A DNA stretch of 64,000 bases, from assembly GCF_002198735.1 (NCBI RefSeq), contig NZ_MWLO01000115.1, forward strand, positions 1 through 64,000, read 5' to 3'. The DNA comes from Ideonella sp. A 288. Lineage in GTDB: Bacteria; Pseudomonadota; Gammaproteobacteria; Burkholderiales; Burkholderiaceae_C. Position 1 is the first letter of the stretch. Each line of letters starts with the position of its first letter. Of this stretch, positions 1 through 64,000 are shown piece after piece. A program made the position numbers and the translations under genes. The notes below the pieces were generated by a model. It saw only the letters and a program-made list of their open reading frames with translations, searched no databases and had not been told where the DNA came from.

Positions 1-409
1 GGTGAGGGGGTGGGGGACACACAGAAGTTGCAGCCTTCGTGCCAACCCCTGATTCGAGGGTAGGGGGGTGAAAACCGGGACTTTCCACACACCCGGGCCG
101 ATGCGGCTGTCCAAAAGGGTCATGCTGCAATGCAGCACGGTGACGAATTTCGTCAACCGGGGCCCAGACCGTCGCTGCATTCAGGGTTTTTCGACTCCGT
201 GTGGGGCCGCGTCTGTGCGGAGCCGAGCCTGCGCCCGCCCTCGCCGTTCGGGCACCCGACGGGCGGGGCGCAGGTCGGGCTTGGCCCCCAGGGTCACGGC
301 GGAGGATCGCCGGGATGGGCGGCGGCGCTGCGCCCGTTGCACGGGTGCTGCCAGGCCGTTGTGGTGCCGCGGAGGAGCCGGGCGGGTGCCGCGACGAGCG
401 GGTCGCCGC
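1..409. other. Left-edge intergenic stretch without a supported gene
   Basis: I see no credible coding region here; the open frames that cross it are GC-driven and lack a family resemblance. It lies downstream of the minus-strand hydrolase gene. It holds two neighbouring odd-length dyads (123-137 and 141-155), listed separately, which suggests the control region of a gene beyond the left edge. Confidence 0.6.
123..155. promoter_or_regulatory. Two adjacent 15-bp dyads, possible operators
   Basis: TGCTGCA-A-TGCAGCA occupies 123-137 and TGACGAA-T-TTCGTCA occupies 141-155. Both have perfect 7-base arms around one central base, and their centres are 18 bp apart. The first contains CTGC-N3-GCAG, which resembles sites described for the polyhydroxyalkanoate regulator PhaR. 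On the minus strand the second dyad begins with a TTGACG -35-like hexamer. The regulated gene would lie off the left edge, so the link to PHA is inference only. Confidence 0.4.
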
Positions 410-1183
410 TCAGCCGAACTCGATCACCTGCCCCGCCACCAGTGCGGCGACGCGGTGCCGGTGGCCCAGCGCGTTGATCTCGGACATCACCGCGTCGATC
501 TCGCCCGGCTTGATGTGCGTGATGTGCACCTGGGCCGGCTGGGTGAGGTGGGCCAGCTCACGCCCCAGGGCGGCCGGGTGCAGGTGGCGGCTGACGTTGG
601 CGACGATGTGCTCGTCGTCGCGGAAGGCGGTCTCGATGACGAGGTGGGCCACCTTCATGTCGGCCAGGCGCTGCCACAGCCCCGGGTTGGGCGCGGTGTC
701 GCCGGTGAAGACCCAGGCGCCGGTGTCCGACAGCACGGCGAAGCCGACGGCCGGCACGGTGTGCAGCGCGGGCAGCACCTCGATGCGCCGGCCGCGGCTG
801 AAGTCGAGCGTCTGGCCGATCTCGAAGGGCTGCAGCGCCAGCACCGGCCGCTCGGCCGAGGGCAGGCGGGTGAAGTCGGGCCAGATCGCGCCGTTGAAGA
901 TGTGCGCCCGCAGCGCGTCCAGCGTGGCCGGCAGGCCGTGCACGCGGATCGGCGGGCGGCCCGCGCGCCGGCGCATCACGCTGTCGGCCAGCAGGGGCAC
1001 GCCGAGCACGTGGTCGAGGTGCGAATGGCTCAGCAGCACATCGTCGACGCGTTCCAGCTGGGCCAGCGGCAGGTCGCCCACGCCAGTGCCGGCATCGATC
1101 AGGATGTCGTCGTCGAGCAGGAATGCCGTGGTGCGGCAGCCCTCGGCGATGGAGCCGGAACAGCCCAGGACCCGGATGTGCAT
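410..1183 (-). CDS. Metallo-beta-lactamase-fold hydrolase (class II phosphodiesterase-like)
   Basis: 257-residue cytoplasmic hydrolase of the metallo-beta-lactamase fold. The metal-binding signature HSHLDH lies about 50 residues in, followed by a second histidine (LHTVPA), an FTGDTAPN motif carrying the bridging aspartate, and a late HITHIKPGE motif. The arrangement resembles class II 3',5'-cyclic-nucleotide phosphodiesterases (CpdP-like) and RNase Z-like enzymes, so a cyclic-nucleotide or phosphodiester substrate is plausible but unproven. The start at MHIRVLGC is chosen because it begins the first beta strand of the fold; the frame remains open about 46 codons upstream, but that stretch is low-complexity Arg/Pro-rich. 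It is the last gene of a four-gene minus-strand set with an FHA protein, a PP2C phosphatase and a kinase; a 203-bp gap and a hairpin separate it from the FHA gene, so it may be transcribed separately. Confidence 0.75.
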   Translation of the reverse strand: MHIRVLGCSGSIAEGCRTTAFLLDDDILIDAGTGVGDLPLAQLERVDDVLLSHSHLDHVLGVPLLADSVMRRRAGRPPIRVHGLPATLDALRAHIFNGAIWPDFTRLPSAERPVLALQPFEIGQTLDFSRGRRIEVLPALHTVPAVGFAVLSDTGAWVFTGDTAPNPGLWQRLADMKVAHLVIETAFRDDEHIVANVSRHLHPAALGRELAHLTQPAQVHITHIKPGEIDAVMSEINALGHRHRVAALVAGQVIEFG

Positions 1184-1350
1184 GGGAGAGAAGGGGTGCG
1201 CCGTCGACCGCTGGCGTGGACGGCAGGTGTCAAAGCGCCATGGTGCGTTCGGGGGCCGGCCGCGGCAAGCGGGTTTTTCGACGCTTGCAGGGACATCGGT
1301 GCGGTGGCAGCGCCGCCGCATGGGGCCGCGTGACTTCCATCACGTGCGGT

Positions 1351-1375
1351 GGTGGCGCCGGCGGGGGGCGCCACC
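1351..1375 (-). terminator. GC hairpin after the FHA gene
   Basis: Perfect 9-bp stem GGTGGCGCC/GGCGCCACC with a 7-base loop, 12 bases past the FHA stop codon on the minus strand. No U-tract follows, so it may attenuate or protect the 3' end rather than act as a classic intrinsic terminator. Confidence 0.4.
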
Positions 1376-1386
1376 GCGGGGCCGGT

Positions 1387-2055
1387 TCAGCCCTGGACGA
1401 ACTGCATCTGGGTGCCGGCCAGCTCGATCATGTCGCCGCTCTTGAGCGGCGCGGTGTCGGCCACCAGGGTGACGCCGTTCAGGCTGGGCCGCGCGGCACC
1501 TTCGACATGGGCGATCACGTAGCCGCTGGGCCGCTTGGTGATCGAGGCCACCTGCACCCCGGGCTTGCCGATGGTGGTAACGACCTTCGTGAGCGTGACC
1601 TCGCGGCCCGCGGCGGCGCCGCTGAGCACCTTGATCGAGGCCTGCAGGCCCAAGGACGCGCTGCCGAACGGCGGCGGCGTGTGCATGCCCCCCATCGGGG
1701 CCGGGCGGGGTTGGCCGAGGTTCATCTGCCCCGGCGCCATGATCATGGTCTTCTCGTAGTCGTTGCCCTCGTCGACCAGGTACTTGATCTTGTACTTGCC
1801 GATCTCGACCGTGTCGTTGTGGGCCAGCAACTGCTTCTTGACGGCCTTGCCGTTGATGTAGGTGCCGTTGGTGCTGTTCAGGTCGTCGATGAACACGTCC
1901 TGCCCGACCATCTGCAGCACCGCATGCTCGCCGCTGACGGCGAGGTTGTCGATCACGATGTCGTTGTAGGGCCTGCGACCGAGCGTGGTCTTGTCCTTGG
2001 TGATCTGGACTTCCTTGATGACCACACCATCGAGCGACACCACCAGCTTGCCCAT
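1387..2055 (-). CDS. FHA-domain protein (one canonical and one degenerate FHA half)
   Basis: 222-residue soluble protein. The N-terminal half is a canonical forkhead-associated phosphothreonine-binding domain: GRRPYND, the SGEH segment and STNGTYING are the expected phosphopeptide-contacting loops. After a Gly/Pro/Met-rich linker near residues 110-130, the C-terminal half (about 135-222) looks like a second FHA fold (TTIGKPG, PSLNGVTL, LKSGDMIEL) but lacks the conserved Arg and Ser, so it probably does not bind phosphothreonine. ATG at 2055 is preferred because AAAGG sits just upstream and the preceding in-frame codons add nothing recognisable. It lies 69 bp downstream of the PP2C phosphatase gene and close to a Ser/Thr kinase, so it is probably the phospho-reader of that signalling set. 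Confidence 0.85.
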   Translation of the reverse strand: MGKLVVSLDGVVIKEVQITKDKTTLGRRPYNDIVIDNLAVSGEHAVLQMVGQDVFIDDLNSTNGTYINGKAVKKQLLAHNDTVEIGKYKIKYLVDEGNDYEKTMIMAPGQMNLGQPRPAPMGGMHTPPPFGSASLGLQASIKVLSGAAAGREVTLTKVVTTIGKPGVQVASITKRPSGYVIAHVEGAARPSLNGVTLVADTAPLKSGDMIELAGTQMQFVQG

Positions 2056-2124
2056 GCTTGACCTTTTTTCGAGTATCGGGTCCGTCCCTCGCACCCGTTT
2101 GACGCGTGCTGGGTCGTCTGCCGT

Positions 2125-2910
2125 TCAGCGCCCGAATCGCCACCAGGGTTTGGACGTTGCGGCCGAACTGCTCGCCACCCGCACGAGAACCAGCGCGATA
2201 TTATCCTTTCCGCCTGCCTCGTTGGCGGCGGCGATCAGGCCCTGTCCGACAGACGGTAACGCGTCGTGCGCCTGCAACAGCCGGGCGATGGTCGAATCCT
2301 CGAGCATGTCGGACAGGCCGTCCGAGCACATCAGGTAGATGTCGCCGGGCAGCACCTCGTGCAGGTGCGTTTCGAGCAGCACGGTGTCTTCCACGCCCAC
2401 GGCGCGGGTGACCAGGTTCTTATTGGCCGAGAACACCGCCTGCTCGGGCGTGATGAGCCCGGCATCGATCTGTTCCTGCAGCAGCGAATGGTCGCGCGTG
2501 ATCTGAACGAACTGCCCTTCGCGCAGGCGGTAGGCGCGCGAATCGCCGACGTGGCCCAGGCGCAGCTGGCCCTCGCGGAATACCGCCACCACCAGCGTGG
2601 TGCCCATGCCGGCGTACTGCGGGTTGGCATTGGCGGCGTTGAAGATGGCGCGGTTGGCGTTGTCGACGCAGATGTCCATCGCGCGGCGGATCTCGGCGTC
2701 GCTGGCGCGGCCACCGGCCTCCTGCAGCCAGCGGCCGAATTCGGTCTTGATGAACGAGGTGGCCATGTTGCTGGCGACTTCACCCGCGTTGTAGCCACCC
2801 ATGCCATCGGCCAGCACGGCCAGGGCATTGGCTTCGTCGACCGCGACGGAGTCCTCGTTGTTCGAGCGCGCGCGGCCGGTGTCGACGGCGTGAAAGAACT
2901 CGAGACTCAT
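2125..2910 (-). CDS. PP2C-family Ser/Thr protein phosphatase (Stp1/PppA-like)
   Basis: 261-residue soluble phosphatase that removes phosphate from Ser/Thr with two Mn/Mg ions. All PP2C motifs are visible in order: ARSNNED near the N-terminus, LADGMGGYNAGE, MGTTLVV, GHVGDSRAYR, RDHSL, CSDGLSDM and the terminal GGKDNIALVLV. The aspartates that coordinate the metals are all present, so it should be active. No membrane segment or extra domain is seen. The start at MSLEFFHAVDTG is the usual beginning of this family; the upstream in-frame extension is Pro/Gly-rich and ribosome-binding signals are weak at either start. It sits between the kinase and the FHA gene on the same strand and most likely opposes the neighbouring kinase. 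Confidence 0.92.
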   Translation of the reverse strand: MSLEFFHAVDTGRARSNNEDSVAVDEANALAVLADGMGGYNAGEVASNMATSFIKTEFGRWLQEAGGRASDAEIRRAMDICVDNANRAIFNAANANPQYAGMGTTLVVAVFREGQLRLGHVGDSRAYRLREGQFVQITRDHSLLQEQIDAGLITPEQAVFSANKNLVTRAVGVEDTVLLETHLHEVLPGDIYLMCSDGLSDMLEDSTIARLLQAHDALPSVGQGLIAAANEAGGKDNIALVLVRVASSSAATSKPWWRFGR

Positions 2911-3142
2911 TCGGTGGGCAAGGCCGGTTTCGGGGTTTCGAACGATTGTGCCTTGCCTGCCGCGGCCGATCGGCCCGGGTGGACCCGAAGCCGTGGGGGA
3001 CTGCACATCCGATGCCGCACTGGCACTGCACCGAGTGCTTCAATGGCGGTCGGGCCGCGGGGCCGCCGTGGCGGTCAGGTGGTCGGCGGTGTCGTGCGTG
3101 GCGCCGCCTCGGGCGCGGGCCGAGTGACGGTCAGTGCGTCGG

Positions 3143-4162
3143 TCAGGGCGCCGGGCGGGTGCTCTGCAGGGCGCCAGGCAGGGCATCCGCCAGCGCATCC
3201 AGCCGGGCCGCATAGGCCACCAGGTCGGCAGGGCGGTCGGTCGCCTCGCGCGACAAGGCCTGGGTGACGGCTTCGGTCACGGCGGCGGGCAGGTCGGGCC
3301 GCAGGTCCTGCAGCCGGGCGCCGGGGCTGCTGGCGATGGCCCGCAGCAGCTCGCCGAGGGTGGCTGCCAGGTGCGGCCGCCGACCGGTGAGCAACTCGAA
3401 CAACAGCACGCCCAGCGCATAGGTGTCGACGGCTGCGGTCGCCGGCTGGCCGGCCAGTTGCTCGGGGGCCATGTACGAAGGCGTGCCGAGCGTCATGCCG
3501 GTGCGCGTGGTGCTGCCGTCGTCGATGCGGGCGACGCCGAAATCGAGCAGGGTGACCCGGCCGGTGGGAAGATCGAACAGGACATTCGACGGCTTGAGGT
3601 CGCGATGCACCACGCCATGCGCATGCGCATGGGCGAGTGCGTCGGCCACCCGCGCGCCAACGCGCAGGGCCAGGGGCTCGGGCAGCAATCTGGCGGGCTG
3701 GGTGTAGCGGTCCAGTGGCATGCCGGGCGCCAGGGCCATGACCAGCCACTGCTGGTCGCCATGCTCGCCGGCATCGAGCACGGCGGCGATGCCCGGATGG
3801 TCGAGCCGACGTGCCGCCTGCCACTCGCGTGAGGCCGTGGGCCCGGCCAGCGCATGCTCCCGCATGGCCCGCGCCATGAACTTGATCGCGACGTGGGCGC
3901 CGGTGCGCTTGTCGACCGCGAGGACAACCTCGCCGACGGCGCCCTCGCCGAGTGCGTGCTCGAGCTGGTAGCGGTCGGTGAAGGAGGGGTCTGCCGTGGG
4001 CGGCGGCGCCGCTGCGGCGGGGTGGTCGGGGGGCTTTGCGGCGGCCCCGCGCCGGCCGGCGGCTCGCCACTGCCGGCACGATTCCACCAGGCGCCGCCAC
4101 GTGCCCCCGGGCATCACGGGTCGGCCGGCTCGGGGCCCGGGTGGGTGCCGGGTGGGGCGCAT
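3143..4162 (-). CDS. Hanks-type Ser/Thr protein kinase, soluble
   Basis: Up to 339 residues, essentially one kinase domain. With the ATG at 4162, residues 71-80 form the glycine loop (LGEGAVGEVV), Lys94 is the ATP lysine, HRDLKPSN at 186-193 is the catalytic loop, DFG at 207-209 binds Mg, and MAPEQ at 231-235 closes the activation segment. Catalytic Lys, Asp and Asn are all present. Unlike PknB-type sensors, it has no transmembrane helix and no extracellular PASTA part, so it acts in the cytoplasm. The first about 60 residues are Arg/Pro/Ala-rich; a start at 4114 (MPGGTW) is equally possible. PP2C and FHA genes follow on the same strand, giving a complete kinase-phosphatase-reader set. The gap to the phosphatase gene is 232 bp. 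Confidence 0.88.
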   Translation of the reverse strand: MRPTRHPPGPRAGRPVMPGGTWRRLVESCRQWRAAGRRGAAAKPPDHPAAAAPPPTADPSFTDRYQLEHALGEGAVGEVVLAVDKRTGAHVAIKFMARAMREHALAGPTASREWQAARRLDHPGIAAVLDAGEHGDQQWLVMALAPGMPLDRYTQPARLLPEPLALRVGARVADALAHAHAHGVVHRDLKPSNVLFDLPTGRVTLLDFGVARIDDGSTTRTGMTLGTPSYMAPEQLAGQPATAAVDTYALGVLLFELLTGRRPHLAATLGELLRAIASSPGARLQDLRPDLPAAVTEAVTQALSREATDRPADLVAYAARLDALADALPGALQSTRPAP

Positions 4163-4179
4163 CGGCGGCTTGGCACCGG

Positions 4180-4239
4180 CCGCGCCAGCGCAGCCCGCGC
4201 GAATGCTGACCGCGCCGGCGCAACCGGCGCGAGTGCCGG
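4180..4239. repeat. Two-copy 30-bp imperfect tandem repeat containing a hairpin
   Basis: Bases 4180-4209 and 4210-4239 are abutting copies that agree at 24 of 30 positions. The second copy contains CGCGCCGG/CCGGCGCG (4211-4218 and 4224-4231), an 8-bp stem with a 5-base loop. It lies between the end of the TerC-Usp gene and the kinase start, so it may serve as the 3' hairpin of the former. Confidence 0.55.
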
Positions 4240-4262
4240 CCTGCCATGCCGACGATGGCCGT

Positions 4263-5462
4263 TCACTTGACCAGCGTGACGGGAACGCCCGCGTGCTCGA
4301 TCGCGATTTGCGCCACCGATCCGAGCAGCGCCGCCGTGGACGAGCCCAGGCCTCGCGTGCCCATCACGATGAGGTCGCAGCCCTGCGCCTGGGCCACTTC
4401 GGCGATGGTCTGGCCGGGCGAGCCGACGCGCTGGTGCACCTGGTGCGCGATGCCGCTGGATTCGACCAGGGCCTTGGCCGGGGCCAGGGCTTCGTCGGCG
4501 CGCTCCTGGTGGTACTCCTGGATCGACTTGCTGGCGATGAACGCCGACACATCGCCCGAGACCGGCAACTGCACGTTGAGCAGGTGCAGCACCAGCGCGG
4601 ACGGATCGCGCAGTTCCTGGCGCAGCGCCAGCACATGCTGCACGGCCTTCTGCGAGGCCTCGGAGCCGTCGACGGCCACCAGCACGCTGCGCATCAAGCC
4701 GCTGGGCTGCGCCGCGGCCGTGATGGCCGAGGGCGCCGGCTTGGCGGCGGCGCCGCGGCGGCTGACCAGCCACTTGCCGACCAGCAGCACCAGCAAGGCA
4801 CCGGCCACGCCGGCGCCGTATCGAATGGCGTCCGTGGCGGCGATCTTGGGCATCTGGGGCATGACCTCTGGGTTGATCAGCGCGGGGTCGGTGACGATCA
4901 TCGTACCGGCGATCCAGCCGAGCAGCATGCCGCCGAGTGTGATGATCAGCGGGAAACGATCCATGAGCTTGATCACCATCTGGCTGCCCCAGACGATGAT
5001 CGGGATGCTGATCAGCACCCCGAAGATGACCAGCGCCATGCTGTGGTCGCCGCCGGTGGCTTCGGCCGCACCGGCGATGGCGATGACGTTGTCCACGCTC
5101 ATCACGAAGTCGGCCACGATCACGGTCTTCACCGCTCCCCAGAGCCGGTCGCTGCCTTCGATGTTGGCGTGGCCTTCCTCATGCTCGGGCATGAGCAGCT
5201 TGACGCCGATCCAGAGCAGGAGGATTGCACCGACCACCTTGAGGAACGGGATGGCCAGCAGTTGCAGCGCAAAGAAGATCAGCACGATGCGCAGCACGAT
5301 CGCGCCCGCGGTGCCCCAGAGGATGCCTTGAGTGCGCTGCTTGGGCGGCAGCTTGCGGCAGGCCAGGGCGATCACGACGGCGTTGTCTCCGCCGAGCAGG
5401 ATGTCGATCATGATGATCTGGCCGACAGCGATCCAGAACTCGGTGGTCATGAACATTTCCAT
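4263..5462 (-). CDS. TerC-family membrane protein fused to a universal stress (UspA) domain
   Basis: 399 residues. The first about 245 form a TerC/YjbE-type integral membrane protein with roughly seven hydrophobic segments. GGDNAVVIALA near the N-terminus and DFVMSVDNVIAIA in the fourth segment are the acidic motifs that TerC proteins use for metal (often Mn) transport. After a short Ala-rich linker, residues about 262-399 are a complete UspA domain: VAVDGSEAS at its start and G-x2-G-x9-G-S (GTRG to LLGS) at its end, the ATP-binding form. Both halves are full length, so this is a true fusion. ATG at 5462 has AAGGA upstream; ATG at 5450 is an alternative. A TACACT -10-like box lies at 5513-5518 (minus). 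I infer a metal exporter gated by an ATP-binding sensor. Confidence 0.9.
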   Translation of the reverse strand: MEMFMTTEFWIAVGQIIMIDILLGGDNAVVIALACRKLPPKQRTQGILWGTAGAIVLRIVLIFFALQLLAIPFLKVVGAILLLWIGVKLLMPEHEEGHANIEGSDRLWGAVKTVIVADFVMSVDNVIAIAGAAEATGGDHSMALVIFGVLISIPIIVWGSQMVIKLMDRFPLIITLGGMLLGWIAGTMIVTDPALINPEVMPQMPKIAATDAIRYGAGVAGALLVLLVGKWLVSRRGAAAKPAPSAITAAAQPSGLMRSVLVAVDGSEASQKAVQHVLALRQELRDPSALVLHLLNVQLPVSGDVSAFIASKSIQEYHQERADEALAPAKALVESSGIAHQVHQRVGSPGQTIAEVAQAQGCDLIVMGTRGLGSSTAALLGSVAQIAIEHAGVPVTLVK

Positions 5463-5886
5463 CGCGTGCGTTCCTTGGTTTCTTGTTGGGGGGACTGGCG
5501 GGGAAGAAAACCAGTGTAGGGTCCCGAAGCGCCGCGGCGGTGCGTGGAACTACGGACCGGCACCGTGCGGCGCTGGGCAGCATCGAACCGCGGTCCAGGT
5601 CCGTCGGGCGCTCTGTGAAGAGGCCCCGCCGTGCTGGTGAGCGGGCGCAGTGCTGCCGAGGTGCAGCGCAGGGCCGCCCCCTCGGCGACCGGCGATTGGT
5701 GCAGGGCGCAGTGCCAAACGGCGCAGGGGAGCCCGGGGCGAGCGGCGCCAGAGTGGTCGCTCGGGCGTCGAGCGTCGGAGGCTTGCTGCGCCCCGACGGG
5801 ACGCCATCACGGCGGCCGGGATGCCTCAGCCACGCCGCCGTGGGCCGCGCAAGGTCGGAGGACCGCGCGGCCCAAAGGCGTGGGCT
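5463..5886. other. 424-bp intergenic stretch between sucD and terC-usp
   Basis: No gene is supported here. It contains a strong hairpin next to sucD (5841-5874) and probably the terC-usp promoter at its left end. I looked for the GGGGAGUAG core of the yybP-ykoY manganese riboswitch on the minus strand, because it often precedes terC genes, and did not find it. Confidence 0.6.
5841..5874 (-). terminator. Strong hairpin downstream of sucD
   Basis: TGGGCCGCGC (5841-5850) pairs perfectly with GCGCGGCCCA (5865-5874), and GGTC/GACC extends the stem inside after a two-base bulge. It starts 12 bases past the sucD stop on the minus strand. There is no U-run after it, so it could be a Rho-assisted or mRNA-stabilising 3' structure. 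Confidence 0.5.
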
Positions 5887-6780
5887 TTACAGCAAGGCCT
5901 TCAACAACTTCGCCATCTCGCTGGGGTTGCGGGTGATGGTGAAGCCGCACTCTTCCATGATGGCGAGCTTGGCGTCGGCGGTGTCGGCGCCGCCGGAGAT
6001 CAGCGCACCGGCGTGGCCCATGCGCTTGCCCGCGGGGGCGGTGACGCCGGCGATGAAGCCGACGATCGGCTTCTTCATGTTGGCCTGGCACCAACGAGCC
6101 GCTTCGGCCTCGTCCGGCCCGCCGATCTCGCCGATCATGATCACCGCGTCGGTGTCCGGGTCGTCGTTGAACAGGCGCATCACGTCGATGTGCTTCAGGC
6201 CGTTGATCGGGTCGCCGCCGATGCCCACGGCGCTGGACTGGCCCAGACCGATCTCGGTGAGCTGCGCCACTGCTTCATAGGTCAGCGTGCCCGAGCGGCT
6301 GACCACCCCGATGCGCCCCTTGCGGTGGATGTGCCCCGGCATGATGCCGATCTTGATCTCTTCCGGCGTGATCAGGCCCGGGCAGTTCGGCCCCAGCAGC
6401 AGCGTCTTCTTGCCGCCGGCGGCTTCCTTGGCCTTCATCTTGTTGCGCACTTCCAGCATGTCCCGCACGGGGATGCCTTCGGTGATGCAGATCGCCAGGT
6501 CCAGGTCGGCTTCCACCGCTTCCCAGATGGCCGCGGCCGCGCCCGCGGGCGGCACGTAGATCACGCTGACGGTGGCGCCTTGTTGCTGCGCGGCTTCCTT
6601 CACGCTGGCGTAGATCGGGATGTCGGCGAACTTCTCGCCCGCCTTCTTCGGGTTGACGCCGGCCACGAAGCAGTTCTTGCCGTTGGCATAGGCCTGGCAG
6701 CCCAGCGTGTGGAACTGCCCCGTCTTGCCCGTGATGCCCTGGGTGATGACGCGGGTGTCTTTGTTGATCAGGATGCTCAT
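5887..6780 (-). CDS. sucD: Succinyl-CoA synthetase (ADP-forming) alpha subunit
   Basis: 297 residues, the normal length. Together with SucC it interconverts succinyl-CoA and succinate with ATP formation in the TCA cycle. The N-terminal Rossmann CoA-binding domain begins with [16 protein letters not shown]. The C-terminal ligase part contains GPNCPG and the active-site loop [10 protein letters not shown] with the phosphorylated histidine. ATG at 6780 follows the sucC stop by 17 bases on the minus strand, so the two subunits are co-translated from one message. In this window the pair also links the propionyl/methylmalonyl-CoA operon, whose product is succinyl-CoA, to the TCA cycle. Confidence 0.97.
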
Positions 6781-6797
6781 GTGTGTTCTCCCGCGCT

Positions 6798-7958
<1,161 letters not shown>

Positions 7959-8258
7959 CGGGGCTCCTGATGGAAAGGTCGTTTGGCGCCACTGGCGCAG
8001 CGCGCGGAAGGTTATCGGGCTTGGCTGACCGCAAGCTGATGGTTTGCCGCGGTCGGTGGGGTGGGGACGACGAAGATCGTCGCCCGGGAGACAAAGTCAG
8101 AGGCTGAGAGTTGTTCGAGCGTGCCTGAGCGGCGCGTCAGAAGGTGTCCGATCTAGGCGCGAAGCACAGGCATGGCTCGGGCCATGGCGAGCATTCGCAA
8201 CGACGAGCGGGCGACTTCTGGCGTGATGAGCGGGCATGATCGGGCGACTCTCAGTCTC
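7959..8258. other. 300-bp gap upstream of sucC
   Basis: I see no gene and no convincing promoter hexamers. It must hold the sucCD leader on the minus strand and the 3' end of the GntR transcript. Short repeats of GAGACT/CTGAGAG appear near 8090-8270 without an obvious structure. Confidence 0.5.
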
Positions 8259-8921
8259 TCAGGCGGCAGCAGCCTCCAGACCGCTGTCGAAGTGGGCGCG
8301 CATCATGCGCTGGGCGTCTTCGGGGTCGCGCGCCTCGATGGCCTGCATCAGCGCGCGGTGCTCGGCCAGCGATTCGGTGAGCCGCCCCTGCTTGAACAGC
8401 GAATGGTGGCGGTTGAGCTTCATCACCTTGCGCAGGTCGGTGACGATCTGCTGCGTCCAGCGGTTGCCGGCGATCTCGAGCAGCAGCAGGTGGAACTGCT
8501 CGTTCGTGGCGAAGAAGGCGTCGCGCTGGCGCACCTGCTTTTCCAGCCGGTCGTGCAGCTCGCGCAACTGCTGGCGCTGGGCGTCGGTGGCGTTGCGGGC
8601 CACCAGCGCCGCGGCATCGCTTTCCAGCAGTCCCAGCAGGTGGTAGACCTGGGCCACGTCCTCGCGCGACACCTCGGTGACGTAGGCGCCGCGGCGCACC
8701 TTCATGGTGACCAGGCCTTCGACCGCCAGCACCTTCAGCGCCTCGCGCAGCGGCGTGCGGCTGATGCCGTATTCGCTGGCGAGCTTCATCTCGTCGATCC
8801 AGCTGCCGGGCTCGAGCTGCCGGGTGAAGATCTGCTGGCGCAGGCGCTCGGCCACGTCCTGATAAAGGGCACGTGGCGACAGGCTGCGGGGGGCAGAATC
8901 GTCGACGATCGCGGTGGACAC
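8259..8921 (-). CDS. GntR-family (FadR/FCD subfamily) transcriptional regulator
   Basis: 220 residues. The N-terminal winged helix-turn-helix spans about residues 15-80 (LYQDVAERLRQQIF, ASEYGISRTPLREALKVL, GLVTMKVRRGAYV), followed by a mostly helical FCD effector domain of about 130 residues with acidic and His residues typical of its metal site (NEQFHLLLLEIAGN, LAEHRALMQAI). FCD regulators usually sense small organic acids or acyl-CoAs. It is divergent from the methylmalonyl-CoA mutase operon across a 186-bp gap that holds an AT-rich overlapping palindrome, so it most likely controls that operon and itself. Derepression by a propionate-derived metabolite is inference. Confidence 0.88.
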   Translation of the reverse strand: MSTAIVDDSAPRSLSPRALYQDVAERLRQQIFTRQLEPGSWIDEMKLASEYGISRTPLREALKVLAVEGLVTMKVRRGAYVTEVSREDVAQVYHLLGLLESDAAALVARNATDAQRQQLRELHDRLEKQVRQRDAFFATNEQFHLLLLEIAGNRWTQQIVTDLRKVMKLNRHHSLFKQGRLTESLAEHRALMQAIEARDPEDAQRMMRAHFDSGLEAAAA

Positions 8922-8960
8922 GGGCAGGAGCGTTTGTCAGCGCTGTGTTGGTTTTGAATT

Positions 8961-8976
8961 CATAATTATGCATAAT
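8961..8976. promoter_or_regulatory. Overlapping palindromic operator candidate for the GntR regulator
   Basis: CATAATTATG (8961-8970) and ATTATGCATAAT (8965-8976) are both perfect palindromes and share the ATTATG half-site, giving three CATAAT/ATTATG half-sites in 16 bases. Such AT-rich symmetry stands out in GC-rich DNA. It lies 39 bp upstream of the GntR start and 131 bp upstream of the mutase start, where a divergent repressor would bind. Confidence 0.6.
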
Positions 8977-9107
8977 CGTCGCGGTTCGGCAAGTACCGGA
9001 TGCCACGGGCCGAAGCCACACGGCGCCGCGCGCACCACCGAACACGCCGCAACCAAGACACCGGGCCGACCCACCCGACCACGCACCCAGGGCCGAGGAG
9101 AACCACC

Positions 9108-11267
<2,160 letters not shown>

Positions 11268-11293
11268 TCACCCCAAGGCGACCGGAACCCGTG

Positions 11294-12301
11294 ATGCTGG
11301 CCGACCAGGCCCTGCTCGATGGTGTGCTCGCGCCCGACGGCGTGCGGCAGCGCCGTGCCGTGGCCAAGGCGATCACGCTGCTCGAATCCACCCGCGCCGA
11401 CCACCGCGCACGTGCCGATGCGCTGCTCGATGCGCTGCTGCCGCACAGCGGTCGCTCGTTCCGCCTGGGCATCAGCGGCGTGCCGGGCGTGGGCAAGAGC
11501 ACCTTCATCGAAGGCCTGGGGCTGCATCTCATCGGCCTGGGCCACCGCGTGGCGGTGCTGGCGGTGGACCCCTCGTCCAGCGTCTCGGGCGGTTCGATCC
11601 TGGGCGACAAGACGCGCATGGAGCACCTGTCGGTGCACGAGCGCGCCTACATCCGCCCCAGCCCCAGCAGCGGCACGCTGGGCGGCGTGGCAGAGAAGAC
11701 GCGCGAGGCCATGCTGGTGTGCGAGGCCGCCGGCCACGACGTGGTGATCGTCGAGACCGTGGGCGTGGGCCAGAGCGAAACCGCTGTGGCCGGCATGACC
11801 GACATGTTCGTGCTGCTGCAGTTGCCCAATGCCGGCGACGACCTGCAGGCCATCAAGAAGGGCGTGATGGAACTGGCCGACCTGGTGGTCATCAACAAGG
11901 CCGACCTCGACGAGGCGGCGGCCACGCGGGCGCGGGCGCAGATCACCTCGTCGCTGCGGCTGATCGGTATGCACGGCAATCCGGACCACCTTCACCACGA
12001 CACCAGCGTGTGGCAGCCGCAGGTGATGCAGTTGAGCGCGCTGAAGGGCACGGGCCTGCCCGAGTTCTGGGCCGCCGTCAGCCGCTTCCGCACACTGCAG
12101 ACCGCCAATGGCCGGCTTGCCGCCCGCCGCCATGCGCAGGACCAGGCCTGGATGTGGGAACGCATCGACGCCGGCCTGCAACAGCGTTTCAAGTCCCATC
12201 CCGATGTGCGGGGCGCCTTGCCCGCACTCACCGACGACGTGCGCGCCGGCCGCGTCGCGGCTTCCGTGGCCGCGCGGCGGCTGCTCGACCTGTTCCATTG
12301 A
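11294..12301 (+). CDS. meaB: Methylmalonyl-CoA mutase GTPase chaperone MeaB (ArgK-like)
   Basis: 335 residues. G3E-family P-loop GTPase that loads and protects the B12 cofactor of the mutase encoded just upstream (26 bp gap). Visible motifs are the Walker A loop [27 protein letters not shown] (metal and switch I), [10 protein letters not shown] (switch II) and NKAD for guanine recognition. The C-terminal helical dimerisation part is complete. The start is ATG 11294, or GTG one codon earlier; the ribosome-binding site is weak, as expected with translational coupling to the mutase. Older databases label this family as lysine/arginine/ornithine transport kinase, but its position after the mutase supports the MeaB role. 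Confidence 0.94.
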
Positions 12302-12324
12302 GTTTCGACCGAGGAGAACCACAC

Positions 12325-13857
<1,533 letters not shown>

Positions 13858-13880
13858 GCGCGCGCCAGGAGAACCCAACC

Positions 13881-15911
<2,031 letters not shown>

Positions 15912-15922
15912 GGGAGGACGCG

Positions 15923-16387
15923 ATGAGCACCAAGCCCTTCCGCATCCTGGGCATCCAGCAGATCGCCATCGGCGGGCCCGACAAGGGCCGGCTCAAGTCG
16001 CTGTGGGTCGACATGTTCGGCCTGCAGGTCAAGAGCACCTTCGTCTCCGAGCGCGAGAACGTCGACGAGGACATCTGCGCGCTCGGCAGCGGCCCCACCG
16101 CGGTCGAGGTCGACCTGATGCAGCCGCTCGACCCCGACAAGAAGCCGGCGGTGCACGCCACGCCGCTGAACCACGTCGGCCTGTGGGTCGACGACCTGCC
16201 CAAGGCGGTGGAGTGGATGAGCGCGAACGGCGTGCGCTTCGCGCCGGGCGGCATCCGCAAAGGCGCCGCCGGCCACGACATCTGTTTCATCCACCCCAAG
16301 GGCAACGACGAGTTCCCGGTGGGCGGCGAGGGCGTGCTGATCGAACTGGTGCAGGCGCCGCCCGACGTGGTGGCCGCCCTGGGCTGA
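15923..16387 (+). CDS. VOC-fold protein, candidate methylmalonyl-CoA epimerase
   Basis: 154 residues with the paired beta-alpha-beta-beta-beta modules of the vicinal oxygen chelate superfamily. Likely metal ligands are Gln13 (QQIAIG), Glu62 or Asp64 (VEVDLMQ), His84 (NHVGLWV) and Glu141 (LIELVQ). By sequence alone it looks like a lactoylglutathione lyase. It starts 11 bp after pccA with GGAGG upstream and is the last gene of the propionyl/methylmalonyl-CoA operon, which otherwise lacks the epimerase needed to turn (S)- into (R)-methylmalonyl-CoA. I therefore favour the epimerase role. Gln at the first ligand position, instead of the His of classic epimerases, leaves doubt. Confidence 0.7.
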
Positions 16388-16400
16388 TCGCGATCGCGTG

Positions 16401-16433
16401 GCGGCAGCCCCCTGCGCGGCGGGGGCCTGCCGC
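16401..16433 (+). terminator. Hairpin closing the methylmalonyl-CoA operon
   Basis: GCGGCAGCCCCC (16401-16412) pairs with GGGGGCCTGCCGC (16421-16433) with one bulged C and an 8-base loop. It lies 14 bases after the VOC gene stop. No U-tract follows; the TTAAAGT that comes next (16440-16446) could instead be the -10 of a short-leader promoter for panB. Confidence 0.5.
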
Positions 16434-16451
16434 AGGCCTTAAAGTGCCGTC

Positions 16452-17264
16452 ATGACCGCACCCGAACGCAAGCCCATGACGCTGCACCGCCTGCGCGCGA
16501 TGCACGCGGCCGGCGAGAAGCTGGCCATGCTCACCTGCTACGACGCCAGCTTCGCCCGCGTGCTGGACGAGGCCGGTGTCGACCTGCTGCTGATCGGCGA
16601 TTCGCTGGGCATGGTGCTGCAGGGCCGCGACAGCACGCTGCCGGTGACGCTGGACGACATGGTCTATCACACGCAATGCGTCGCGCGGGGCAACCGCTGG
16701 GCCTGGATCGTGGCCGACCTGCCGTTCGGCAGCTACCACGCCTCGGTGGCGCAGGGCATCGACAGCGCGGTGCGGCTGATGCAGGCCGGCGCGCACATGG
16801 TCAAGCTCGAAGGTGGCGGCTGGACGGTGCCGCTGGCCGCCGCGCTGGTGGAGCGCGGCATCCCGGTGTGCGGCCACCTGGGCCTGACACCGCAGTCGGT
16901 GCACGCGCTGGGCGGCTGGCGCGTGCAGGGGCGAGACGACCGGGCCGCCGCTCGGCTACGCCAGGAGTCGCGCGAACTGGCCGACGCCGGCGTGGCGATG
17001 ATGGTGCTCGAACTGATGCCCAGCGCGCTGGGGGCCGAGCTGGCCGAGGCCCTGCCGATGCCGCTGATCGGCATCGGTGCCGGCCCGGGCACGGCCGGCC
17101 AGGTGCTGGTGCTGCACGACATGCTGGGCCTGACCGGCGGGCGCGTGGCGCGCTTCGTCCGCAACTTCATGGCCGAGGGGGGCAGCATCGCCGACGCGGT
17201 GCGCCGCTACGTTGCCGCGGTCAAGGACGGCAGCTTTCCCGACCCCGCCCTGCACGGGTACTGA
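16452..17264 (+). CDS. panB: 3-methyl-2-oxobutanoate hydroxymethyltransferase
   Basis: 270 residues, normal length. It adds a hydroxymethyl group from methylenetetrahydrofolate to alpha-ketoisovalerate, giving ketopantoate, the first step of pantothenate synthesis. The TIM-barrel signature motifs are in place: [29 protein letters not shown] (Mg-binding Asp), [23 protein letters not shown] and GIGAGP. The start at ATG 16452 is only a few bases after a TTAAAGT -10-like element, which suggests a very short leader. panC follows after 19 bp, so the two form a panBC operon. Pantothenate is the CoA precursor, fitting the many CoA-ester genes around, but the linkage may be chance. Confidence 0.96.
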
Positions 17265-17274
17265 GCATTCCTGA

Positions 17275-18120
<846 letters not shown>

Positions 18121-18200
18121 GCCTTGGCAGGCTGCGCGCCGTCTGGGGGCGCGGCCGCCGACGCCGGAGCATCGACGGCATGCGGCGGGGCAGGGCCCGC

Positions 18201-18242
18201 CGTCAGTGCATCTGCGTCAGTGCGTCGGCGTCAGTGCGCGCG
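18201..18242. repeat. Three 14-bp tandem repeats at the 3' end of infA
   Basis: CGTCAGTGC recurs at 18201, 18215 and 18229, each heading a 14-bp unit with a variable last five bases. The third unit contains the infA stop codon and final codons, so the repeat may have grown at the end of the extended infA tail. Confidence 0.55.
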
Positions 18243-18503
18243 TCGGGGCGCGCCGGCACCGCCGCCCGGGGCCGGGCCGCGGCGCTCGATGTGGCGGAAG
18301 GTGATGCGGCCCTTGGTGAGGTCGTAGGCCGACAGTTCCAGCGACACGGCATCGCCCGCCAGGATGCGGATGTGGTGCTTGCGCATCTTGCCCGACGTGT
18401 AGGCCACCAGGGTGTGGCCGTTGTCGAGCGTGACGCGGTAGCGCGAGTCGGGCAGCACCTCGGTGACCATGCCGTGCATCTCGATCAGTTCTTCCTTGGC
18501 CAT
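18231..18503 (-). CDS. infA: Translation initiation factor IF-1, long paralogue
   Basis: 90 residues against the usual 72. The OB-fold is complete: [21 protein letters not shown], the [20 protein letters not shown] core that contacts 16S rRNA in the A site, and [16 protein letters not shown]. After that comes an 18-residue Gly/Pro/Ala/Arg tail. AGGAGA lies 9 bases upstream of the start, so translation should be good. Beta-proteobacteria commonly carry a second IF-1 outside the ribosomal-protein operon, and this context (no ribosomal genes around) fits that copy. It is 54 bp downstream of a small gene of unknown function on the same strand and may share its transcript. Confidence 0.93.
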
Positions 18504-18557
18504 GGCCGGGTCTCCTGGAGGGTGTGTTGGGGGTGTTCGATGAGGGGCGTGGTGCGA

Positions 18558-18788
18558 TCAGCCACCGGGGGCCTGGCGCAGCCAGGACATGCCGTGTTCG
18601 GTGGCGTGGGCGATCGCGGCCGCGTGGGTCGCGAAGCGGGCGTCGAGGCGGATCACCCGGTCATGGGTGCCACTGCCGCGTCCACTGCGGATGGAGACGG
18701 AGGGCGCGTAGCGGCCGTCGTCGAGCTGTCGGGTCATCGGTGAGACAAGGTACTTGCCCACCGCAAAGCGGTTGTTCGTCAGATTCAT
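18558..18788 (-). CDS. Conserved small protein of unknown function
   Basis: 76 residues, start MNLTNNRFAVGKYLVSP. It is compact, soluble and basic, with segments YAPSVSIRSGRGSGTHDRVIRL and FATHAAAIAHATEHGMSWL that look like a small beta sheet followed by a helix. I recall similar short proteins in Burkholderiales annotated as hypothetical, but I assign no function. The frame stays open far upstream; I chose this start because the upstream DNA forms two strong hairpins and would code for Arg/Cys-rich non-family sequence. infA follows on the same strand, so a link to translation or stress adaptation is possible. Confidence 0.7.
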   Translation of the reverse strand: MNLTNNRFAVGKYLVSPMTRQLDDGRYAPSVSIRSGRGSGTHDRVIRLDARFATHAAAIAHATEHGMSWLRQAPGG

Positions 18789-18801
18789 GCAGCGCCGCCT
18801 G

Positions 18802-18864
18802 ACGGGCAGGTTGCCCGTGGTACGGCATCGGGTTCTCAGGAAAAGTGGCTGGGCGAACCAGCCA
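18802..18864 (-). promoter_or_regulatory. Two-hairpin leader upstream of the small protein gene
   Basis: On the minus strand, TGGCTGG/CCAGCCA (18858-18864 with 18846-18852, 5-base loop TTCGC) is followed by ACGGGCA/TGCCCGT (18812-18818 with 18802-18808, 3-base loop). Both stems are perfect 7-mers, and the second ends 13 bases before the ATG. The loops do not match the ACGR loops of guanidine-II riboswitches. It could be a structured 5' UTR or a regulator site. Confidence 0.4.
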
Positions 18865-19042
18865 ATGTGGCAACCGCATCGGAGGGCCACGGGGGCCGAC
18901 TGGCGGTCGAACGATCGGGCTGAATGGAGGCGCCGGGCCGGACGCTCTGGGAAAGCGGGGCGAGGTGATGCGTGGTCAGCCTGGGCCGGATGGTAGCAGA
19001 GTAGGGCTTGCGGCGCTCTGACGGTATGCCAGCCGTCGCGCG

Positions 19043-19768
19043 TCAGGCCGGCCAGGCCGAGTCGGGCGCCGCAGCCTGCCTGGGCCTTTCGAAGCACAGC
19101 AGCCGGCCCTTGTAGCCGGCGTCGCCCTCGCGAGCACGACGATCGAGGCGCGATTCGCGCAGCGTGAACCCCATCGCCAGCATGCGGCGGTTGAAGGCGC
19201 TGCGGTTGCTGCGGTCGGGGTCGACGATCAGCACGCAGGCGCCGGGCTGGGCGTGCCGCTCGATGAAGCGGGGCAGGTGGCCGCCGTCGTCGCGTTCGTA
19301 GAGCACGTCGCTGCCGATGATCAGGTCGAAGCGGCCGACCACCGGGTCGCGCAGGGCGAAGCCGCTCGGCGAAGGCTCACCGTCCCACGGGCCATGCCGG
19401 TAGTGCAGCGGCAGCATCGCGTTGAGGCGCAGGTTCTCGCGCAAAAAGGCCTCTGCCAGCGGGTGGCAGTCGCTGGCGGTCACGTCGGCACCGCGGCGAT
19501 GGCACACCAGGCTGGCCAGTGCCAGGCCGCAGCCGATCTCGAGGATGCGATCGCCGGGCCTCAGCGTGCGCAGCGCCATGTGGGCCGCCAGGGCGCGGCC
19601 CGACGGCCACAGCAGGCCGAACAGCGGCCAGGTGGCCGACGAGATGCCGAGGGCCGCAGCCTCGCCGGCAACGTCGGCGAACTGCTGCCGGTCGAGCAGC
19701 GATCGGATCTGCAGGTCGGCGGTGCCGTCGACGGCGATGCATTCCTGCTTGGTGTCGTAACCTGGCAT
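19043..19768 (-). CDS. Class I SAM-dependent methyltransferase (Methyltransf_16-like)
   Basis: 241 residues from MPGYDTKQECIAV. The Rossmann core has motif I ILEIGCGLALASLVCHRRG for SAM binding, then VTASDCHPLAEAFLREN (motif II acid), and FDLIIGSDVLYERDD in the region where METTL-type protein and small-molecule methyltransferases bind substrate. An upstream section IRSLLDRQQFADVAGEAAALGISSATWPLFGLLWPSG is characteristic of this bacterial subgroup. The substrate is unknown. The frame is open for 60 more codons, but these are Pro/Cys-rich and unlike the family, so the internal ATG is preferred. It is a monocistronic-looking minus-strand gene. Confidence 0.8.
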   Translation of the reverse strand: MPGYDTKQECIAVDGTADLQIRSLLDRQQFADVAGEAAALGISSATWPLFGLLWPSGRALAAHMALRTLRPGDRILEIGCGLALASLVCHRRGADVTASDCHPLAEAFLRENLRLNAMLPLHYRHGPWDGEPSPSGFALRDPVVGRFDLIIGSDVLYERDDGGHLPRFIERHAQPGACVLIVDPDRSNRSAFNRRMLAMGFTLRESRLDRRAREGDAGYKGRLLCFERPRQAAAPDSAWPA

Positions 19769-20047
19769 CGGGTGCCCCGCGAAAGCCTGCGGCCCGCGGC
19801 CGACGGGCGGCTGCGGACGGGGTGGCAGGCATGGATCGGCGCAGTGCGGCGGGTCAGCGGCCAGGTGGGCGGCGGCGGGCGCAGGGTGCGCGGGCGCGCC
19901 GGTCGGCATGCACTCGGGGCAGAACGGAAACTCGCGCCAGGCAGGCACGCGAGCCTGGGCAGCATACGCGCAAAGCGGCGAGAGGATCGGCGGCTTGCCG
20001 CGCGCGGCATCGGCGGCGGGCGAGAGCGCCCGCGCGCCCGGCCCTGC

Positions 20048-20524
20048 TCAGGGGCGCACTTCGATGCGGTTGTCGACGCGCACGCCTTTGCCGCCCGCGT
20101 CAGCCACCGAGGCCGAGACGGCGTCGCGGGCCAGTGCCGAGCCGGCCACGCCGTCGATCACCAGGCGGGCGTCGTCCAGCACCGCCACGGCGTGAACGGC
20201 GCCGCGCAGGTCGGGCAGGAAGGCCGCGCTCAGCCACGACGGGTTGCCTACCTCGCCCACCTGCAGGCGGTCGGTGACGCGGTCTGCGCCGTACAGCACG
20301 CGCAGTCTGCGCAGCACCGCGGCGCGCTCGATCTCGTTGGGCACGCTGCCGCTCAGCACCACGCTGCCGGCGGCGAAATCCAGCCGCAGTCGCGGCAGCG
20401 GGATACCCGGCGCCGGCGATTCAGCGGCAGCCAGCGGCGCCGACGCGGCGGGGGCTGCGGCCTGCAGGCCGGCCAGGGCCGACAGGGCAAGCACGACGCC
20501 GGTGAGGGGAAACAGCTTTGGCAT
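20048..20524 (-). CDS. Periplasmic BON-like domain protein
   Basis: 158 residues. [22 protein letters not shown] is a clear signal peptide cleaved near residue 22. After a Pro/Ala linker, [29 protein letters not shown] is a typical BON half (beta-beta-alpha, often found in osmotically induced or OmpA-associated envelope proteins), and [20 protein letters not shown] to VRVDNRIEV resembles a second one. BON domains bind membrane lipids or peptidoglycan-associated surfaces; the partner here is unknown. It is divergent from the LysR-leuC unit and shares its 5' region. Confidence 0.65.
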
Positions 20525-20683
20525 GGTCAGACAGCTTCAACAGGCCACGATGGGCCGGGACGATAGGCGAAGTCGGCACCGTTGGGGCCGTCCGCCGGTA
20601 TGGGTTGGGGTGGGTTGTGGCTTTGGCGCATCAGGTCCGGCACACCGAGCCGGCCCGTGCGGCGACCGCATTGTTGGCGAGGA

Positions 20684-20740
20684 TTCGTGGTTCACGAAGA
20701 TACGATTGACAATCGACGCAACCAATCGTGAATCACGAAG
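20684..20740. promoter_or_regulatory. LysR-leuC control region with paired dyads and a -35 element
   Basis: TTCGTG-GTT-CACGAA (20684-20698) and TCGTG-AAT-CACGA (20726-20738) are related dyads with centres 41 bp apart. Between them lie GATTG-A-CAATC (20704-20714) and the consensus -35 TTGACA (20706-20711). The layout suggests an autoregulatory LysR site overlapping the LysR-leu promoter; a good -10 is not seen. Confidence 0.5.
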
Positions 20741-20772
20741 GGTAACGTCGCGCCTGTCCCGTGTTGGCCGCC

Positions 20773-21726
20773 ATGCGCTTCGACCTCGTCACCCTCAACC
20801 TCGTCCTCGCGATCGCCGAGACGCGCAGCATCACGCGCGGCGCCGAGCACGAGCACCTGGCCTTGGCGGCGGCCAGCAAGCGGCTGTCCGACCTGGAGAC
20901 GAGGCTCGGCGTCACGCTGTTCGAGCGGCGGGCGCGTGGCGTCGAGCTGACCGAGGCCGGCCGCGCGCTGGTGCGCCACGTCCGCTCGTTGAACGCGTCG
21001 CTGCATGCGCTGGAGAGCGAGGTGGTGGAGTTCTCGCGCGGCGTGAAGGGCCACCTGCGCATCGTCGCCAATGCCAGCGCGATCGCCGAGTGCCTGCCCG
21101 CCGACCTGGCCGCCTTCTCGCGCGCGCACCCAGGCATCCGCATCAGCCTGGACGACCTCACCAGCGCCGAGATCCAGGCGGCGGTGGCCGAGGGCCGGGC
21201 CGATGTTGGCGTCTTCGTGCCGCCGCAACACGAGCCCCGGCTGGCCTGCCGGCCCTATCGCGAGGGCGAACTGGCCATCCTCGTGCCGGTCGGCCATGCA
21301 TTGGCCCGCAAGCCGGCGCACCCCTTCGACGCGCTGCTCGACTACGACATCGTCGGCCTGCACGTCGGCACCGCCGTCCACGAGCTGATGCGCGAGCGCG
21401 CGCAGGCGCTGGGCCGGCCGCTCAAGGTGCGGGTGCAGGTGCATGGTTTCGACGCCATCGCGCAGCTCGTCGAGGCCGGCCTCGGCGTGGCGGTGCTGCC
21501 GGCGGTGGTGGCCGAGCGCTTCTCGCGCGTGTTCCGCGTCAAGCCGCTGAAGCTGCTGGACGCCTGGGCGCGCCGCCGCTACCTGCTGGCGGTGCGGCAG
21601 CAGGAGGTGCTGCCCGCGGTGGTGCAGCGCTTCGTCGACGCCCTGTGCCCAGCCAGCGACCCCGCATCCCCCGTCGCCGCTCCGGCGGCGCGACAATCCC
21701 GCACCCGAAGGAGGCCTGTCCCATGA
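20773..21726 (+). CDS. LysR-family transcriptional regulator
   Basis: 317 residues. The N-terminal winged helix-turn-helix (residues 1-65: [61 protein letters not shown]) is followed by a periplasmic-binding-protein-like effector domain ([44 protein letters not shown]). The start is ATG 20773 at [11 protein letters not shown] four codons earlier is also possible. Its stop overlaps the leuC start (ATGA at 21723), so regulator and leucine enzymes are translated together. It may sense a leucine-pathway intermediate such as isopropylmalate, but the ligand is inferred from position only. Confidence 0.9.
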
Positions 21727-23147
21727 CCGCCCGCACCCTGTACGACAAGCTCTGGGACGACCACGTCGTCCACACCGAGGAGGACGGCACCGCCGTGCTC
21801 TACATCGACCGCCACCTGGTGCACGAGGTCACCAGCCCGCAGGCCTTCGAGGGCCTGCGACTGGCCGGGCGCAAGGTCTGGCGCATCAGCTCCATCGTCG
21901 CCACCGCCGACCACAACACGCCCACCACCGGCTGGGACAAGGGCTACGACGGCATCACCGATCCGATCAGCAAGCTGCAGGTCACCACGCTGGACGCCAA
22001 CATCCAGGCCTTCGGCGCGGCGGCGTACTTTCCGTTCCTGGACAAGCGCCAGGGCATCGTGCACGTCATCGGGCCGGAGCAGGGCGCCACGCTGCCGGGC
22101 ATGACGGTGGTCTGCGGCGACAGCCACACCAGCACGCACGGCGCCTTCGGCGCGCTGGCCCACGGCATCGGCACCAGCGAGGTCGAGCATGTGCTGGCCA
22201 CGCAGACGCTGCTGGCCAAGAAGGCGAAGAACATGCTGGTCAAGGTGGAAGGACAACTGCAGAAGGGCTGCAGCGCCAAGGACATCGCGCTGGCCATCAT
22301 CGGCCGCATCGGCACCGCCGGCGGCACCGGCTACACCATCGAGTTCGGCGGCTCGGCGATGCGCGCGCTCAGCATGGAAGGCCGCATGACGGTGTGCAAC
22401 ATGGCCATCGAGGCCGGCGCCCGCGCCGGCCTGGTGGCGGTGGACGAGGCCACCATCCAGTACGTCAAGGGCCGCACCTTCGCGCCCAAGGGCGTCGAGT
22501 TCGACCAGGCCGTGGCTTACTGGCGCACGCTGCGCAGCGACCCCGGCGCGCATTTCGACGCCGTGGTCGAGCTCGACGCGGCGACGATCCGCCCGCAGGT
22601 CACCTGGGGCACTTCGCCCGAGATGGTGCTGTCGATCGAAGATCGCGTGCCCGACCCCGACAAGGAGAAGGACGACGTCAAGCGCGGCTCGATCGAGCGC
22701 GCGCTGGCCTACATGGGCCTGGAGCCGAACAAGGCGCTCAACGACGTGCGCATCGACAAGGTCTTCATCGGCTCGTGCACCAACAGCCGCATCGAGGACA
22801 TGCGCGAGGCCGCCGCCGTGGTGCGCCGCATCGGCGGCCGCGTGGCCGGCAACGTGCGGCTGGCGCTGGTGGTGCCCGGTTCGGGCCTGGTCAAGGCGCA
22901 GGCCGAGGCCGAGGGCCTGCACGAGGTCTTCAAGGCCGCCGGCTTCGAATGGCGCGAGCCCGGCTGCAGCATGTGCCTGGCGATGAACGCCGACCGGCTC
23001 GAGCCCGGCGAACGCTGCGCCAGCACCAGCAACCGCAATTTCGAAGGCCGCCAGGGCGCCGGCGGCCGCACCCACCTCGTGAGCCCGGCGATGGCCGCCG
23101 CGGCCGCGATGAACGGGCACTTCGTCGACGTGCGCCGCATCGCCTGA
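21723..23147 (+). CDS. leuC: 3-isopropylmalate dehydratase large subunit
   Basis: 474 residues, full length. With LeuD it isomerises 2-isopropylmalate to 3-isopropylmalate in leucine synthesis. It is an aconitase-type [4Fe-4S] enzyme: [21 protein letters not shown] and [11 protein letters not shown] supply the three cluster cysteines, and TADHNTPT is the upstream active-site loop. The start codon overlaps the LysR stop. Entericidin and leuD follow. Key residues are all present. Confidence 0.97.
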
Positions 23148-23158
23148 AGGAGACCTCG

Positions 23159-23281
23159 ATGACCCGACTGACCTTTCTCCTGGCCGCCGCGCTGAGCCTG
23201 GCCGCCTGCAACACCCTCAAGGGCATGGGGCAGGACATCCAGAAGGCCGGCCAGACCATCGAGAGCGCCGCCCGCAAATGA
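23159..23281 (+). CDS. Entericidin A/B family lipoprotein
   Basis: 40 residues. [17 protein letters not shown] is a lipoprotein signal peptide with the lipidated Cys at position 17 (LAAC lipobox). The mature 24 residues, [23 protein letters not shown], are the entericidin pattern: short, amphipathic and membrane-associated. AAGGAGA lies 7 bases upstream of the ATG. It sits 11 bp after leuC and 44 bp before leuD, inside the leucine operon; I recall the same arrangement in other Burkholderiales. In enterobacteria entericidins form a toxin/antidote-like pair; here there is one copy and its role is unknown. Confidence 0.85.
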
Positions 23282-23325
23282 CCACGCACGCTGCGCGCCC
23301 GCCGGGCGCCGGCGCAGGAGCCAAC

Positions 23326-23973
23326 ATGCAAGCCTTCACCGTGCACAAGGGCCTCGTGGCCCCGATGGACCGTGCCAACGTCGACACCGACGCCATCATT
23401 CCCAAGCAGTTCCTCAAGTCGATCAAGCGCTCGGGCTTCGGGCCCAACCTGTTCGACGAGTGGCGCTACCTCGACAAGGGCGAGCCCGGGCAGGAGCACG
23501 TGGTGCGCAAGCTCAACCCCGACTTCGTGCTCAACCAGCCGCGCTATGCCGGTGCGTCGATCCTGCTGGCGCGCGAGAACTTCGGCTGCGGATCGAGCCG
23601 CGAGCACGCGCCCTGGGCGCTCGACCAGTACGGCTTCCGCGCCATCATCGCGCCCAGCTTCGCCGACATCTTCTTCAACAACTGCTTCAAGAACGGCCTG
23701 CTGCCGATCGTGCTGCCCGAAGCCGCTGTGTCTCGCCTGTTCGACGAGGTGAATGGCTTCATCGGCTACCAGCTCACGATCGACCTGCCGCGCCAGGTGG
23801 TGGTCAAGGCCGACGGCAGCGAGATCCCGTTCGAGGTGCAGGCCTTCCGCAAGTACTGCCTGGTCAACGGCTTCGACGACATCGGCCTGACGCTGCGCCA
23901 CGCCGACAAGATCAAGGCCTTCGAGGCCGAGCGCCTGGCCCGCATGCCCTGGCTGAGCCAGCGCGTGCTGTGA
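23326..23973 (+). CDS. leuD: 3-isopropylmalate dehydratase small subunit
   Basis: 215 residues, the usual bacterial length. It is the swivelling domain partner of Leu[34 protein letters not shown] is the standard N-terminus; [15 protein letters not shown] is the substrate-binding loop. ATG 23326 has AGGAG 5 bases ahead; the frame opens earlier at an ATG overlapping the entericidin stop, but the added Pro/Gly-rich residues are not part of the family. Confidence 0.97.
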
Positions 23974-23998
23974 TTTCGACCCACGAGGACACCTGCAA

Positions 23999-25102
23999 AT
24001 GAAGATCGCAATCCTGCCGGGTGACGGCATCGGCACCGAGATCATGGCCGAGGCCGTGAAGGTGCTGAAGGTGCTGGACCTGCGCTTCGAGATGGAAGAG
24101 GCGCTGGTCGGCGGCGCCGCCTACGAGGCCCAGGGCCACCCGCTGCCTGAGGGCACGCTCAACCTGGCCAAGGCCGCCGATGCGGTGCTCTTCGGCGCCG
24201 TTGGCGACTGGAAGTACGACAAGCTCGACCGACCGCTGCGGCCCGAGCAGGCCATCCTGGGGTTGCGCAAGCACCTGGGCCTGTTCGCCAACTTCCGCCC
24301 GGCCATCTGCTACGAGCAACTCACCCATGCGTCGAGCCTGAAGCCCGAGCTGGTGGCGGGCCTCGACATCCTGATCATCCGCGAGCTCACCGGTGACATC
24401 TACTTCGGCCAGCCGCGCGGCCGCCGCACTGCGGTCGACGGCCACTTCCCGGGCGCCGAGGAAGCCTTCGACACGATGCGCTACAGCAAGCCCGAGATCG
24501 AGCGCATCGCCCACGTGGCCTTCCAGGCGGCGCGCAAGCGCAGCAAGAAGGTCACCTCGGTGGACAAGGCCAACGTGCTCGAGACCTTCCAGTTCTGGAA
24601 GGACGTGGTCACCGAGGTGCACGCCCAGTACCCCGACGTGGCGCTCGACCACATGTACGTCGACAACGCAGCGATGCAGTTGGTCAAGGCGCCCAAGGCC
24701 TTCGACGTGGTGGTCACCGGCAACATGTTCGGCGACATCCTGTCGGACGAGGCGGCCATGCTCACCGGCTCGATCGGCATGCTGCCCTCGGCCTCGCTGG
24801 ACAAGCACAACAAGGGCCTGTACGAGCCCAGCCACGGCAGCGCGCCCGACATCGCCGGTAAGGGAATTGCAAACCCGCTGGCTACAATCCTGTCCGCTGC
24901 CATGATGCTCCGCTTCTCGCTCAACCAACCCGAAGCCGCCGCCCGGATCGAATCCGCGGTGCGCTCGGTGCTGTCCGCCGGTCTGCGCACCGGCGACATC
25001 TGGTCCGAGGGCACGCAGCGGGTGGGCACGCGCGAGATGGGCGACGCGGTCGTCGCGGCCCTGTCCGGCAAAACCACCACCACCTCGATTACCACGAGCT
25101 AA
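23999..25102 (+). CDS. leuB: 3-isopropylmalate dehydrogenase
   Basis: 367 residues. It oxidatively decarboxylates 3-isopropylmalate with NAD in leucine synthesis. Isocitrate/isopropylmalate dehydrogenase signatures: [18 protein letters not shown], the substrate arginines in [13 protein letters not shown] and [12 protein letters not shown], the metal-binding region [14 protein letters not shown], and [24 protein letters not shown] for NAD. It is 25 bp after leuD. The 3' end is Thr-rich ([10 protein letters not shown]), which is normal variation. Confidence 0.97.
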
Positions 25103-25195
25103 CCAGCTCCGGATCGTCTCGCCCCCACACCTGGACCCCGGCGATTCGAGCCGGGCAACCCGGGGGTCCGGATCGCAACTGGAAAGGCAACTCAC

Positions 25196-26323
25196 ATGGC
25201 ACTCGTAGGATTGGTCGGCTGGCGCGGAATGGTCGGTTCCGTGCTGATGGATCGCATGCAGGCCGAGGGCGATTTCGCACTCATCGAACCGCTGTTCTTC
25301 TCTACCTCCAACGCCGGTGGCGCCGCCCCGTCGATGGCGAAGAACGAAACCCGCCTTCAGGACGCGTTCGACATCGACGCCCTGAAGCGTTGCGACATCG
25401 TCATCACCGCCCAGGGCGGCGACTACACCACCGAGGTCTTCCCCAAGCTGCGCGCCACGGGCTGGAAGGGCCACTGGATCGACGCTGCGTCCACGCTGCG
25501 CATGAAGGACGACGCGGTCATCATCCTCGACCCGGTGAACCTGCCGGTGATCGAGGGCGCCCTGGCCAAGGGCGGCCGCAACTGGATCGGCGGCAACTGC
25601 ACCGTCAGCTGCATGCTGATGGGCGTGGGCGCGCTGTACAAGGCCGGGCTCGTCGAGTGGATGAGCACGCAGACCTACCAGGCGGCTTCGGGCGGCGGCG
25701 CGCAGCACATGCGCGAACTGCTCACGCAGTACGGCACGCTCAACGCCGAAGTCAGGGCCCTGCTCGATGACCCCAAGAGCGCCATCCTCGAGATCGACCG
25801 CAAGGTCATTGCCAAGCAACGTGCGTTGTCGGCGGCTGAAACCGCCAACTTCGGCGTGCCGCTGGGCGGCTCCTTGATCCCCTGGATCGACAAGGATCTC
25901 GGCAACGGCATGTCCCGCGAAGAGTGGAAGGGCATGGCCGAGACGAACAAGATCCTCGGCCAGGGCGAGGGCTTCGGCAGCGCGGCGGTGCCGGTGGACG
26001 GATTCTGCGTGCGCGTCGGCGCGATGCGCTGCCACAGCCAGGCGCTGACCTTCAAGCTGAAGAAGGACGTGCCGGTGGCCGACCTCGAGGCCATGATCGC
26101 CGCCGACAACGCCTGGGTGAAGGTGGTGCCGAACACCCGCGAGGCCACCATCCGCGACCTGACGCCGGTGGCCGTGACGGGCACGATGACGATCCCGGTG
26201 GGCCGCATCCGCAAGATGGCCATGGGCCCCGAGTACGTGGGCGCGTTCACCATCGGCGACCAGCTGCTGTGGGGAGCGGCCGAACCGCTGCGGCGCATGT
26301 TGCGCATTCTGTTGCAGGCCTGA
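25196..26323 (+). CDS. asd: Aspartate-semialdehyde dehydrogenase
   Basis: 375 residues. It reduces aspartyl phosphate to the semialdehyde with NADPH, the branch point for Lys, Met, Thr and peptidoglycan. [15 protein letters not shown] is the Rossmann loop; [12 protein letters not shown] carries catalytic Cys135; [18 protein letters not shown] holds the substrate-binding region with the general-base His. Length and motifs match the Gram-negative Asd branch. ATG 25196 has GGAAAGG about 12 bases upstream. In other beta-proteobacteria asd likewise lies between leuB and fimV. Confidence 0.97.
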
Positions 26324-26421
26324 ACGCGCCACGGCCCGTCGGTGCGTTGCCGATGGGCAACAATCGGCGTTGGATGGCAACGCAAGGACGCGGCCGCCGG
26401 GATTTGAGCCTTTGGATGAGC

Positions 26422-26450
26422 TTGTCAGCCTATATGCTTGATGTTATTGT
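26422..26450 (+). promoter_or_regulatory. Sigma70-type promoter for fimV
   Basis: TTGTCA (26422-26427) and TATTGT (26445-26450) are separated by 17 bp, in an AT-richer patch after asd. A transcript starting near 26457 would have a leader of about 100 bases before the fimV start. Confidence 0.55.
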
Positions 26451-26554
26451 GATTTCAGGCGAATTGGCTGCATGCTGACCCTCAGCGCGATCGTCAGTTC
26501 ATGTCCTCGCGGCGGGCGCCGGGCGGTGCCCGCTGTGGTCATTGTGGAGACGCC

Positions 26555-29125
26555 TTGAAGAACCGACCCTTCCCCGCTGCCCGTACCGCGCTGGCCTTGT
26601 CGGCCGCCCTGGCCCTGACGGCAGCACCCATCGACAGTTGGGCACTGGGCCTCGGCCGCTTGAATGTGCAGTCCGCACTCGGCGAGGCGCTGCGGGCCGA
26701 GATCGACATCACCAGCCTGACACCCGAAGAGGCCTCCACCCTGGCGGTGCGCATTGCGCCGGCCGAGGCCTATCGGGCCGCAGGGGTCGAGTACAACGCC
26801 GCGCTGGCCTCCGCCCGGGCGGTGCTGGCCCGGCGGGCCGATGGCCGGCCCTATCTGCGCGTCACCGGCGACCGGGCCGTGCAGGAACCCTTCGTCGACG
26901 TGATCCTCGAACTCAACTGGTCCAGCGGTCGCCTGGTGCGCGAGTTCACGCTGCTGTTCGACCCGCCCAGCGACAACCGCCCGGCGCCGCCCGTGCAGGC
27001 CGCCGCACCCGTGGCACCGTCGATGTCGCCGGCGCCTGCCGCGCCGGCCCCATCCACCCGAGCGGCCGCACCGGCCCCTGCACCGCGCAGCGCGCCTGTG
27101 CAGTCGCCTGCCGTGGCCACGGCCCCCGCGGCACGGCCGCCTGGTGGCGATGAGTACCGCGTGCGCAGTGGCGACACGCTGTCGCGCATCGCAGGCAAGA
27201 CCCAACGGCCCGGTGTGGTGCTCGACCAGATGCTGGTCGGCCTGTATCGGGCCAACCCCGACGCCTTCATCCAGAGCAACATGAACCGGCTGAAGTCGGG
27301 CGTGGTGCTCGCGGTGCCGTCCACCGACGCTGTCAAGGCCATCACGCCGGGCGAGGCGCGGCAGGTCATCCTGGCGCAGAGCACCGACTTCAACAGTTAT
27401 CGGCGGCGCCTGGCCGAAGGCGCGCCGACGGCCGACACTGACGACGGCGGCCGTCAGGCCAAGGGCAAGGTGAGCGGTTCGGTCGACGACAGGCGCCAGG
27501 CGGCGGCCACATCGCCGGACAAGCTCACGCTGTCCGGTGGTGGCGTGCGGGCGTCTGCGCCCGAGGGGCAGATCTCCAAGGCAGCCGAACGCAAGGACAG
27601 CACGGCCAGAGTGGCCGAACTGACCCGCAACGTCGAGGAACTCAAGCGCCTCCAGCAGGGCGCCTCGGCCGCTCAGGGCACACCACCGGCGGCCGTCGTC
27701 GTCGCGGCGGCGCCAGCGCCGGCCCCTGCGCCAGTTGCAGCCCCTGCGCCAGCACCCGCACCGGCGCCGGCTCCCATGCCTGCACCTGCTGCAGCACCTG
27801 CACCGGCACCGGCCCTCTCGACCGGCCCTGCCGTGGCGGTGTCTCCCCCTGTCGCCCCCGCCCCGGCTCCGGAGCCGGCCGCCCCGATGGCGTCCAAGCC
27901 TGCAGCGGCAGCCGCCCCCATCGCCGGCTCCGAGCCTGGGTTCCTCGATTCCCTGTCGGACAGCCCATACCTCCTGCCCGGCGTGGGTGCCCTCGTGCTC
28001 GCGCTGCTGGGCCTGGGCTACTACCGCTTCAAGGGCCGCAACGGCGGCAAGGACCGCAACGACACGTCGTTCCTCGAGAGCCGTGCCCAACCCGATTCCT
28101 TCTTCGGTGCCAGCGGCGGCCAGCGGGTGGACACCACCGACGCGTCGGCGGGCAGTTCATCGATGGGTTTCTCGCTGAGCCAGCTCGACGCCATCGGTGA
28201 CGTCGACCCGGTGGCCGAGGCCGATGTGTACCTGGCCTATGGCCGCGACCTGCAGGCCGAGGAAATCCTGAAGGAGGCGATGCGCGCCAATCCCGAGCGG
28301 ATGGCGGTGCGCACCAAGCTGCTCGAGGTCTATGCCAAGCGTCGCGACACCAAGGGTTTCGAGCTCCTGGCGGTCCAGCTGTTCTCGCTCACCAAGGGCG
28401 CTGGCGCCGATTGGGAGAAGGCGCAGGCCATGGGTCTGCAGATCGACCCCGAGAACCCCTTGTACCAACCCGGTGGCCATCCCGAAGAGGTGATGCGAAA
28501 CGGCGACAAGGTGTTCGTCGAGCCGTTGGGGGCCACCACGCTGCCGGCCACTGCGATGCCGCGTGGCAACGAGTCCGAGTTCGGTTCGTCCCTGCAGCCC
28601 CTGCCGTTGGATGGCGCACTGGACCTCGAGCTCGATCTCGAACTCGACGTGCCCGGACAAACGCCCGTGTCGCCGATGGAGGCGACGCGTCCATTGGCCA
28701 CTGGCGCGCAACCCGATGCGACGGCGGGCGGGCTCGACTTCGACTTCTCCGCACCCGCCCCATTGGCGCCGGCGGCCGCCTCGCCGGCGAGCCCGACGGG
28801 CATGGATTTCGACCTCGATTCGCTGTCGCTCGATCTGCCGGGCACCCCCGCACCGGCACCATCCCGATCGGCCACCGACCCGACGCTCGACTTCGGCAAC
28901 TTCGCGCTGTCGGACAACGCGCCGCTGGGCGGGTCCACCGTGCCGTCGATGGCCGACCTGGGCCCCGACAGCGCCGACCCGATCGCGCGCAAGCTCGAAC
29001 TGGCCGAGGAGTTCCGCCAGATCGGCGACCTGGAAGGCGCCCGCGACCTGCTCGAGGAAGTGGTGTCCAAGAGCAGCGGCGCCCTCAAGGCCAAGGCCCA
29101 GGGCATGCTCGACGACCTGGGGTGA
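26555..29125 (+). CDS. fimV: FimV/HubP-type polar peptidoglycan-binding protein
   Basis: 856 residues from the TTG at 26555, which places a signal peptide (ALALSAALALTAAPIDSWA) at the very N-terminus and has GGAG upstream. An ATG at 26501 would add 18 residues before it. Layout: FimV N-terminal domain (LGLGRLNVQSALGEALRAEIDI), Pro/Ala linker, LysM motif near residue 200 (YRVRSGDTLSRIAG), a coiled segment (AELTRNVEELKRL), a long Ala-Pro repeat linker, one transmembrane helix near 470-492, then an acidic cytoplasmic part with TPR-like sections and the conserved FimV C-terminus (AEEFRQIGDLEGARDLLEEV). FimV organises the cell pole and supports type IV pili. truA overlaps its stop. Confidence 0.9.
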   Translation: MKNRPFPAARTALALSAALALTAAPIDSWALGLGRLNVQSALGEALRAEIDITSLTPEEASTLAVRIAPAEAYRAAGVEYNAALASARAVLARRADGRPYLRVTGDRAVQEPFVDVILELNWSSGRLVREFTLLFDPPSDNRPAPPVQAAAPVAPSMSPAPAAPAPSTRAAAPAPAPRSAPVQSPAVATAPAARPPGGDEYRVRSGDTLSRIAGKTQRPGVVLDQMLVGLYRANPDAFIQSNMNRLKSGVVLAVPSTDAVKAITPGEARQVILAQSTDFNSYRRRLAEGAPTADTDDGGRQAKGKVSGSVDDRRQAAATSPDKLTLSGGGVRASAPEGQISKAAERKDSTARVAELTRNVEELKRLQQGASAAQGTPPAAVVVAAAPAPAPAPVAAPAPAPAPAPAPMPAPAAAPAPAPALSTGPAVAVSPPVAPAPAPEPAAPMASKPAAAAAPIAGSEPGFLDSLSDSPYLLPGVGALVLALLGLGYYRFKGRNGGKDRNDTSFLESRAQPDSFFGASGGQRVDTTDASAGSSSMGFSLSQLDAIGDVDPVAEADVYLAYGRDLQAEEILKEAMRANPERMAVRTKLLEVYAKRRDTKGFELLAVQLFSLTKGAGADWEKAQAMGLQIDPENPLYQPGGHPEEVMRNGDKVFVEPLGATTLPATAMPRGNESEFGSSLQPLPLDGALDLELDLELDVPGQTPVSPMEATRPLATGAQPDATAGGLDFDFSAPAPLAPAAASPASPTGMDFDLDSLSLDLPGTPAPAPSRSATDPTLDFGNFALSDNAPLGGSTVPSMADLGPDSADPIARKLELAEEFRQIGDLEGARDLLEEVVSKSSGALKAKAQGMLDDLG

Positions 29126-29919
29126 CCGGGCGCATTGCCCTGGGCATCCGCTACCGCGGCCATGCCTACCAGGGCTGGCAGAGCCAACCTGGCGGGCGCA
29201 CCGTTCAAGACGCGCTGGAGCTGGCGCTGTCGCGCTTCGCAGACCGGCCGGTGCGCACCCTGTGCGCCGGCCGCACCGATGCCGGCGTGCATGGCCTGAA
29301 CCAGGTCGTGCACCTCGAGCCGGGCGTTGAGCGGGCCGAGTTCAGCTGGGTGCGCGGCACCAATCGCCACCTGCCCGACGACATCGCGGTGCAGTGGTGC
29401 TGCCCGGTCGAGCCCGATTTCCACGCCCGCAACAGCGCGCGCAGCCGACGCTACCGCTACGTGATGCTGGAGTCGCCAGTGCGGCCCTCGCTCGAGGACG
29501 GCATGGCCGGCTGGACCTTCCGGCCGCTCGACCTCGAGGCCATGCGACAGGCGGCGGCCCATCTGCTCGGCGAACACGATTTCTCGTCGTTCCGGTCGTC
29601 AGAATGCCAGGCGGCCAGCCCGGTGAAGACCCTGCACTCGATCGACTTCCGGCGCCAGGGCACGTTCTGGTGCATCGACTTCCACGGCAACGCCTTCCTG
29701 CACCACATGATCCGCAACCTGATGGGCTGCCTGGTGGCCATCGGCAGCGGCCGGCAGGCGCCGGGCTGGATGGCCGAGGTGCTGGCGGCCCGCAACCGCG
29801 ACGTGGCCGCCCCCACCTTCGCCGCCGATGGCCTGTACTTCGTCGGGCCGACGTACGATGATCGCCACCGCATCCCGGCCAGCGAGGCCGGACCGGGCTG
29901 GTGGGGCATGGCGACATGA
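29122..29919 (+). CDS. truA: tRNA pseudouridine(38-40) synthase
   Basis: 265 residues. It isomerises U38-U40 of the tRNA anticodon arm. The start is GTG 29122, overlapping the fimV stop as GTGA; it gives the usual N-terminus (RIALGIRYRGHAYQGWQ). AGRTDAGVHG holds the catalytic Asp53; RSRRYRYVM, HDFSSFRSSECQAASPVKTL and FLHHMIRNLMGCLVAIG are further TruA motifs. The 3' end overlaps trpF as ATGA. truA between fimV and the trp genes is a conserved beta/gamma-proteobacterial order. Confidence 0.95.
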   Translation: MTGRIALGIRYRGHAYQGWQSQPGGRTVQDALELALSRFADRPVRTLCAGRTDAGVHGLNQVVHLEPGVERAEFSWVRGTNRHLPDDIAVQWCCPVEPDFHARNSARSRRYRYVMLESPVRPSLEDGMAGWTFRPLDLEAMRQAAAHLLGEHDFSSFRSSECQAASPVKTLHSIDFRRQGTFWCIDFHGNAFLHHMIRNLMGCLVAIGSGRQAPGWMAEVLAARNRDVAAPTFAADGLYFVGPTYDDRHRIPASEAGPGWWGMAT

Positions 29920-30563
29920 GTTCGAGAACACGCATCAAGATCTGCGGCCTCACGCGCGAGGCCGACGTCGACGCCGCGGTCGATTGCGGCGCCGACGCCA
30001 TCGGCTTCGTGCTCTGGGACCGCAGCCCGCGGGCCGTGACCATCGCCCGCGCCGCCGAACTGGCGCGGCGGCTGCCGCCCTTCGTGGTGCCGGTGGCCTT
30101 GTTCGTCAATGCCACGCCCGATCACCTGCGGCAGGCCATCGAGGCGCTGCCGCTGGCGCTGCTGCAATTCCATGGCGACGAATCGCCCGAGGCCTGCCTG
30201 GCCGCCGGGAGGCCCTACCTGCGGGCGGCCCGCATGTCGCCGGGCTTCGATTTGCTAGACTTCGCGGCAGTGCATGCGAGTGCCGCCGGCATCCTGCTCG
30301 ACGCCCATGTCGAGGGCTACGGCGGCAGTGGAAAGGCGTTCGATTGGTCTCTCGTCCCCCCTCACGTGCCCCGTCCGGTCGTTTTGTCTGGTGGGTTGAA
30401 TCCTGCAAGCGTGATCGATGGGGTCATGCACGTCCGGCCCTGGGCCGTTGACGTGAGTTCCGGCGTCGAAAGCGCCAAGGGCCTCAAGGACGCCGCGCTG
30501 ATGCGCCGCTTCTGCGAGGCCGTCCGCGAAGCCGATGCGCGCATCGCCGACGTGGCCAACTGA
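29916..30563 (+). CDS. trpF: Phosphoribosylanthranilate isomerase
   Basis: 215 residues, single-function TrpF. An Amadori rearrangement converts phosphoribosylanthranilate to CdRP in tryptophan synthesis. TIM-barrel landmarks: [11 protein letters not shown] with the catalytic Cys, [43 protein letters not shown] with the catalytic Asp, [12 protein letters not shown] and [18 protein letters not shown] 29916 overlaps the truA stop; a second in-frame ATG at 29901 is less likely because the family begins close to the KICG strand. trpB follows after 59 bp. trpC, D and E are not in the window. Confidence 0.95.
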
Positions 30564-30622
30564 CCTTTCCCCGATCTCTCCGCCCGTGGCCAACGTCCGC
30601 GGGCTGCACCGCAGGACACACC

Positions 30623-31888
30623 ATGTTCGACTACCACCAGCCCGATGCCCGCGGGCACTTCGGGCCGTACGGCGGCACCTTCGTGGCCGAGACCCTGGTC
30701 CATGCGCTCGACGAACTGCGCGAGGCCTACGACCAGTGCCGCGCCGACCCGGCGTTCATGGCGGAGTACCACCATGAACTGAAGCACTTCGTCGGCCGCC
30801 CCAGCCCCATCTACCACGCCGACCGCCTGAGCCGCGAACTGGGCGGCGCGCAGATCCACCTCAAGCGCGAAGACCTGAACCACACCGGCGCGCACAAGGT
30901 GAACAACACCATCGGCCAGGCGCTGCTGGCCCGCCGCATGGGCAAGAAGCGCGTCATCGCCGAGACCGGTGCCGGCCAGCATGGCGTGGCCACCGCCACC
31001 ATCTGCGCGCGCTACGGCATGGAGTGCGTGGTCTACATGGGCAGCGAGGACGTCAAGCGCCAGTCGCCCAACGTCTACCGCATGCACCTGCTCGGCGCCC
31101 GCGTGGTGCCGGTCGAATCGGGCAGCCGCACGCTGAAGGATGCGCTCAATGAAGCGCTGCGCGACTGGGTCACCAACGTCGAGAACACCTTCTACATCAT
31201 CGGCACGGTGGCCGGCCCGCACCCGTACCCGACGATGGTGCGCGACTTCCAGCGCGTCATCGGCGACGAGTGCGTGGTGCAGATGCCGGCGCAGACGGGC
31301 CGCCAGCCCGATGCCGTGATCGCCTGCGTGGGCGGTGGCAGCAACGCGATGGGCATCTTCTACCCCTACATCGCCCACGAGAACGTGCGCCTCATCGGTG
31401 TCGAGGCGGCAGGCGAGGGGCTCGACAGCGGCAAGCACGCGGCCAGCCTGTCGGCCGGTTCTCCCGGCGTGCTGCACGGCAACCGCACCTACCTGCTGCA
31501 GGACGACAACGGCCAGATCACCGAGACACACTCGATCAGCGCCGGCCTGGACTACCCCGGCGTCGGCCCCGAGCATGCCTACCTGAAGGACATCGGCCGC
31601 GCCGAGTACGTCGGCATCACCGATGCCGAGGCGCTGTCGGCCTTCCACCGCCTGTGCCGCACCGAGGGCATCATCCCGGCGCTGGAATCCAGCCACGCGG
31701 TGGCCTATGCGATGAAGCTGGCGGCCACGATGCGGCCCGACCAGCACCTGCTCGTCAATCTCTCGGGCCGCGGCGACAAGGACATCGGCACTGTGGCCGA
31801 CCTGTCGGGTGCCGAGTTCTTCTGTCGACCCTCGTGCCGAGGCCAGACCGTCAAGGGCGGCGCGCAGACGATCGAGGTGACGCGATGA
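30623..31888 (+). CDS. trpB: Tryptophan synthase beta subunit
   Basis: 421 residues. PLP enzyme that condenses indole and serine. [19 protein letters not shown] is the N-terminus; the PLP lysine is in [29 protein letters not shown] closes over the serine; VGGGSNAMG binds the PLP phosphate; and [16 protein letters not shown] follows. The C-terminus is about 15 residues longer than in many homologues and carries two Cys ([12 protein letters not shown]), an oddity without known meaning. Its stop overlaps the trpA start as ATGA, as expected for subunits made in equal amounts. Confidence 0.97.
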
Positions 31889-32712
31889 GCCGCATTGCCG
31901 CCACCCTGCAGGCGCTGCAGCGCCAGGGCCGCAAGGCCCTGATCCCCTACGTCACCGCGGGCGATCCCTTCGCCGACGCCACGCCCGAGATCATGCTCGG
32001 CCTGGCCGCCGGTGGCGCCGACATCATCGAACTGGGCGTGCCGTTCTCCGACCCCATGGCCGACGGCCCGGTGATCCAGCAGGCCAGCGAGCGGGCCCTG
32101 GCACGCGGCATCGGCCTGGCCCAGGTGCTGGCCCACGTGAAGCGCTTCCGCGAGTCGGACCGCACCACGCCGGTCGTGCTGATGGGCTACGCCAACCCGG
32201 TGGAGCGCTACGACCAGCGCCACGGCGATGGCGCCTTCGTGGCCCATGCCCGCGACGCCGGCGTCGACGGCCTGTTGGTGGTGGACTACCCGCCCGAGGA
32301 GTGCGAGGTCTTCGCGTCGCGCCTGAAGGCCGCCGGCCTCGACCTGATCTTCCTGCTGGCGCCCACCTCCACCGAGGCGCGCATCAAGGAGGTCGGCTGC
32401 ATCGCCACGGGCTACGTCTACTACGTGTCGCTGAAGGGCGTCACCGGCGCCGGTCACCTGGACACCGATGCGGTGGCCGAAGCGGTGCCACGCATCCGCG
32501 CCCATGTCAAGGTGCCGGTGGGTGTAGGCTTCGGGATTCGCGACGCGCAGACCGCCCAGGCCGTGGCCCGGGTGTCCGACGCGGTGGTCATCGGTTCGCG
32601 GCTGGTGCAGATCCTCAACGACCAGCCCCGCGACACGGTGGCCGCCGCCGGCAAGGCCTTCATGGCCGAGATCCGTGCGGCGCTGGACAACGACGTGAAG
32701 GAGCATCGATGA
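31885..32712 (+). CDS. trpA: Tryptophan synthase alpha subunit
   Basis: 275 residues. It cleaves indoleglycerol phosphate to indole, which is channelled to TrpB. The catalytic Glu is in [19 protein letters not shown] and the catalytic Asp in [11 protein letters not shown]. Phosphate-binding loops are VTGAGHLD and [13 protein letters not shown]. Start and stop both overlap neighbours (trpB and accD) by four bases. Full length with no missing motif. Confidence 0.97.
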
Positions 32713-33581
32713 GTTGGCTCGAAAAACTGCTGCCGCCCAAGATCCAGCAGACCGACCCGACCGAGCGTCGCTCGGTGCCCGAGGGCCTGTGGGTCAAGTG
32801 CCCGGCCTGCGAGACGGTGCTGTACAACACCGACCTGGCCGAGAACCTCAATGTGTGCCCGAAATGCGACCACCACCACCGCATCGGTGCGCGCGCGCGG
32901 CTCGACACCTTCCTCGACCCCGAGGGCCGCTACGAGATCGGCCAGGAGGTGGTGCCGGTCGACCCGCTGAAGTTCAAGGACAGCCGCAAGTACCCCGAGC
33001 GGCTGAAAGATGCGCTCGAATCCACCGGCGAGACCGACGCGCTGGTCGTCGTGGGCGGCGCGGTGATGAGCGTGCCGCTGGTGGTGGCCTGCTTCGAGTT
33101 CGATTTCATGGGCGGCTCGATGGGCTCGGTGGTGGGTGAGCGCTTCGTGCGCGGCGTCGACGCGGCCATCGAGCAGAAGGTGCCCTTCGTGTGCTTCACG
33201 GCCACCGGCGGCGCGCGCATGCAGGAAGGGCTGTTCAGCCTGTTCCAGATGGCCAAGACCAACGCCGCGCTCACGCACCTGGCCAAGGCCAAACTGCCCT
33301 ACATCAGCGTGCTCACCGACCCCACCATGGGTGGCGTGTCGGCCAGCTTCGCCTTCGTCGGTGACGTGGTCATTGCCGAGCCCAAGGCGCTGGTCGGCTT
33401 CGCCGGCCCGCGCGTGATCGAGAACACCGTGCGCGAGAAGCTGCCCGAAGGCTTCCAGCGCGCCGAGTTCCTGATCACCAAGGGTGCGATCGACCGCATC
33501 GTCGACCGCCGCCAACTGCGCAGCACCATCGCCCACATGCTGGCGATGCTGCAGCGGCAGAGTGCCGATGCCGTCGCCTGA
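32709..33581 (+). CDS. accD: Acetyl-CoA carboxylase carboxyltransferase beta subunit
   Basis: 290 residues. With AccA (not in the window) it moves carboxyl from biotin to acetyl-CoA for fatty-acid synthesis. The N-terminal zinc ribbon has Cys31, Cys34, Cys50 and Cys53 (CPAC and CPKC), which also lets AccD bind its own mRNA in other bacteria. The crotonase-type domain has [30 protein letters not shown] and [11 protein letters not shown]. The start overlaps trpA and the 3' end runs 14 bases into folC, so lipid and folate genes are coupled to trp expression. Confidence 0.97.
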
Positions 33582-34941
33582 CCCGGCGCCGGCTCCAGCA
33601 GCACCCCAGCGGCCCGCCGCCATCGACGACAACCGGGGCGCAGGCGGCCCCGGCCGGCGCACGCTGGCCGACTGGCTGGCGCATTGCGAGCACCTGCACC
33701 CCAAGACCATCGACATGACGCTCGACCGGGTGGTCGCTGTGCGCGACCGCCTGGGGCTGCACTTCGACGCGCCGGTCATCAGCGTGGCGGGCACCAACGG
33801 CAAGGGCAGCACCTGCGCGATGCTCGAGTGCGTCGCTCTGCAATCGGGTTATCGCGTTGGCCTGTACATCAAGCCCCACCTGGTGCACTTCGAGGAGCGT
33901 TGCCGCATCAATGGCGAGATGGTCGATGCCGATGCGCTGCTGCCGCACTTCGAGGCGGTGGAGGCCGCGCGCCAGGGCGTGACGCTCACGTACTTCGAGT
34001 TCACCACGTTGGCCATCCTGCGGGCGCTGGCCGCCGTGCCGCTCGACCTGGTGATCCTCGAAGTGGGCCTGGGCGGCCGGCTCGACGCGGTCAATGCCAT
34101 CGACGCCGACTGCGCCGTCATCACCAGCATCGCACTCGACCACACCGAATACCTCGGGCCAGACCGCGAATCGATCGGCCGCGAGAAGGCCGGCATCATC
34201 CGCGGTGGCCGGCCGGTGATCGTCAGCGATCCGCAACCGCCGGCCTCGGTGCTGCGGCGGGCCGAGGAACTGGGCGCCGACCTGTGGTGTCTGGGCCGCG
34301 ACTTCAACGTGCAGGGTGACAAGCAGCAGTGGTCCTGGACCGGTCGCGGCCGGCGCTTCAGCGGCCTGGCCTACCCGGCGCTGCGCGGCGCCAACCAGTT
34401 GCTCAATGCGGGCGGTGCGCTGGCTGCGTTGGAGGCCTTGCGCGACCGCGTGCCGGTCACCGCGCAGGGCGTGCGCAACGGCCTGGCGATGGTCGAACTG
34501 CCCGGCCGCTTCCAGATCGTGCCCGGCCAGCCGACGCTGGTGCTCGACGTGGCTCACAACCCGCAGTCGGTGGCGGCGCTGGCGCTCAACCTCGACGAGA
34601 TGGGCTTCTTTCCGCGCACCCATGCCGTCTTCGGGGCCATGCGCGACAAGGACCTGGCCGGCCTGCTGCCGCACCTGATGCCGCTGGTCGACCACTGGCA
34701 CCTCACCAGCCTGCCGGCCGCCCGGGCGGCCACTGCCGACGAACTGCAGGCCGCGGTGCGGGCCGCCGGGCTGCGCCCGGGCGTCACGCTGCAGTGCCAT
34801 GCCGACCCCCGCGAAGCCCTGCTCGCCGCCCTCGGTTCGGCGGACCCGGCTGATAGAATCATCGTCTTTGGCTCCTTCTACACCGTCGGTGGTGTGCTGA
34901 AGGACGGCCTGCCCCGGTTGGTGGCCAAGCATCTGGGCTGA
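33568..34941 (+). CDS. folC: Folylpolyglutamate / dihydrofolate synthase
   Basis: 457 residues from ATG 33568. It ligates glutamate to dihydropteroate and folates with ATP. The Mur-ligase-like fold is visible: [11 protein letters not shown] is the P-loop, [15 protein letters not shown] follows, [13 protein letters not shown] and [21 protein letters not shown] are FolC signatures, and [13 protein letters not shown] begins the C-terminal domain. The N-terminal about 35 residues are Pro/Ala-rich; the start is set by the overlap with accD. It precedes the SPOR gene by 84 bp. Confidence 0.94.
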
Positions 34942-35025
34942 CCGACCGCCCGGATCCTGGCGACTGCCCCGGACCACCCGGGTGCTGCCCCCTTTCGCCA
35001 CACCCCCGCGGCCACCGCGCCACGC

Positions 35026-35778
35026 ATGGGTCTGCTGTCCTTCTTCAAGCGCCAAGACGATGCCACCCCGGCCGCCAGTTCGGCGCCCGACGCGGTGGTC
35101 GTTGCCCGCACCCGCGCGCGCCGCCGGCTGATCGGCGCCTCGGTGCTGCTCGCCATCGGCATCGTCGGCTTCCCGCTGCTGTTCGAAACCCAGCCGAGGC
35201 CGATCCCGGTCGACATCCCGATCGAGATCCCGCGCAAGGACCATGCGCCGGCGTTGACGCTGCCGCCTGCGCGTCCAGCGCCCTCCGTGGTGGTGGCGCC
35301 GGCCGAGCCGACGGACGACCCGGCCACCGCGGCCTCTGCCGCCGCGCCGACCCAGGCGCCGGCGGCCCAGGTGGCCGAGGCGCCGCGGACTGCCGCATCG
35401 ACACCGCCCGTGCCGGCGCCCCGGGCCGCGTCCGCCGCCGCTGTCGCTCCGCGGCCTGCCTCGGTGCCCAAGGCGGGCGAAGGCCAGCGTGCCCAGGCGC
35501 TGCTCGAGGGCAAGGCCGAGGCCGCCACGAAAGCCTCCGACGCGGCCGGGATGCGGATGGTCGTGCAGGTCGGCGCCTACACCGATGCCGACAAGCTGCG
35601 CGAGGCCCGGCTCAAGGTCGAAAAGCTCGGCATGAAGACCTACACCCAGGTCGTCGAGGCCGACGGCGGCCGCCGCACCCGGGTGCGGGTCGGTCCGTTC
35701 CCCAGCCGGGACGAGGCCGAGAAGGCCGCATCCCGGTTAAAGGCCGCCGGCCTGCCAGCGGCCATCCTGGCGCTGTGA
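35026..35778 (+). CDS. SPOR-domain cell-division protein (DedD-like)
   Basis: 250 residues, bitopic inner-membrane protein. A short cytoplasmic N-terminus is followed by one transmembrane helix at about residues 35-53 (LIGASVLLAIGIVGFPLLF), a long Pro/Ala-rich periplasmic linker, and a C-terminal SPOR domain (about 172-250: MVVQVGAYTDADKLREARLKVEKLGMKTY, TRVRVGPFPSRDEAEKAASRL). SPOR domains bind denuded septal peptidoglycan glycans, so it should collect at the division site. It sits between folC and cvpA, where DedD is found in many proteobacteria. Its stop overlaps the cvpA start. Confidence 0.88.
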   Translation: MGLLSFFKRQDDATPAASSAPDAVVVARTRARRRLIGASVLLAIGIVGFPLLFETQPRPIPVDIPIEIPRKDHAPALTLPPARPAPSVVVAPAEPTDDPATAASAAAPTQAPAAQVAEAPRTAASTPPVPAPRAASAAAVAPRPASVPKAGEGQRAQALLEGKAEAATKASDAAGMRMVVQVGAYTDADKLREARLKVEKLGMKTYTQVVEADGGRRTRVRVGPFPSRDEAEKAASRLKAAGLPAAILAL

Positions 35779-36281
35779 TGCCGACGGCCGCGCCAGGCTG
35801 GGTCGACCTGCTGCTCGGGGCCACCCTCGCGCTGTCGGTGGTGGTCGGGCTGTGGCGCGGCCTGGTGTTCGAACTGATGTCGCTGGTGGGCTGGGTGGTG
35901 GCCTACATCGCCGCGCAGGCCTATTCGCCACAACTCGGCGCCTACCTGCCGATCGGCTCACAGGGCTCGGCGCTGTACCAGGCGGCGGCCTTCGCGCTCA
36001 CCTTCATTGCGGCGCTGGTGGCCTGGGTGCTGCTGGCCAAGCTGGTGCGCATGGCCATCCAGGCCACGCCGCTCACGGTGGCCGATCGCATGCTGGGCGG
36101 TGCCTTCGGGCTGCTGCGCGGCCTGGTGGTGTTGCTGGCCGTCGCCACGTTGATTGCCTTCACGCCGGCGGTGCGGTCCGAGCCGTGGCGGCAATCTCAG
36201 GGCGCGTCCTGGCTCGGCACGCTGCTGCAGGGCCTCAAGCCCGTGCTGCCGGCTGAGGTCTCGCGCCACCTGCCGGCCTGA
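35778..36281 (+). CDS. cvpA: CvpA-family inner-membrane protein
   Basis: 167 residues with four predicted membrane helices (DLLLGATLALSVVVGLWRGL; MSLVGWVVAYIAAQAY; AAAFALTFIAALVAWVLLAKLV; GAFGLLRGLVVLLAVATLIAF). The family was named for colicin V production and is linked to envelope homeostasis; the molecular role is not settled. TGATG overlap with the SPOR gene; a GTG one codon earlier is possible. purF follows after 42 bp, the conserved cvpA-purF pair. Confidence 0.92.
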   Translation: MPTAAPGWVDLLLGATLALSVVVGLWRGLVFELMSLVGWVVAYIAAQAYSPQLGAYLPIGSQGSALYQAAAFALTFIAALVAWVLLAKLVRMAIQATPLTVADRMLGGAFGLLRGLVVLLAVATLIAFTPAVRSEPWRQSQGASWLGTLLQGLKPVLPAEVSRHLPA

Positions 36282-36323
36282 TCGGGCCGGCGTCACTCTT
36301 TCTCGCTCCAGGGGTCCAACACC

Positions 36324-37853
36324 ATGTGCGGCATCGTCGGCGTCATCTCGAAGGCGCCCGTCAACCAGCTCATCTACGACGCGCTGCTGCTGCTGCAGCA
36401 CCGCGGCCAGGACGCTGCCGGCATCGTCACCATGCTCGGCACGCAGTGCTTCATGCACAAGGCCCGCGGCATGGTGAAGGATGTGTTCCGCACCCGCAAC
36501 ATGCGGGCGCTGCCGGGCTCGGTGGGCCTGGGCCAGGTGCGCTACCCGACGGCAGGCAACGCGTACAGCGAGGAAGAGGCCCAGCCCTTCTACGTCAACG
36601 CGCCCTACGGCATCGTGCTGGTGCACAACGGCAACCTGACCAACGCCCATGCGCTGAAGCAGGAGCTGTTCGACATCGACCGCCGCCACATCAACACGGG
36701 CAGCGACACCGAGGTGCTGATCAACATCCTGGCCCACGAGATGGAGCTTGCCGGCCGCGACGTGCCGCTGACCCCCGAGCTGGTCTTCCGTGCGGTGGGT
36801 GCGGTGCACCGGCGCTTGCGCGGCTCGTATGCGGTGGTCGCGTTGATCGCGGGTTATGGGTTGCTGGCCTTCCGCGACCCGTTCGGCATCCGCCCGCTGG
36901 TGGTCGGTGAAGCCGACCTGCCCGGCGGCAAGGAACTGATGGTCGCCAGCGAGACCGTCGCGCTCGAAGGCACCGGCCACCGCGTGCTGCGCGACGTGGC
37001 GCCGGGCGAGGCGATCTTCATCGACATGGACGGGCGGATGCATGCGCGCCAGTGCGCCGAGGCGCCGTCGCTGCACCCGTGCATGTTCGAGTACGTCTAC
37101 CTGGCGCGGCCCGATTCCGTGATCGACGGCATCTCCGTCTACCAGGCGCGGCTCAACCTGGGCGAAAGCCTGGCACAGCGCGTGATCAACCAGATGCCGC
37201 CCAGCGACATCGACGTGGTGATCCCGATCCCCGAGTCGAGCCGCCCGTCGGCCATGCAGCTGGCGCAGAAGATCGGCAAGCCCTACCGCGAGGGCTTCGT
37301 CAAGAACCGCTACGTGGGCCGCACCTTCATCATGCCGGGACAGCAGGCGCGCAAGCGCAGCGTGCGCCAGAAGCTCAATGCCATCGTGCAGGAGTTCAAG
37401 GGCCGCAACGTGCTGCTGGTCGACGACTCGATCGTGCGCGGCACCACCAGCAAGGAGATCGTGCAGATGGCCCGCGAGGCCGGGGCGCGCAAGGTGTACA
37501 TGGCCTCGGCCGCACCGCCTGTGCGTTATCCCAACGTCTACGGCATCGACATGCCCACCCGCGAGGAACTGGTGGCCCACGGCCGCACCGTGGCGCAGGT
37601 GTGCGAGTTCATCGGCGCCGACGCACTGATCTACCAGGACGTGGACGCGATGAAGCGCGTCGTCGGTGCGCTCAATCCCGCCATCGCCGGCTTCGAGGCT
37701 TCGTGCTTCGACGGCGTGTACATCACCGGCGACGTCAGCAGCGCCGATTTCGAGGCCATCGAGTCGCAGCGCACCGAGTCGCGCGACGATGACGATGAGG
37801 ACGACGACGACCGCACCCGGCTGACGCTGCAAAGCCGCAACGACCGAACCTGA
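36324..37853 (+). CDS. purF: Amidophosphoribosyltransferase
   Basis: 509 residues. First committed step of purine synthesis: glutamine plus PRPP gives phosphoribosylamine. The N-terminal Ntn glutaminase domain starts MCGIVGVIS with the Cys2 nucleophile exposed after Met removal, followed by HNGNLTN and SDTEVL. The phosphoribosyltransferase domain has the PRPP loop VLLVDDSIVRGTTSKEI. The C-terminus ends in a nearly uninterrupted run of aspartates (RDDDDEDDDDR) and a short tail, more acidic than usual and probably disordered. metZ begins 4 bases after the stop. Confidence 0.97.
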   Translation: MCGIVGVISKAPVNQLIYDALLLLQHRGQDAAGIVTMLGTQCFMHKARGMVKDVFRTRNMRALPGSVGLGQVRYPTAGNAYSEEEAQPFYVNAPYGIVLVHNGNLTNAHALKQELFDIDRRHINTGSDTEVLINILAHEMELAGRDVPLTPELVFRAVGAVHRRLRGSYAVVALIAGYGLLAFRDPFGIRPLVVGEADLPGGKELMVASETVALEGTGHRVLRDVAPGEAIFIDMDGRMHARQCAEAPSLHPCMFEYVYLARPDSVIDGISVYQARLNLGESLAQRVINQMPPSDIDVVIPIPESSRPSAMQLAQKIGKPYREGFVKNRYVGRTFIMPGQQARKRSVRQKLNAIVQEFKGRNVLLVDDSIVRGTTSKEIVQMAREAGARKVYMASAAPPVRYPNVYGIDMPTREELVAHGRTVAQVCEFIGADALIYQDVDAMKRVVGALNPAIAGFEASCFDGVYITGDVSSADFEAIESQRTESRDDDDEDDDDRTRLTLQSRNDRT

Positions 37854-37857
37854 CGCC

Positions 37858-39108
37858 ATGACCGACCCCGCCCGACCCGGCGACGCGGAAGCCGCCCGCA
37901 TCGCCCGCGCCAGATTGCCCGAGGGGCTGCGCCCCGAGACGCTGGCCGTGCGCACCGCACTGGCCCCGAGCCAGCACGGCGAGAACTCCGAGGCGCTGTT
38001 CCTGACCAGCGCCTACGTGCAGCCAGACGCACAGACCTCTGCCCGGCGCTTCACGGACATGGAGGACTTCACCTACTCGCGCACCAGCAATCCCACGGTG
38101 CGCAGCTTCGAGGCCCGCCTGGCCGCGATGGAAGGCGCCGAGGGCGCGGTGGCCACCGCCACCGGCATGAGCGCGATCCTGCTGCTGATCATGGGCCTGC
38201 TCAAGTCCGGCGACCACGTGGTGTGCTCGCGCTCGGTGTTCGGCTCGACCATCAGCCTGTTCGCCAAGGAGTTCGGCAAGTTCGGCGTCGAGACCAGCTT
38301 CGTGTCGCAGACCGACCTGGCCGAGTGGCGCGCCGCGATGCGCCCGACGACCAAGCTGCTGTTCGCCGAGACGCCGACCAACCCGCTCACCGATGTCTGC
38401 GACATCCGTGCACTGGCCGACCTGGCGCACGACGCCGGCGCGCTGCTGACGGTGGACAACACCTTCTGCTCGCCCGCGCTGCAGCGGCCGCTGGCGCTCG
38501 GCGCCGACCTGGTGATGCACGCCGGCACCAAGTTCCTGGACGGGCAGGGCAGGGTGATGGCCGGTGCGCTCTGCGGGCCCGACAAGCTGATCCGCGACGT
38601 CTTCGGCCCGGTGCTGCGCACGGCCGGCATGACGCTGGCGCCGTTCAACGCCTGGGTGGTGCTCAAGGGCATGGAGACGCTGGCGCTGCGCATGAAGGCG
38701 CAGAGCGAGGCCACGCTGACCGTGGCCCACTGGCTGGAACGTCACCCGGCGGTGGCGCGGGTGCATTACCCCGGCCTGGCCTCGCATCCCCAGCACGAAC
38801 TGGCGATGCGCCAGCAGTCGGGCCTGGGCGGTGCGGTGCTGTCGTTCGACATGCGGGCCGACACCCCGGAAGCTGCCCGCGCCGCGGCCTTCCGCGTCAT
38901 CGATGGCACCCGGGTGTTGAGCATCGCCACCAACCTGGGCGACACCAAGTCGATCATCACCCATCCGGCCACCACCTCGCATGGCCGGCTCACCGAGGCG
39001 CAGCGCCAGGCCTCGGGCATCGGCCAGGGGCTGGTGCGCCTGGCCGTCGGCCTGGAACATGTCGACGACATCACCGATGACCTCCAACGCGGCATGACCG
39101 CGGCCTGA
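37858..39108 (+). CDS. metZ: O-succinylhomoserine sulfhydrylase
   Basis: 416 residues. PLP enzyme of the Cys/Met metabolism family that makes homocysteine from O-succinylhomoserine and sulfide. [35 protein letters not shown] binds the cofactor phosphate, [32 protein letters not shown] holds the Schiff-base lysine (HAGTK), and [17 protein letters not shown]-like residues near the end recognise substrate. Family and the purF-metZ order in beta-proteobacteria support MetZ over cystathionine gamma-synthase, though the two are close in sequence. Confidence 0.92.
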
Positions 39109-39115
39109 ACTGCCC

Positions 39116-40522
39116 ATGACATCCACCGTCCGCACCCGAATCGCCCCGTCACCGACGGGCTTCCTGCACCTGGGCACCGCCCGCACCGCGCTGTACTCGT
39201 GGGCCTTTGCACGCCACCACGGCGGCCAGTTCGTGCTGCGCATCGAGGACACCGACGTGGCGCGCTCGACGCAGGATTCGGTCGACCAGATCCTGGCCGC
39301 GATGCGCTGGCTGGGCCTGGATTGCGACGAGGGCCCGATCTACCAGATGCAGCGCCTCGAGCGCTACCACGCCGTCATCGAGCAGATGCTGGCCGCTGGC
39401 ACCGCCTACCGCTGCTATGCCACGCCGGACGATCTCGACGCGATGCGCGAGGCCCAGCGCGAGCGCGGCGAGAAGACCCACTACGACGGCCGCTGGCGCC
39501 CGGCGCCCGGCAAGGCGCTGCCGCCGGTGCCCGAGGGCGTGAAGCCGGTCGTGCGCTTCGCCAACCCGCCCGACGGCCTGGTCAGCTGGGACGACCTGGT
39601 GAAAGGCCCGATCACGATCTCGAACGAGGAGATCGACGACCTGATCATCCTGCGGCCCGACGGCGTGCCGACCTACAACTTCGCCGTCGTCGTCGACGAC
39701 TGGGACATGGCCATCACCCATGTCTTCCGCGGCGACGAGCACATCAACAACACGCCCTGGCAGATCAACATCTTCCGCGCGCTCGGTGCGCCACTGCCGC
39801 GCTTCGGTCACTGTCCGATCATCCTGGGCGATGACGGCCAGAAGCTGTCCAAGCGACGCGGTGCCGTCAGCGTCACCGCCTACGAGGACGCCGGCTACCT
39901 GCCCGAGGCCATGCTCAACTACCTGGCGCGCCTGGGCTGGAGCCACGGCGACGACGAACTCTTCACCCGCGGGCAGATGGTGGCCTGGTTCGACGGCAGC
40001 CACCTGGCCAAGAGCCCGGCACAGTGGGACCCGGCCAAGCTGGCCTGGGTGAACGCCCAGTACCTGAAGCAGGCCGACGACGCCCGCCTGGCCGGCCTGG
40101 TGGCCGCGCAACTCGCGACGCGGGGCCTGCTGGTGGCGGCGGACGCCCGCATGGCCGCTCGATGCGGCCTGTTCAAGGACCGCTGCAACACCACCGTCGA
40201 GCTCGCCGACTGGCTGGCGATGTACGACGCGCCGGTCACGCCCGAGGCGGCGGATCTGGCCACGCATGTCACCGACGCGGTCCAGCCGGCCCTGAGCGCG
40301 CTGCGCGATCGGCTGGCCACCTGTGCCTGGGACAAGGCGGGCATCCAGCTGGCGATGAAGGAGACGCTGGCCGAACACGGTCTGAAGATGCCGCAGCTGG
40401 CCCCGGCGGTGCGGGTGCTCGTCTGCGGCCGCGCGCAGACGCCGTCGGTCGACGCGGTGCTGTCGCTCTTCGAGCGAAGCACGGTGCTGGAACGCTTGCA
40501 GCCACGAAGTCCTGTGCTATAG
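39116..40522 (+). CDS. gltX: Glutamyl-tRNA synthetase
   Basis: 468 residues, class I aminoacyl-tRNA synthetase. The HIGH-type motif is [16 protein letters not shown] and the KMSKS-type motif is [30 protein letters not shown] and the C-terminal anticodon-binding helices are present. It begins 8 bases after metZ, so it could be read from the upstream run. Its stop codon (TAG 40520-40522) lies inside the -10 box of the promoter for the following tRNA genes, one of which is tRNA-Glu, its own substrate. Confidence 0.97.
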
Positions 40523-40523
40523 T
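40496..40523 (+). promoter_or_regulatory. Sigma70-type promoter of the tRNA-Ala/tRNA-Glu pair
   Basis: TTGCAG (40496-40501) and TATAGT (40518-40523) with a 16-bp spacer, ending 51 bases before tRNA-Ala. The -10 overlaps the gltX stop codon. Confidence 0.75.
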
Positions 40524-40574
40524 CATGGACTCGCTTGAACGGCGCGCCTTATGGCGGATCGTTGTCGATTCGTT

Positions 40575-40650
<76 letters not shown>

Positions 40651-40683
40651 TCAAAGCGCGCAGTTCAGGACGACGAAGTTTTT

Positions 40684-40759
40684 GACCCCTTCGTCTAGAG
40701 GCCTAGGACACGACCCTTTCACGGTTGTAACAGGGGTTCGAATCCCCTAGGGGTCGCCA
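40684..40759 (+). tRNA. tRNA-Glu (anticodon TTC)
   Basis: 76 bases including CCA. Acceptor GACCCCT (40684-40690) pairs with AGGGGTC (40749-40755). The anticodon loop CTTTCAC in stem CGACC/GGTTG gives TTC, and GGTTCGAATCC is the T-loop region. It is very similar to E. coli tRNA-Glu, 33 bp after tRNA-Ala and directly downstream of gltX. Confidence 0.97.
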
Positions 40760-40766
40760 AAAGAAA

Positions 40767-40802
40767 GCCGGTACCGCACTCGCGGTACCGGCTTTTCCTT
40801 TT
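40767..40802 (+). terminator. Rho-independent terminator after tRNA-Glu, probably bidirectional
   Basis: Perfect 11-bp stem GCCGGTACCGC/GCGGTACCGGC (40767-40777 and 40782-40792), loop ACTC, then TTTTCCTTTT. On the minus strand the same stem is followed by TTTCTTTT, so it can also end the converging amidohydrolase transcript. Confidence 0.92.
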
Positions 40803-40812
40803 GCGGCGGCGC

Positions 40813-41676
40813 TCAGCCCAGCCGCAGCAGCCGCTTGGCGTTGTCCTTCAGGATCAGCGGGTGCACGTCGGGCTTGAAGCCGGCCTCCTCGAAGTCCTTC
40901 ATCCAGCGCTCGGGCGTGATCAGCGGGTAGTCGCTGCCGAAGAGCATGCGGTCGCGCAAGAGCGTGTTGGCGTACTGCACCAGTTGGGGCGGAAAGTACT
41001 TCGGGCTCCAGCCCGACAGGTCGATCCAGACGTTCGGCTTGTGCAGCGCCAGCGACAGCGCCTCGTCCTGCCACGGCCAACTGGGGTGGGCGATGACGAT
41101 CTCGATGTCGGGGAAGTCGATCGCCACGTCCTCCAGCAGCATCGGGTTGCTGTTCTGCAGGCGCAGGCCGCCGCCGCAACGCATGCCCGAGCCGATGCCT
41201 GAATGGCCGCTGTGGAAGATCGCCGGCAGCTTGTGTTCGGCAATGACCTCGTAGATGGGCCAGGCCATGCGGTCGTAGGGCAGGAAGCCCTGCACCGTCG
41301 GGTGGAACTTGAAGCCCTTGACGCCGTGTTCCTCGATCAGCCGCCTCGCCTCGCGCGCGCCCATCTTGCCTTTGTGCGGGTCGATGCTGGCGAAGGCGAT
41401 CATCATGTCGCTGTTCTTCTTTGCGGCCTCGCAGATCTCCTCGTTCGGGATGCGGCGGCGGCCCATCTGCGTCTCGGCGTCGACGGTGAACATCACCAGC
41501 CCGATCTTCTTCTCGCGGTAGTGCGCCACCGTCTCGTCGATGGTCGGCCGGCGGTTCGAGCGGAAGTACTTGTCCGCCGCCCGGTCGTACTCCTCGCCGT
41601 AGCTGTCGAACGGGTTCCAGCACGACACCTCGGCATGCGTGTGCACGTCGATCGCGATCAGATCATCGGTCTTCAT
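40813..41676 (-). CDS. Amidohydrolase-2 (ACMSD-like) metal-dependent hydrolase/decarboxylase
   Basis: 287 residues with the TIM-barrel amidohydrolase metal set: IDVHTHAE (HxH), FKFHPTVQG, AIFHSGHSG, IVIAHPSWPW and FGSDYPLITPE with the final metal Asp. The family includes aminocarboxymuconate-semialdehyde and gamma-resorcylate decarboxylases, and hydrolases proposed for phenyl-beta-ketoacyl-CoA cleavage in anaerobic hydroxycinnamate degraders. It is divergent from the enoyl-CoA hydratase/feruloyl-CoA synthase genes over a 154-bp AT-rich control region, so a step in aromatic side-chain removal is likely. C-C hydrolysis of a beta-keto CoA ester is my preferred guess, not proven. The stop lies 10 bp from the tRNA terminator. 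Confidence 0.78.
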   Translation of the reverse strand: MKTDDLIAIDVHTHAEVSCWNPFDSYGEEYDRAADKYFRSNRRPTIDETVAHYREKKIGLVMFTVDAETQMGRRRIPNEEICEAAKKNSDMMIAFASIDPHKGKMGAREARRLIEEHGVKGFKFHPTVQGFLPYDRMAWPIYEVIAEHKLPAIFHSGHSGIGSGMRCGGGLRLQNSNPMLLEDVAIDFPDIEIVIAHPSWPWQDEALSLALHKPNVWIDLSGWSPKYFPPQLVQYANTLLRDRMLFGSDYPLITPERWMKDFEEAGFKPDVHPLILKDNAKRLLRLG

Positions 41677-41775
41677 GGGTGGCTTTGCTTCAACAGTGGA
41701 ATAAAAAAAGCAACGATTGATGGGTCAAGCCGGATTCTCCATGGGCAGATTCAGGGGGTGACTCGGGTTTCTCCT

Positions 41776-41822
41776 AGTTATTAAGTTAATGAACTGAAAT
41801 ATCTTTGCGCCTGTTCGCAAAG
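41776..41822 (+). promoter_or_regulatory. Divergent control region of the phenylpropanoid island: AT-rich dyad and leader hairpin
   Basis: ATTAA-G-TTAAT (41780-41790) is an 11-bp dyad within an unusually AT-rich stretch, a plausible MarR-type site. CTTTGCG/CGCAAAG (41803-41809 and 41816-41822) is a perfect 7-bp stem ending 8 bases before the hydratase ATG and covering the AAAGGG ribosome-binding region, so it could restrict translation or be a second operator. Confidence 0.45.
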
Positions 41823-41830
41823 GGCTCCCG

Positions 41831-42640
41831 ATGACCTCCGACTTCCAACCGCTGCCCGGCCTGCCCGGCACTCTGGACCTGTTGCAGGTCTCGCGCAACG
41901 ATGCCGTGGTGCATGTGCGCCTGAACCGCCCGGCCAAGCGCAATGCCATCAGCGACGCGCTGGTGCAGCAGTTGCACACCTGCTTCGTGAACCTGCCCGA
42001 AGGCGTGCGCGCGGTGGTGCTCAGCGGCGAGGGCGCCCATTTCTGCGCCGGGCTCGACCTGGCCGAACTGGTGGAGCGCGACATCGGCAGCGCGGTGCTG
42101 CACTCGCGCATGTGGCACGCCGCGTTCGATGCCATCCAGTTCGGCCGCGTGCCGGTGGTGGCGGTGCTGCATGGCGCGGTGGTTGGCGGCGGCCTCGAAC
42201 TGGCCACCTCGTGCCACCTGCGCGTGGCGGAAGACTCGGCGTACTTCGGCCTGCCCGAGGGCCAGCGCGGCATCTTCGTCGGTGGCGGCGGCTCGGCGCG
42301 CATCCCGCGGCTGATGGGCGTGGCCCGCATGACCGACCTGATGCTCACCGGCCGCGTCTACGACGCCGACGAGGGCCTGCAGGTCGGCCTGGTGCAGTAC
42401 CGCGTGCGCGACGGCGAAGGCCTGGCCCGGGGCATCGCGCTGGCCCAGCGCATCGCCACCAATGCGCCGATGAGCAACTTCGCGGTGATGCACGCGCTGC
42501 CGCGCATCGCCGATCAGGCGCAGTCCGAAGGCCTGTTCACCGAGTCGCTGATGGCGGCGGTGGCCGAGAGCACGCCCGATGCCCAGGACCGCCTGCGCGC
42601 GTTCCTCGACGGGCGCGCCGGCAAGGTCGTCAAGTCATGA
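41831..42640 (+). CDS. Enoyl-CoA hydratase/isomerase (crotonase) family protein
   Basis: 269 residues with the crotonase fold. VHVRLNRPAKRNAIS is the N-terminal strand; GEGAHFCAGLDLAEL and HGAVVGGGLELATSCHLRVAEDSAYFGLPEGQRGIFVGGGG form the oxyanion hole and active-site loop. Feruloyl-CoA hydratase/lyase (Ech) and simple hydratases share this fold. The glutamate of LPEGQRGIF sits where crotonases keep an acid. It is the first gene of the plus-strand catabolic operon and is followed after 67 bp by a feruloyl-CoA synthase type ligase, so hydration of a hydroxycinnamoyl-CoA is the likely job. Whether it also cleaves to aldehyde and acetyl-CoA cannot be read from the sequence. Confidence 0.85.
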   Translation: MTSDFQPLPGLPGTLDLLQVSRNDAVVHVRLNRPAKRNAISDALVQQLHTCFVNLPEGVRAVVLSGEGAHFCAGLDLAELVERDIGSAVLHSRMWHAAFDAIQFGRVPVVAVLHGAVVGGGLELATSCHLRVAEDSAYFGLPEGQRGIFVGGGGSARIPRLMGVARMTDLMLTGRVYDADEGLQVGLVQYRVRDGEGLARGIALAQRIATNAPMSNFAVMHALPRIADQAQSEGLFTESLMAAVAESTPDAQDRLRAFLDGRAGKVVKS

Positions 42641-42707
42641 GCCCGCAGGCTTTGCCGAGGGCTCATTCCCGCCTGGCGGGACCGGCCGCAGGCCGCAGGG
42701 TGCACCC

Positions 42708-44633
42708 ATGAGCGCGGGTGCCGTCCACGCGCGCCACGACGGCGAGGCCGGCGCGCCGCGCTACCGCGACGCCAGCGTCGGCGGCTGCGTCGAGGCCGAG
42801 ATCGAGCAGCGGCCGGACGGCAGCATCGTGCTGCGATCGACCGAGGCGCTGCGCTGGTTCCCCGACCGGCTGACCGACTGCCTCGAGCAGTGGGCGCAGG
42901 AGGCACCCGACCGCACGCTGGTCGCCCGCCGCGACGCCAGCGGCGCCTGGGTGCACATCACCTACGCGCAGATGCTGCAGCGGGTGCAGGCTGTGGGCCA
43001 GCGCTTGCTGGACCTGGGCCTGTCGGTCGACCGACCGCTGGCCATCCTGTCCGAGAATGACCTCGAGCACCTGACGCTGGCGCTGGCCGCGATGTGGGCC
43101 GGCGTGCCCTATGCGCCGGTGTCGTCGGCCTATTCGCTGATCTCGCAGGACTTCGGCAAGCTGCGCCACATCGTCGGCATCGTGACGCCCGGTCTGGTGT
43201 TTGCCAGCGGCCCCGCCTACGCCAAGGCCATCGATGCGGTGCTGTCGCCCGACGTGCCGGTGGTGTTGACCGACGGCCTGGCCGAGGTGGCCGCCGCCGG
43301 CCTGCTGCAGGGCCGCGACCTGCGCCGCTTCGACAGCCTGCTCGGTGCCGTACCCGGCCCGGCGCTGGCCGAGGCGCATGCGAAGGTGGGCCCCGACAGC
43401 ATCGCCAAGTTCCTGTTCACGTCCGGGTCCACCAAGGCGCCCAAGGGCGTGATCAACACCCACCGCATGCTCTGCGCCAACCAGCAGATGCTGCGCCAGT
43501 GCATGGGCTTCCTGGCCGACGAGCCACCGGTGCTGGTCGACTGGCTGCCCTGGAACCACACCTTCGGCGGCAACCACAACGTGGGCCTGGTGCTCTACAA
43601 CGGCGGCACGCTCTACATCGACGACGGCAAGCCCACGCCGAAGGCCATCGCGCAGACGCTGCGCAACCTGCGCGAGGTCTCGCCCACGGTGTACTTCAAC
43701 GTGCCCAAGGGCTTCGAGGAAATCGCCTCGGCGATGGACACCGACCGGCAGTTGCGCGACACGCTGTTCAGGCGCTGCAAGGCCTTCATGTTCGCCGGCG
43801 CCGCGCTCAACCAGGCGGTGTGGGACAAGCTCGAGGCGCATGGCGAGGCGGCGGTGGGCGAGCGCGTGCGCATCATCACCGGCCTGGGCATGACCGAGAC
43901 CGCGCCAGCCTGCACCTTCGCCGTGGGCACCGACGTGCGCTCGGGCCACATCGGCCTGCCGGTGCCGGGCGTCGAGGTCAAGCTGGTCAAGGATGCCTCC
44001 ACCGGCGGCAAGGCCGAGATCCGCTTCCGCGGCCCGAACGTGATGCCCGGCTACTGGCGCGCGCCCGAGCAGACGCGCGAGGCCTTTGACGACGAAGGCT
44101 TCTACCGCACCGGCGACGCCGCCCGCTGGATCGATGCCGACCACCCCGGCCGCGGCCTGATGTTCGACGGCCGCACCGCCGAGGATTTCAAGCTGTCCAC
44201 CGGCACCTTCGTCAGCGTCGGCCCGCTGCGCGCGCGCATCACGCTGGCGGGCGACCCCTGCGTGCAGGACGCGGTGATCACCGGTCTGAACCGCGACGAC
44301 GTCGGCGCGATGATCTTCCCGCGGCCTGACGAATGCCGCCGCCTGGCCGGCCTGCCCGAGGGCACGCCGATGCCCGAGGTGCTGCACCACCCGGCGGTGC
44401 GGGCCTTCTTCCAGGTGCTGGCCGACCGCTTGTGGCGCGAGTCGACCGGCAGCGCCAGCCGAGTCGCCCGCCTGCACGTGCTGGCCGAGCCGCCGTCGAT
44501 CGACCATGGCGAGGTCACCGACAAGGGCTCGATCAACCAGCGCGCGGTACTCACCCACCGCGCCTCGCTGGTGGAGGCGCTGTACGAGGGCCGCGAGGCC
44601 GATCCGTTCCTGATCCTGCCGCGCAAGGACTGA
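42708..44633 (+). CDS. fcs: Feruloyl-CoA synthase type AMP-forming acid:CoA ligase
   Basis: 641 residues, the long form typical of Fcs. The N-terminus PRYRDASVGGCVEAEIEQRPDG is characteristic. FLFTSGSTKAPKGVINTHRM is the P-loop-like AMP motif, ITGLGMTETAPACTF binds adenylate, YRTGDAARW follows, and the C-terminal swivel domain is present. It activates ferulate, p-coumarate or related hydroxycinnamates to CoA esters with ATP. ATG 42708 is chosen over earlier in-frame starts because the latter overlap the hydratase gene. Substrate choice among phenylpropanoids is not resolvable here; phenylpropionates are possible given the acyl-CoA dehydrogenase nearby. Confidence 0.88.
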   Translation: MSAGAVHARHDGEAGAPRYRDASVGGCVEAEIEQRPDGSIVLRSTEALRWFPDRLTDCLEQWAQEAPDRTLVARRDASGAWVHITYAQMLQRVQAVGQRLLDLGLSVDRPLAILSENDLEHLTLALAAMWAGVPYAPVSSAYSLISQDFGKLRHIVGIVTPGLVFASGPAYAKAIDAVLSPDVPVVLTDGLAEVAAAGLLQGRDLRRFDSLLGAVPGPALAEAHAKVGPDSIAKFLFTSGSTKAPKGVINTHRMLCANQQMLRQCMGFLADEPPVLVDWLPWNHTFGGNHNVGLVLYNGGTLYIDDGKPTPKAIAQTLRNLREVSPTVYFNVPKGFEEIASAMDTDRQLRDTLFRRCKAFMFAGAALNQAVWDKLEAHGEAAVGERVRIITGLGMTETAPACTFAVGTDVRSGHIGLPVPGVEVKLVKDASTGGKAEIRFRGPNVMPGYWRAPEQTREAFDDEGFYRTGDAARWIDADHPGRGLMFDGRTAEDFKLSTGTFVSVGPLRARITLAGDPCVQDAVITGLNRDDVGAMIFPRPDECRRLAGLPEGTPMPEVLHHPAVRAFFQVLADRLWRESTGSASRVARLHVLAEPPSIDHGEVTDKGSINQRAVLTHRASLVEALYEGREADPFLILPRKD

Positions 44634-44679
44634 GCATGACCGCCGCGACCACGCGCCCCACGGCGATCGGGAGAACCCA

Positions 44680-45099
44680 ATGAGCAAAGTGCACGTCCAC
44701 CGCGTCGACGTGTGCTTCGGCGACTGCGACCCCGCAGGCATCGTGTTCTTTCCCAACTTCTCGAAGTGGATGGACCAGTCCTCGCTCGCCTTCTTCATGG
44801 CCTGTGGTGTGCCGCCCTGGCGCGAGCTGGTCAAGACGCGCGGCATCGTCGGCACGCCGCTGCTCGAGATCCACACCCGCTTCATGAAGCCCGCCACCTA
44901 TGGCCAGACGATCGAGGTGCACACCACCGTCGAGGAGTGGGCCGTCAAGACCTTCCTCCACCGCCATGTGGTGCGCCGCGGCGACGACCTGCTGTGCGAA
45001 GGCACCGAGGTGCGTGCATTCGTCGTGCGCGACCCGGCCGATCCCGACCGCATCAAGGCCATACCGATCCCCGAAGACATCAAGGCGCTGTGCCTCTGA
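44680..45099 (+). CDS. 4-hydroxybenzoyl-CoA thioesterase-like hotdog protein
   Basis: 139 residues. Single hotdog fold: VHRVDVCFGDCDPAGIVFFPNFSKWMDQSSLAFF contains the DCDPAGIVFFP motif with the catalytic Asp of the 4-hydroxybenzoyl-CoA thioesterase (YbgC/FcbC) group; TPLLEIHTRFMKPATYGQTIEV follows. It would release an aromatic acid such as 4-hydroxybenzoate or vanillate from its CoA ester, or recycle CoA. ATG 44680 has GGGAGA upstream. It stands between the ligase and the first binding protein in the same operon. Confidence 0.88.
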   Translation: MSKVHVHRVDVCFGDCDPAGIVFFPNFSKWMDQSSLAFFMACGVPPWRELVKTRGIVGTPLLEIHTRFMKPATYGQTIEVHTTVEEWAVKTFLHRHVVRRGDDLLCEGTEVRAFVVRDPADPDRIKAIPIPEDIKALCL

Positions 45100-45133
45100 G
45101 TCGCCCCCACCCCACCCAGAAGGAGACACCTCC

Positions 45134-46270
45134 ATGAAGTTCATCAAGACCCTGGTGGCCGCAGCGGCCACCCTGCTGGCGGCGGCACCGGCGCTGGCCG
45201 ACATCACCATCGGCATCACGCTGCCGCTGACCGGCCCGGCCTCGGGCCTGGGCATCCCGATGCAGAACCAGTTCAAGCTCTGGCCGGCCAGCATCGCTGG
45301 CGAGAAGCTCAACGTCATCATCCTCGACGACGCCACCGACCCGACCAAGGGCGTGCAGAACGCGCGCCGCTTCGTCACCGAGGACAAGGTCGACCTGATC
45401 ATCGGCTCGGCCGCCACGCCGGTGGCCATCCCGATCGCCGACGTCGCCGCCGAATCGGCCACGGTGCAACTGGCCGCCTCGCCGATCGGCCTGCCGCCCG
45501 GCAAGGACGGCTGGACCTTCCGCCTGCCGCAGTCCAACGACGTGATGGCCCATGCGATGGTCGGCCTGATGAAGAAGCAGGGCGTCAAGACGGTGGGCTT
45601 CCTGGGCTACACCGACGCCTACGGCGAGCAGTGGCTGAAGGCCATCACCGCCGAGGGCGAGAAGAACGGCATCAAGATCGTGGCCACCGAGCGCTTCGCG
45701 CGCTCGGACACCGGCGTCACCGCACAGGCCCTCAAGCTCACCGCGGCCAACCCCGACGCGATGCTCATCGTGGCCTCGGGTTCGGGCGCGGCGATGCCGC
45801 ACAAGGCCGTCGTCGAGCGCGGCTACAAGGGCAAGATCTACCAGACGCATGCGGCGGCCACGCGCGACCTGATGCGCGTCGGCGGCAAGGACGTCGAAGG
45901 CGCCTTCGTCGTCTCCGGCCCGGCTGTGGTGGGCGAACTGCTGCCCGACGCGCACCCGAGCAAGAAGGTGGCGATGGACTTCGTCGCCAAGTACGAGAAG
46001 GCCTATGGCGCCGGCTCGCGCAACCAGTTCGCCGGCCATGCCTACGACGCGCTCGTGGTGCTGGAGAAGACCGTGCCGGTGGCGCTGAAGAAGGCCAAGC
46101 CCGGCACCAAGGAGTTCCGCGCGGCGCTGAAGGATGCCATCGAGGGCATGGGCCGCACGGTGTTCGCGCACGGCATCATGAACTGGACCAAGGACGACCA
46201 CTGGGGCTACACGCTCGAGACCGGCGTGATGCTGAAGGTGGTCAACGCCGACTGGGCGCTGGCCAACTGA
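45134..46270 (+). CDS. ABC transporter substrate-binding protein, branched-chain/aromatic type (copy 1)
   Basis: 378 residues. Signal peptide [21 protein letters not shown], mature from [20 protein letters not shown]. Type I periplasmic-binding fold of the LivJ/aromatic-acid family; [25 protein letters not shown] and [14 protein letters not shown] are typical hinge and ligand-loop regions. AGGAG upstream of ATG 45134. Its paralogue lies 6.7 kb further on. Members of this family near phenylpropanoid genes bind cinnamate derivatives; that specificity is inferred. Two strong hairpins separate it from the permease, which would let it be made in excess over the membrane parts. Confidence 0.92.
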
Positions 46271-46275
46271 GCTCA

Positions 46276-46336
46276 CGGCCTTCGGCCCGCCTCTGGGCGG
46301 TCCGAAGGCCGCGACGGGCCCGCCACCCGGCGGGCC
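46276..46336 (+). terminator. Tandem hairpins between binding protein and permease genes
   Basis: CGGCCTTCGG/CCGAAGGCCG (46276-46285 and 46302-46311) with inner CCGCC/GGCGG forms a 15-bp stem with one mismatch. GGCCCGCC/GGCGGGCC (46317-46324 and 46329-46336) follows. No U-tract, so partial termination or 3'-end protection is more likely than full termination. Confidence 0.55.
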
Positions 46337-46418
46337 ACTGCATGCCCTGTCGACCGGCCCGGCGCGAGCCGGCGTCGATCTCCCCATCACCGCCCGGGCA
46401 ACCGGCGCAGAGGCCCCG

Positions 46419-47456
46419 ATGGACTTCTCGATCGCAAGCATCCTCACGCTCGACGGCGTGACCAACGGCGCGGTGTACGCGCTGCTGGCGCTGGCCACGG
46501 TGCTGGTGTTCGCCGTCACGCGGGTGATCTACATCCCGCAGGGCGAGTACGTGGCCTTCGGCGCGCTCACGCTGGCCATGCTGCAACTCGGCAAGGTGCC
46601 CGGCACGGTGTGGTTCCTGCTGGTGCTGGCCGGTGCGGCGGCAGTGACCGACCTGGTGCAGGGCCTGCAGCGCGGCCAGCAGCTGGCGCGTGTGGCCTTG
46701 GCCGCGCTGCGCACGCTGGCCTACCCGGTGGCCGTGTCGGCGCTGGTGGTGTGGGCGGCGCCGCAGAACCCGCCGCTGCTGGTGCAGGCGCTGCTGACAC
46801 TGGCGGTCGTCACTCCCTTCGGCGGCCTGATCTACCGCCTGGCCTACCAGTCGCTGGCCGACGCCAGCGTGCTGGTGCTCCTGATCGTGTCGGTCGGCGT
46901 GCACTTCGCGCTCACCGGGCTGGGGCTGTTCTTCTTCGGTGCCGAGGGCTTCCGCAACCCCAGCTTCTGGGACGCGCGCTTCAACGTCGGCCCGCTCACC
47001 TTCAGCGGCCAGACCCTGATCATCTTCATGGCCTCGGCGGCGCTGATCGTCTCGCTGTGGCTGTTCTTCGAACGCACGCTGCACGGCAAGGCGCTGCGCG
47101 CCACCGCCATCAACCGGCTGGGCGCGCGGCTGATGGGCATCTCCACCGACGGTGCCGGCCGCGCCACCTTCACCGTGGCGGCCTTCATCGGCGCGCTGTC
47201 GGGCCTGCTGATCGGGCCGACCACCACGGTGTTCTACGACTCGGGCTTCCTGATCGGGCTGAAGGGCTTCGTCGCCGCGGTGTTCGCCGGCTTGTCCAGC
47301 TACCCGCAGGCGCTGCTGGGCGCACTGTGCGTGGGCCTGCTCGAGAGCTTTGGATCGTTCTGGGCCAGCGCATTCAAGGAGGTGATCGTGTTCGGCTCGA
47401 TCATCCCCGTGCTGCTGTGGCGCTCGCTGCGCGACCCGCACACCGAGGAGCACTGA
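46419..47456 (+). CDS. Branched-chain-type ABC transporter permease (LivH-like)
   Basis: 345 residues, about eight to nine membrane helices. [42 protein letters not shown] is the classic LivH start, and the cytoplasmic [38 protein letters not shown]-type segment (here [13 protein letters not shown]) carries the EAA-like ATPase contact. It pairs with the permease half of the next gene. An 80-bp spacer with a REP-like element separates them. Confidence 0.92.
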
Positions 47457-47464
47457 AGTGAAAC

Positions 47465-47523
47465 GGCCCCAAGCTCACTGCGTTCGCAGCCCCCGAGGGG
47501 CGCGTCAGTCCCTTCGGACGGCC
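47465..47523. repeat. REP-like interspersed element
   Basis: CCCCAAGCTCACTGCGTTCG followed by CAGCCCCCGAGGGGCG and GTCCCTTCGGAC makes three small hairpins (CTGCG/CGCAG, CCCC/GGGG, GTCC/GGAC). I recall closely similar AAGCTCGCTGCG-CCCCCGAGGGG elements repeated through genomes of Comamonadaceae and Rubrivivax/Leptothrix relatives. Only one copy is in this window. Confidence 0.5.
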
Positions 47524-47536
47524 GGGCGGTACTGAC

Positions 47537-49300
47537 ATGCCACGGCGCTTGCACTTCCCGCTCTTCGCGGCCGTGATGCTGGCCTTGCCGGCACTGCCGC
47601 TGCCCGACTTCTGGATCACCCAGCTCAACTCGATCGGGCTGTATGCCATCGTTTCGCTGGGCCTGGTGCTGCTCACCGGCGTGGCCGGGCTCACCTCGTT
47701 CGGCCAGGCGGCCTTCGTCGGCGTGGGCGCCTACACGGCGGCCTTCCTGTCGACGAAGCTGGGCGTCTCGCCGTGGCTCACGCTGTTCATCGGCGTGGCG
47801 CTGTCGGTGTCGGTGGCGCTGCTGCTGGGGGCCATCACGCTGCGCATGTCGGGGCACTACCTGCCGCTGGCCACCATCGCCTGGGGCCTGGCGCTGAACT
47901 ACACCATGGCCAACATGGACTGGCTGGGCAAGTACGACGGCATCCTGGGCGTGCCGCCGATCTCGCTGGCCGGCTTCAGCCTGGGCAGCGGCCGCGGCAT
48001 CTACGTGCTGATCTGGGCCATCGCGCTGGCCTCGGCGCTGGCGGTGACGAACCTGCTCGATTCGCGCCCCGGCCGCGCCATCCGCGCGATCAAGAACGGG
48101 ACCACGATGGCCGAGGCGATGGGCGTATCCACCTTCCGCTACAAGGTCATCGCCTTCGTGCTGGCGGCGGTGCTGGCCGCCGTGTCGGGCTGGCTGTTTG
48201 CGCACTTCCAGCGCACCGTCAACCCGTCGCCCTTCGGCATCCACAAGGGCATCGAGTACCTGTTCATGGCCGTGCTCGGCGGCATCGGCCACGTGTGGGG
48301 CGCGTTCCTCGGCGCCGGCGTGGTGAAGATCGTCGAGGACCAGTTGCAGGTGGTGCTGCCCAGGCTCATCGGCACCAGCGGCAACTTCGAGATCGTGGTC
48401 TTCGGTCTGGTGCTGATCGGCGTGCTGAAGTACGTGCCCGACGGCCTGTGGACCTTCGTGACCCGCTGGTTCCCGGCGTCGGCCCGCGTGCGCGACTGGC
48501 AGGGTGCCGCGCCGCTGGTCTCGCGCGACAAGCCGCAGCCCGGCGAACTGCTGCTGGACGTGGACCAGGTGCGCAAGGAATTCGGCGGCCTGGTGGCGGT
48601 CAACGACGTGAGCTTCCAGGTGCGCGCGGGCGACATCGTCGGGCTGATCGGGCCCAACGGCGCCGGCAAGTCCACCACCTTCAACCTGGTCACCGGCGTG
48701 CTGTCGCTCACCCGCGGCAACGTGCGCTTCCGCGGCGAATCGGTGGCCGGGCTGCCGTCGCGCGAGATCGCGCGGCGCGGCGTGTCGCGCACCTTCCAGC
48801 ACGTGAAGATGATCCCCGAGATGACGGTGCTCGAAAACGTCGCGCTGGGCGGCTACCTGCGCAGCAGCTCGGGCACGCTGCGCGCGATGCTGCGGCTCGA
48901 CCGCGCCGAGGAGCGCGCGCTGTTCGCCGAGGCCGAGCGACAACTGCAGCGCATCGGCATGGCCGGGCAGATGCACGAGCTGGCCGGCAACCTGGCGCTG
49001 GGCCCGCAGCGCCTGATGGAGATTGCCCGCGCCCTGGCCACCGACCCCGCGCTGCTGCTGCTGGACGAACCCGCCGCGGGACTGCGCCACAAGGAGAAGC
49101 AGGCACTGTCCGACGTGCTGCGCCAGCTGAAGTCCGAGGGCATGAGCATCCTGCTGGTCGAGCACGACATGGAGTTCGTGATGGGCCTGACCGACCGCAT
49201 CGTCGTGATGGAGTTCGGCACCCGGCTGATCGAAGGCACGCCTGAGGAGGTGCAGGCCAGCCCGGTGGTGCGCGCCGCCTACCTCGGCACGGAGCACTGA
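47537..49300 (+). CDS. ABC transporter permease-ATPase fusion (LivM-LivG)
   Basis: 587 residues. Residues 1 to about 325 are a LivM-type permease (GLTSFGQAAFVGVGAYTAAFLSTKLG, LRMSGHYLPLATIAWGLALNY, FQRTVNPSPFGIHKGIEYLFMAVLGGIGHVWGAFLGA). After a short linker, residues about 335-587 are a LivG ATPase: Walker A GPNGAGKST, Q-loop TFQHVKMIPEMTVLENV, a degenerate signature LALGPQR, Walker B LLLLDEPAAGL and the switch His in VEHD. Both halves are complete, so the transporter uses a fused subunit beside a separate LivH and LivF. The ribosome-binding site is weak. Confidence 0.93.
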   Translation: MPRRLHFPLFAAVMLALPALPLPDFWITQLNSIGLYAIVSLGLVLLTGVAGLTSFGQAAFVGVGAYTAAFLSTKLGVSPWLTLFIGVALSVSVALLLGAITLRMSGHYLPLATIAWGLALNYTMANMDWLGKYDGILGVPPISLAGFSLGSGRGIYVLIWAIALASALAVTNLLDSRPGRAIRAIKNGTTMAEAMGVSTFRYKVIAFVLAAVLAAVSGWLFAHFQRTVNPSPFGIHKGIEYLFMAVLGGIGHVWGAFLGAGVVKIVEDQLQVVLPRLIGTSGNFEIVVFGLVLIGVLKYVPDGLWTFVTRWFPASARVRDWQGAAPLVSRDKPQPGELLLDVDQVRKEFGGLVAVNDVSFQVRAGDIVGLIGPNGAGKSTTFNLVTGVLSLTRGNVRFRGESVAGLPSREIARRGVSRTFQHVKMIPEMTVLENVALGGYLRSSSGTLRAMLRLDRAEERALFAEAERQLQRIGMAGQMHELAGNLALGPQRLMEIARALATDPALLLLDEPAAGLRHKEKQALSDVLRQLKSEGMSILLVEHDMEFVMGLTDRIVVMEFGTRLIEGTPEEVQASPVVRAAYLGTEH

Positions 49301-49301
49301 C

Positions 49302-50036
49302 ATGACGATCCCATTGCTCGAAGTGAGCGACCTGCACGCCGGCTACGGCCGTGCCGAGGTGCTGACCGGCATCGGCTTCGGGCTGACGCGCGGCCAGGTG
49401 GTCACGGTGATCGGCCCCAATGGCGCCGGCAAGTCGACGCTGCTGAACGCGCTGATGGCGGTGCTGCCGTCGCGCGGCCGGGTGGTCTTCGACGGCGTCG
49501 ACCTGGCCGACGTCACGCTGGAAGAACGCGTGATGTTGGGCATGGCGCTGGTACCCGAGAAGCGCGAACTCTTCGGCACGCTGCCGGTCGAGGACAACCT
49601 GGTGCTGGGTGGCTACCGCCCGATGAAGCTGCGCCAGCCCGGTTGGCGCGACGGCCTGGAGCGCGTCTACACGCTGTTCCCGCGCCTGAAGGAGCGGCGC
49701 GTGCAACTGGCCGGCACGCTGTCGGGCGGCGAGCGCCAGATGCTGGCCGTCGGCCGCGCGCTGATGTCGCAGCCCAAGCTGCTGATGCTCGACGAGCCCA
49801 GCCTGGGCCTGGCGCCGCTGATCGTGCGCGAGATCTTCCGCATCATCGACCAGTTGCGCGAGCAGGGTGTCTCGATCCTGCTGGTCGAGCAGAACGCCCG
49901 TGCGGCGCTGGAGGTGGCCGACCACGGACACGTGCTGGAAACCGGCGCCATCGTGCTGGAGGGGCCGGCCAGTGAACTCGCCGGCGACCCGCGCGTCATC
50001 GAAACCTACCTCGGCGCGGCCCGCAAGAACGCCTGA
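49302..50036 (+). CDS. Branched-chain-type ABC transporter ATPase (LivF-like)
   Basis: 244 residues. Walker A GPNGAGKST, Q-loop VPEKRELFGTLPVEDNL, signature LSGGERQML, Walker B LLMLDEPSLGLAP, and VEQNARAALE with Gln in place of the switch His, which is normal in LivF proteins. It starts one base after the fusion gene stop. With the LivM-LivG fusion it forms the ATPase pair of the importer. Confidence 0.95.
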   Translation: MTIPLLEVSDLHAGYGRAEVLTGIGFGLTRGQVVTVIGPNGAGKSTLLNALMAVLPSRGRVVFDGVDLADVTLEERVMLGMALVPEKRELFGTLPVEDNLVLGGYRPMKLRQPGWRDGLERVYTLFPRLKERRVQLAGTLSGGERQMLAVGRALMSQPKLLMLDEPSLGLAPLIVREIFRIIDQLREQGVSILLVEQNARAALEVADHGHVLETGAIVLEGPASELAGDPRVIETYLGAARKNA

Positions 50037-50067
50037 GGCCCGCTGTCCCTTCGAGAGGACCCACGCC

Positions 50068-51852
50068 ATGTGGTCGTACCAGGCCCCCGTGGCCGACATG
50101 CTGCACCTGATGACCCGCGTGCTGGACGCGCCGGCCTCGTGGGCGGCCCAGCCGGCCTTCGCGGCGCTCGATGCCGACACCGCCGGCCAGGTGCTGGAAG
50201 AGGCCGCTCGCTTTGCGTGCGAGGTGCTCGCGCCCACCAACGCCCCCGGCGACCTGGCGGGCTGCGACTGGTCGGCCGAGGGCGTGCGCACGCCCCCGGG
50301 CTATGCCGCGGCCTACCGGGCCTTCGTCGACGGCGGCTGGCCCGCACTGGCCTGCGCGCCCGATGCCGGTGGCCAGGGCCTGCCGCAGTTGCTGAACGCG
50401 GCGCTGTTCGAGATGCTGTGCGCGGCCAACCACGCCTGGACCATGTACCCCGGCCTGTTGCACGGCGCCTACGAGGTGATCCGCGCGCATGCCGTGCCGG
50501 CCCTGCGCGAGCGCTACCTCGCCCGGGTCGCCTCGGGCGAGTGGCTGACCACCATGTGCCTCACCGAACCCCAGGCCGGCAGCGACCTGGGCCTGGTGCG
50601 CACGCGCGCCGACCTGGCGGGCGGCGCCGAGGCGGCCAACGGCGCCACGGTGACGGTCACTGGCGGCAAGATCTTCATCTCCGGCGGTGACCACGACCTC
50701 ACCGACAACATCGTCCACCTGGTGCTGTGCCGGCTGGCCGACGCACCGGGCGGCACCAAGGGCCTGTCGCTCGCGTTGGTGCCCAAGTGGCTGCCCGACG
50801 GCACGCGCAATTCGGTGCACTGCGACGGCGTCGAGAAGAAGATGGGCATCAAGGGCAGCGCCACCTGCCAGATGCACTTCGAGCGCGCGCAGGGCTGGCT
50901 CGTCGGCGAGCCGAACCGTGGCCTGGCGGCGATGTTCCTGATGATGAATGCGGCGCGCCTGCACGTGGCGATGCAGGGCGTCGGCCACCTCGAGGCGGCG
51001 ACGCAGAACGCCTGGCGCTACGCCGCCGAGCGGGTGCAGATGCGGGCGGCGGTGCGGCCCGAGGGCGCCGCGCCCGCGCCGGCCGACCCGATCGCCTGGC
51101 ACCCGGCGATGCGCCGCATCCTGCACACGCTGCAGGCCCGCACCGACGCCTGCCGTCTGCTGGCCTACTGGACGGCGCTGCTGCTCGACGAGCACGAGCA
51201 GCACCCGGACGCCAAGCGACGCGCCGCCGCGGGTGGCCATGTGGCGGTGCTGACGCCGGTGGCCAAGGCGCTGTTCACCGACCTCGGCCACCGCAGCGCC
51301 GACGAGGCCCTGCAGGTGTGGGGGGGCTACGGCTACGTGCACGAGTTCGGCATCGAGCAGACGGTGCGCGACAGCCGCATCGCGATGATCTACGAGGGCA
51401 CCAACGAGATCCAGGCGGTGGACCTGGTGCAGCGCAAGCTGCTCGACGACGGCGGCGCACGCGCGACCGCGCTGATCGCGCTGCTGGCGCAGGAGGTGGC
51501 GGCGTGCCGGGCCTTGGCCGGGCTGCAGCCGTTTGCCGACGCGCTGGACGGGCAACTGCAGGCCTGGCGCGACGCGATGGCGGCGCTGCTGGCGGGCCGC
51601 GACGCCGACCCCGACTGGCCTCTGCGCGTGGCCGACGACTTGCTGCACGGCATCGGCCATGCGCTGATGGCCTGGGCCTGGGCCCGCATCGCGCGGGCGA
51701 CGGCGCAGCCGCAACCGTCCGCCGTCGCCGGGGGACGCAGTCCGGCGCAATGGCTGCAGTCGGCCCGCTTCGGCATCGACTGGCTGCTGCCGCAGGCCCA
51801 GGTGCACTGGGCCCGCGCGGCGCGGCGCGATGCGGTGCTGCCCTGGGCCTGA
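50068..51852 (+). CDS. Acyl-CoA dehydrogenase (long, AidB/FadE-like type)
   Basis: 594 residues, FAD flavoprotein. N-terminal helical domain, then MCLTEPQAGSDLGLVRTRA and GGKIFISGGDHDLT for FAD and substrate, the KKMGIKGSATCQMHFERA segment, and IYEGTNEIQAVDLVQRKL with the catalytic-base Glu. A C-terminal extension of about 130 residues is typical of this subfamily. In this operon it may desaturate a phenylpropionyl-CoA to the cinnamoyl-CoA level, feeding the hydratase, or handle a side-chain product. ATG 50068 is preceded by GAGAGGA. Substrate is inferred from neighbours. Confidence 0.88.
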   Translation: MWSYQAPVADMLHLMTRVLDAPASWAAQPAFAALDADTAGQVLEEAARFACEVLAPTNAPGDLAGCDWSAEGVRTPPGYAAAYRAFVDGGWPALACAPDAGGQGLPQLLNAALFEMLCAANHAWTMYPGLLHGAYEVIRAHAVPALRERYLARVASGEWLTTMCLTEPQAGSDLGLVRTRADLAGGAEAANGATVTVTGGKIFISGGDHDLTDNIVHLVLCRLADAPGGTKGLSLALVPKWLPDGTRNSVHCDGVEKKMGIKGSATCQMHFERAQGWLVGEPNRGLAAMFLMMNAARLHVAMQGVGHLEAATQNAWRYAAERVQMRAAVRPEGAAPAPADPIAWHPAMRRILHTLQARTDACRLLAYWTALLLDEHEQHPDAKRRAAAGGHVAVLTPVAKALFTDLGHRSADEALQVWGGYGYVHEFGIEQTVRDSRIAMIYEGTNEIQAVDLVQRKLLDDGGARATALIALLAQEVAACRALAGLQPFADALDGQLQAWRDAMAALLAGRDADPDWPLRVADDLLHGIGHALMAWAWARIARATAQPQPSAVAGGRSPAQWLQSARFGIDWLLPQAQVHWARAARRDAVLPWA

Positions 51853-51861
51853 CAATCACGC

Positions 51862-52377
51862 ATGGCCCGCGCCGACCGAACGTCCGACCTTGCCGGGGCA
51901 GAGCCCACGGCCGACCTGCCCACCGACCGGCCGAACGAGGCGGCGTCGCTGTCGCTGGGGCCGCTCACCGACGTGCTGGGCTACCACATTGCCCAGGCCG
52001 CGGTCGTCACCTATGCGCTGTTCGAGCGCCACATCGGCCAGCCGCACGGCCTGCGCAAGGTGGAGTATTCGATGCTGATGCTGCTGCTGGCCAACGGGCC
52101 GCTGTCGCCCAAGCGGCTGATCCAGGCACTGGCGCTGTCGGCGCCGAACCTGACGCTGCTGCTCGACCGCCTGCAGGAGCGCGGCCTCATCCGCCGCGAG
52201 CGCAGCCAGGTCGACCGCCGCTCGCAGAACATCGTGCTCACGGCCGAAGGGGGCCGCATTGCCCGCGCCACGGCCGAGGCCGCCGCCCCGATGGAGCGCG
52301 AACTGCTGGACCGGCTCAGCCGTGCCGAGCACGCCATGCTCATCGAACTGCTGGGCAAGGTGGCCGGTCGTCTGTGA
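51862..52377 (+). CDS. MarR-family transcriptional regulator
   Basis: 171 residues. A 35-residue Ala/Asp/Pro-rich N-terminal extension is followed by the MarR winged helix-turn-helix: VLGYHIAQAAVVTYALFERHIG dimer helix, LRKVEYSMLMLLLANGPLSPKRLIQALALSAPNLTLLLDRLQERGLIRRERSQVDRRSQNIVLTAEG, with the basic wing DRRSQ. It starts 9 bases after the dehydrogenase. Hydroxycinnamate regulators such as FerR, HcaR and CouR are MarR proteins that respond to the CoA ester, so control of this island, perhaps at the 41780-41790 dyad, is likely but unproven. Confidence 0.9.
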   Translation: MARADRTSDLAGAEPTADLPTDRPNEAASLSLGPLTDVLGYHIAQAAVVTYALFERHIGQPHGLRKVEYSMLMLLLANGPLSPKRLIQALALSAPNLTLLLDRLQERGLIRRERSQVDRRSQNIVLTAEGGRIARATAEAAAPMERELLDRLSRAEHAMLIELLGKVAGRL

Positions 52378-52447
52378 CGGCGGCAGCCGGTACCATGGCC
52401 TGTCTCGAGCCGGCTCGACCGAGCCTGCCGTTCCTCTGCACACCACC

Positions 52448-52930
52448 ATGACCGAACCCACCCCGCCCCAGCGAACGCCGCAGCAGACCGCCGAGGCCGT
52501 GCGCGATGCCATGCTCGTCAACGACACCGTGCTGCGCACGCTGGGCATCACGGTGGGCGAGGTCGGTCCCGGGCGGGCGACGGTGAGCATGACCGTACGC
52601 GCCGACATGCTCAACGGCTTTGCCATCTGCCACGGCGGTCTCGTCACCACGCTGGCCGACACGGCCTTCGCCTACGCCTGCAACGCCTACGACGAGCTCA
52701 CCGTGGCCTCCGGCTTCTCGGTCGACCTGCTGGCGCCGTCGCACGAAGGCGACGTGCTCACGGCAGTGGCGCGCGAGTTGAACAAGACCGGCCGCACCGG
52801 CCTGTACGACATCGTCGTCACCAACCAGCATGGCCGGCGCGTGGCCGAGTTCCGCGGTCGGTCGTACACGATGAAGGGACGCCCGGTGGTCGGCGGTGCA
52901 CCAGTGCACCGGGCCGGATCCGGCGGCTGA
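52448..52930 (+). CDS. paaI: PaaI-type hotdog thioesterase
   Basis: 160 residues. LGITVGEVGPGRATVSMTVRADMLNGFAICHGGLVTTLADTAFAYACNAY contains the NGFAICHGG motif and the catalytic Asp of the phenylacetyl-CoA thioesterase PaaI group; FSVDLLAPSHEGDVLTAVARE follows. In the phenylacetate pathway PaaI rescues CoA from ring-hydroxylated dead-end esters. No paa ring-oxidation genes are seen here, so it more likely protects CoA in the phenylpropanoid pathway. Second thioesterase of the island. Confidence 0.9.
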   Translation: MTEPTPPQRTPQQTAEAVRDAMLVNDTVLRTLGITVGEVGPGRATVSMTVRADMLNGFAICHGGLVTTLADTAFAYACNAYDELTVASGFSVDLLAPSHEGDVLTAVARELNKTGRTGLYDIVVTNQHGRRVAEFRGRSYTMKGRPVVGGAPVHRAGSGG

Positions 52931-52994
52931 CGGCCCGCCGCCGCGGCGACGTCCGCGGCCATCGATTCAAACAGACACCACAGGAGCACTCCCC

Positions 52995-54140
52995 ATGACC
53001 TTCACCCGTTCCCTGCTCGCTGCCGCCCTGGCGCTGGCCTCGCTGGCGGCGCAGGCCGACATCACCATCGGCGTCACGCTGTCGGCCACCGGCCCGGCGG
53101 CCTCGCTGGGCATCCCCGAGAAGAACACCGTCGAGCTGATGCCGCGCACCATCGCCGGCCAGAAGGTGAACTACATCGTGCTGGACGACGCGTCCGACAC
53201 CACGGCCGCGGTGGCCAACGTGCGCCGCCTGGTCACCGAAAGCAAGGTCGACGTGATCATCGGCTCGACCACCACGCCCAACTCGCTGGCCATGCTCGAC
53301 GTGGTGGCCGAGAGCCAGACGCCGATGGTCTCGCTGGCCGCGTCCTCGCGCGTGGTGGAACCGGTCGACGCCAAGCGCAAGTGGGCCTTCAAGACGCCGC
53401 AGAATGACATCATGATGGCGCTGGCCATCGCCCAGCACATGGCCGACAACGGCATCAAGACGGTCGGCTACGTGGGCTTTGCCGATGCCTACGGCGAAGG
53501 CTGGGCGCAGGAGTTCGGCAAGGCGGCGGCGCTCAAGGGCATCAACGTGGTGGCGAGCGAGCGCTTCAACCGCACCGACGCCTCGGTCACCGGGCAGGTG
53601 CTCAAGCTGCTGGGCGCCAGCCCGCAGGCCATCCTGGTGGGCGGGTCGGGCACGCCGGCAGCGCTGCCGCAGCGCACGCTGAGGGAGCGCGGCTACGCCG
53701 GCAAGATCTACCAGACCCATGGCGTGGCCAACAACGACTTCCTGCGCGTGGTCGGTGCCGATGGCGAAGGCACGCTGCTGCCGGCCGGGCCGGTGCTGGT
53801 GGCCGCCCAGCTGCCGGCCAGCCACCCCGCGCGCAAGACCGCGCTGGATTACGTGGCGGCCTACGAGGCCAAGTTCGGCAAGGGCAGCGTGTCCACCTTC
53901 GGCGCGCACGCCTGGGACGCGGGCCTGGTGGTGCAGGCGGCCGCCACCGCCGCGTTGAAGAAGGCCCAGCCTGGCACGCCGGCCTTCCGCGCCGCGCTGC
54001 GCGACGCGCTGGAGGCCACCAAGGAAGTGGCGGGCGCGCACGGCATCTTCAACATGTCGGCCAACGACCACAACGGCCTGGACCAACGCGCCCGCGTGAT
54101 GGTCAAGATCAGCAAGGGCGCCTGGGTCTACCAGCCCTGA
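52995..54140 (+). CDS. ABC transporter substrate-binding protein, branched-chain/aromatic type (copy 2)
   Basis: 381 residues. Signal peptide TFTRSLLAAALALASLAAQA, mature from DITIGVTLSATGPAASLGIP, nearly the same start as the copy at 45134. VRRLVTESKVDVIIGSTTTPNS, VGYVGFADAYGEGW and YAGKIYQTHGVANNDFLR keep the same order as copy 1 but differ in ligand-loop residues, so it may widen the substrate range of the shared permease. AGGAG is upstream of ATG 52995. It is the last plus-strand gene of the island and is closed by a terminator. Confidence 0.92.
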   Translation: MTFTRSLLAAALALASLAAQADITIGVTLSATGPAASLGIPEKNTVELMPRTIAGQKVNYIVLDDASDTTAAVANVRRLVTESKVDVIIGSTTTPNSLAMLDVVAESQTPMVSLAASSRVVEPVDAKRKWAFKTPQNDIMMALAIAQHMADNGIKTVGYVGFADAYGEGWAQEFGKAAALKGINVVASERFNRTDASVTGQVLKLLGASPQAILVGGSGTPAALPQRTLRERGYAGKIYQTHGVANNDFLRVVGADGEGTLLPAGPVLVAAQLPASHPARKTALDYVAAYEAKFGKGSVSTFGAHAWDAGLVVQAAATAALKKAQPGTPAFRAALRDALEATKEVAGAHGIFNMSANDHNGLDQRARVMVKISKGAWVYQP

Positions 54141-54161
54141 TCTGCGCCCACCGGAATGAAC

Positions 54162-54188
54162 AAGGGCCGCATTGCTGCGGCCCTTTTT
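54162..54188 (+). terminator. Rho-independent terminator at the end of the catabolic operon
   Basis: AAGGGCCGCA (54162-54171), loop TTGC, TGCGGCCCTT (54176-54185) and TTT. It also lies 23 bp beyond the stop of the converging Rieske gene. Confidence 0.88.
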
Positions 54189-54210
54189 CGATGACGCGCC
54201 GGGCGCATTC

Positions 54211-55344
54211 CTACCAGGACGCGCGGCCCATGCCCATCACGCGGCGGTACCACTCGTGGAAGTGCTGCATGCCGTCTTCCATCGGGCTTTGGTACGGGCC
54301 GGCCTCGTCGTCGCCGCGTTCCATCAGCGCCTTGCGGCCGGCGTCCATGCGCAGGGCGATCTCGTCGTCCTCGATGCAGGTTTCCATGTAGGCGGCCTGC
54401 TCGGCCTCGATGAACTCGCGCTCGAAGGCGGCGATCTCCTCGGGGTAGTAGAACTCCACCATGTTCAGCGTCTTCTGCGGCCCCTTGGGGTACAGCGTGG
54501 ACACCACCAGCACGTGCGGGTACCACTCGACCATGATGTTGGGGTAGTAGGTGAGCCAGATCGCGCCCTGCTTGGGCGGTTGGCCGTTGCCCAGCGCCAG
54601 CACCGCCTCGTGCCAGCGCTTGTAGGCGGGCGAGCCGGCCTGGCGCAGCGAATCGTTGATGCCCACCGTCTGCACCGAGTGGTGCCGGCTGAACTCCCAG
54701 CGCAGGTCGGAGCAGCTGACGAAGCGGCCCAGCCCGGGGTGGAAGGGCCCGACGTGGTAGTCCTCGAGGTAGACCTCGATGAAGGTCTTCCAGTTGTAGG
54801 CGCACTCGTGCAGGTGCACCTTGTCGAGCACGTAGCCGGTGAAGTCGAGGTCGGCCTTCGGGCCGACGTGGCCCAGTTCGGCGCCGATGTCGCGGCCGTT
54901 GTCCTCGAACACCATGCCGTTCCAGGTGCGGGTGCGGTAGCGCTGCAGGTGCAGGCAGGGGTCTTTCTCGAACAGCGGCGCGCCCAGCAGCTTGCCCTGC
55001 AGGTCGTAGGTCCACCTGTGCAGTGGGCAGACGATGTTGTTCTTGGTATGGCCGCGGCCGCGCAGCATCAGCGCCTGGCGGTGTCGGCAGACGTTGGAGA
55101 TCAGCTCCACGCCCTCGGCGGTGCGCACCATGGCGCGGCCTTCGCCCTCTTGCGGCAAGGCGTAGAAATCTCCGACTTCGGGCACCGCCAGCTCGTGTCC
55201 GAGGTAGCGGGGTCCGTGCTGGAAGATCAGCTCCATCTCGCGGCGATGCAGGTCGTCGGCGAAATAGGTGGAAACCGAAAGCTGCGAACGGGTGCTCGTG
55301 TCACCGCGCGCCAGAGCTTCGAGACGTGTGCTCAGGTCCGACAT
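54211..55344 (-). CDS. Rieske non-heme iron oxygenase, alpha subunit
   Basis: 377 residues. The Rieske [2Fe-2S] site is exact: CRH, 17 residues, CPLH. The catalytic domain has EDYHVGPFHPGL, with the two histidines of the mononuclear iron site, and an acidic DDEIALRMD stretch late in the protein that may give the third ligand. No reductase, ferredoxin or beta-subunit gene is adjacent, so electrons must come from elsewhere. It converges on the phenylpropanoid operon. Possible roles are aromatic O-demethylation (vanillate or ferulate methoxy groups) or oxidation of a quaternary amine; context favours an aromatic substrate but does not prove it. Confidence 0.82.
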   Translation of the reverse strand: MSDLSTRLEALARGDTSTRSQLSVSTYFADDLHRREMELIFQHGPRYLGHELAVPEVGDFYALPQEGEGRAMVRTAEGVELISNVCRHRQALMLRGRGHTKNNIVCPLHRWTYDLQGKLLGAPLFEKDPCLHLQRYRTRTWNGMVFEDNGRDIGAELGHVGPKADLDFTGYVLDKVHLHECAYNWKTFIEVYLEDYHVGPFHPGLGRFVSCSDLRWEFSRHHSVQTVGINDSLRQAGSPAYKRWHEAVLALGNGQPPKQGAIWLTYYPNIMVEWYPHVLVVSTLYPKGPQKTLNMVEFYYPEEIAAFEREFIEAEQAAYMETCIEDDEIALRMDAGRKALMERGDDEAGPYQSPMEDGMQHFHEWYRRVMGMGRASW

Positions 55345-55417
55345 GATCCCCAGGTGCTCCAGAAAGGATGTCTCAACCCCCCACCCGGTGGCCCCGCGGG
55401 ATGGGTCTCATCAAGAA

Positions 55418-55451
55418 CATGGCCGCCAGACTCGAGGCACTGGCGGCCATG
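55418..55451. repeat. 11-bp perfect inverted repeat between the Rieske gene and xseB
   Basis: CATGGCCGCCA (55418-55428) and TGGCGGCCATG (55441-55451) with a 12-base spacer. It lies in the 5' region of the Rieske gene, 74 bp from its start, and upstream of xseB. No U-tract. Could be an operator for a regulator of the Rieske gene or an insulating hairpin. Confidence 0.5.
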
Positions 55452-55527
55452 CATGGGATTGTAGCCAAGGGGTCAGGGCGGGGCGCCGGTGGCGACTAAA
55501 ATCAAACTTCCCGCCGTGCCGAAGCCG

Positions 55528-55761
55528 ATGACAGACCGCCCCACCGACGCCCCCGAACCTGCCAGCTACGAGGCGGCCCTGGCCGAGCTCGAACGCCTGG
55601 TGCAGGCCATGGAATCGGCGCAGATGCCGCTCGACGGGCTGCTGGACAACTACCGCCGGGCCGCCTTCCTGCTGGATTTCTGCCGCACGCGCCTGCAGGC
55701 CGTGGAGGCCCAGGTCAAGGTGTTCGAAGGCGGGCAGCTGAAGGAATGGTCGCCGACATGA
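55528..55761 (+). CDS. xseB: Exodeoxyribonuclease VII small subunit
   Basis: 77 residues, the usual size. [54 protein letters not shown] is the helical-hairpin XseB pattern; several copies bind one XseA to form the single-strand nuclease. XseA is not in this window. ATG 55528 fits a transcript from the TAAAAT -10-like box at 55497-55502; a GTG at 55489 would start inside or before that box. The stop overlaps ispA as ATGA, giving the conserved xseB-ispA-dxs order. Confidence 0.9.
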
Positions 55762-56651
55762 ACGCCCCGGACACCTTCGATGCCTGGATGCGCGACGCCC
55801 TGGCGCGCACCGAGCGCAGCCTGGAGGCCTGGGTGCCGGGCGATGCGCCGGCCGCGCTGGGCGAGGCCATGCGCTACGGCGTGCTCGATGGCGGCAAGCG
55901 CCTGCGGCCGATGCTGGTGCTGGCGGCCTGCGAGGCCGTGCAGGGCCACCCGGGTGCGGCCTTGCGTGCGGCTGCTGCGGTGGAGCTTATCCACGCGTAC
56001 TCGCTGGTGCACGACGACATGCCCTGCATGGACAACGACGTGCTAAGGCGTGGCAAGCCCACCGTGCACGTGCGCTACGGCGAGGCCGGTGCCATGCTCG
56101 CCGGCGACGCGATGCAGGCGCTGGCCTTCGAGGTGCTCACGCCGCCCGAGTCCGAGATGCCGCTGGTGCTGCAGGCCCGGCTGTGCGGCCTGCTGGCCCG
56201 CTCGGCGGGCTCGGCCGGCATGGCCGGCGGGCAGGCCATCGACCTGGCCAGCATCGGCCAACCGCTCGACGAGGCCCAGTTGCGCGACATGCACCGGCGC
56301 AAGACCGGCGCACTGCTGCAGGCCAGCGTGCTGATGGGGGCGGCCACCGGCCCGACCCATGCCGAGGCCTGGCGGGCGCTGGGCGATTTCGGCGCGGCCA
56401 TCGGGCTGGCCTTCCAGGTCGTCGACGACATCCTCGACGCGACCCAACCGTCCGACAAGCTGGGCAAGACCGCCGGCAAGGACGCCCACCAAGGCAAGCC
56501 CACCTACGTCACCGTGCTCGGCCTCGAGGCCGCGCGCGCCGAGGCGCAGTCGCTGCGCCGCGCGGCGCACCAGGCGCTGGAGCGCAGCGGCCTGCCGGCC
56601 TGCGCCCGGCTGGGCATGCTGGCCGATCTGGTGGTCGACCGCGACTGCTGA
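55758..56651 (+). CDS. ispA: Farnesyl diphosphate synthase
   Basis: 297 residues. Condenses isopentenyl diphosphate with dimethylallyl and geranyl diphosphate. The first aspartate-rich motif is in [21 protein letters not shown] is the substrate-binding arginine-lysine region, and the second aspartate-rich motif is in [12 protein letters not shown]. The start at ATG 55758 overlaps the xseB stop. dxs follows after 12 bp, so precursor supply and chain elongation are co-expressed. Confidence 0.95.
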
Positions 56652-56663
56652 GCCACGGAACCC

Positions 56664-58580
56664 ATGACCTACTCCCTCCTCGACACCATCGCCGGTCCCG
56701 CCGATGTGCGGCGCCTGTCGCGCCCCGAACTCGAAAAGCTGGCCCGCGAGCTGCGCGAGTTCGTGCTGCAGAGCGTGGGCCGCACCGGCGGCCACCTGTC
56801 GTCCAACCTCGGCACGGTGGAGCTGACGATCGCGCTGCACCACGTCTTCAACACGCCGCACGACCGCATCGTGTGGGACGTGGGCCACCAGACCTACCCG
56901 CACAAGGTGCTCACCGGCCGCCGCGGTCGAATGGACACGCTGCGCCAGCTGGGCGGACTCAGCGGCTTTCCGCGGCGCGACGAGAGCGAGTACGACGCCT
57001 TCGGCACGGCGCACTCGTCCACGTCCATCTCGGCGGCGCTGGGCATGGCCCATGCGGCCAAGCTCAAGGGCGAGAAGCGCCGCGCGGTGGCCGTCATCGG
57101 CGACGGAGCCCTTACCGGCGGCATGGCCTTCGAGGCGCTCAACCACGCCGGCGCACCGCACGGCGCGTGGCCGGCCGACGTGCTGGTGATCCTCAACGAC
57201 AACGACATGTCGATCTCGCCGCCGGTGGGCGCGCTGAACAAGCACCTGGCCCGCCTGATGAGTGGCAACTTCTACGAGGCCGCGCGCCAGGGCGCCAAGT
57301 CCGTGCTGCGCAACACGCCGCTGTACGAGCTGGCGCGGCGCTTCGAGGAGCACACCAAGGGCATGGTCGTGCCCGGCACCATCTTCGAGGAACTGGGCTT
57401 CACCTACGTCGGGCCGATCGACGGCCACGACCTCGACGCGCTGGTGCCCACGCTCGAGAACCTGCGCGACCGCAAGGGCCCGCAGTTTCTTCACGTCGTC
57501 ACCAAGAAGGGCTACGGCTACAAGCTGGCCGAGGCCGATCCTGTGCAGTACCACGCGGCCTCCGGCAAGTTCGATCCGGCGGAGGGATTCAAGAAACCCG
57601 CCACGCCACCCAAACTGACCTTCACCCAGGTCTTCGGACAATGGCTGTGCGACATGGCCGCGGCCGATGAGCGCCTGGTCGGCATCACGCCGGCGATGCG
57701 CGAAGGCTCCGGCATGGTCGAGTTCGAAAAGCGCTTCCCGTCGCGCTACCACGACGTGAGCATCGCCGAGCAGCACGCCGTCACCTTCGCCGCGGGCCTG
57801 GCCTGCGAGGGCATGAAGCCGGTGGTGGCCATCTATTCCACCTTTCTGCAGCGCGGCTACGACCAGCTGATCCACGACGTGGCCTTGCAGAACTTGCCGG
57901 TGGTGTTCGCGCTCGACCGGGCCGGCATCGTCGGGGCCGACGGCCCCACGCACTGCGGTGCCTACGACATCGCCTTCGTCCGCTGCGTGCCGAACATGGC
58001 GCTGATCGCCCCGTCGGACGAGAACGAGTGCCGCAAGGCGCTGTCCACCGCCTATGCCCACGACGGCCCGGTGGCCGTGCGCTACCCGCGTGGCGCCGGC
58101 ACGGGCCAGGCCGTGTCCGCCGGCTTCGAGACACTGCCGTGGGGCCGCGGCGAGGTGCGACGGCGCTCCGGCGTGGCATCGGGGCAGGGCCGTCGCATCG
58201 CGATACTGGCCTTCGGCACCTTGCTGCACCCCGCGCTCGTGGCGGCCGAGGCGCTGGACGCCACGGTGGCCGACATGCGCTTCGTCAAGCCGCTCGACCA
58301 GGCCCTGGTGGCCGACCTGGCGCGCACGCACGATGCGCTGGTCACCATCGAGGAAGGCTGCGTCATGGGGGGTGCGGGCAGTGCGGTGGGCGAGTGCCTG
58401 ATGGCCGCCGGCCTGCAGATGCCGATGCTGCAGCTCGGTCTGCCCGACACCTTCATCGAGCAGGGCGATCCGGCCAAGCTGCTGTCGCTGATCGGGCTCG
58501 ATGCGGCCGGCATCGAGCTGTCGGTGCGCAAGCGTTTCGGTGCCCACCTGTCGCTGGTGCGGCCGGCGGTCAACGACTGA
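56664..58580 (+). CDS. dxs: 1-deoxy-D-xylulose-5-phosphate synthase
   Basis: 638 residues. TPP enzyme that condenses pyruvate and glyceraldehyde 3-phosphate, the first step of the MEP isoprenoid pathway. [18 protein letters not shown] binds TPP/Mg; [14 protein letters not shown] and [18 protein letters not shown] are early Dxs motifs; the pyrimidine domain has the catalytic Glu in [15 protein letters not shown] and [19 protein letters not shown]; the transketolase C domain closes the protein. All catalytic motifs are present. Confidence 0.97.
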
Positions 58581-58685
58581 GGGCTCGAGCGTCCGTCGCA
58601 CCCGTCCCACCAACCATGCGGCAAGACCGTCGCAGGGCAGGAATCCTCATTCGGTGTCATGCTCGCGCGTGTGCCGAGCAAGACC

Positions 58686-59477
58686 ATGACCAACCTCACC
58701 GACGCCCTCCACATCCCCGACACCCAAAGTGAGCGTGACGAACGCCACGTCGCCATCCAGCGTGTCGGCGTCAAGGATGTGCGCTGGCCGCTCACGTTGC
58801 GGGTGGCCGGGCAGCCGCAACAGACCACCGCGCAGTGGGACCTCGACGTGGCGCTGCCCGCCGACAAGAAGGGCACCCACATGTCGCGCTTCGTGGCCTG
58901 GCTCGACCGCCTCGCCGCGCCGGTCGATGCGGTGCTGCTGCGCGACCAACTGGCGGCCATGCTCGAACTGCTGGGCGCGCAGGAGGGCCGCATCGAGTCG
59001 CGCTTCGCGTTCTTCCTGCGCAAGCGCGCGCCAGTGTCGGGCGTGCAGAGCCTGCTCGACTACCAGGGCCGCTGGATCGCCGAGACCCGCGGCGGCACCA
59101 CCCGTGTGTGGGCCGAGGTGGGCGTGCCGGTGAAGAGCCTGTGTCCGTGCTCGAAGGAGATCTCCGACTACGGCGCGCACAACCAGCGATCGTTGGTCAC
59201 GATCCGCGTCGAGCTGCGCCAGGCCATCGAATGGCACGAACTGGTGCGCTTCGCCGAGGAGTCGGCGTCCAGTGAGATCTGGCCGCTGCTCAAGCGCCCG
59301 GACGAGAAATGGATCACCGAGCGCGCCTACGAGAACCCCAAGTTCGTCGAGGACCTGGTGCGCGACGTGGCGCTGAAGCTCGACGCCGATGCGCGCATCG
59401 GTGCCTACACGGTCGACGTCGAGAACTTCGAGAGCATTCACAATCACAGCGCCTATGCGCGCATCGAGCGCGCATAG
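58686..59477 (+). CDS. folE2: GTP cyclohydrolase FolE2 (type IB)
   Basis: 263 residues from [18 protein letters not shown]. Converts GTP to dihydroneopterin triphosphate for folate using Zn or another divalent metal; it replaces Fol[21 protein letters not shown] holds the catalytic cysteine and metal residues, and [17 protein letters not shown] is another signature. A start nine codons upstream is possible. The last about 40 bases and the following non-coding DNA are repeated 123 bp downstream, listed separately. It shares a strand with dxs, 105 bp away. Confidence 0.94.
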
Positions 59478-59636
59478 GCCCGCGCGCAGCGCGGCGGGCG
59501 CGGCACGCGCCCGGCTGGTCTTGCGGCAACGACTCACTTGCCGGCGGCAAGTGAGTGTTGTCACAACCACAGCGCCAGAATGCGCATCGAGCGCGCATAG
59601 GCCCGCGCGCAGCGCGGCGGGCGCGGCACGCGCCCG
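59438..59636. repeat. 76-bp direct repeat of the folE2 3' end flanking a long hairpin
   Basis: Bases 59438-59513 (end of folE2 plus 36 bases after its stop) recur at 59561-59636, offset exactly 123 bp. They differ only at one base near the start and in a 5-base block. The second copy retains the final folE2 codons and stop but not the gene. Between them, 59527-59560 forms a hairpin (CAAC plus ACTCACTTGCC against GGCAAGTGAGT plus GTTG, one bulged G, 3-base loop). Confidence 0.85.
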
Positions 59637-59676
59637 CGAGCTGTCGCGGATGCGCCAGGGTTCCTGAACTGCGGAG

Positions 59677-60909
59677 ATGAGCGTGCCGTCGAGCTTCCGG
59701 GGCGCCGACGTCCACGATCCCCGGGGCCTGCGCGAGGCCGGGGCCGAGTGGTTGTCCCTGGCGCTGATGGACGCACGCAACCGCACGTTGCGCTGGCTGT
59801 CCGCCTTCGAGGGCTTCACGCCGGGCGAGGCGCTGGCTGGCTTCGATCCGCCGGCCTTCACCATCGGCCACGCGGCCTGGTTCCAGGAGGCCTGGATCTC
59901 GCGGCTGGTGCAGCGTGGCCGTGGCCCTGCGGCCGACCCCGGGGGCCCGCGCCTGGCTTCGATCGAACCGCAGGCCGACGGCTGGTTTGCGCCCGGTGCC
60001 TGCACGCCGCTCGAGCGTTGGGTGCGGGTGGCCGACTACCAGGACGGCCTGCGCAGCTACCTGGCCGCCACGCTCGACACCACGCTCGAGTTGCTCGACA
60101 AGGCCAGTCCCGAACCCGCGGGCCTGTACTTTTTTCGCCTGGCGCTGCTGCACGAGGACCGCAGCGCCGAGACGCTGGCCGCATTGGCGCGGGCCGTCGG
60201 CTTGCCGCTGCCCGACGATGCGCACCTGCTGCCTGTGCCACCGCCCCGGCCTCGCCGTGATGCGCTGGGGTTCGGGGCCCAGACGGTGTGCCTGGGCACG
60301 CCGGGCGGTGCCTTTGCGCCCGACAACGAACGGCCGGCGTTCGAGGTGGCGGTGCCCGAGTTCGAGATCGATGCCCAGCCGGTGTGCTGGTCGCAGTTTG
60401 CCGAGTTCGCCGCCGATGGCGGCTACGACGAGCCACGCTGGTGGTCGCCCGAGGGCTGGGACTGGGTCGAGGCCACGCAGCGCCGTGCGCCGCGCTATGT
60501 GGAGCAGTTCACCGGTGGGGTGCTGGTGCATGCCGGGGGGCGGGCCCAGCGCGTGCCGGGCGGGCAGTCGGCGCTGCACGTGGCCTGGTTCGAGGCCGAC
60601 GCCTGGTGCCGCTGGGCCGGACGCCGCCTGCCCACCGAGGCCGAATGGGCGCTGGCGGTGTCGGTGGCCGGGCCCCGCGGCTTCGCCTGGGGCGATGGCT
60701 TCGAATGGGTGGCGGGTACCGCACGGCCCTGGCCCGGGCAGGTCGACGGGCCAGCGCGGCTGGATGCGCTGCCGGCCAGGCCCGGGGGGCGGGTGATGCG
60801 GGGGGCGTCGGCGGCCACGGTGCCGCGCTTGCGGCACCCGGGGGCGCGACGGTTCGCCGCGGGCGCCAGGGATGAGCTGTTCAGCGGCTTTCGCAGCTGC
60901 GTCTGGTGA
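59677..60909 (+). CDS. EgtB/SenA-like DinB plus FGE-sulfatase domain protein with altered metal motif
   Basis: 410 residues. About 1-165 is a DinB-like helical domain (LMDARNRTLRWLSAFEGF, FTIGHAAWFQEAW) and about 215-410 a formylglycine-generating-enzyme-like domain (RLPTEAEWALAVSVAG, FAWGDGFEWVAG, FSGFRSCVW). This layout is that of EgtB, OvoA and SenA, iron enzymes that join thiols or selenols to histidine derivatives. The usual HxxxH iron motif reads HEDRS here, so the third iron ligand is replaced by serine. DARNRTLRW-type sequences suggest the SenA (selenoneine) branch, but senB and senC are not next to it. It may be inactive, use another ligand, or have a new role. Nothing upstream within the operon explains it. 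Confidence 0.7.
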   Translation: MSVPSSFRGADVHDPRGLREAGAEWLSLALMDARNRTLRWLSAFEGFTPGEALAGFDPPAFTIGHAAWFQEAWISRLVQRGRGPAADPGGPRLASIEPQADGWFAPGACTPLERWVRVADYQDGLRSYLAATLDTTLELLDKASPEPAGLYFFRLALLHEDRSAETLAALARAVGLPLPDDAHLLPVPPPRPRRDALGFGAQTVCLGTPGGAFAPDNERPAFEVAVPEFEIDAQPVCWSQFAEFAADGGYDEPRWWSPEGWDWVEATQRRAPRYVEQFTGGVLVHAGGRAQRVPGGQSALHVAWFEADAWCRWAGRRLPTEAEWALAVSVAGPRGFAWGDGFEWVAGTARPWPGQVDGPARLDALPARPGGRVMRGASAATVPRLRHPGARRFAAGARDELFSGFRSCVW

Positions 60910-60947
60910 GGCGGGGCGCCGGCCGCAGGCTGCCGCACCAGCCCGGT

Positions 60948-61580
60948 CTAGTTCTCGACCAGGCCTTCGCGCACGGCCAGGCGCACCAGCGCCGTGACGC
61001 CGTTGACCCCCAGCTTGGACATGATGCGGCTGCGGTAGGTGTCCACCGTCTTGGGCGACAGGTGAAGCTGCGTGCCGATGGCGGCGCTGCTGAGGCCATT
61101 GACCACCATGGTGACGATCTGGCGCTCGCGGGGCGACAGCGTGGCGAAGCGGTCGGGCGGCGCATCATCTGTGAGCGCCTGCAGGGCCAGGTCGGCCACC
61201 TGCGGGCCGAAGTAGCGGCGACCCGCGGCCACGGTGTCGATGGCTTCGAGCAACTCGGCGGCGCCGGCATCCTTCAGCACGTAGCCGGCGGCGCCCATGC
61301 GCACGGCGTCGGCCACGTGACGCGGCTGTGCCGACATCGTGAGCACCAGCGCGCGGACCGTGGCACTGCGCCGTTTCAGCTCTTGCAGCACCTCGAAACC
61401 CGAGCGTTCGCCCAGGCCGAGGTCGAGCAGCATCACCTCGGCATGGCGTTGCTGCGCTTCGACGATGCACTGAGTGGGATCGCTGCTCGCGCCGATGACC
61501 TCGTGGCCGGCCGCCTCGAGTAGCGCCTGCAGTCCGTCGCGGAGGATGAGCTGGTCGTCGACCAGATAGATGCGGGTCAT
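60948..61580 (-). CDS. NarL/FixJ-family response regulator
   Basis: 210 residues from MTRIYLVDDQLILRDG. The receiver domain has Asp8/Asp9, the phosphoacceptor Asp53 in VMLLDLGLG, Thr in LVLTMSAQ and Lys in YVLKDAGA. The LuxR-type helix-turn-helix is LSPRERQIVTMVVNGLSSAAIGTQLHLSPKTVDTYRSRIMSKLGV. The upstream in-frame extension lacks family similarity. No sensor kinase is adjacent. It converges on the EgtB/SenA-like gene and is divergent from the TonB receptor, which it might control. Confidence 0.93.
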   Translation of the reverse strand: MTRIYLVDDQLILRDGLQALLEAAGHEVIGASSDPTQCIVEAQQRHAEVMLLDLGLGERSGFEVLQELKRRSATVRALVLTMSAQPRHVADAVRMGAAGYVLKDAGAAELLEAIDTVAAGRRYFGPQVADLALQALTDDAPPDRFATLSPRERQIVTMVVNGLSSAAIGTQLHLSPKTVDTYRSRIMSKLGVNGVTALVRLAVREGLVEN

Positions 61581-61819
61581 GGGGAGGTGATGGCCAACGC
61601 TGTGGTGCCGGAGCGACGGTCGGTGCGCGATCGACGGTCCGACGCGAAGGCGACGGGGTCGCAACAATCTACTGCTTGAATGATGAGCTCCCGCTGGCGC
61701 AGCGCCGAGCGCTGCCACGGAGAACCATACCAAAGTCGAGCCGAAATTGGTCACATTTGGCGCACTCCGCGGGAAAACTCGGGCTTTGTGCGCACGTCAG
61801 GACGCGGTGTCATTCGGTC

Positions 61820-63997
61820 ATGACCTTCTCTGCCCCCGAAAACGTGCACGCCTTGTCTTCTTCGGCCCCCCTGCGGCCCACCGTCCTGGCCCTGTGCATC
61901 GGCTGCGCCGCCTTCGGCGCCCTGGCCCAGTCCGATGCTGTCTCCACCGTCGTCGTCACCGGTTCGGTGCAGGGCCAGCGCATCGTCGATGCACCGTTCG
62001 CAATCAGCGCCGTCGGCGCCGATGACCTGCGCAACGCCGGCCCGATGGTCAACCTGTCCGAGGCCCTGGGACGTGTGCCGGGCCTGGTGGTGGCCAACCG
62101 CAACAACTATGCGCAAGACCTGCAGATCAGTTCGCGCGGCTTCGGCGCCCGCGCCACTTTCGGCGTGCGCGGCCTGCGGCTGTACAGCGACGGCATCCCG
62201 GCCACCGGCCCGGACGGCCAGGGCCAGGTGGCCCACTTCGACCTTGCCGGTGCGCAACGCGTCGAGGTGCTGCGCGGGCCGTTCTCGGTGCTGTACGGCA
62301 ACAGCTCGGGCGGCGTCATCGCTGTGTTCGGTGCCCCCGCGCGCGAACGCCGGGTGGAACTGGCCGGCGATGTCGGCAGCTTCGGCCTGCACCAGGTGCG
62401 CGGCTCGTTGGCCGCTCCGCTCGGCGGCGGTTTCGACCTGCGCGTGAACCTGTCGGCGATGGAACTCGACGGCTTCCGCCCGCAGAGCGCGGCCGACCGC
62501 ACGCTGGCCAACGTGCGCCTGGGGTGGCAGGGCGAGCGCGACACCGTGGTCCTGCTGGTCAGCGACCACAACCAGAAAGCCGACGACCCGCTGGGCCTGA
62601 CCCCCGAAGCCTTTGCCGCCAACCCGCGCCAGACGGCGCAGGTGGCCATCGATTTCGACACCCGCAAGACCATCCGACAGTCGCAGGCGGGCGTCAACTG
62701 GCGGCACCGTTTCGATGGCGCCGGCCCGCTGCGCGAGACCTCGCTGAGTGCGTACACCGGCTCTCGCGGCGTCACGCAGTACCTGGCCATCCCGGCGACG
62801 ACACAACGCAGCACCATCGCCTCGTCGCAGCGCCACGGCGGCGGCGTGGTCGATTTCGACCGCCTGTACGACGGCGCCGAGGCGCGCGTGCGCCTGGGCT
62901 GGACCGGCGTCGACGTGACCGCCGGGTTGGTCTACGACCGCCAGCGCGACGACCGCCGCGGCTTCGAGAACTTCACCGGCGCGCCCACCGCGCCCACGGC
63001 CATCGGCGTTCTGGGCAACCTGCGCCGCGACGAGGCCAACACCGCCACCTCGCGCGATGCCTTCGTGCAGGCCGAGTGGGCGCTGTCGCCGGCGGTGTCG
63101 GCCACGGCCGGCGTGCGCAGCGGCCGGGTCGAGGTGAGTGTGAATGACCGCTACGTCAGCGGCGCCAACCTCGACGATTCCGGCAGCCTGGCCTACAGCT
63201 ACACCAACCCGGTGGTGGGCGTGCGCTGGAAGCTGCAGCCGCAGTGGACGTTGCACGCCAGCATGGCGCGCGGCTTCGAATCGCCCACGCTGGGCGAGTT
63301 GGCCTATACCGTGAACAACAGCGGCGTCAACTTCGGCCTGACGGGCCAGACCAGCCGGCAGTTCGAGCTGGGCAGCAAGTGGCGCAGCGGCGATGTCGAC
63401 GTGGACGCGGCGCTGTTCCTCGTCAACACGTCCAACGAGATCGGCGTCATCGCCAATGCGGGAGGCCGCTCGGTGTTCAAGAACGTGGACAGCACGCGTC
63501 GCTACGGCGGCGAGCTGTCGGCCATCTGGCGCGTGTCGAAGGCCCTGCGGGCGCAGGTGTCGGTGTCGGCGCTGCACGCGCAATACCGCAACGGCTACCT
63601 CACCTGCACGGCGGTGCCTTGCACCACGCCCAACGTGCGGGTGGCCGCGGGCAACGTCATCGCCGGCACGCAGCGCGCGCTGGGCTGGGCCGAACTGGCC
63701 TGGAAGCCGGGCATGCTGCCGGGCGAGTGGGCGCTGGAGCTTCGCGGGCAGGCCAAGACCGCGGCCAACGACACCAACCAGGACTTCGCGCATGGCTTCG
63801 GCCTGATCCACCTGCGCTGGAGCCACGACTGGCCGCTGGGCGACGCCGGCACGCTGCAGACGCTGGTGCGGGTGGACAACCTGGCCGATCGCACCCACGT
63901 GGGCAGCGTCATCGTCAACGACGGCAACCGCCGGTTCTTCGAGCCCGGCGCACCGCGCAGCGCGCTGCTGTCGCTGCGCTGGAACAAGGCCTTCTGA
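61820..63997 (+). CDS. TonB-dependent outer-membrane receptor
   Basis: 725 residues. Signal peptide ends near ALAQSDA; the TonB box region is VSTVVVTGS. The plug domain (about 45-160) has the usual ISSRGFGARATFGVRGLRLYSDGIP and VEVLRGPFSVLYGNSSGGVIAVF. The 22-strand barrel ends in the aromatic terminal signature SALLSLRWNKAF. This plug sequence resembles FecA/iron-siderophore type receptors. ATG 61820 is used; the frame is open earlier but without signal peptide. It is complete, stopping three bases before the window ends. The gene is divergent from the response regulator. Confidence 0.92.
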   Translation: MTFSAPENVHALSSSAPLRPTVLALCIGCAAFGALAQSDAVSTVVVTGSVQGQRIVDAPFAISAVGADDLRNAGPMVNLSEALGRVPGLVVANRNNYAQDLQISSRGFGARATFGVRGLRLYSDGIPATGPDGQGQVAHFDLAGAQRVEVLRGPFSVLYGNSSGGVIAVFGAPARERRVELAGDVGSFGLHQVRGSLAAPLGGGFDLRVNLSAMELDGFRPQSAADRTLANVRLGWQGERDTVVLLVSDHNQKADDPLGLTPEAFAANPRQTAQVAIDFDTRKTIRQSQAGVNWRHRFDGAGPLRETSLSAYTGSRGVTQYLAIPATTQRSTIASSQRHGGGVVDFDRLYDGAEARVRLGWTGVDVTAGLVYDRQRDDRRGFENFTGAPTAPTAIGVLGNLRRDEANTATSRDAFVQAEWALSPAVSATAGVRSGRVEVSVNDRYVSGANLDDSGSLAYSYTNPVVGVRWKLQPQWTLHASMARGFESPTLGELAYTVNNSGVNFGLTGQTSRQFELGSKWRSGDVDVDAALFLVNTSNEIGVIANAGGRSVFKNVDSTRRYGGELSAIWRVSKALRAQVSVSALHAQYRNGYLTCTAVPCTTPNVRVAAGNVIAGTQRALGWAELAWKPGMLPGEWALELRGQAKTAANDTNQDFAHGFGLIHLRWSHDWPLGDAGTLQTLVRVDNLADRTHVGSVIVNDGNRRFFEPGAPRSALLSLRWNKAF

Positions 63998-64000
63998 CAC

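Follow-up and report, generated by a model that had tools for sequence, protein, structure and literature searches.

Integrative elements of the end-restoring type target a tRNA anticodon loop or a gene 3' end and carry the end of their target with them, and integron attC sites are folded hairpin units in tandem whose boxes, RYYYAAC and GTTRRRY, are complementary. Smaller palindromic repeats are also described: GTAG- and CGTC-tagged REP sequences (PMC3733652; REP and TnpA_REP, PMC8266576) are small palindromes behind genes that form clusters repeated together with their flanks and that supply stop codons, with the GTAG terminal kept in >90% of members of most families and degenerate (e.g., GYAG) in some (PMC3733652). 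ERIC and RU miniature elements (PMC2759123) are ~100 to 170 bp long, form hairpins, are considered nonautonomous, and are found at gene 3' ends, with RU elements adding new residues that extend the protein and showing a TA target duplication.

The duplicated gene end behind folE2 in the window (the whole 64,000-nucleotide stretch of Ideonella sp. A 288 DNA analysed here), together with similar units elsewhere, shares features with each of these systems. The small palindromes behind genes, the clusters that repeat their flanks, and the supplied stop codons are REP-like, but there is no fixed GTAG, the hairpins are nested and have GNA loops, the same set of genes recurs, the gene end is present in a second copy, and no link to Y1_Tnp was found. 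The size, hairpins, and gene-end position recall ERIC and RU, whereas the native C-terminus is re-supplied rather than extended and no TA duplication was seen. The target position and the element-borne target end are those of integrative elements, but the units are 60 to 160 bp, lack an integrase, and use one S-unit, a conserved hairpin unit described below, for many targets. The tandem folded hairpins resemble attC, and many canonical S-units contain GTTAAGC, which fits GTTRRRY; however, the opposite box is noncomplementary (many canonical S-units have GGCTAAC/GTTAAGC, not complementary over the seven bases when read by eye), there is no cassette ORF, and the repeated units are alike.

REP clusters repeated with their flanks and repeat-supplied stop codons are already known (PMC3733652). 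For restoration of an identical C-terminus at a recurrent position across a set of genes, no description was found in the open-access PMC literature as far as its texts were accessible, nor was one found there for this gene-end and hairpin layout; the accessible parts of a triplex repeat paper (PMC4666352) and a Bordetella repeat paper (PMC3110155) hold nothing on it. We lean slightly toward reading the folE2 duplication as a small, structured, ORF-less element of ~60 to 160 bp, a member of a family spread through the Burkholderiales, that supplies a replacement gene end. This recurrent family probably adds a new variant to the known small palindromic mobile DNAs.

The folE2 unit and its folded structure

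The folE2 gene (GTP cyclohydrolase FolE2; Pfam PF02649, E 6.8e-84) occupies positions 58686 to 59477 of the forward strand in the ORF list; the ORF opens at an ATG at 58659, and the likelier start is MTNLTDAL at 58686. An earlier note had reported that its 3' end is duplicated, and this is borne out: positions 59438 to 59513 are repeated at 59561 to 59636 at an offset of 123, with 70 of the 76 positions identical, and the second tail contains a stop codon (TAG) as well as two GC hairpins behind it. The six mismatches are at 59444 and 59454 to 59458, and both tails share a perfect 55-bp run (59459 to 59513). A wider alignment at the same spacing, 59438 to 59526 with 59561 to 59649, has 87% identity over 89 nt. 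The local repeat score is 124, compared with a maximum of 37 among 500 shuffles, and folE2 is the only one of 166 window ORFs (stop-to-stop, at least 200 codons, both strands, called mechanically and including many that are not genes) with its tail duplicated within 300 bp. An assembly artefact is an unlikely source of the duplication because independent assemblies have a matching layout.

The first tail, T1 (59441 to 59477), is the functional one and begins at a TCA|CAA junction (59440/59441) placed by comparison with the junctions of S-units elsewhere. It opens with arm a1 (59441 to 59450), followed by hairpin A (59451 to 59479), a 12-bp stem across the stop codon in which 59451 to 59462 pair with 59468 to 59479, and then by two predicted hairpins, B (59480 to 59494) and C (59495 to 59513). 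The closing arm a' (59514 to 59523) is complementary to a1 and to the start of T2, and the a1/a' stem is partly decayed, with 7 of 10 pairs left as counted by eye. The folE2 variant of the S-unit (59524 to 59563) is a hairpin of the form GGCAAC-GACTCACTTGCC/GGCAAGTGAGT-GTTGTC that ends in TCA before CAA, and both window junctions therefore read TCA|CAA. Repeat comparison places the second folE2 tail, its stop codon, and hairpins B and C in T2 (59564 to 59636), which has no S hairpin behind it; all of these parts are on the forward strand. The hairpin previously noticed between the tails is present with arms at 59529 to 59543 and 59545 to 59559, but only 13 of its 15 positions are paired, the uninterrupted core being the 11 bp ACTCACTTGCC/GGCAAGTGAGT, and rather than being the whole structure it is one of five stems in a larger fold. 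The 55 bp over which T1 and T2 are identical were probably homogenised by a recent conversion or duplication event.

The unit folds in the order outer stem (tail start with closing arm), hairpin A over the stop codon, B, C, and then S, such that T1 forms a cloverleaf with the stop codon inside a stem, and the fold of 59420 to 59660 is much stronger than those of 200 shuffles (z −6.9). Across 12 aligned folE2 units, 91.1% of cells are paired and 35 of 50 pairs are changed on both sides, values that lean toward structure because the model itself guided the alignment and was built from six of the 12 rows. None of 500 shuffles matched these data on any of five measures, and shifting the partner by one to three columns gave at most 45.6% paired cells and at most 13 pairs changed on both sides. 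Such changes affect 5 of 10 pairs in helix 1 (a1/a'), 3 of 12 in helix 2 (hairpin A, with four invariant pairs), 5 of 6 in helix 3 (hairpin B), and all 7 in helix 4 (hairpin C); helix 5 is the S hairpin. A search of Rfam 15 by E-value with 59300 to 59800 gave six matches, all under gathering scores, and the best of these, Giardia U1 (minus strand, 59436 to 59556; 27.3 bits, with a gathering score of 100), spans the element and was treated as a chance match.

The next gene (59677 to 60909, forward strand) lies outside the element and codes for a 410-aa protein with an FGE-sulfatase (SUMF1-like) domain (Pfam PF03781, E 1.3e-17) that resembles EgtB/SenA-type enzymes; the DNA at its start recurs in other members of the genus.

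The same order of folE2 tail, hairpins, a differing hairpin, and second tail is found in other genera, and a T1-S-T2 arrangement is present at folE2 in G018, G025, G110, G269, a Roseateles MAG, and Paucibacter. Among 145 distinct folE2 loci, 12 have a duplicated tail whose score exceeds that of every one of 100 shuffles of the same locus, and nine of the 12 have the full layout on reading; at L148, L052, and L141 the structure is present with a weak second tail. In genome G055 the tail occurs six times within an array of 145-bp units that have the canonical S-unit frame, and G172 has another folE2 array. With up to one mismatch allowed, the folE2 tail pattern gave 50 listed matches in 47 of 299 family genomes, all within folE2 or directly behind one, and the core palindrome is present in 12 of the 299, of which 11 are at folE2 by coordinates, whereas no folE2 match lies near the palindrome in the remaining genome, G260. 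Two oddly placed tail matches are explained by genomes with two folE2 genes each, G075 (L315 and L133) and G281 (L316 and L139). Searches of plasmids and phages with folE2 unit L148 (blastn) gave no match at E 0.01, and a folE2 tail pattern matched nothing exactly in viral contigs. At the other three of the 12 loci, L116, L117, and L138, short 17- to 23-nt copies of the ARIER core lie close behind the folE2 stop without an S hairpin, and these are possibly deletion scars of a full element.

Three origins had been suggested for the duplication. Plain recombination scarring leaves unexplained the common S-unit, the junction, and the recurrence of one layout at a dozen genes with no relation to each other. 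A duplicated 3' regulatory unit is a possible alternative. A trace of a lost mobile element comes nearest, with a structure that recurs at particular genes in many genomes and has a conserved hairpin unit and junction, except that what is seen looks like a complete small element rather than what is left of a larger one, because all folE2 tail matches listed in the 299 genomes are at folE2.

S-units at other genes and their junctions

A model (R1) built from six folE2 units only matches 25 of the 299 family genomes, and 11 of the 30 places listed fall at other genes (ftsW, acs, and metK); at nine of the 11 the local gene tail is present twice, L190 and L203 being the exceptions. The window genome itself has two further sites: an AlaX-like gene, at which the R1 match is weak (E 0.018) and a direct repeat around an S hairpin scores 119, and a tRNA-Ser gene, found by an S-hairpin pattern, with the 5' half of the tRNA repeated. 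The S-hairpin pattern is present in 81 of 299 family genomes, with a single match in all of them for the reversed-pattern control. Matches are most numerous in G241 (22 forward and 18 reverse, where one hairpin can count on both strands), and a direct repeat was found at 28 of 56 S sites examined.

The canonical S-unit conserved across the Burkholderiales is CGGC-GNA-GGCT...GGCC-GNA-GCCA, and reading of the sites gives a fuller form, CGGCGNAGGCT-hairpin-AAG-hairpin-GGCCGNAGCCA. Three-base loops in folded S-units are GNA in 51 of 68 cases. A slightly looser form of the frame matches 57 of 399 order genomes, compared with four control matches, and some of these 57 are probably chance matches (e.g., G657, G427, and G046, with no hairpins by eye). 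The window S-unit has neither the GNA/GNA frame nor the second hairpin, and the window-type folE2 units are a variant whose family membership rests on layout, junction (CA|CAA rather than GA), and the S hairpin.

Named targets of S-units are metK, proB, argF, ftsW, acs, GAPDH (gap), nrdA, pyruvate kinase, and smpB, together with sarcosine-oxidase-like and AlaX-like genes (both under the curated cutoff), and the tRNA targets are tRNA-Ser(UGA), tRNA-Ser(GGA), and tRNA-Leu(CAA); part of the named-target units lack the second tail. An ORF stop lies within 130 bp upstream on the same strand for 38 of 51 S-units, compared with 138 of 1,020 random positions, and on the opposite strand for 16 of 51; the units behind these counts are not independent, as they include arrays and recurring genes. 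At L280 (1440 to 1684), an S element interrupts the 5' half of a tRNA-Leu(CAA) at the anticodon loop, and this half is followed by an intact tRNA-Leu.

The junctions are similarly recurrent. The S-unit search pattern fixed the final CCA and left NAA, GA, and the tail free, and NAA directly follows the S-unit in 40 of 51 units. Of the 51, 38 have a clear stem that runs precisely up to the S-unit, and the opposite arm starts at GA|NAA in 29 of the 38, a motif with a background of 345 in 111,233 positions (0.3%) at the same loci. The left-junction NAA is partly expected because stem choice pairs it with the TTN that ends a', and the bases before it, which are free of stem choice, are G in 33 of 38 and A in 35 of 38. 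In 18 of 25 direct-repeat units the second tail starts in register with the first, give or take one base. The ftsW arm starts 31 nt ahead of the stop codon in five units of six (L186, L187, L226, L267, and L284). In L228 the tRNA-Ser repeat covers the tRNA from its 5' end as far as the anticodon; it is one base longer in L209, and its alignment extends further in L218 and L219.

Native and proposed replacement gene ends

Comparison of G269 with its element-free congener G032 shows which tail is native in one species pair. From T2 onward 336 of 400 positions are identical (366 of 400 for the upstream gene), and the 64 nt from the T1 stop to T2 have no clear G032 counterpart (local score 23, within the range of the shuffle maxima for the folE2 loci). 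Since the DNA from T2 onward matches that beginning with the only tail of G032, T2 is, on this alignment, the native end in G269. In ftsW of L196, the second tail leads straight into the next gene, presumably murG, as judged by position.

Codon differences between T1 and T2 are 68 synonymous and 30 nonsynonymous, with 24% synonymous expected without constraint (p 6e-21). This test used 31 tail pairs (21 direct-repeat units that have both a clear stem and an ORF stop, and 10 chosen folE2 loci, with L023, L052, and L198 left out), of which 12 were dropped at <70% nucleotide identity, several being misaligned by a frame shift or a wrong stem. The trend is opposite in the window pair (one synonymous and two nonsynonymous), L043 (none and five), and L178 (none and four). 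Serine codons switch family between T1 and T2 (AGC versus TCG) in 3 of 10 folE2 pairs (L140, L148, and L044). These differences fit an imported T1, although the synonymous excess could alternatively come from T1 alone being remodelled in place under coding and structural constraint while T2 stayed static.

The element would then consist of a tail-bearing hairpin or cloverleaf (NAA...tail with stop codon...TTN) plus the S-unit, and would insert at A|NAA just before a gene end or in the anticodon loop of tRNA-Ser or tRNA-Leu. It would carry its own copy of the target gene's end, such that the new copy, T1, becomes the functional end and the displaced native end, T2, persists as a relic downstream of the S-unit in the order T1-S-T2. 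Units stacked or amplified in tandem would produce arrays of the form (T-S)n-T.

The foremost competing explanation, which we regard as rather unlikely, is a local origin in which a palindromic gene end is duplicated and remodelled in place by replication slippage or template switching at hairpins, without a mobile element. Quasi-palindrome correction of this kind would perfect the stems and yield an inverted tail copy, and near-perfect foldbacks of the last proB codons without a second tail are indeed present in L268, L269, L281, and L285. The tandem arrays of near-identical units, the perfect 55-bp run common to the window T1 and T2, the short core duplications at L116, L117, and L138, and the presence of hairpins B and C in the window T2 also fit such an origin. 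It accounts poorly for one S-unit and junction being common to a dozen unrelated genes and tRNAs, for the native DNA behind the last T (in the one pair), and for the AGC/TCG serine codon switches.

Proposed mobility and the remaining alternatives

The anatomy, the covariation, the recurrence at particular genes, the junction, and the passage of T2 into native DNA in one congener pair are directly seen. The argument for a replacement-end element is weakest where it passes from recurrence to mobility. Such a unit may move site-specifically or spread horizontally by recombination in its flanks. GNA three-base loops are very stable in single-stranded DNA, and their frequency in the S-units hints at a folded DNA substrate, which would be a single strand. 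That the units represent a new class of mobile DNA, namely, ORF-less nested hairpins that would travel in folded single-stranded form, enter A|NAA sites at a recurrent residue close to the ends of a limited group of conserved genes and within tRNA anticodon loops, do no harm since they bring mostly synonymous copies of the ends they displace, and swap gene ends between genera by means of a recombinase supplied in trans, is a more tentative proposal and one we hold as possible but doubtful. If it is true, then tiny selfish elements repeatedly exchange the last codons of essential genes (metK, ftsW, folE2, and nrdA) while hardly altering the protein, which would be a new route to synonymous change that places a stem across stop codons; the substrate and junctions would be defined for finding the recombinase, and gene-end covariation need not imply a regulatory RNA.

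Candidate enzymes were sought among Y1 transposases and neighboring genes. Y1_Tnp does not track S copy number, being present in 14 of 20 S-rich genomes and in 14 of 20 S-zero genomes (the latter class defined by one narrow S-hairpin pattern), and it is absent from G241, G141, G314, G331, G150, and G319; a Y1 transposase may act from elsewhere or may since have been lost. Contig C1 of G034, a genome without S-hairpin pattern matches, has 20 Y1 transposase matches, several with identical scores. Twenty 12-kb stretches around S-units contain no recurrent neighbor gene (ORFs of at least 100 codons): the widest cluster, a 114-codon ORF in 4 of 20 stretches, overlaps the S-unit itself by its L314 coordinates, and the remaining clusters span two stretches.

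These comparisons also bear on the idea that the units are ordinary REP- or BIME-type repeats with a REP-associated Y1 transposase and flanking DNA amplified in tandem, which is improbable. The available part of PMC3733652 describes GTAG repeats as small palindromes behind genes, in clusters that repeat their flanks and are present in Thauera, with repeat-supplied stop codons, all of which is close to what is seen here, but it does not describe a second gene-end copy. The second base of GNAG is free in S-units (left, C28 A13 T6 G5; right, C23 A13 T11 G5; n = 52), so that the T of GTAG is found in just 6 of 52 units on the left and 11 of 52 on the right, and Y1_Tnp does not follow the S copies in the 20 S-rich and 20 S-zero genomes compared.

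Marginally less probable again is an RNA function, in which housekeeping-gene mRNAs have the hairpins as selected 3' ends (a terminator, a stabiliser, or a 3'-UTR small RNA) and the duplication is a side effect. The strong covariation and the sense orientation of units just behind stop codons would suit such a role; however, units are also found antisense to tRNA-Ser and inside a tRNA-Leu anticodon loop, 16 S loci searched against Rfam 15 match no family at gathering score except for one tRNA match, and the tail is duplicated at just 12 of 145 folE2 loci. Least probable of all is an attachment-site remnant of some larger integrated element for which the folE2 3' end served as attB. The gene-end and tRNA targets and the gene-end restoration are typical of integrases, but units of 60 to 160 bp have no room to encode one, no folE2 tail lies away from folE2 among the matches listed in 299 genomes at up to one mismatch, and one S-unit is common to many differing targets.

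With respect to MITEs, both junctions of the units are A|NAA, the outer a1-a' stem is internal to the tail part, and no constant terminal inverted repeat was seen. A separate group of S-units (L296, L299, L302, L305, L307, L309, L311, and L314) is followed by an identical ACACCGC flank; these S-units, from G357, G055, and G461, sit within larger dispersed repeats and look like hairpins nested in a MITE, and three of the repeat copies end in ...TTTTTCAACGGCCTG or nearly so. Just before the full S-unit in L296, L302, L309, L311, and L314 there is a mini-unit of ~22 bp, AAAACGNAGTTT plus CGGCGNAGCCA, as if the larger units grew by hairpins entering GNA loops.
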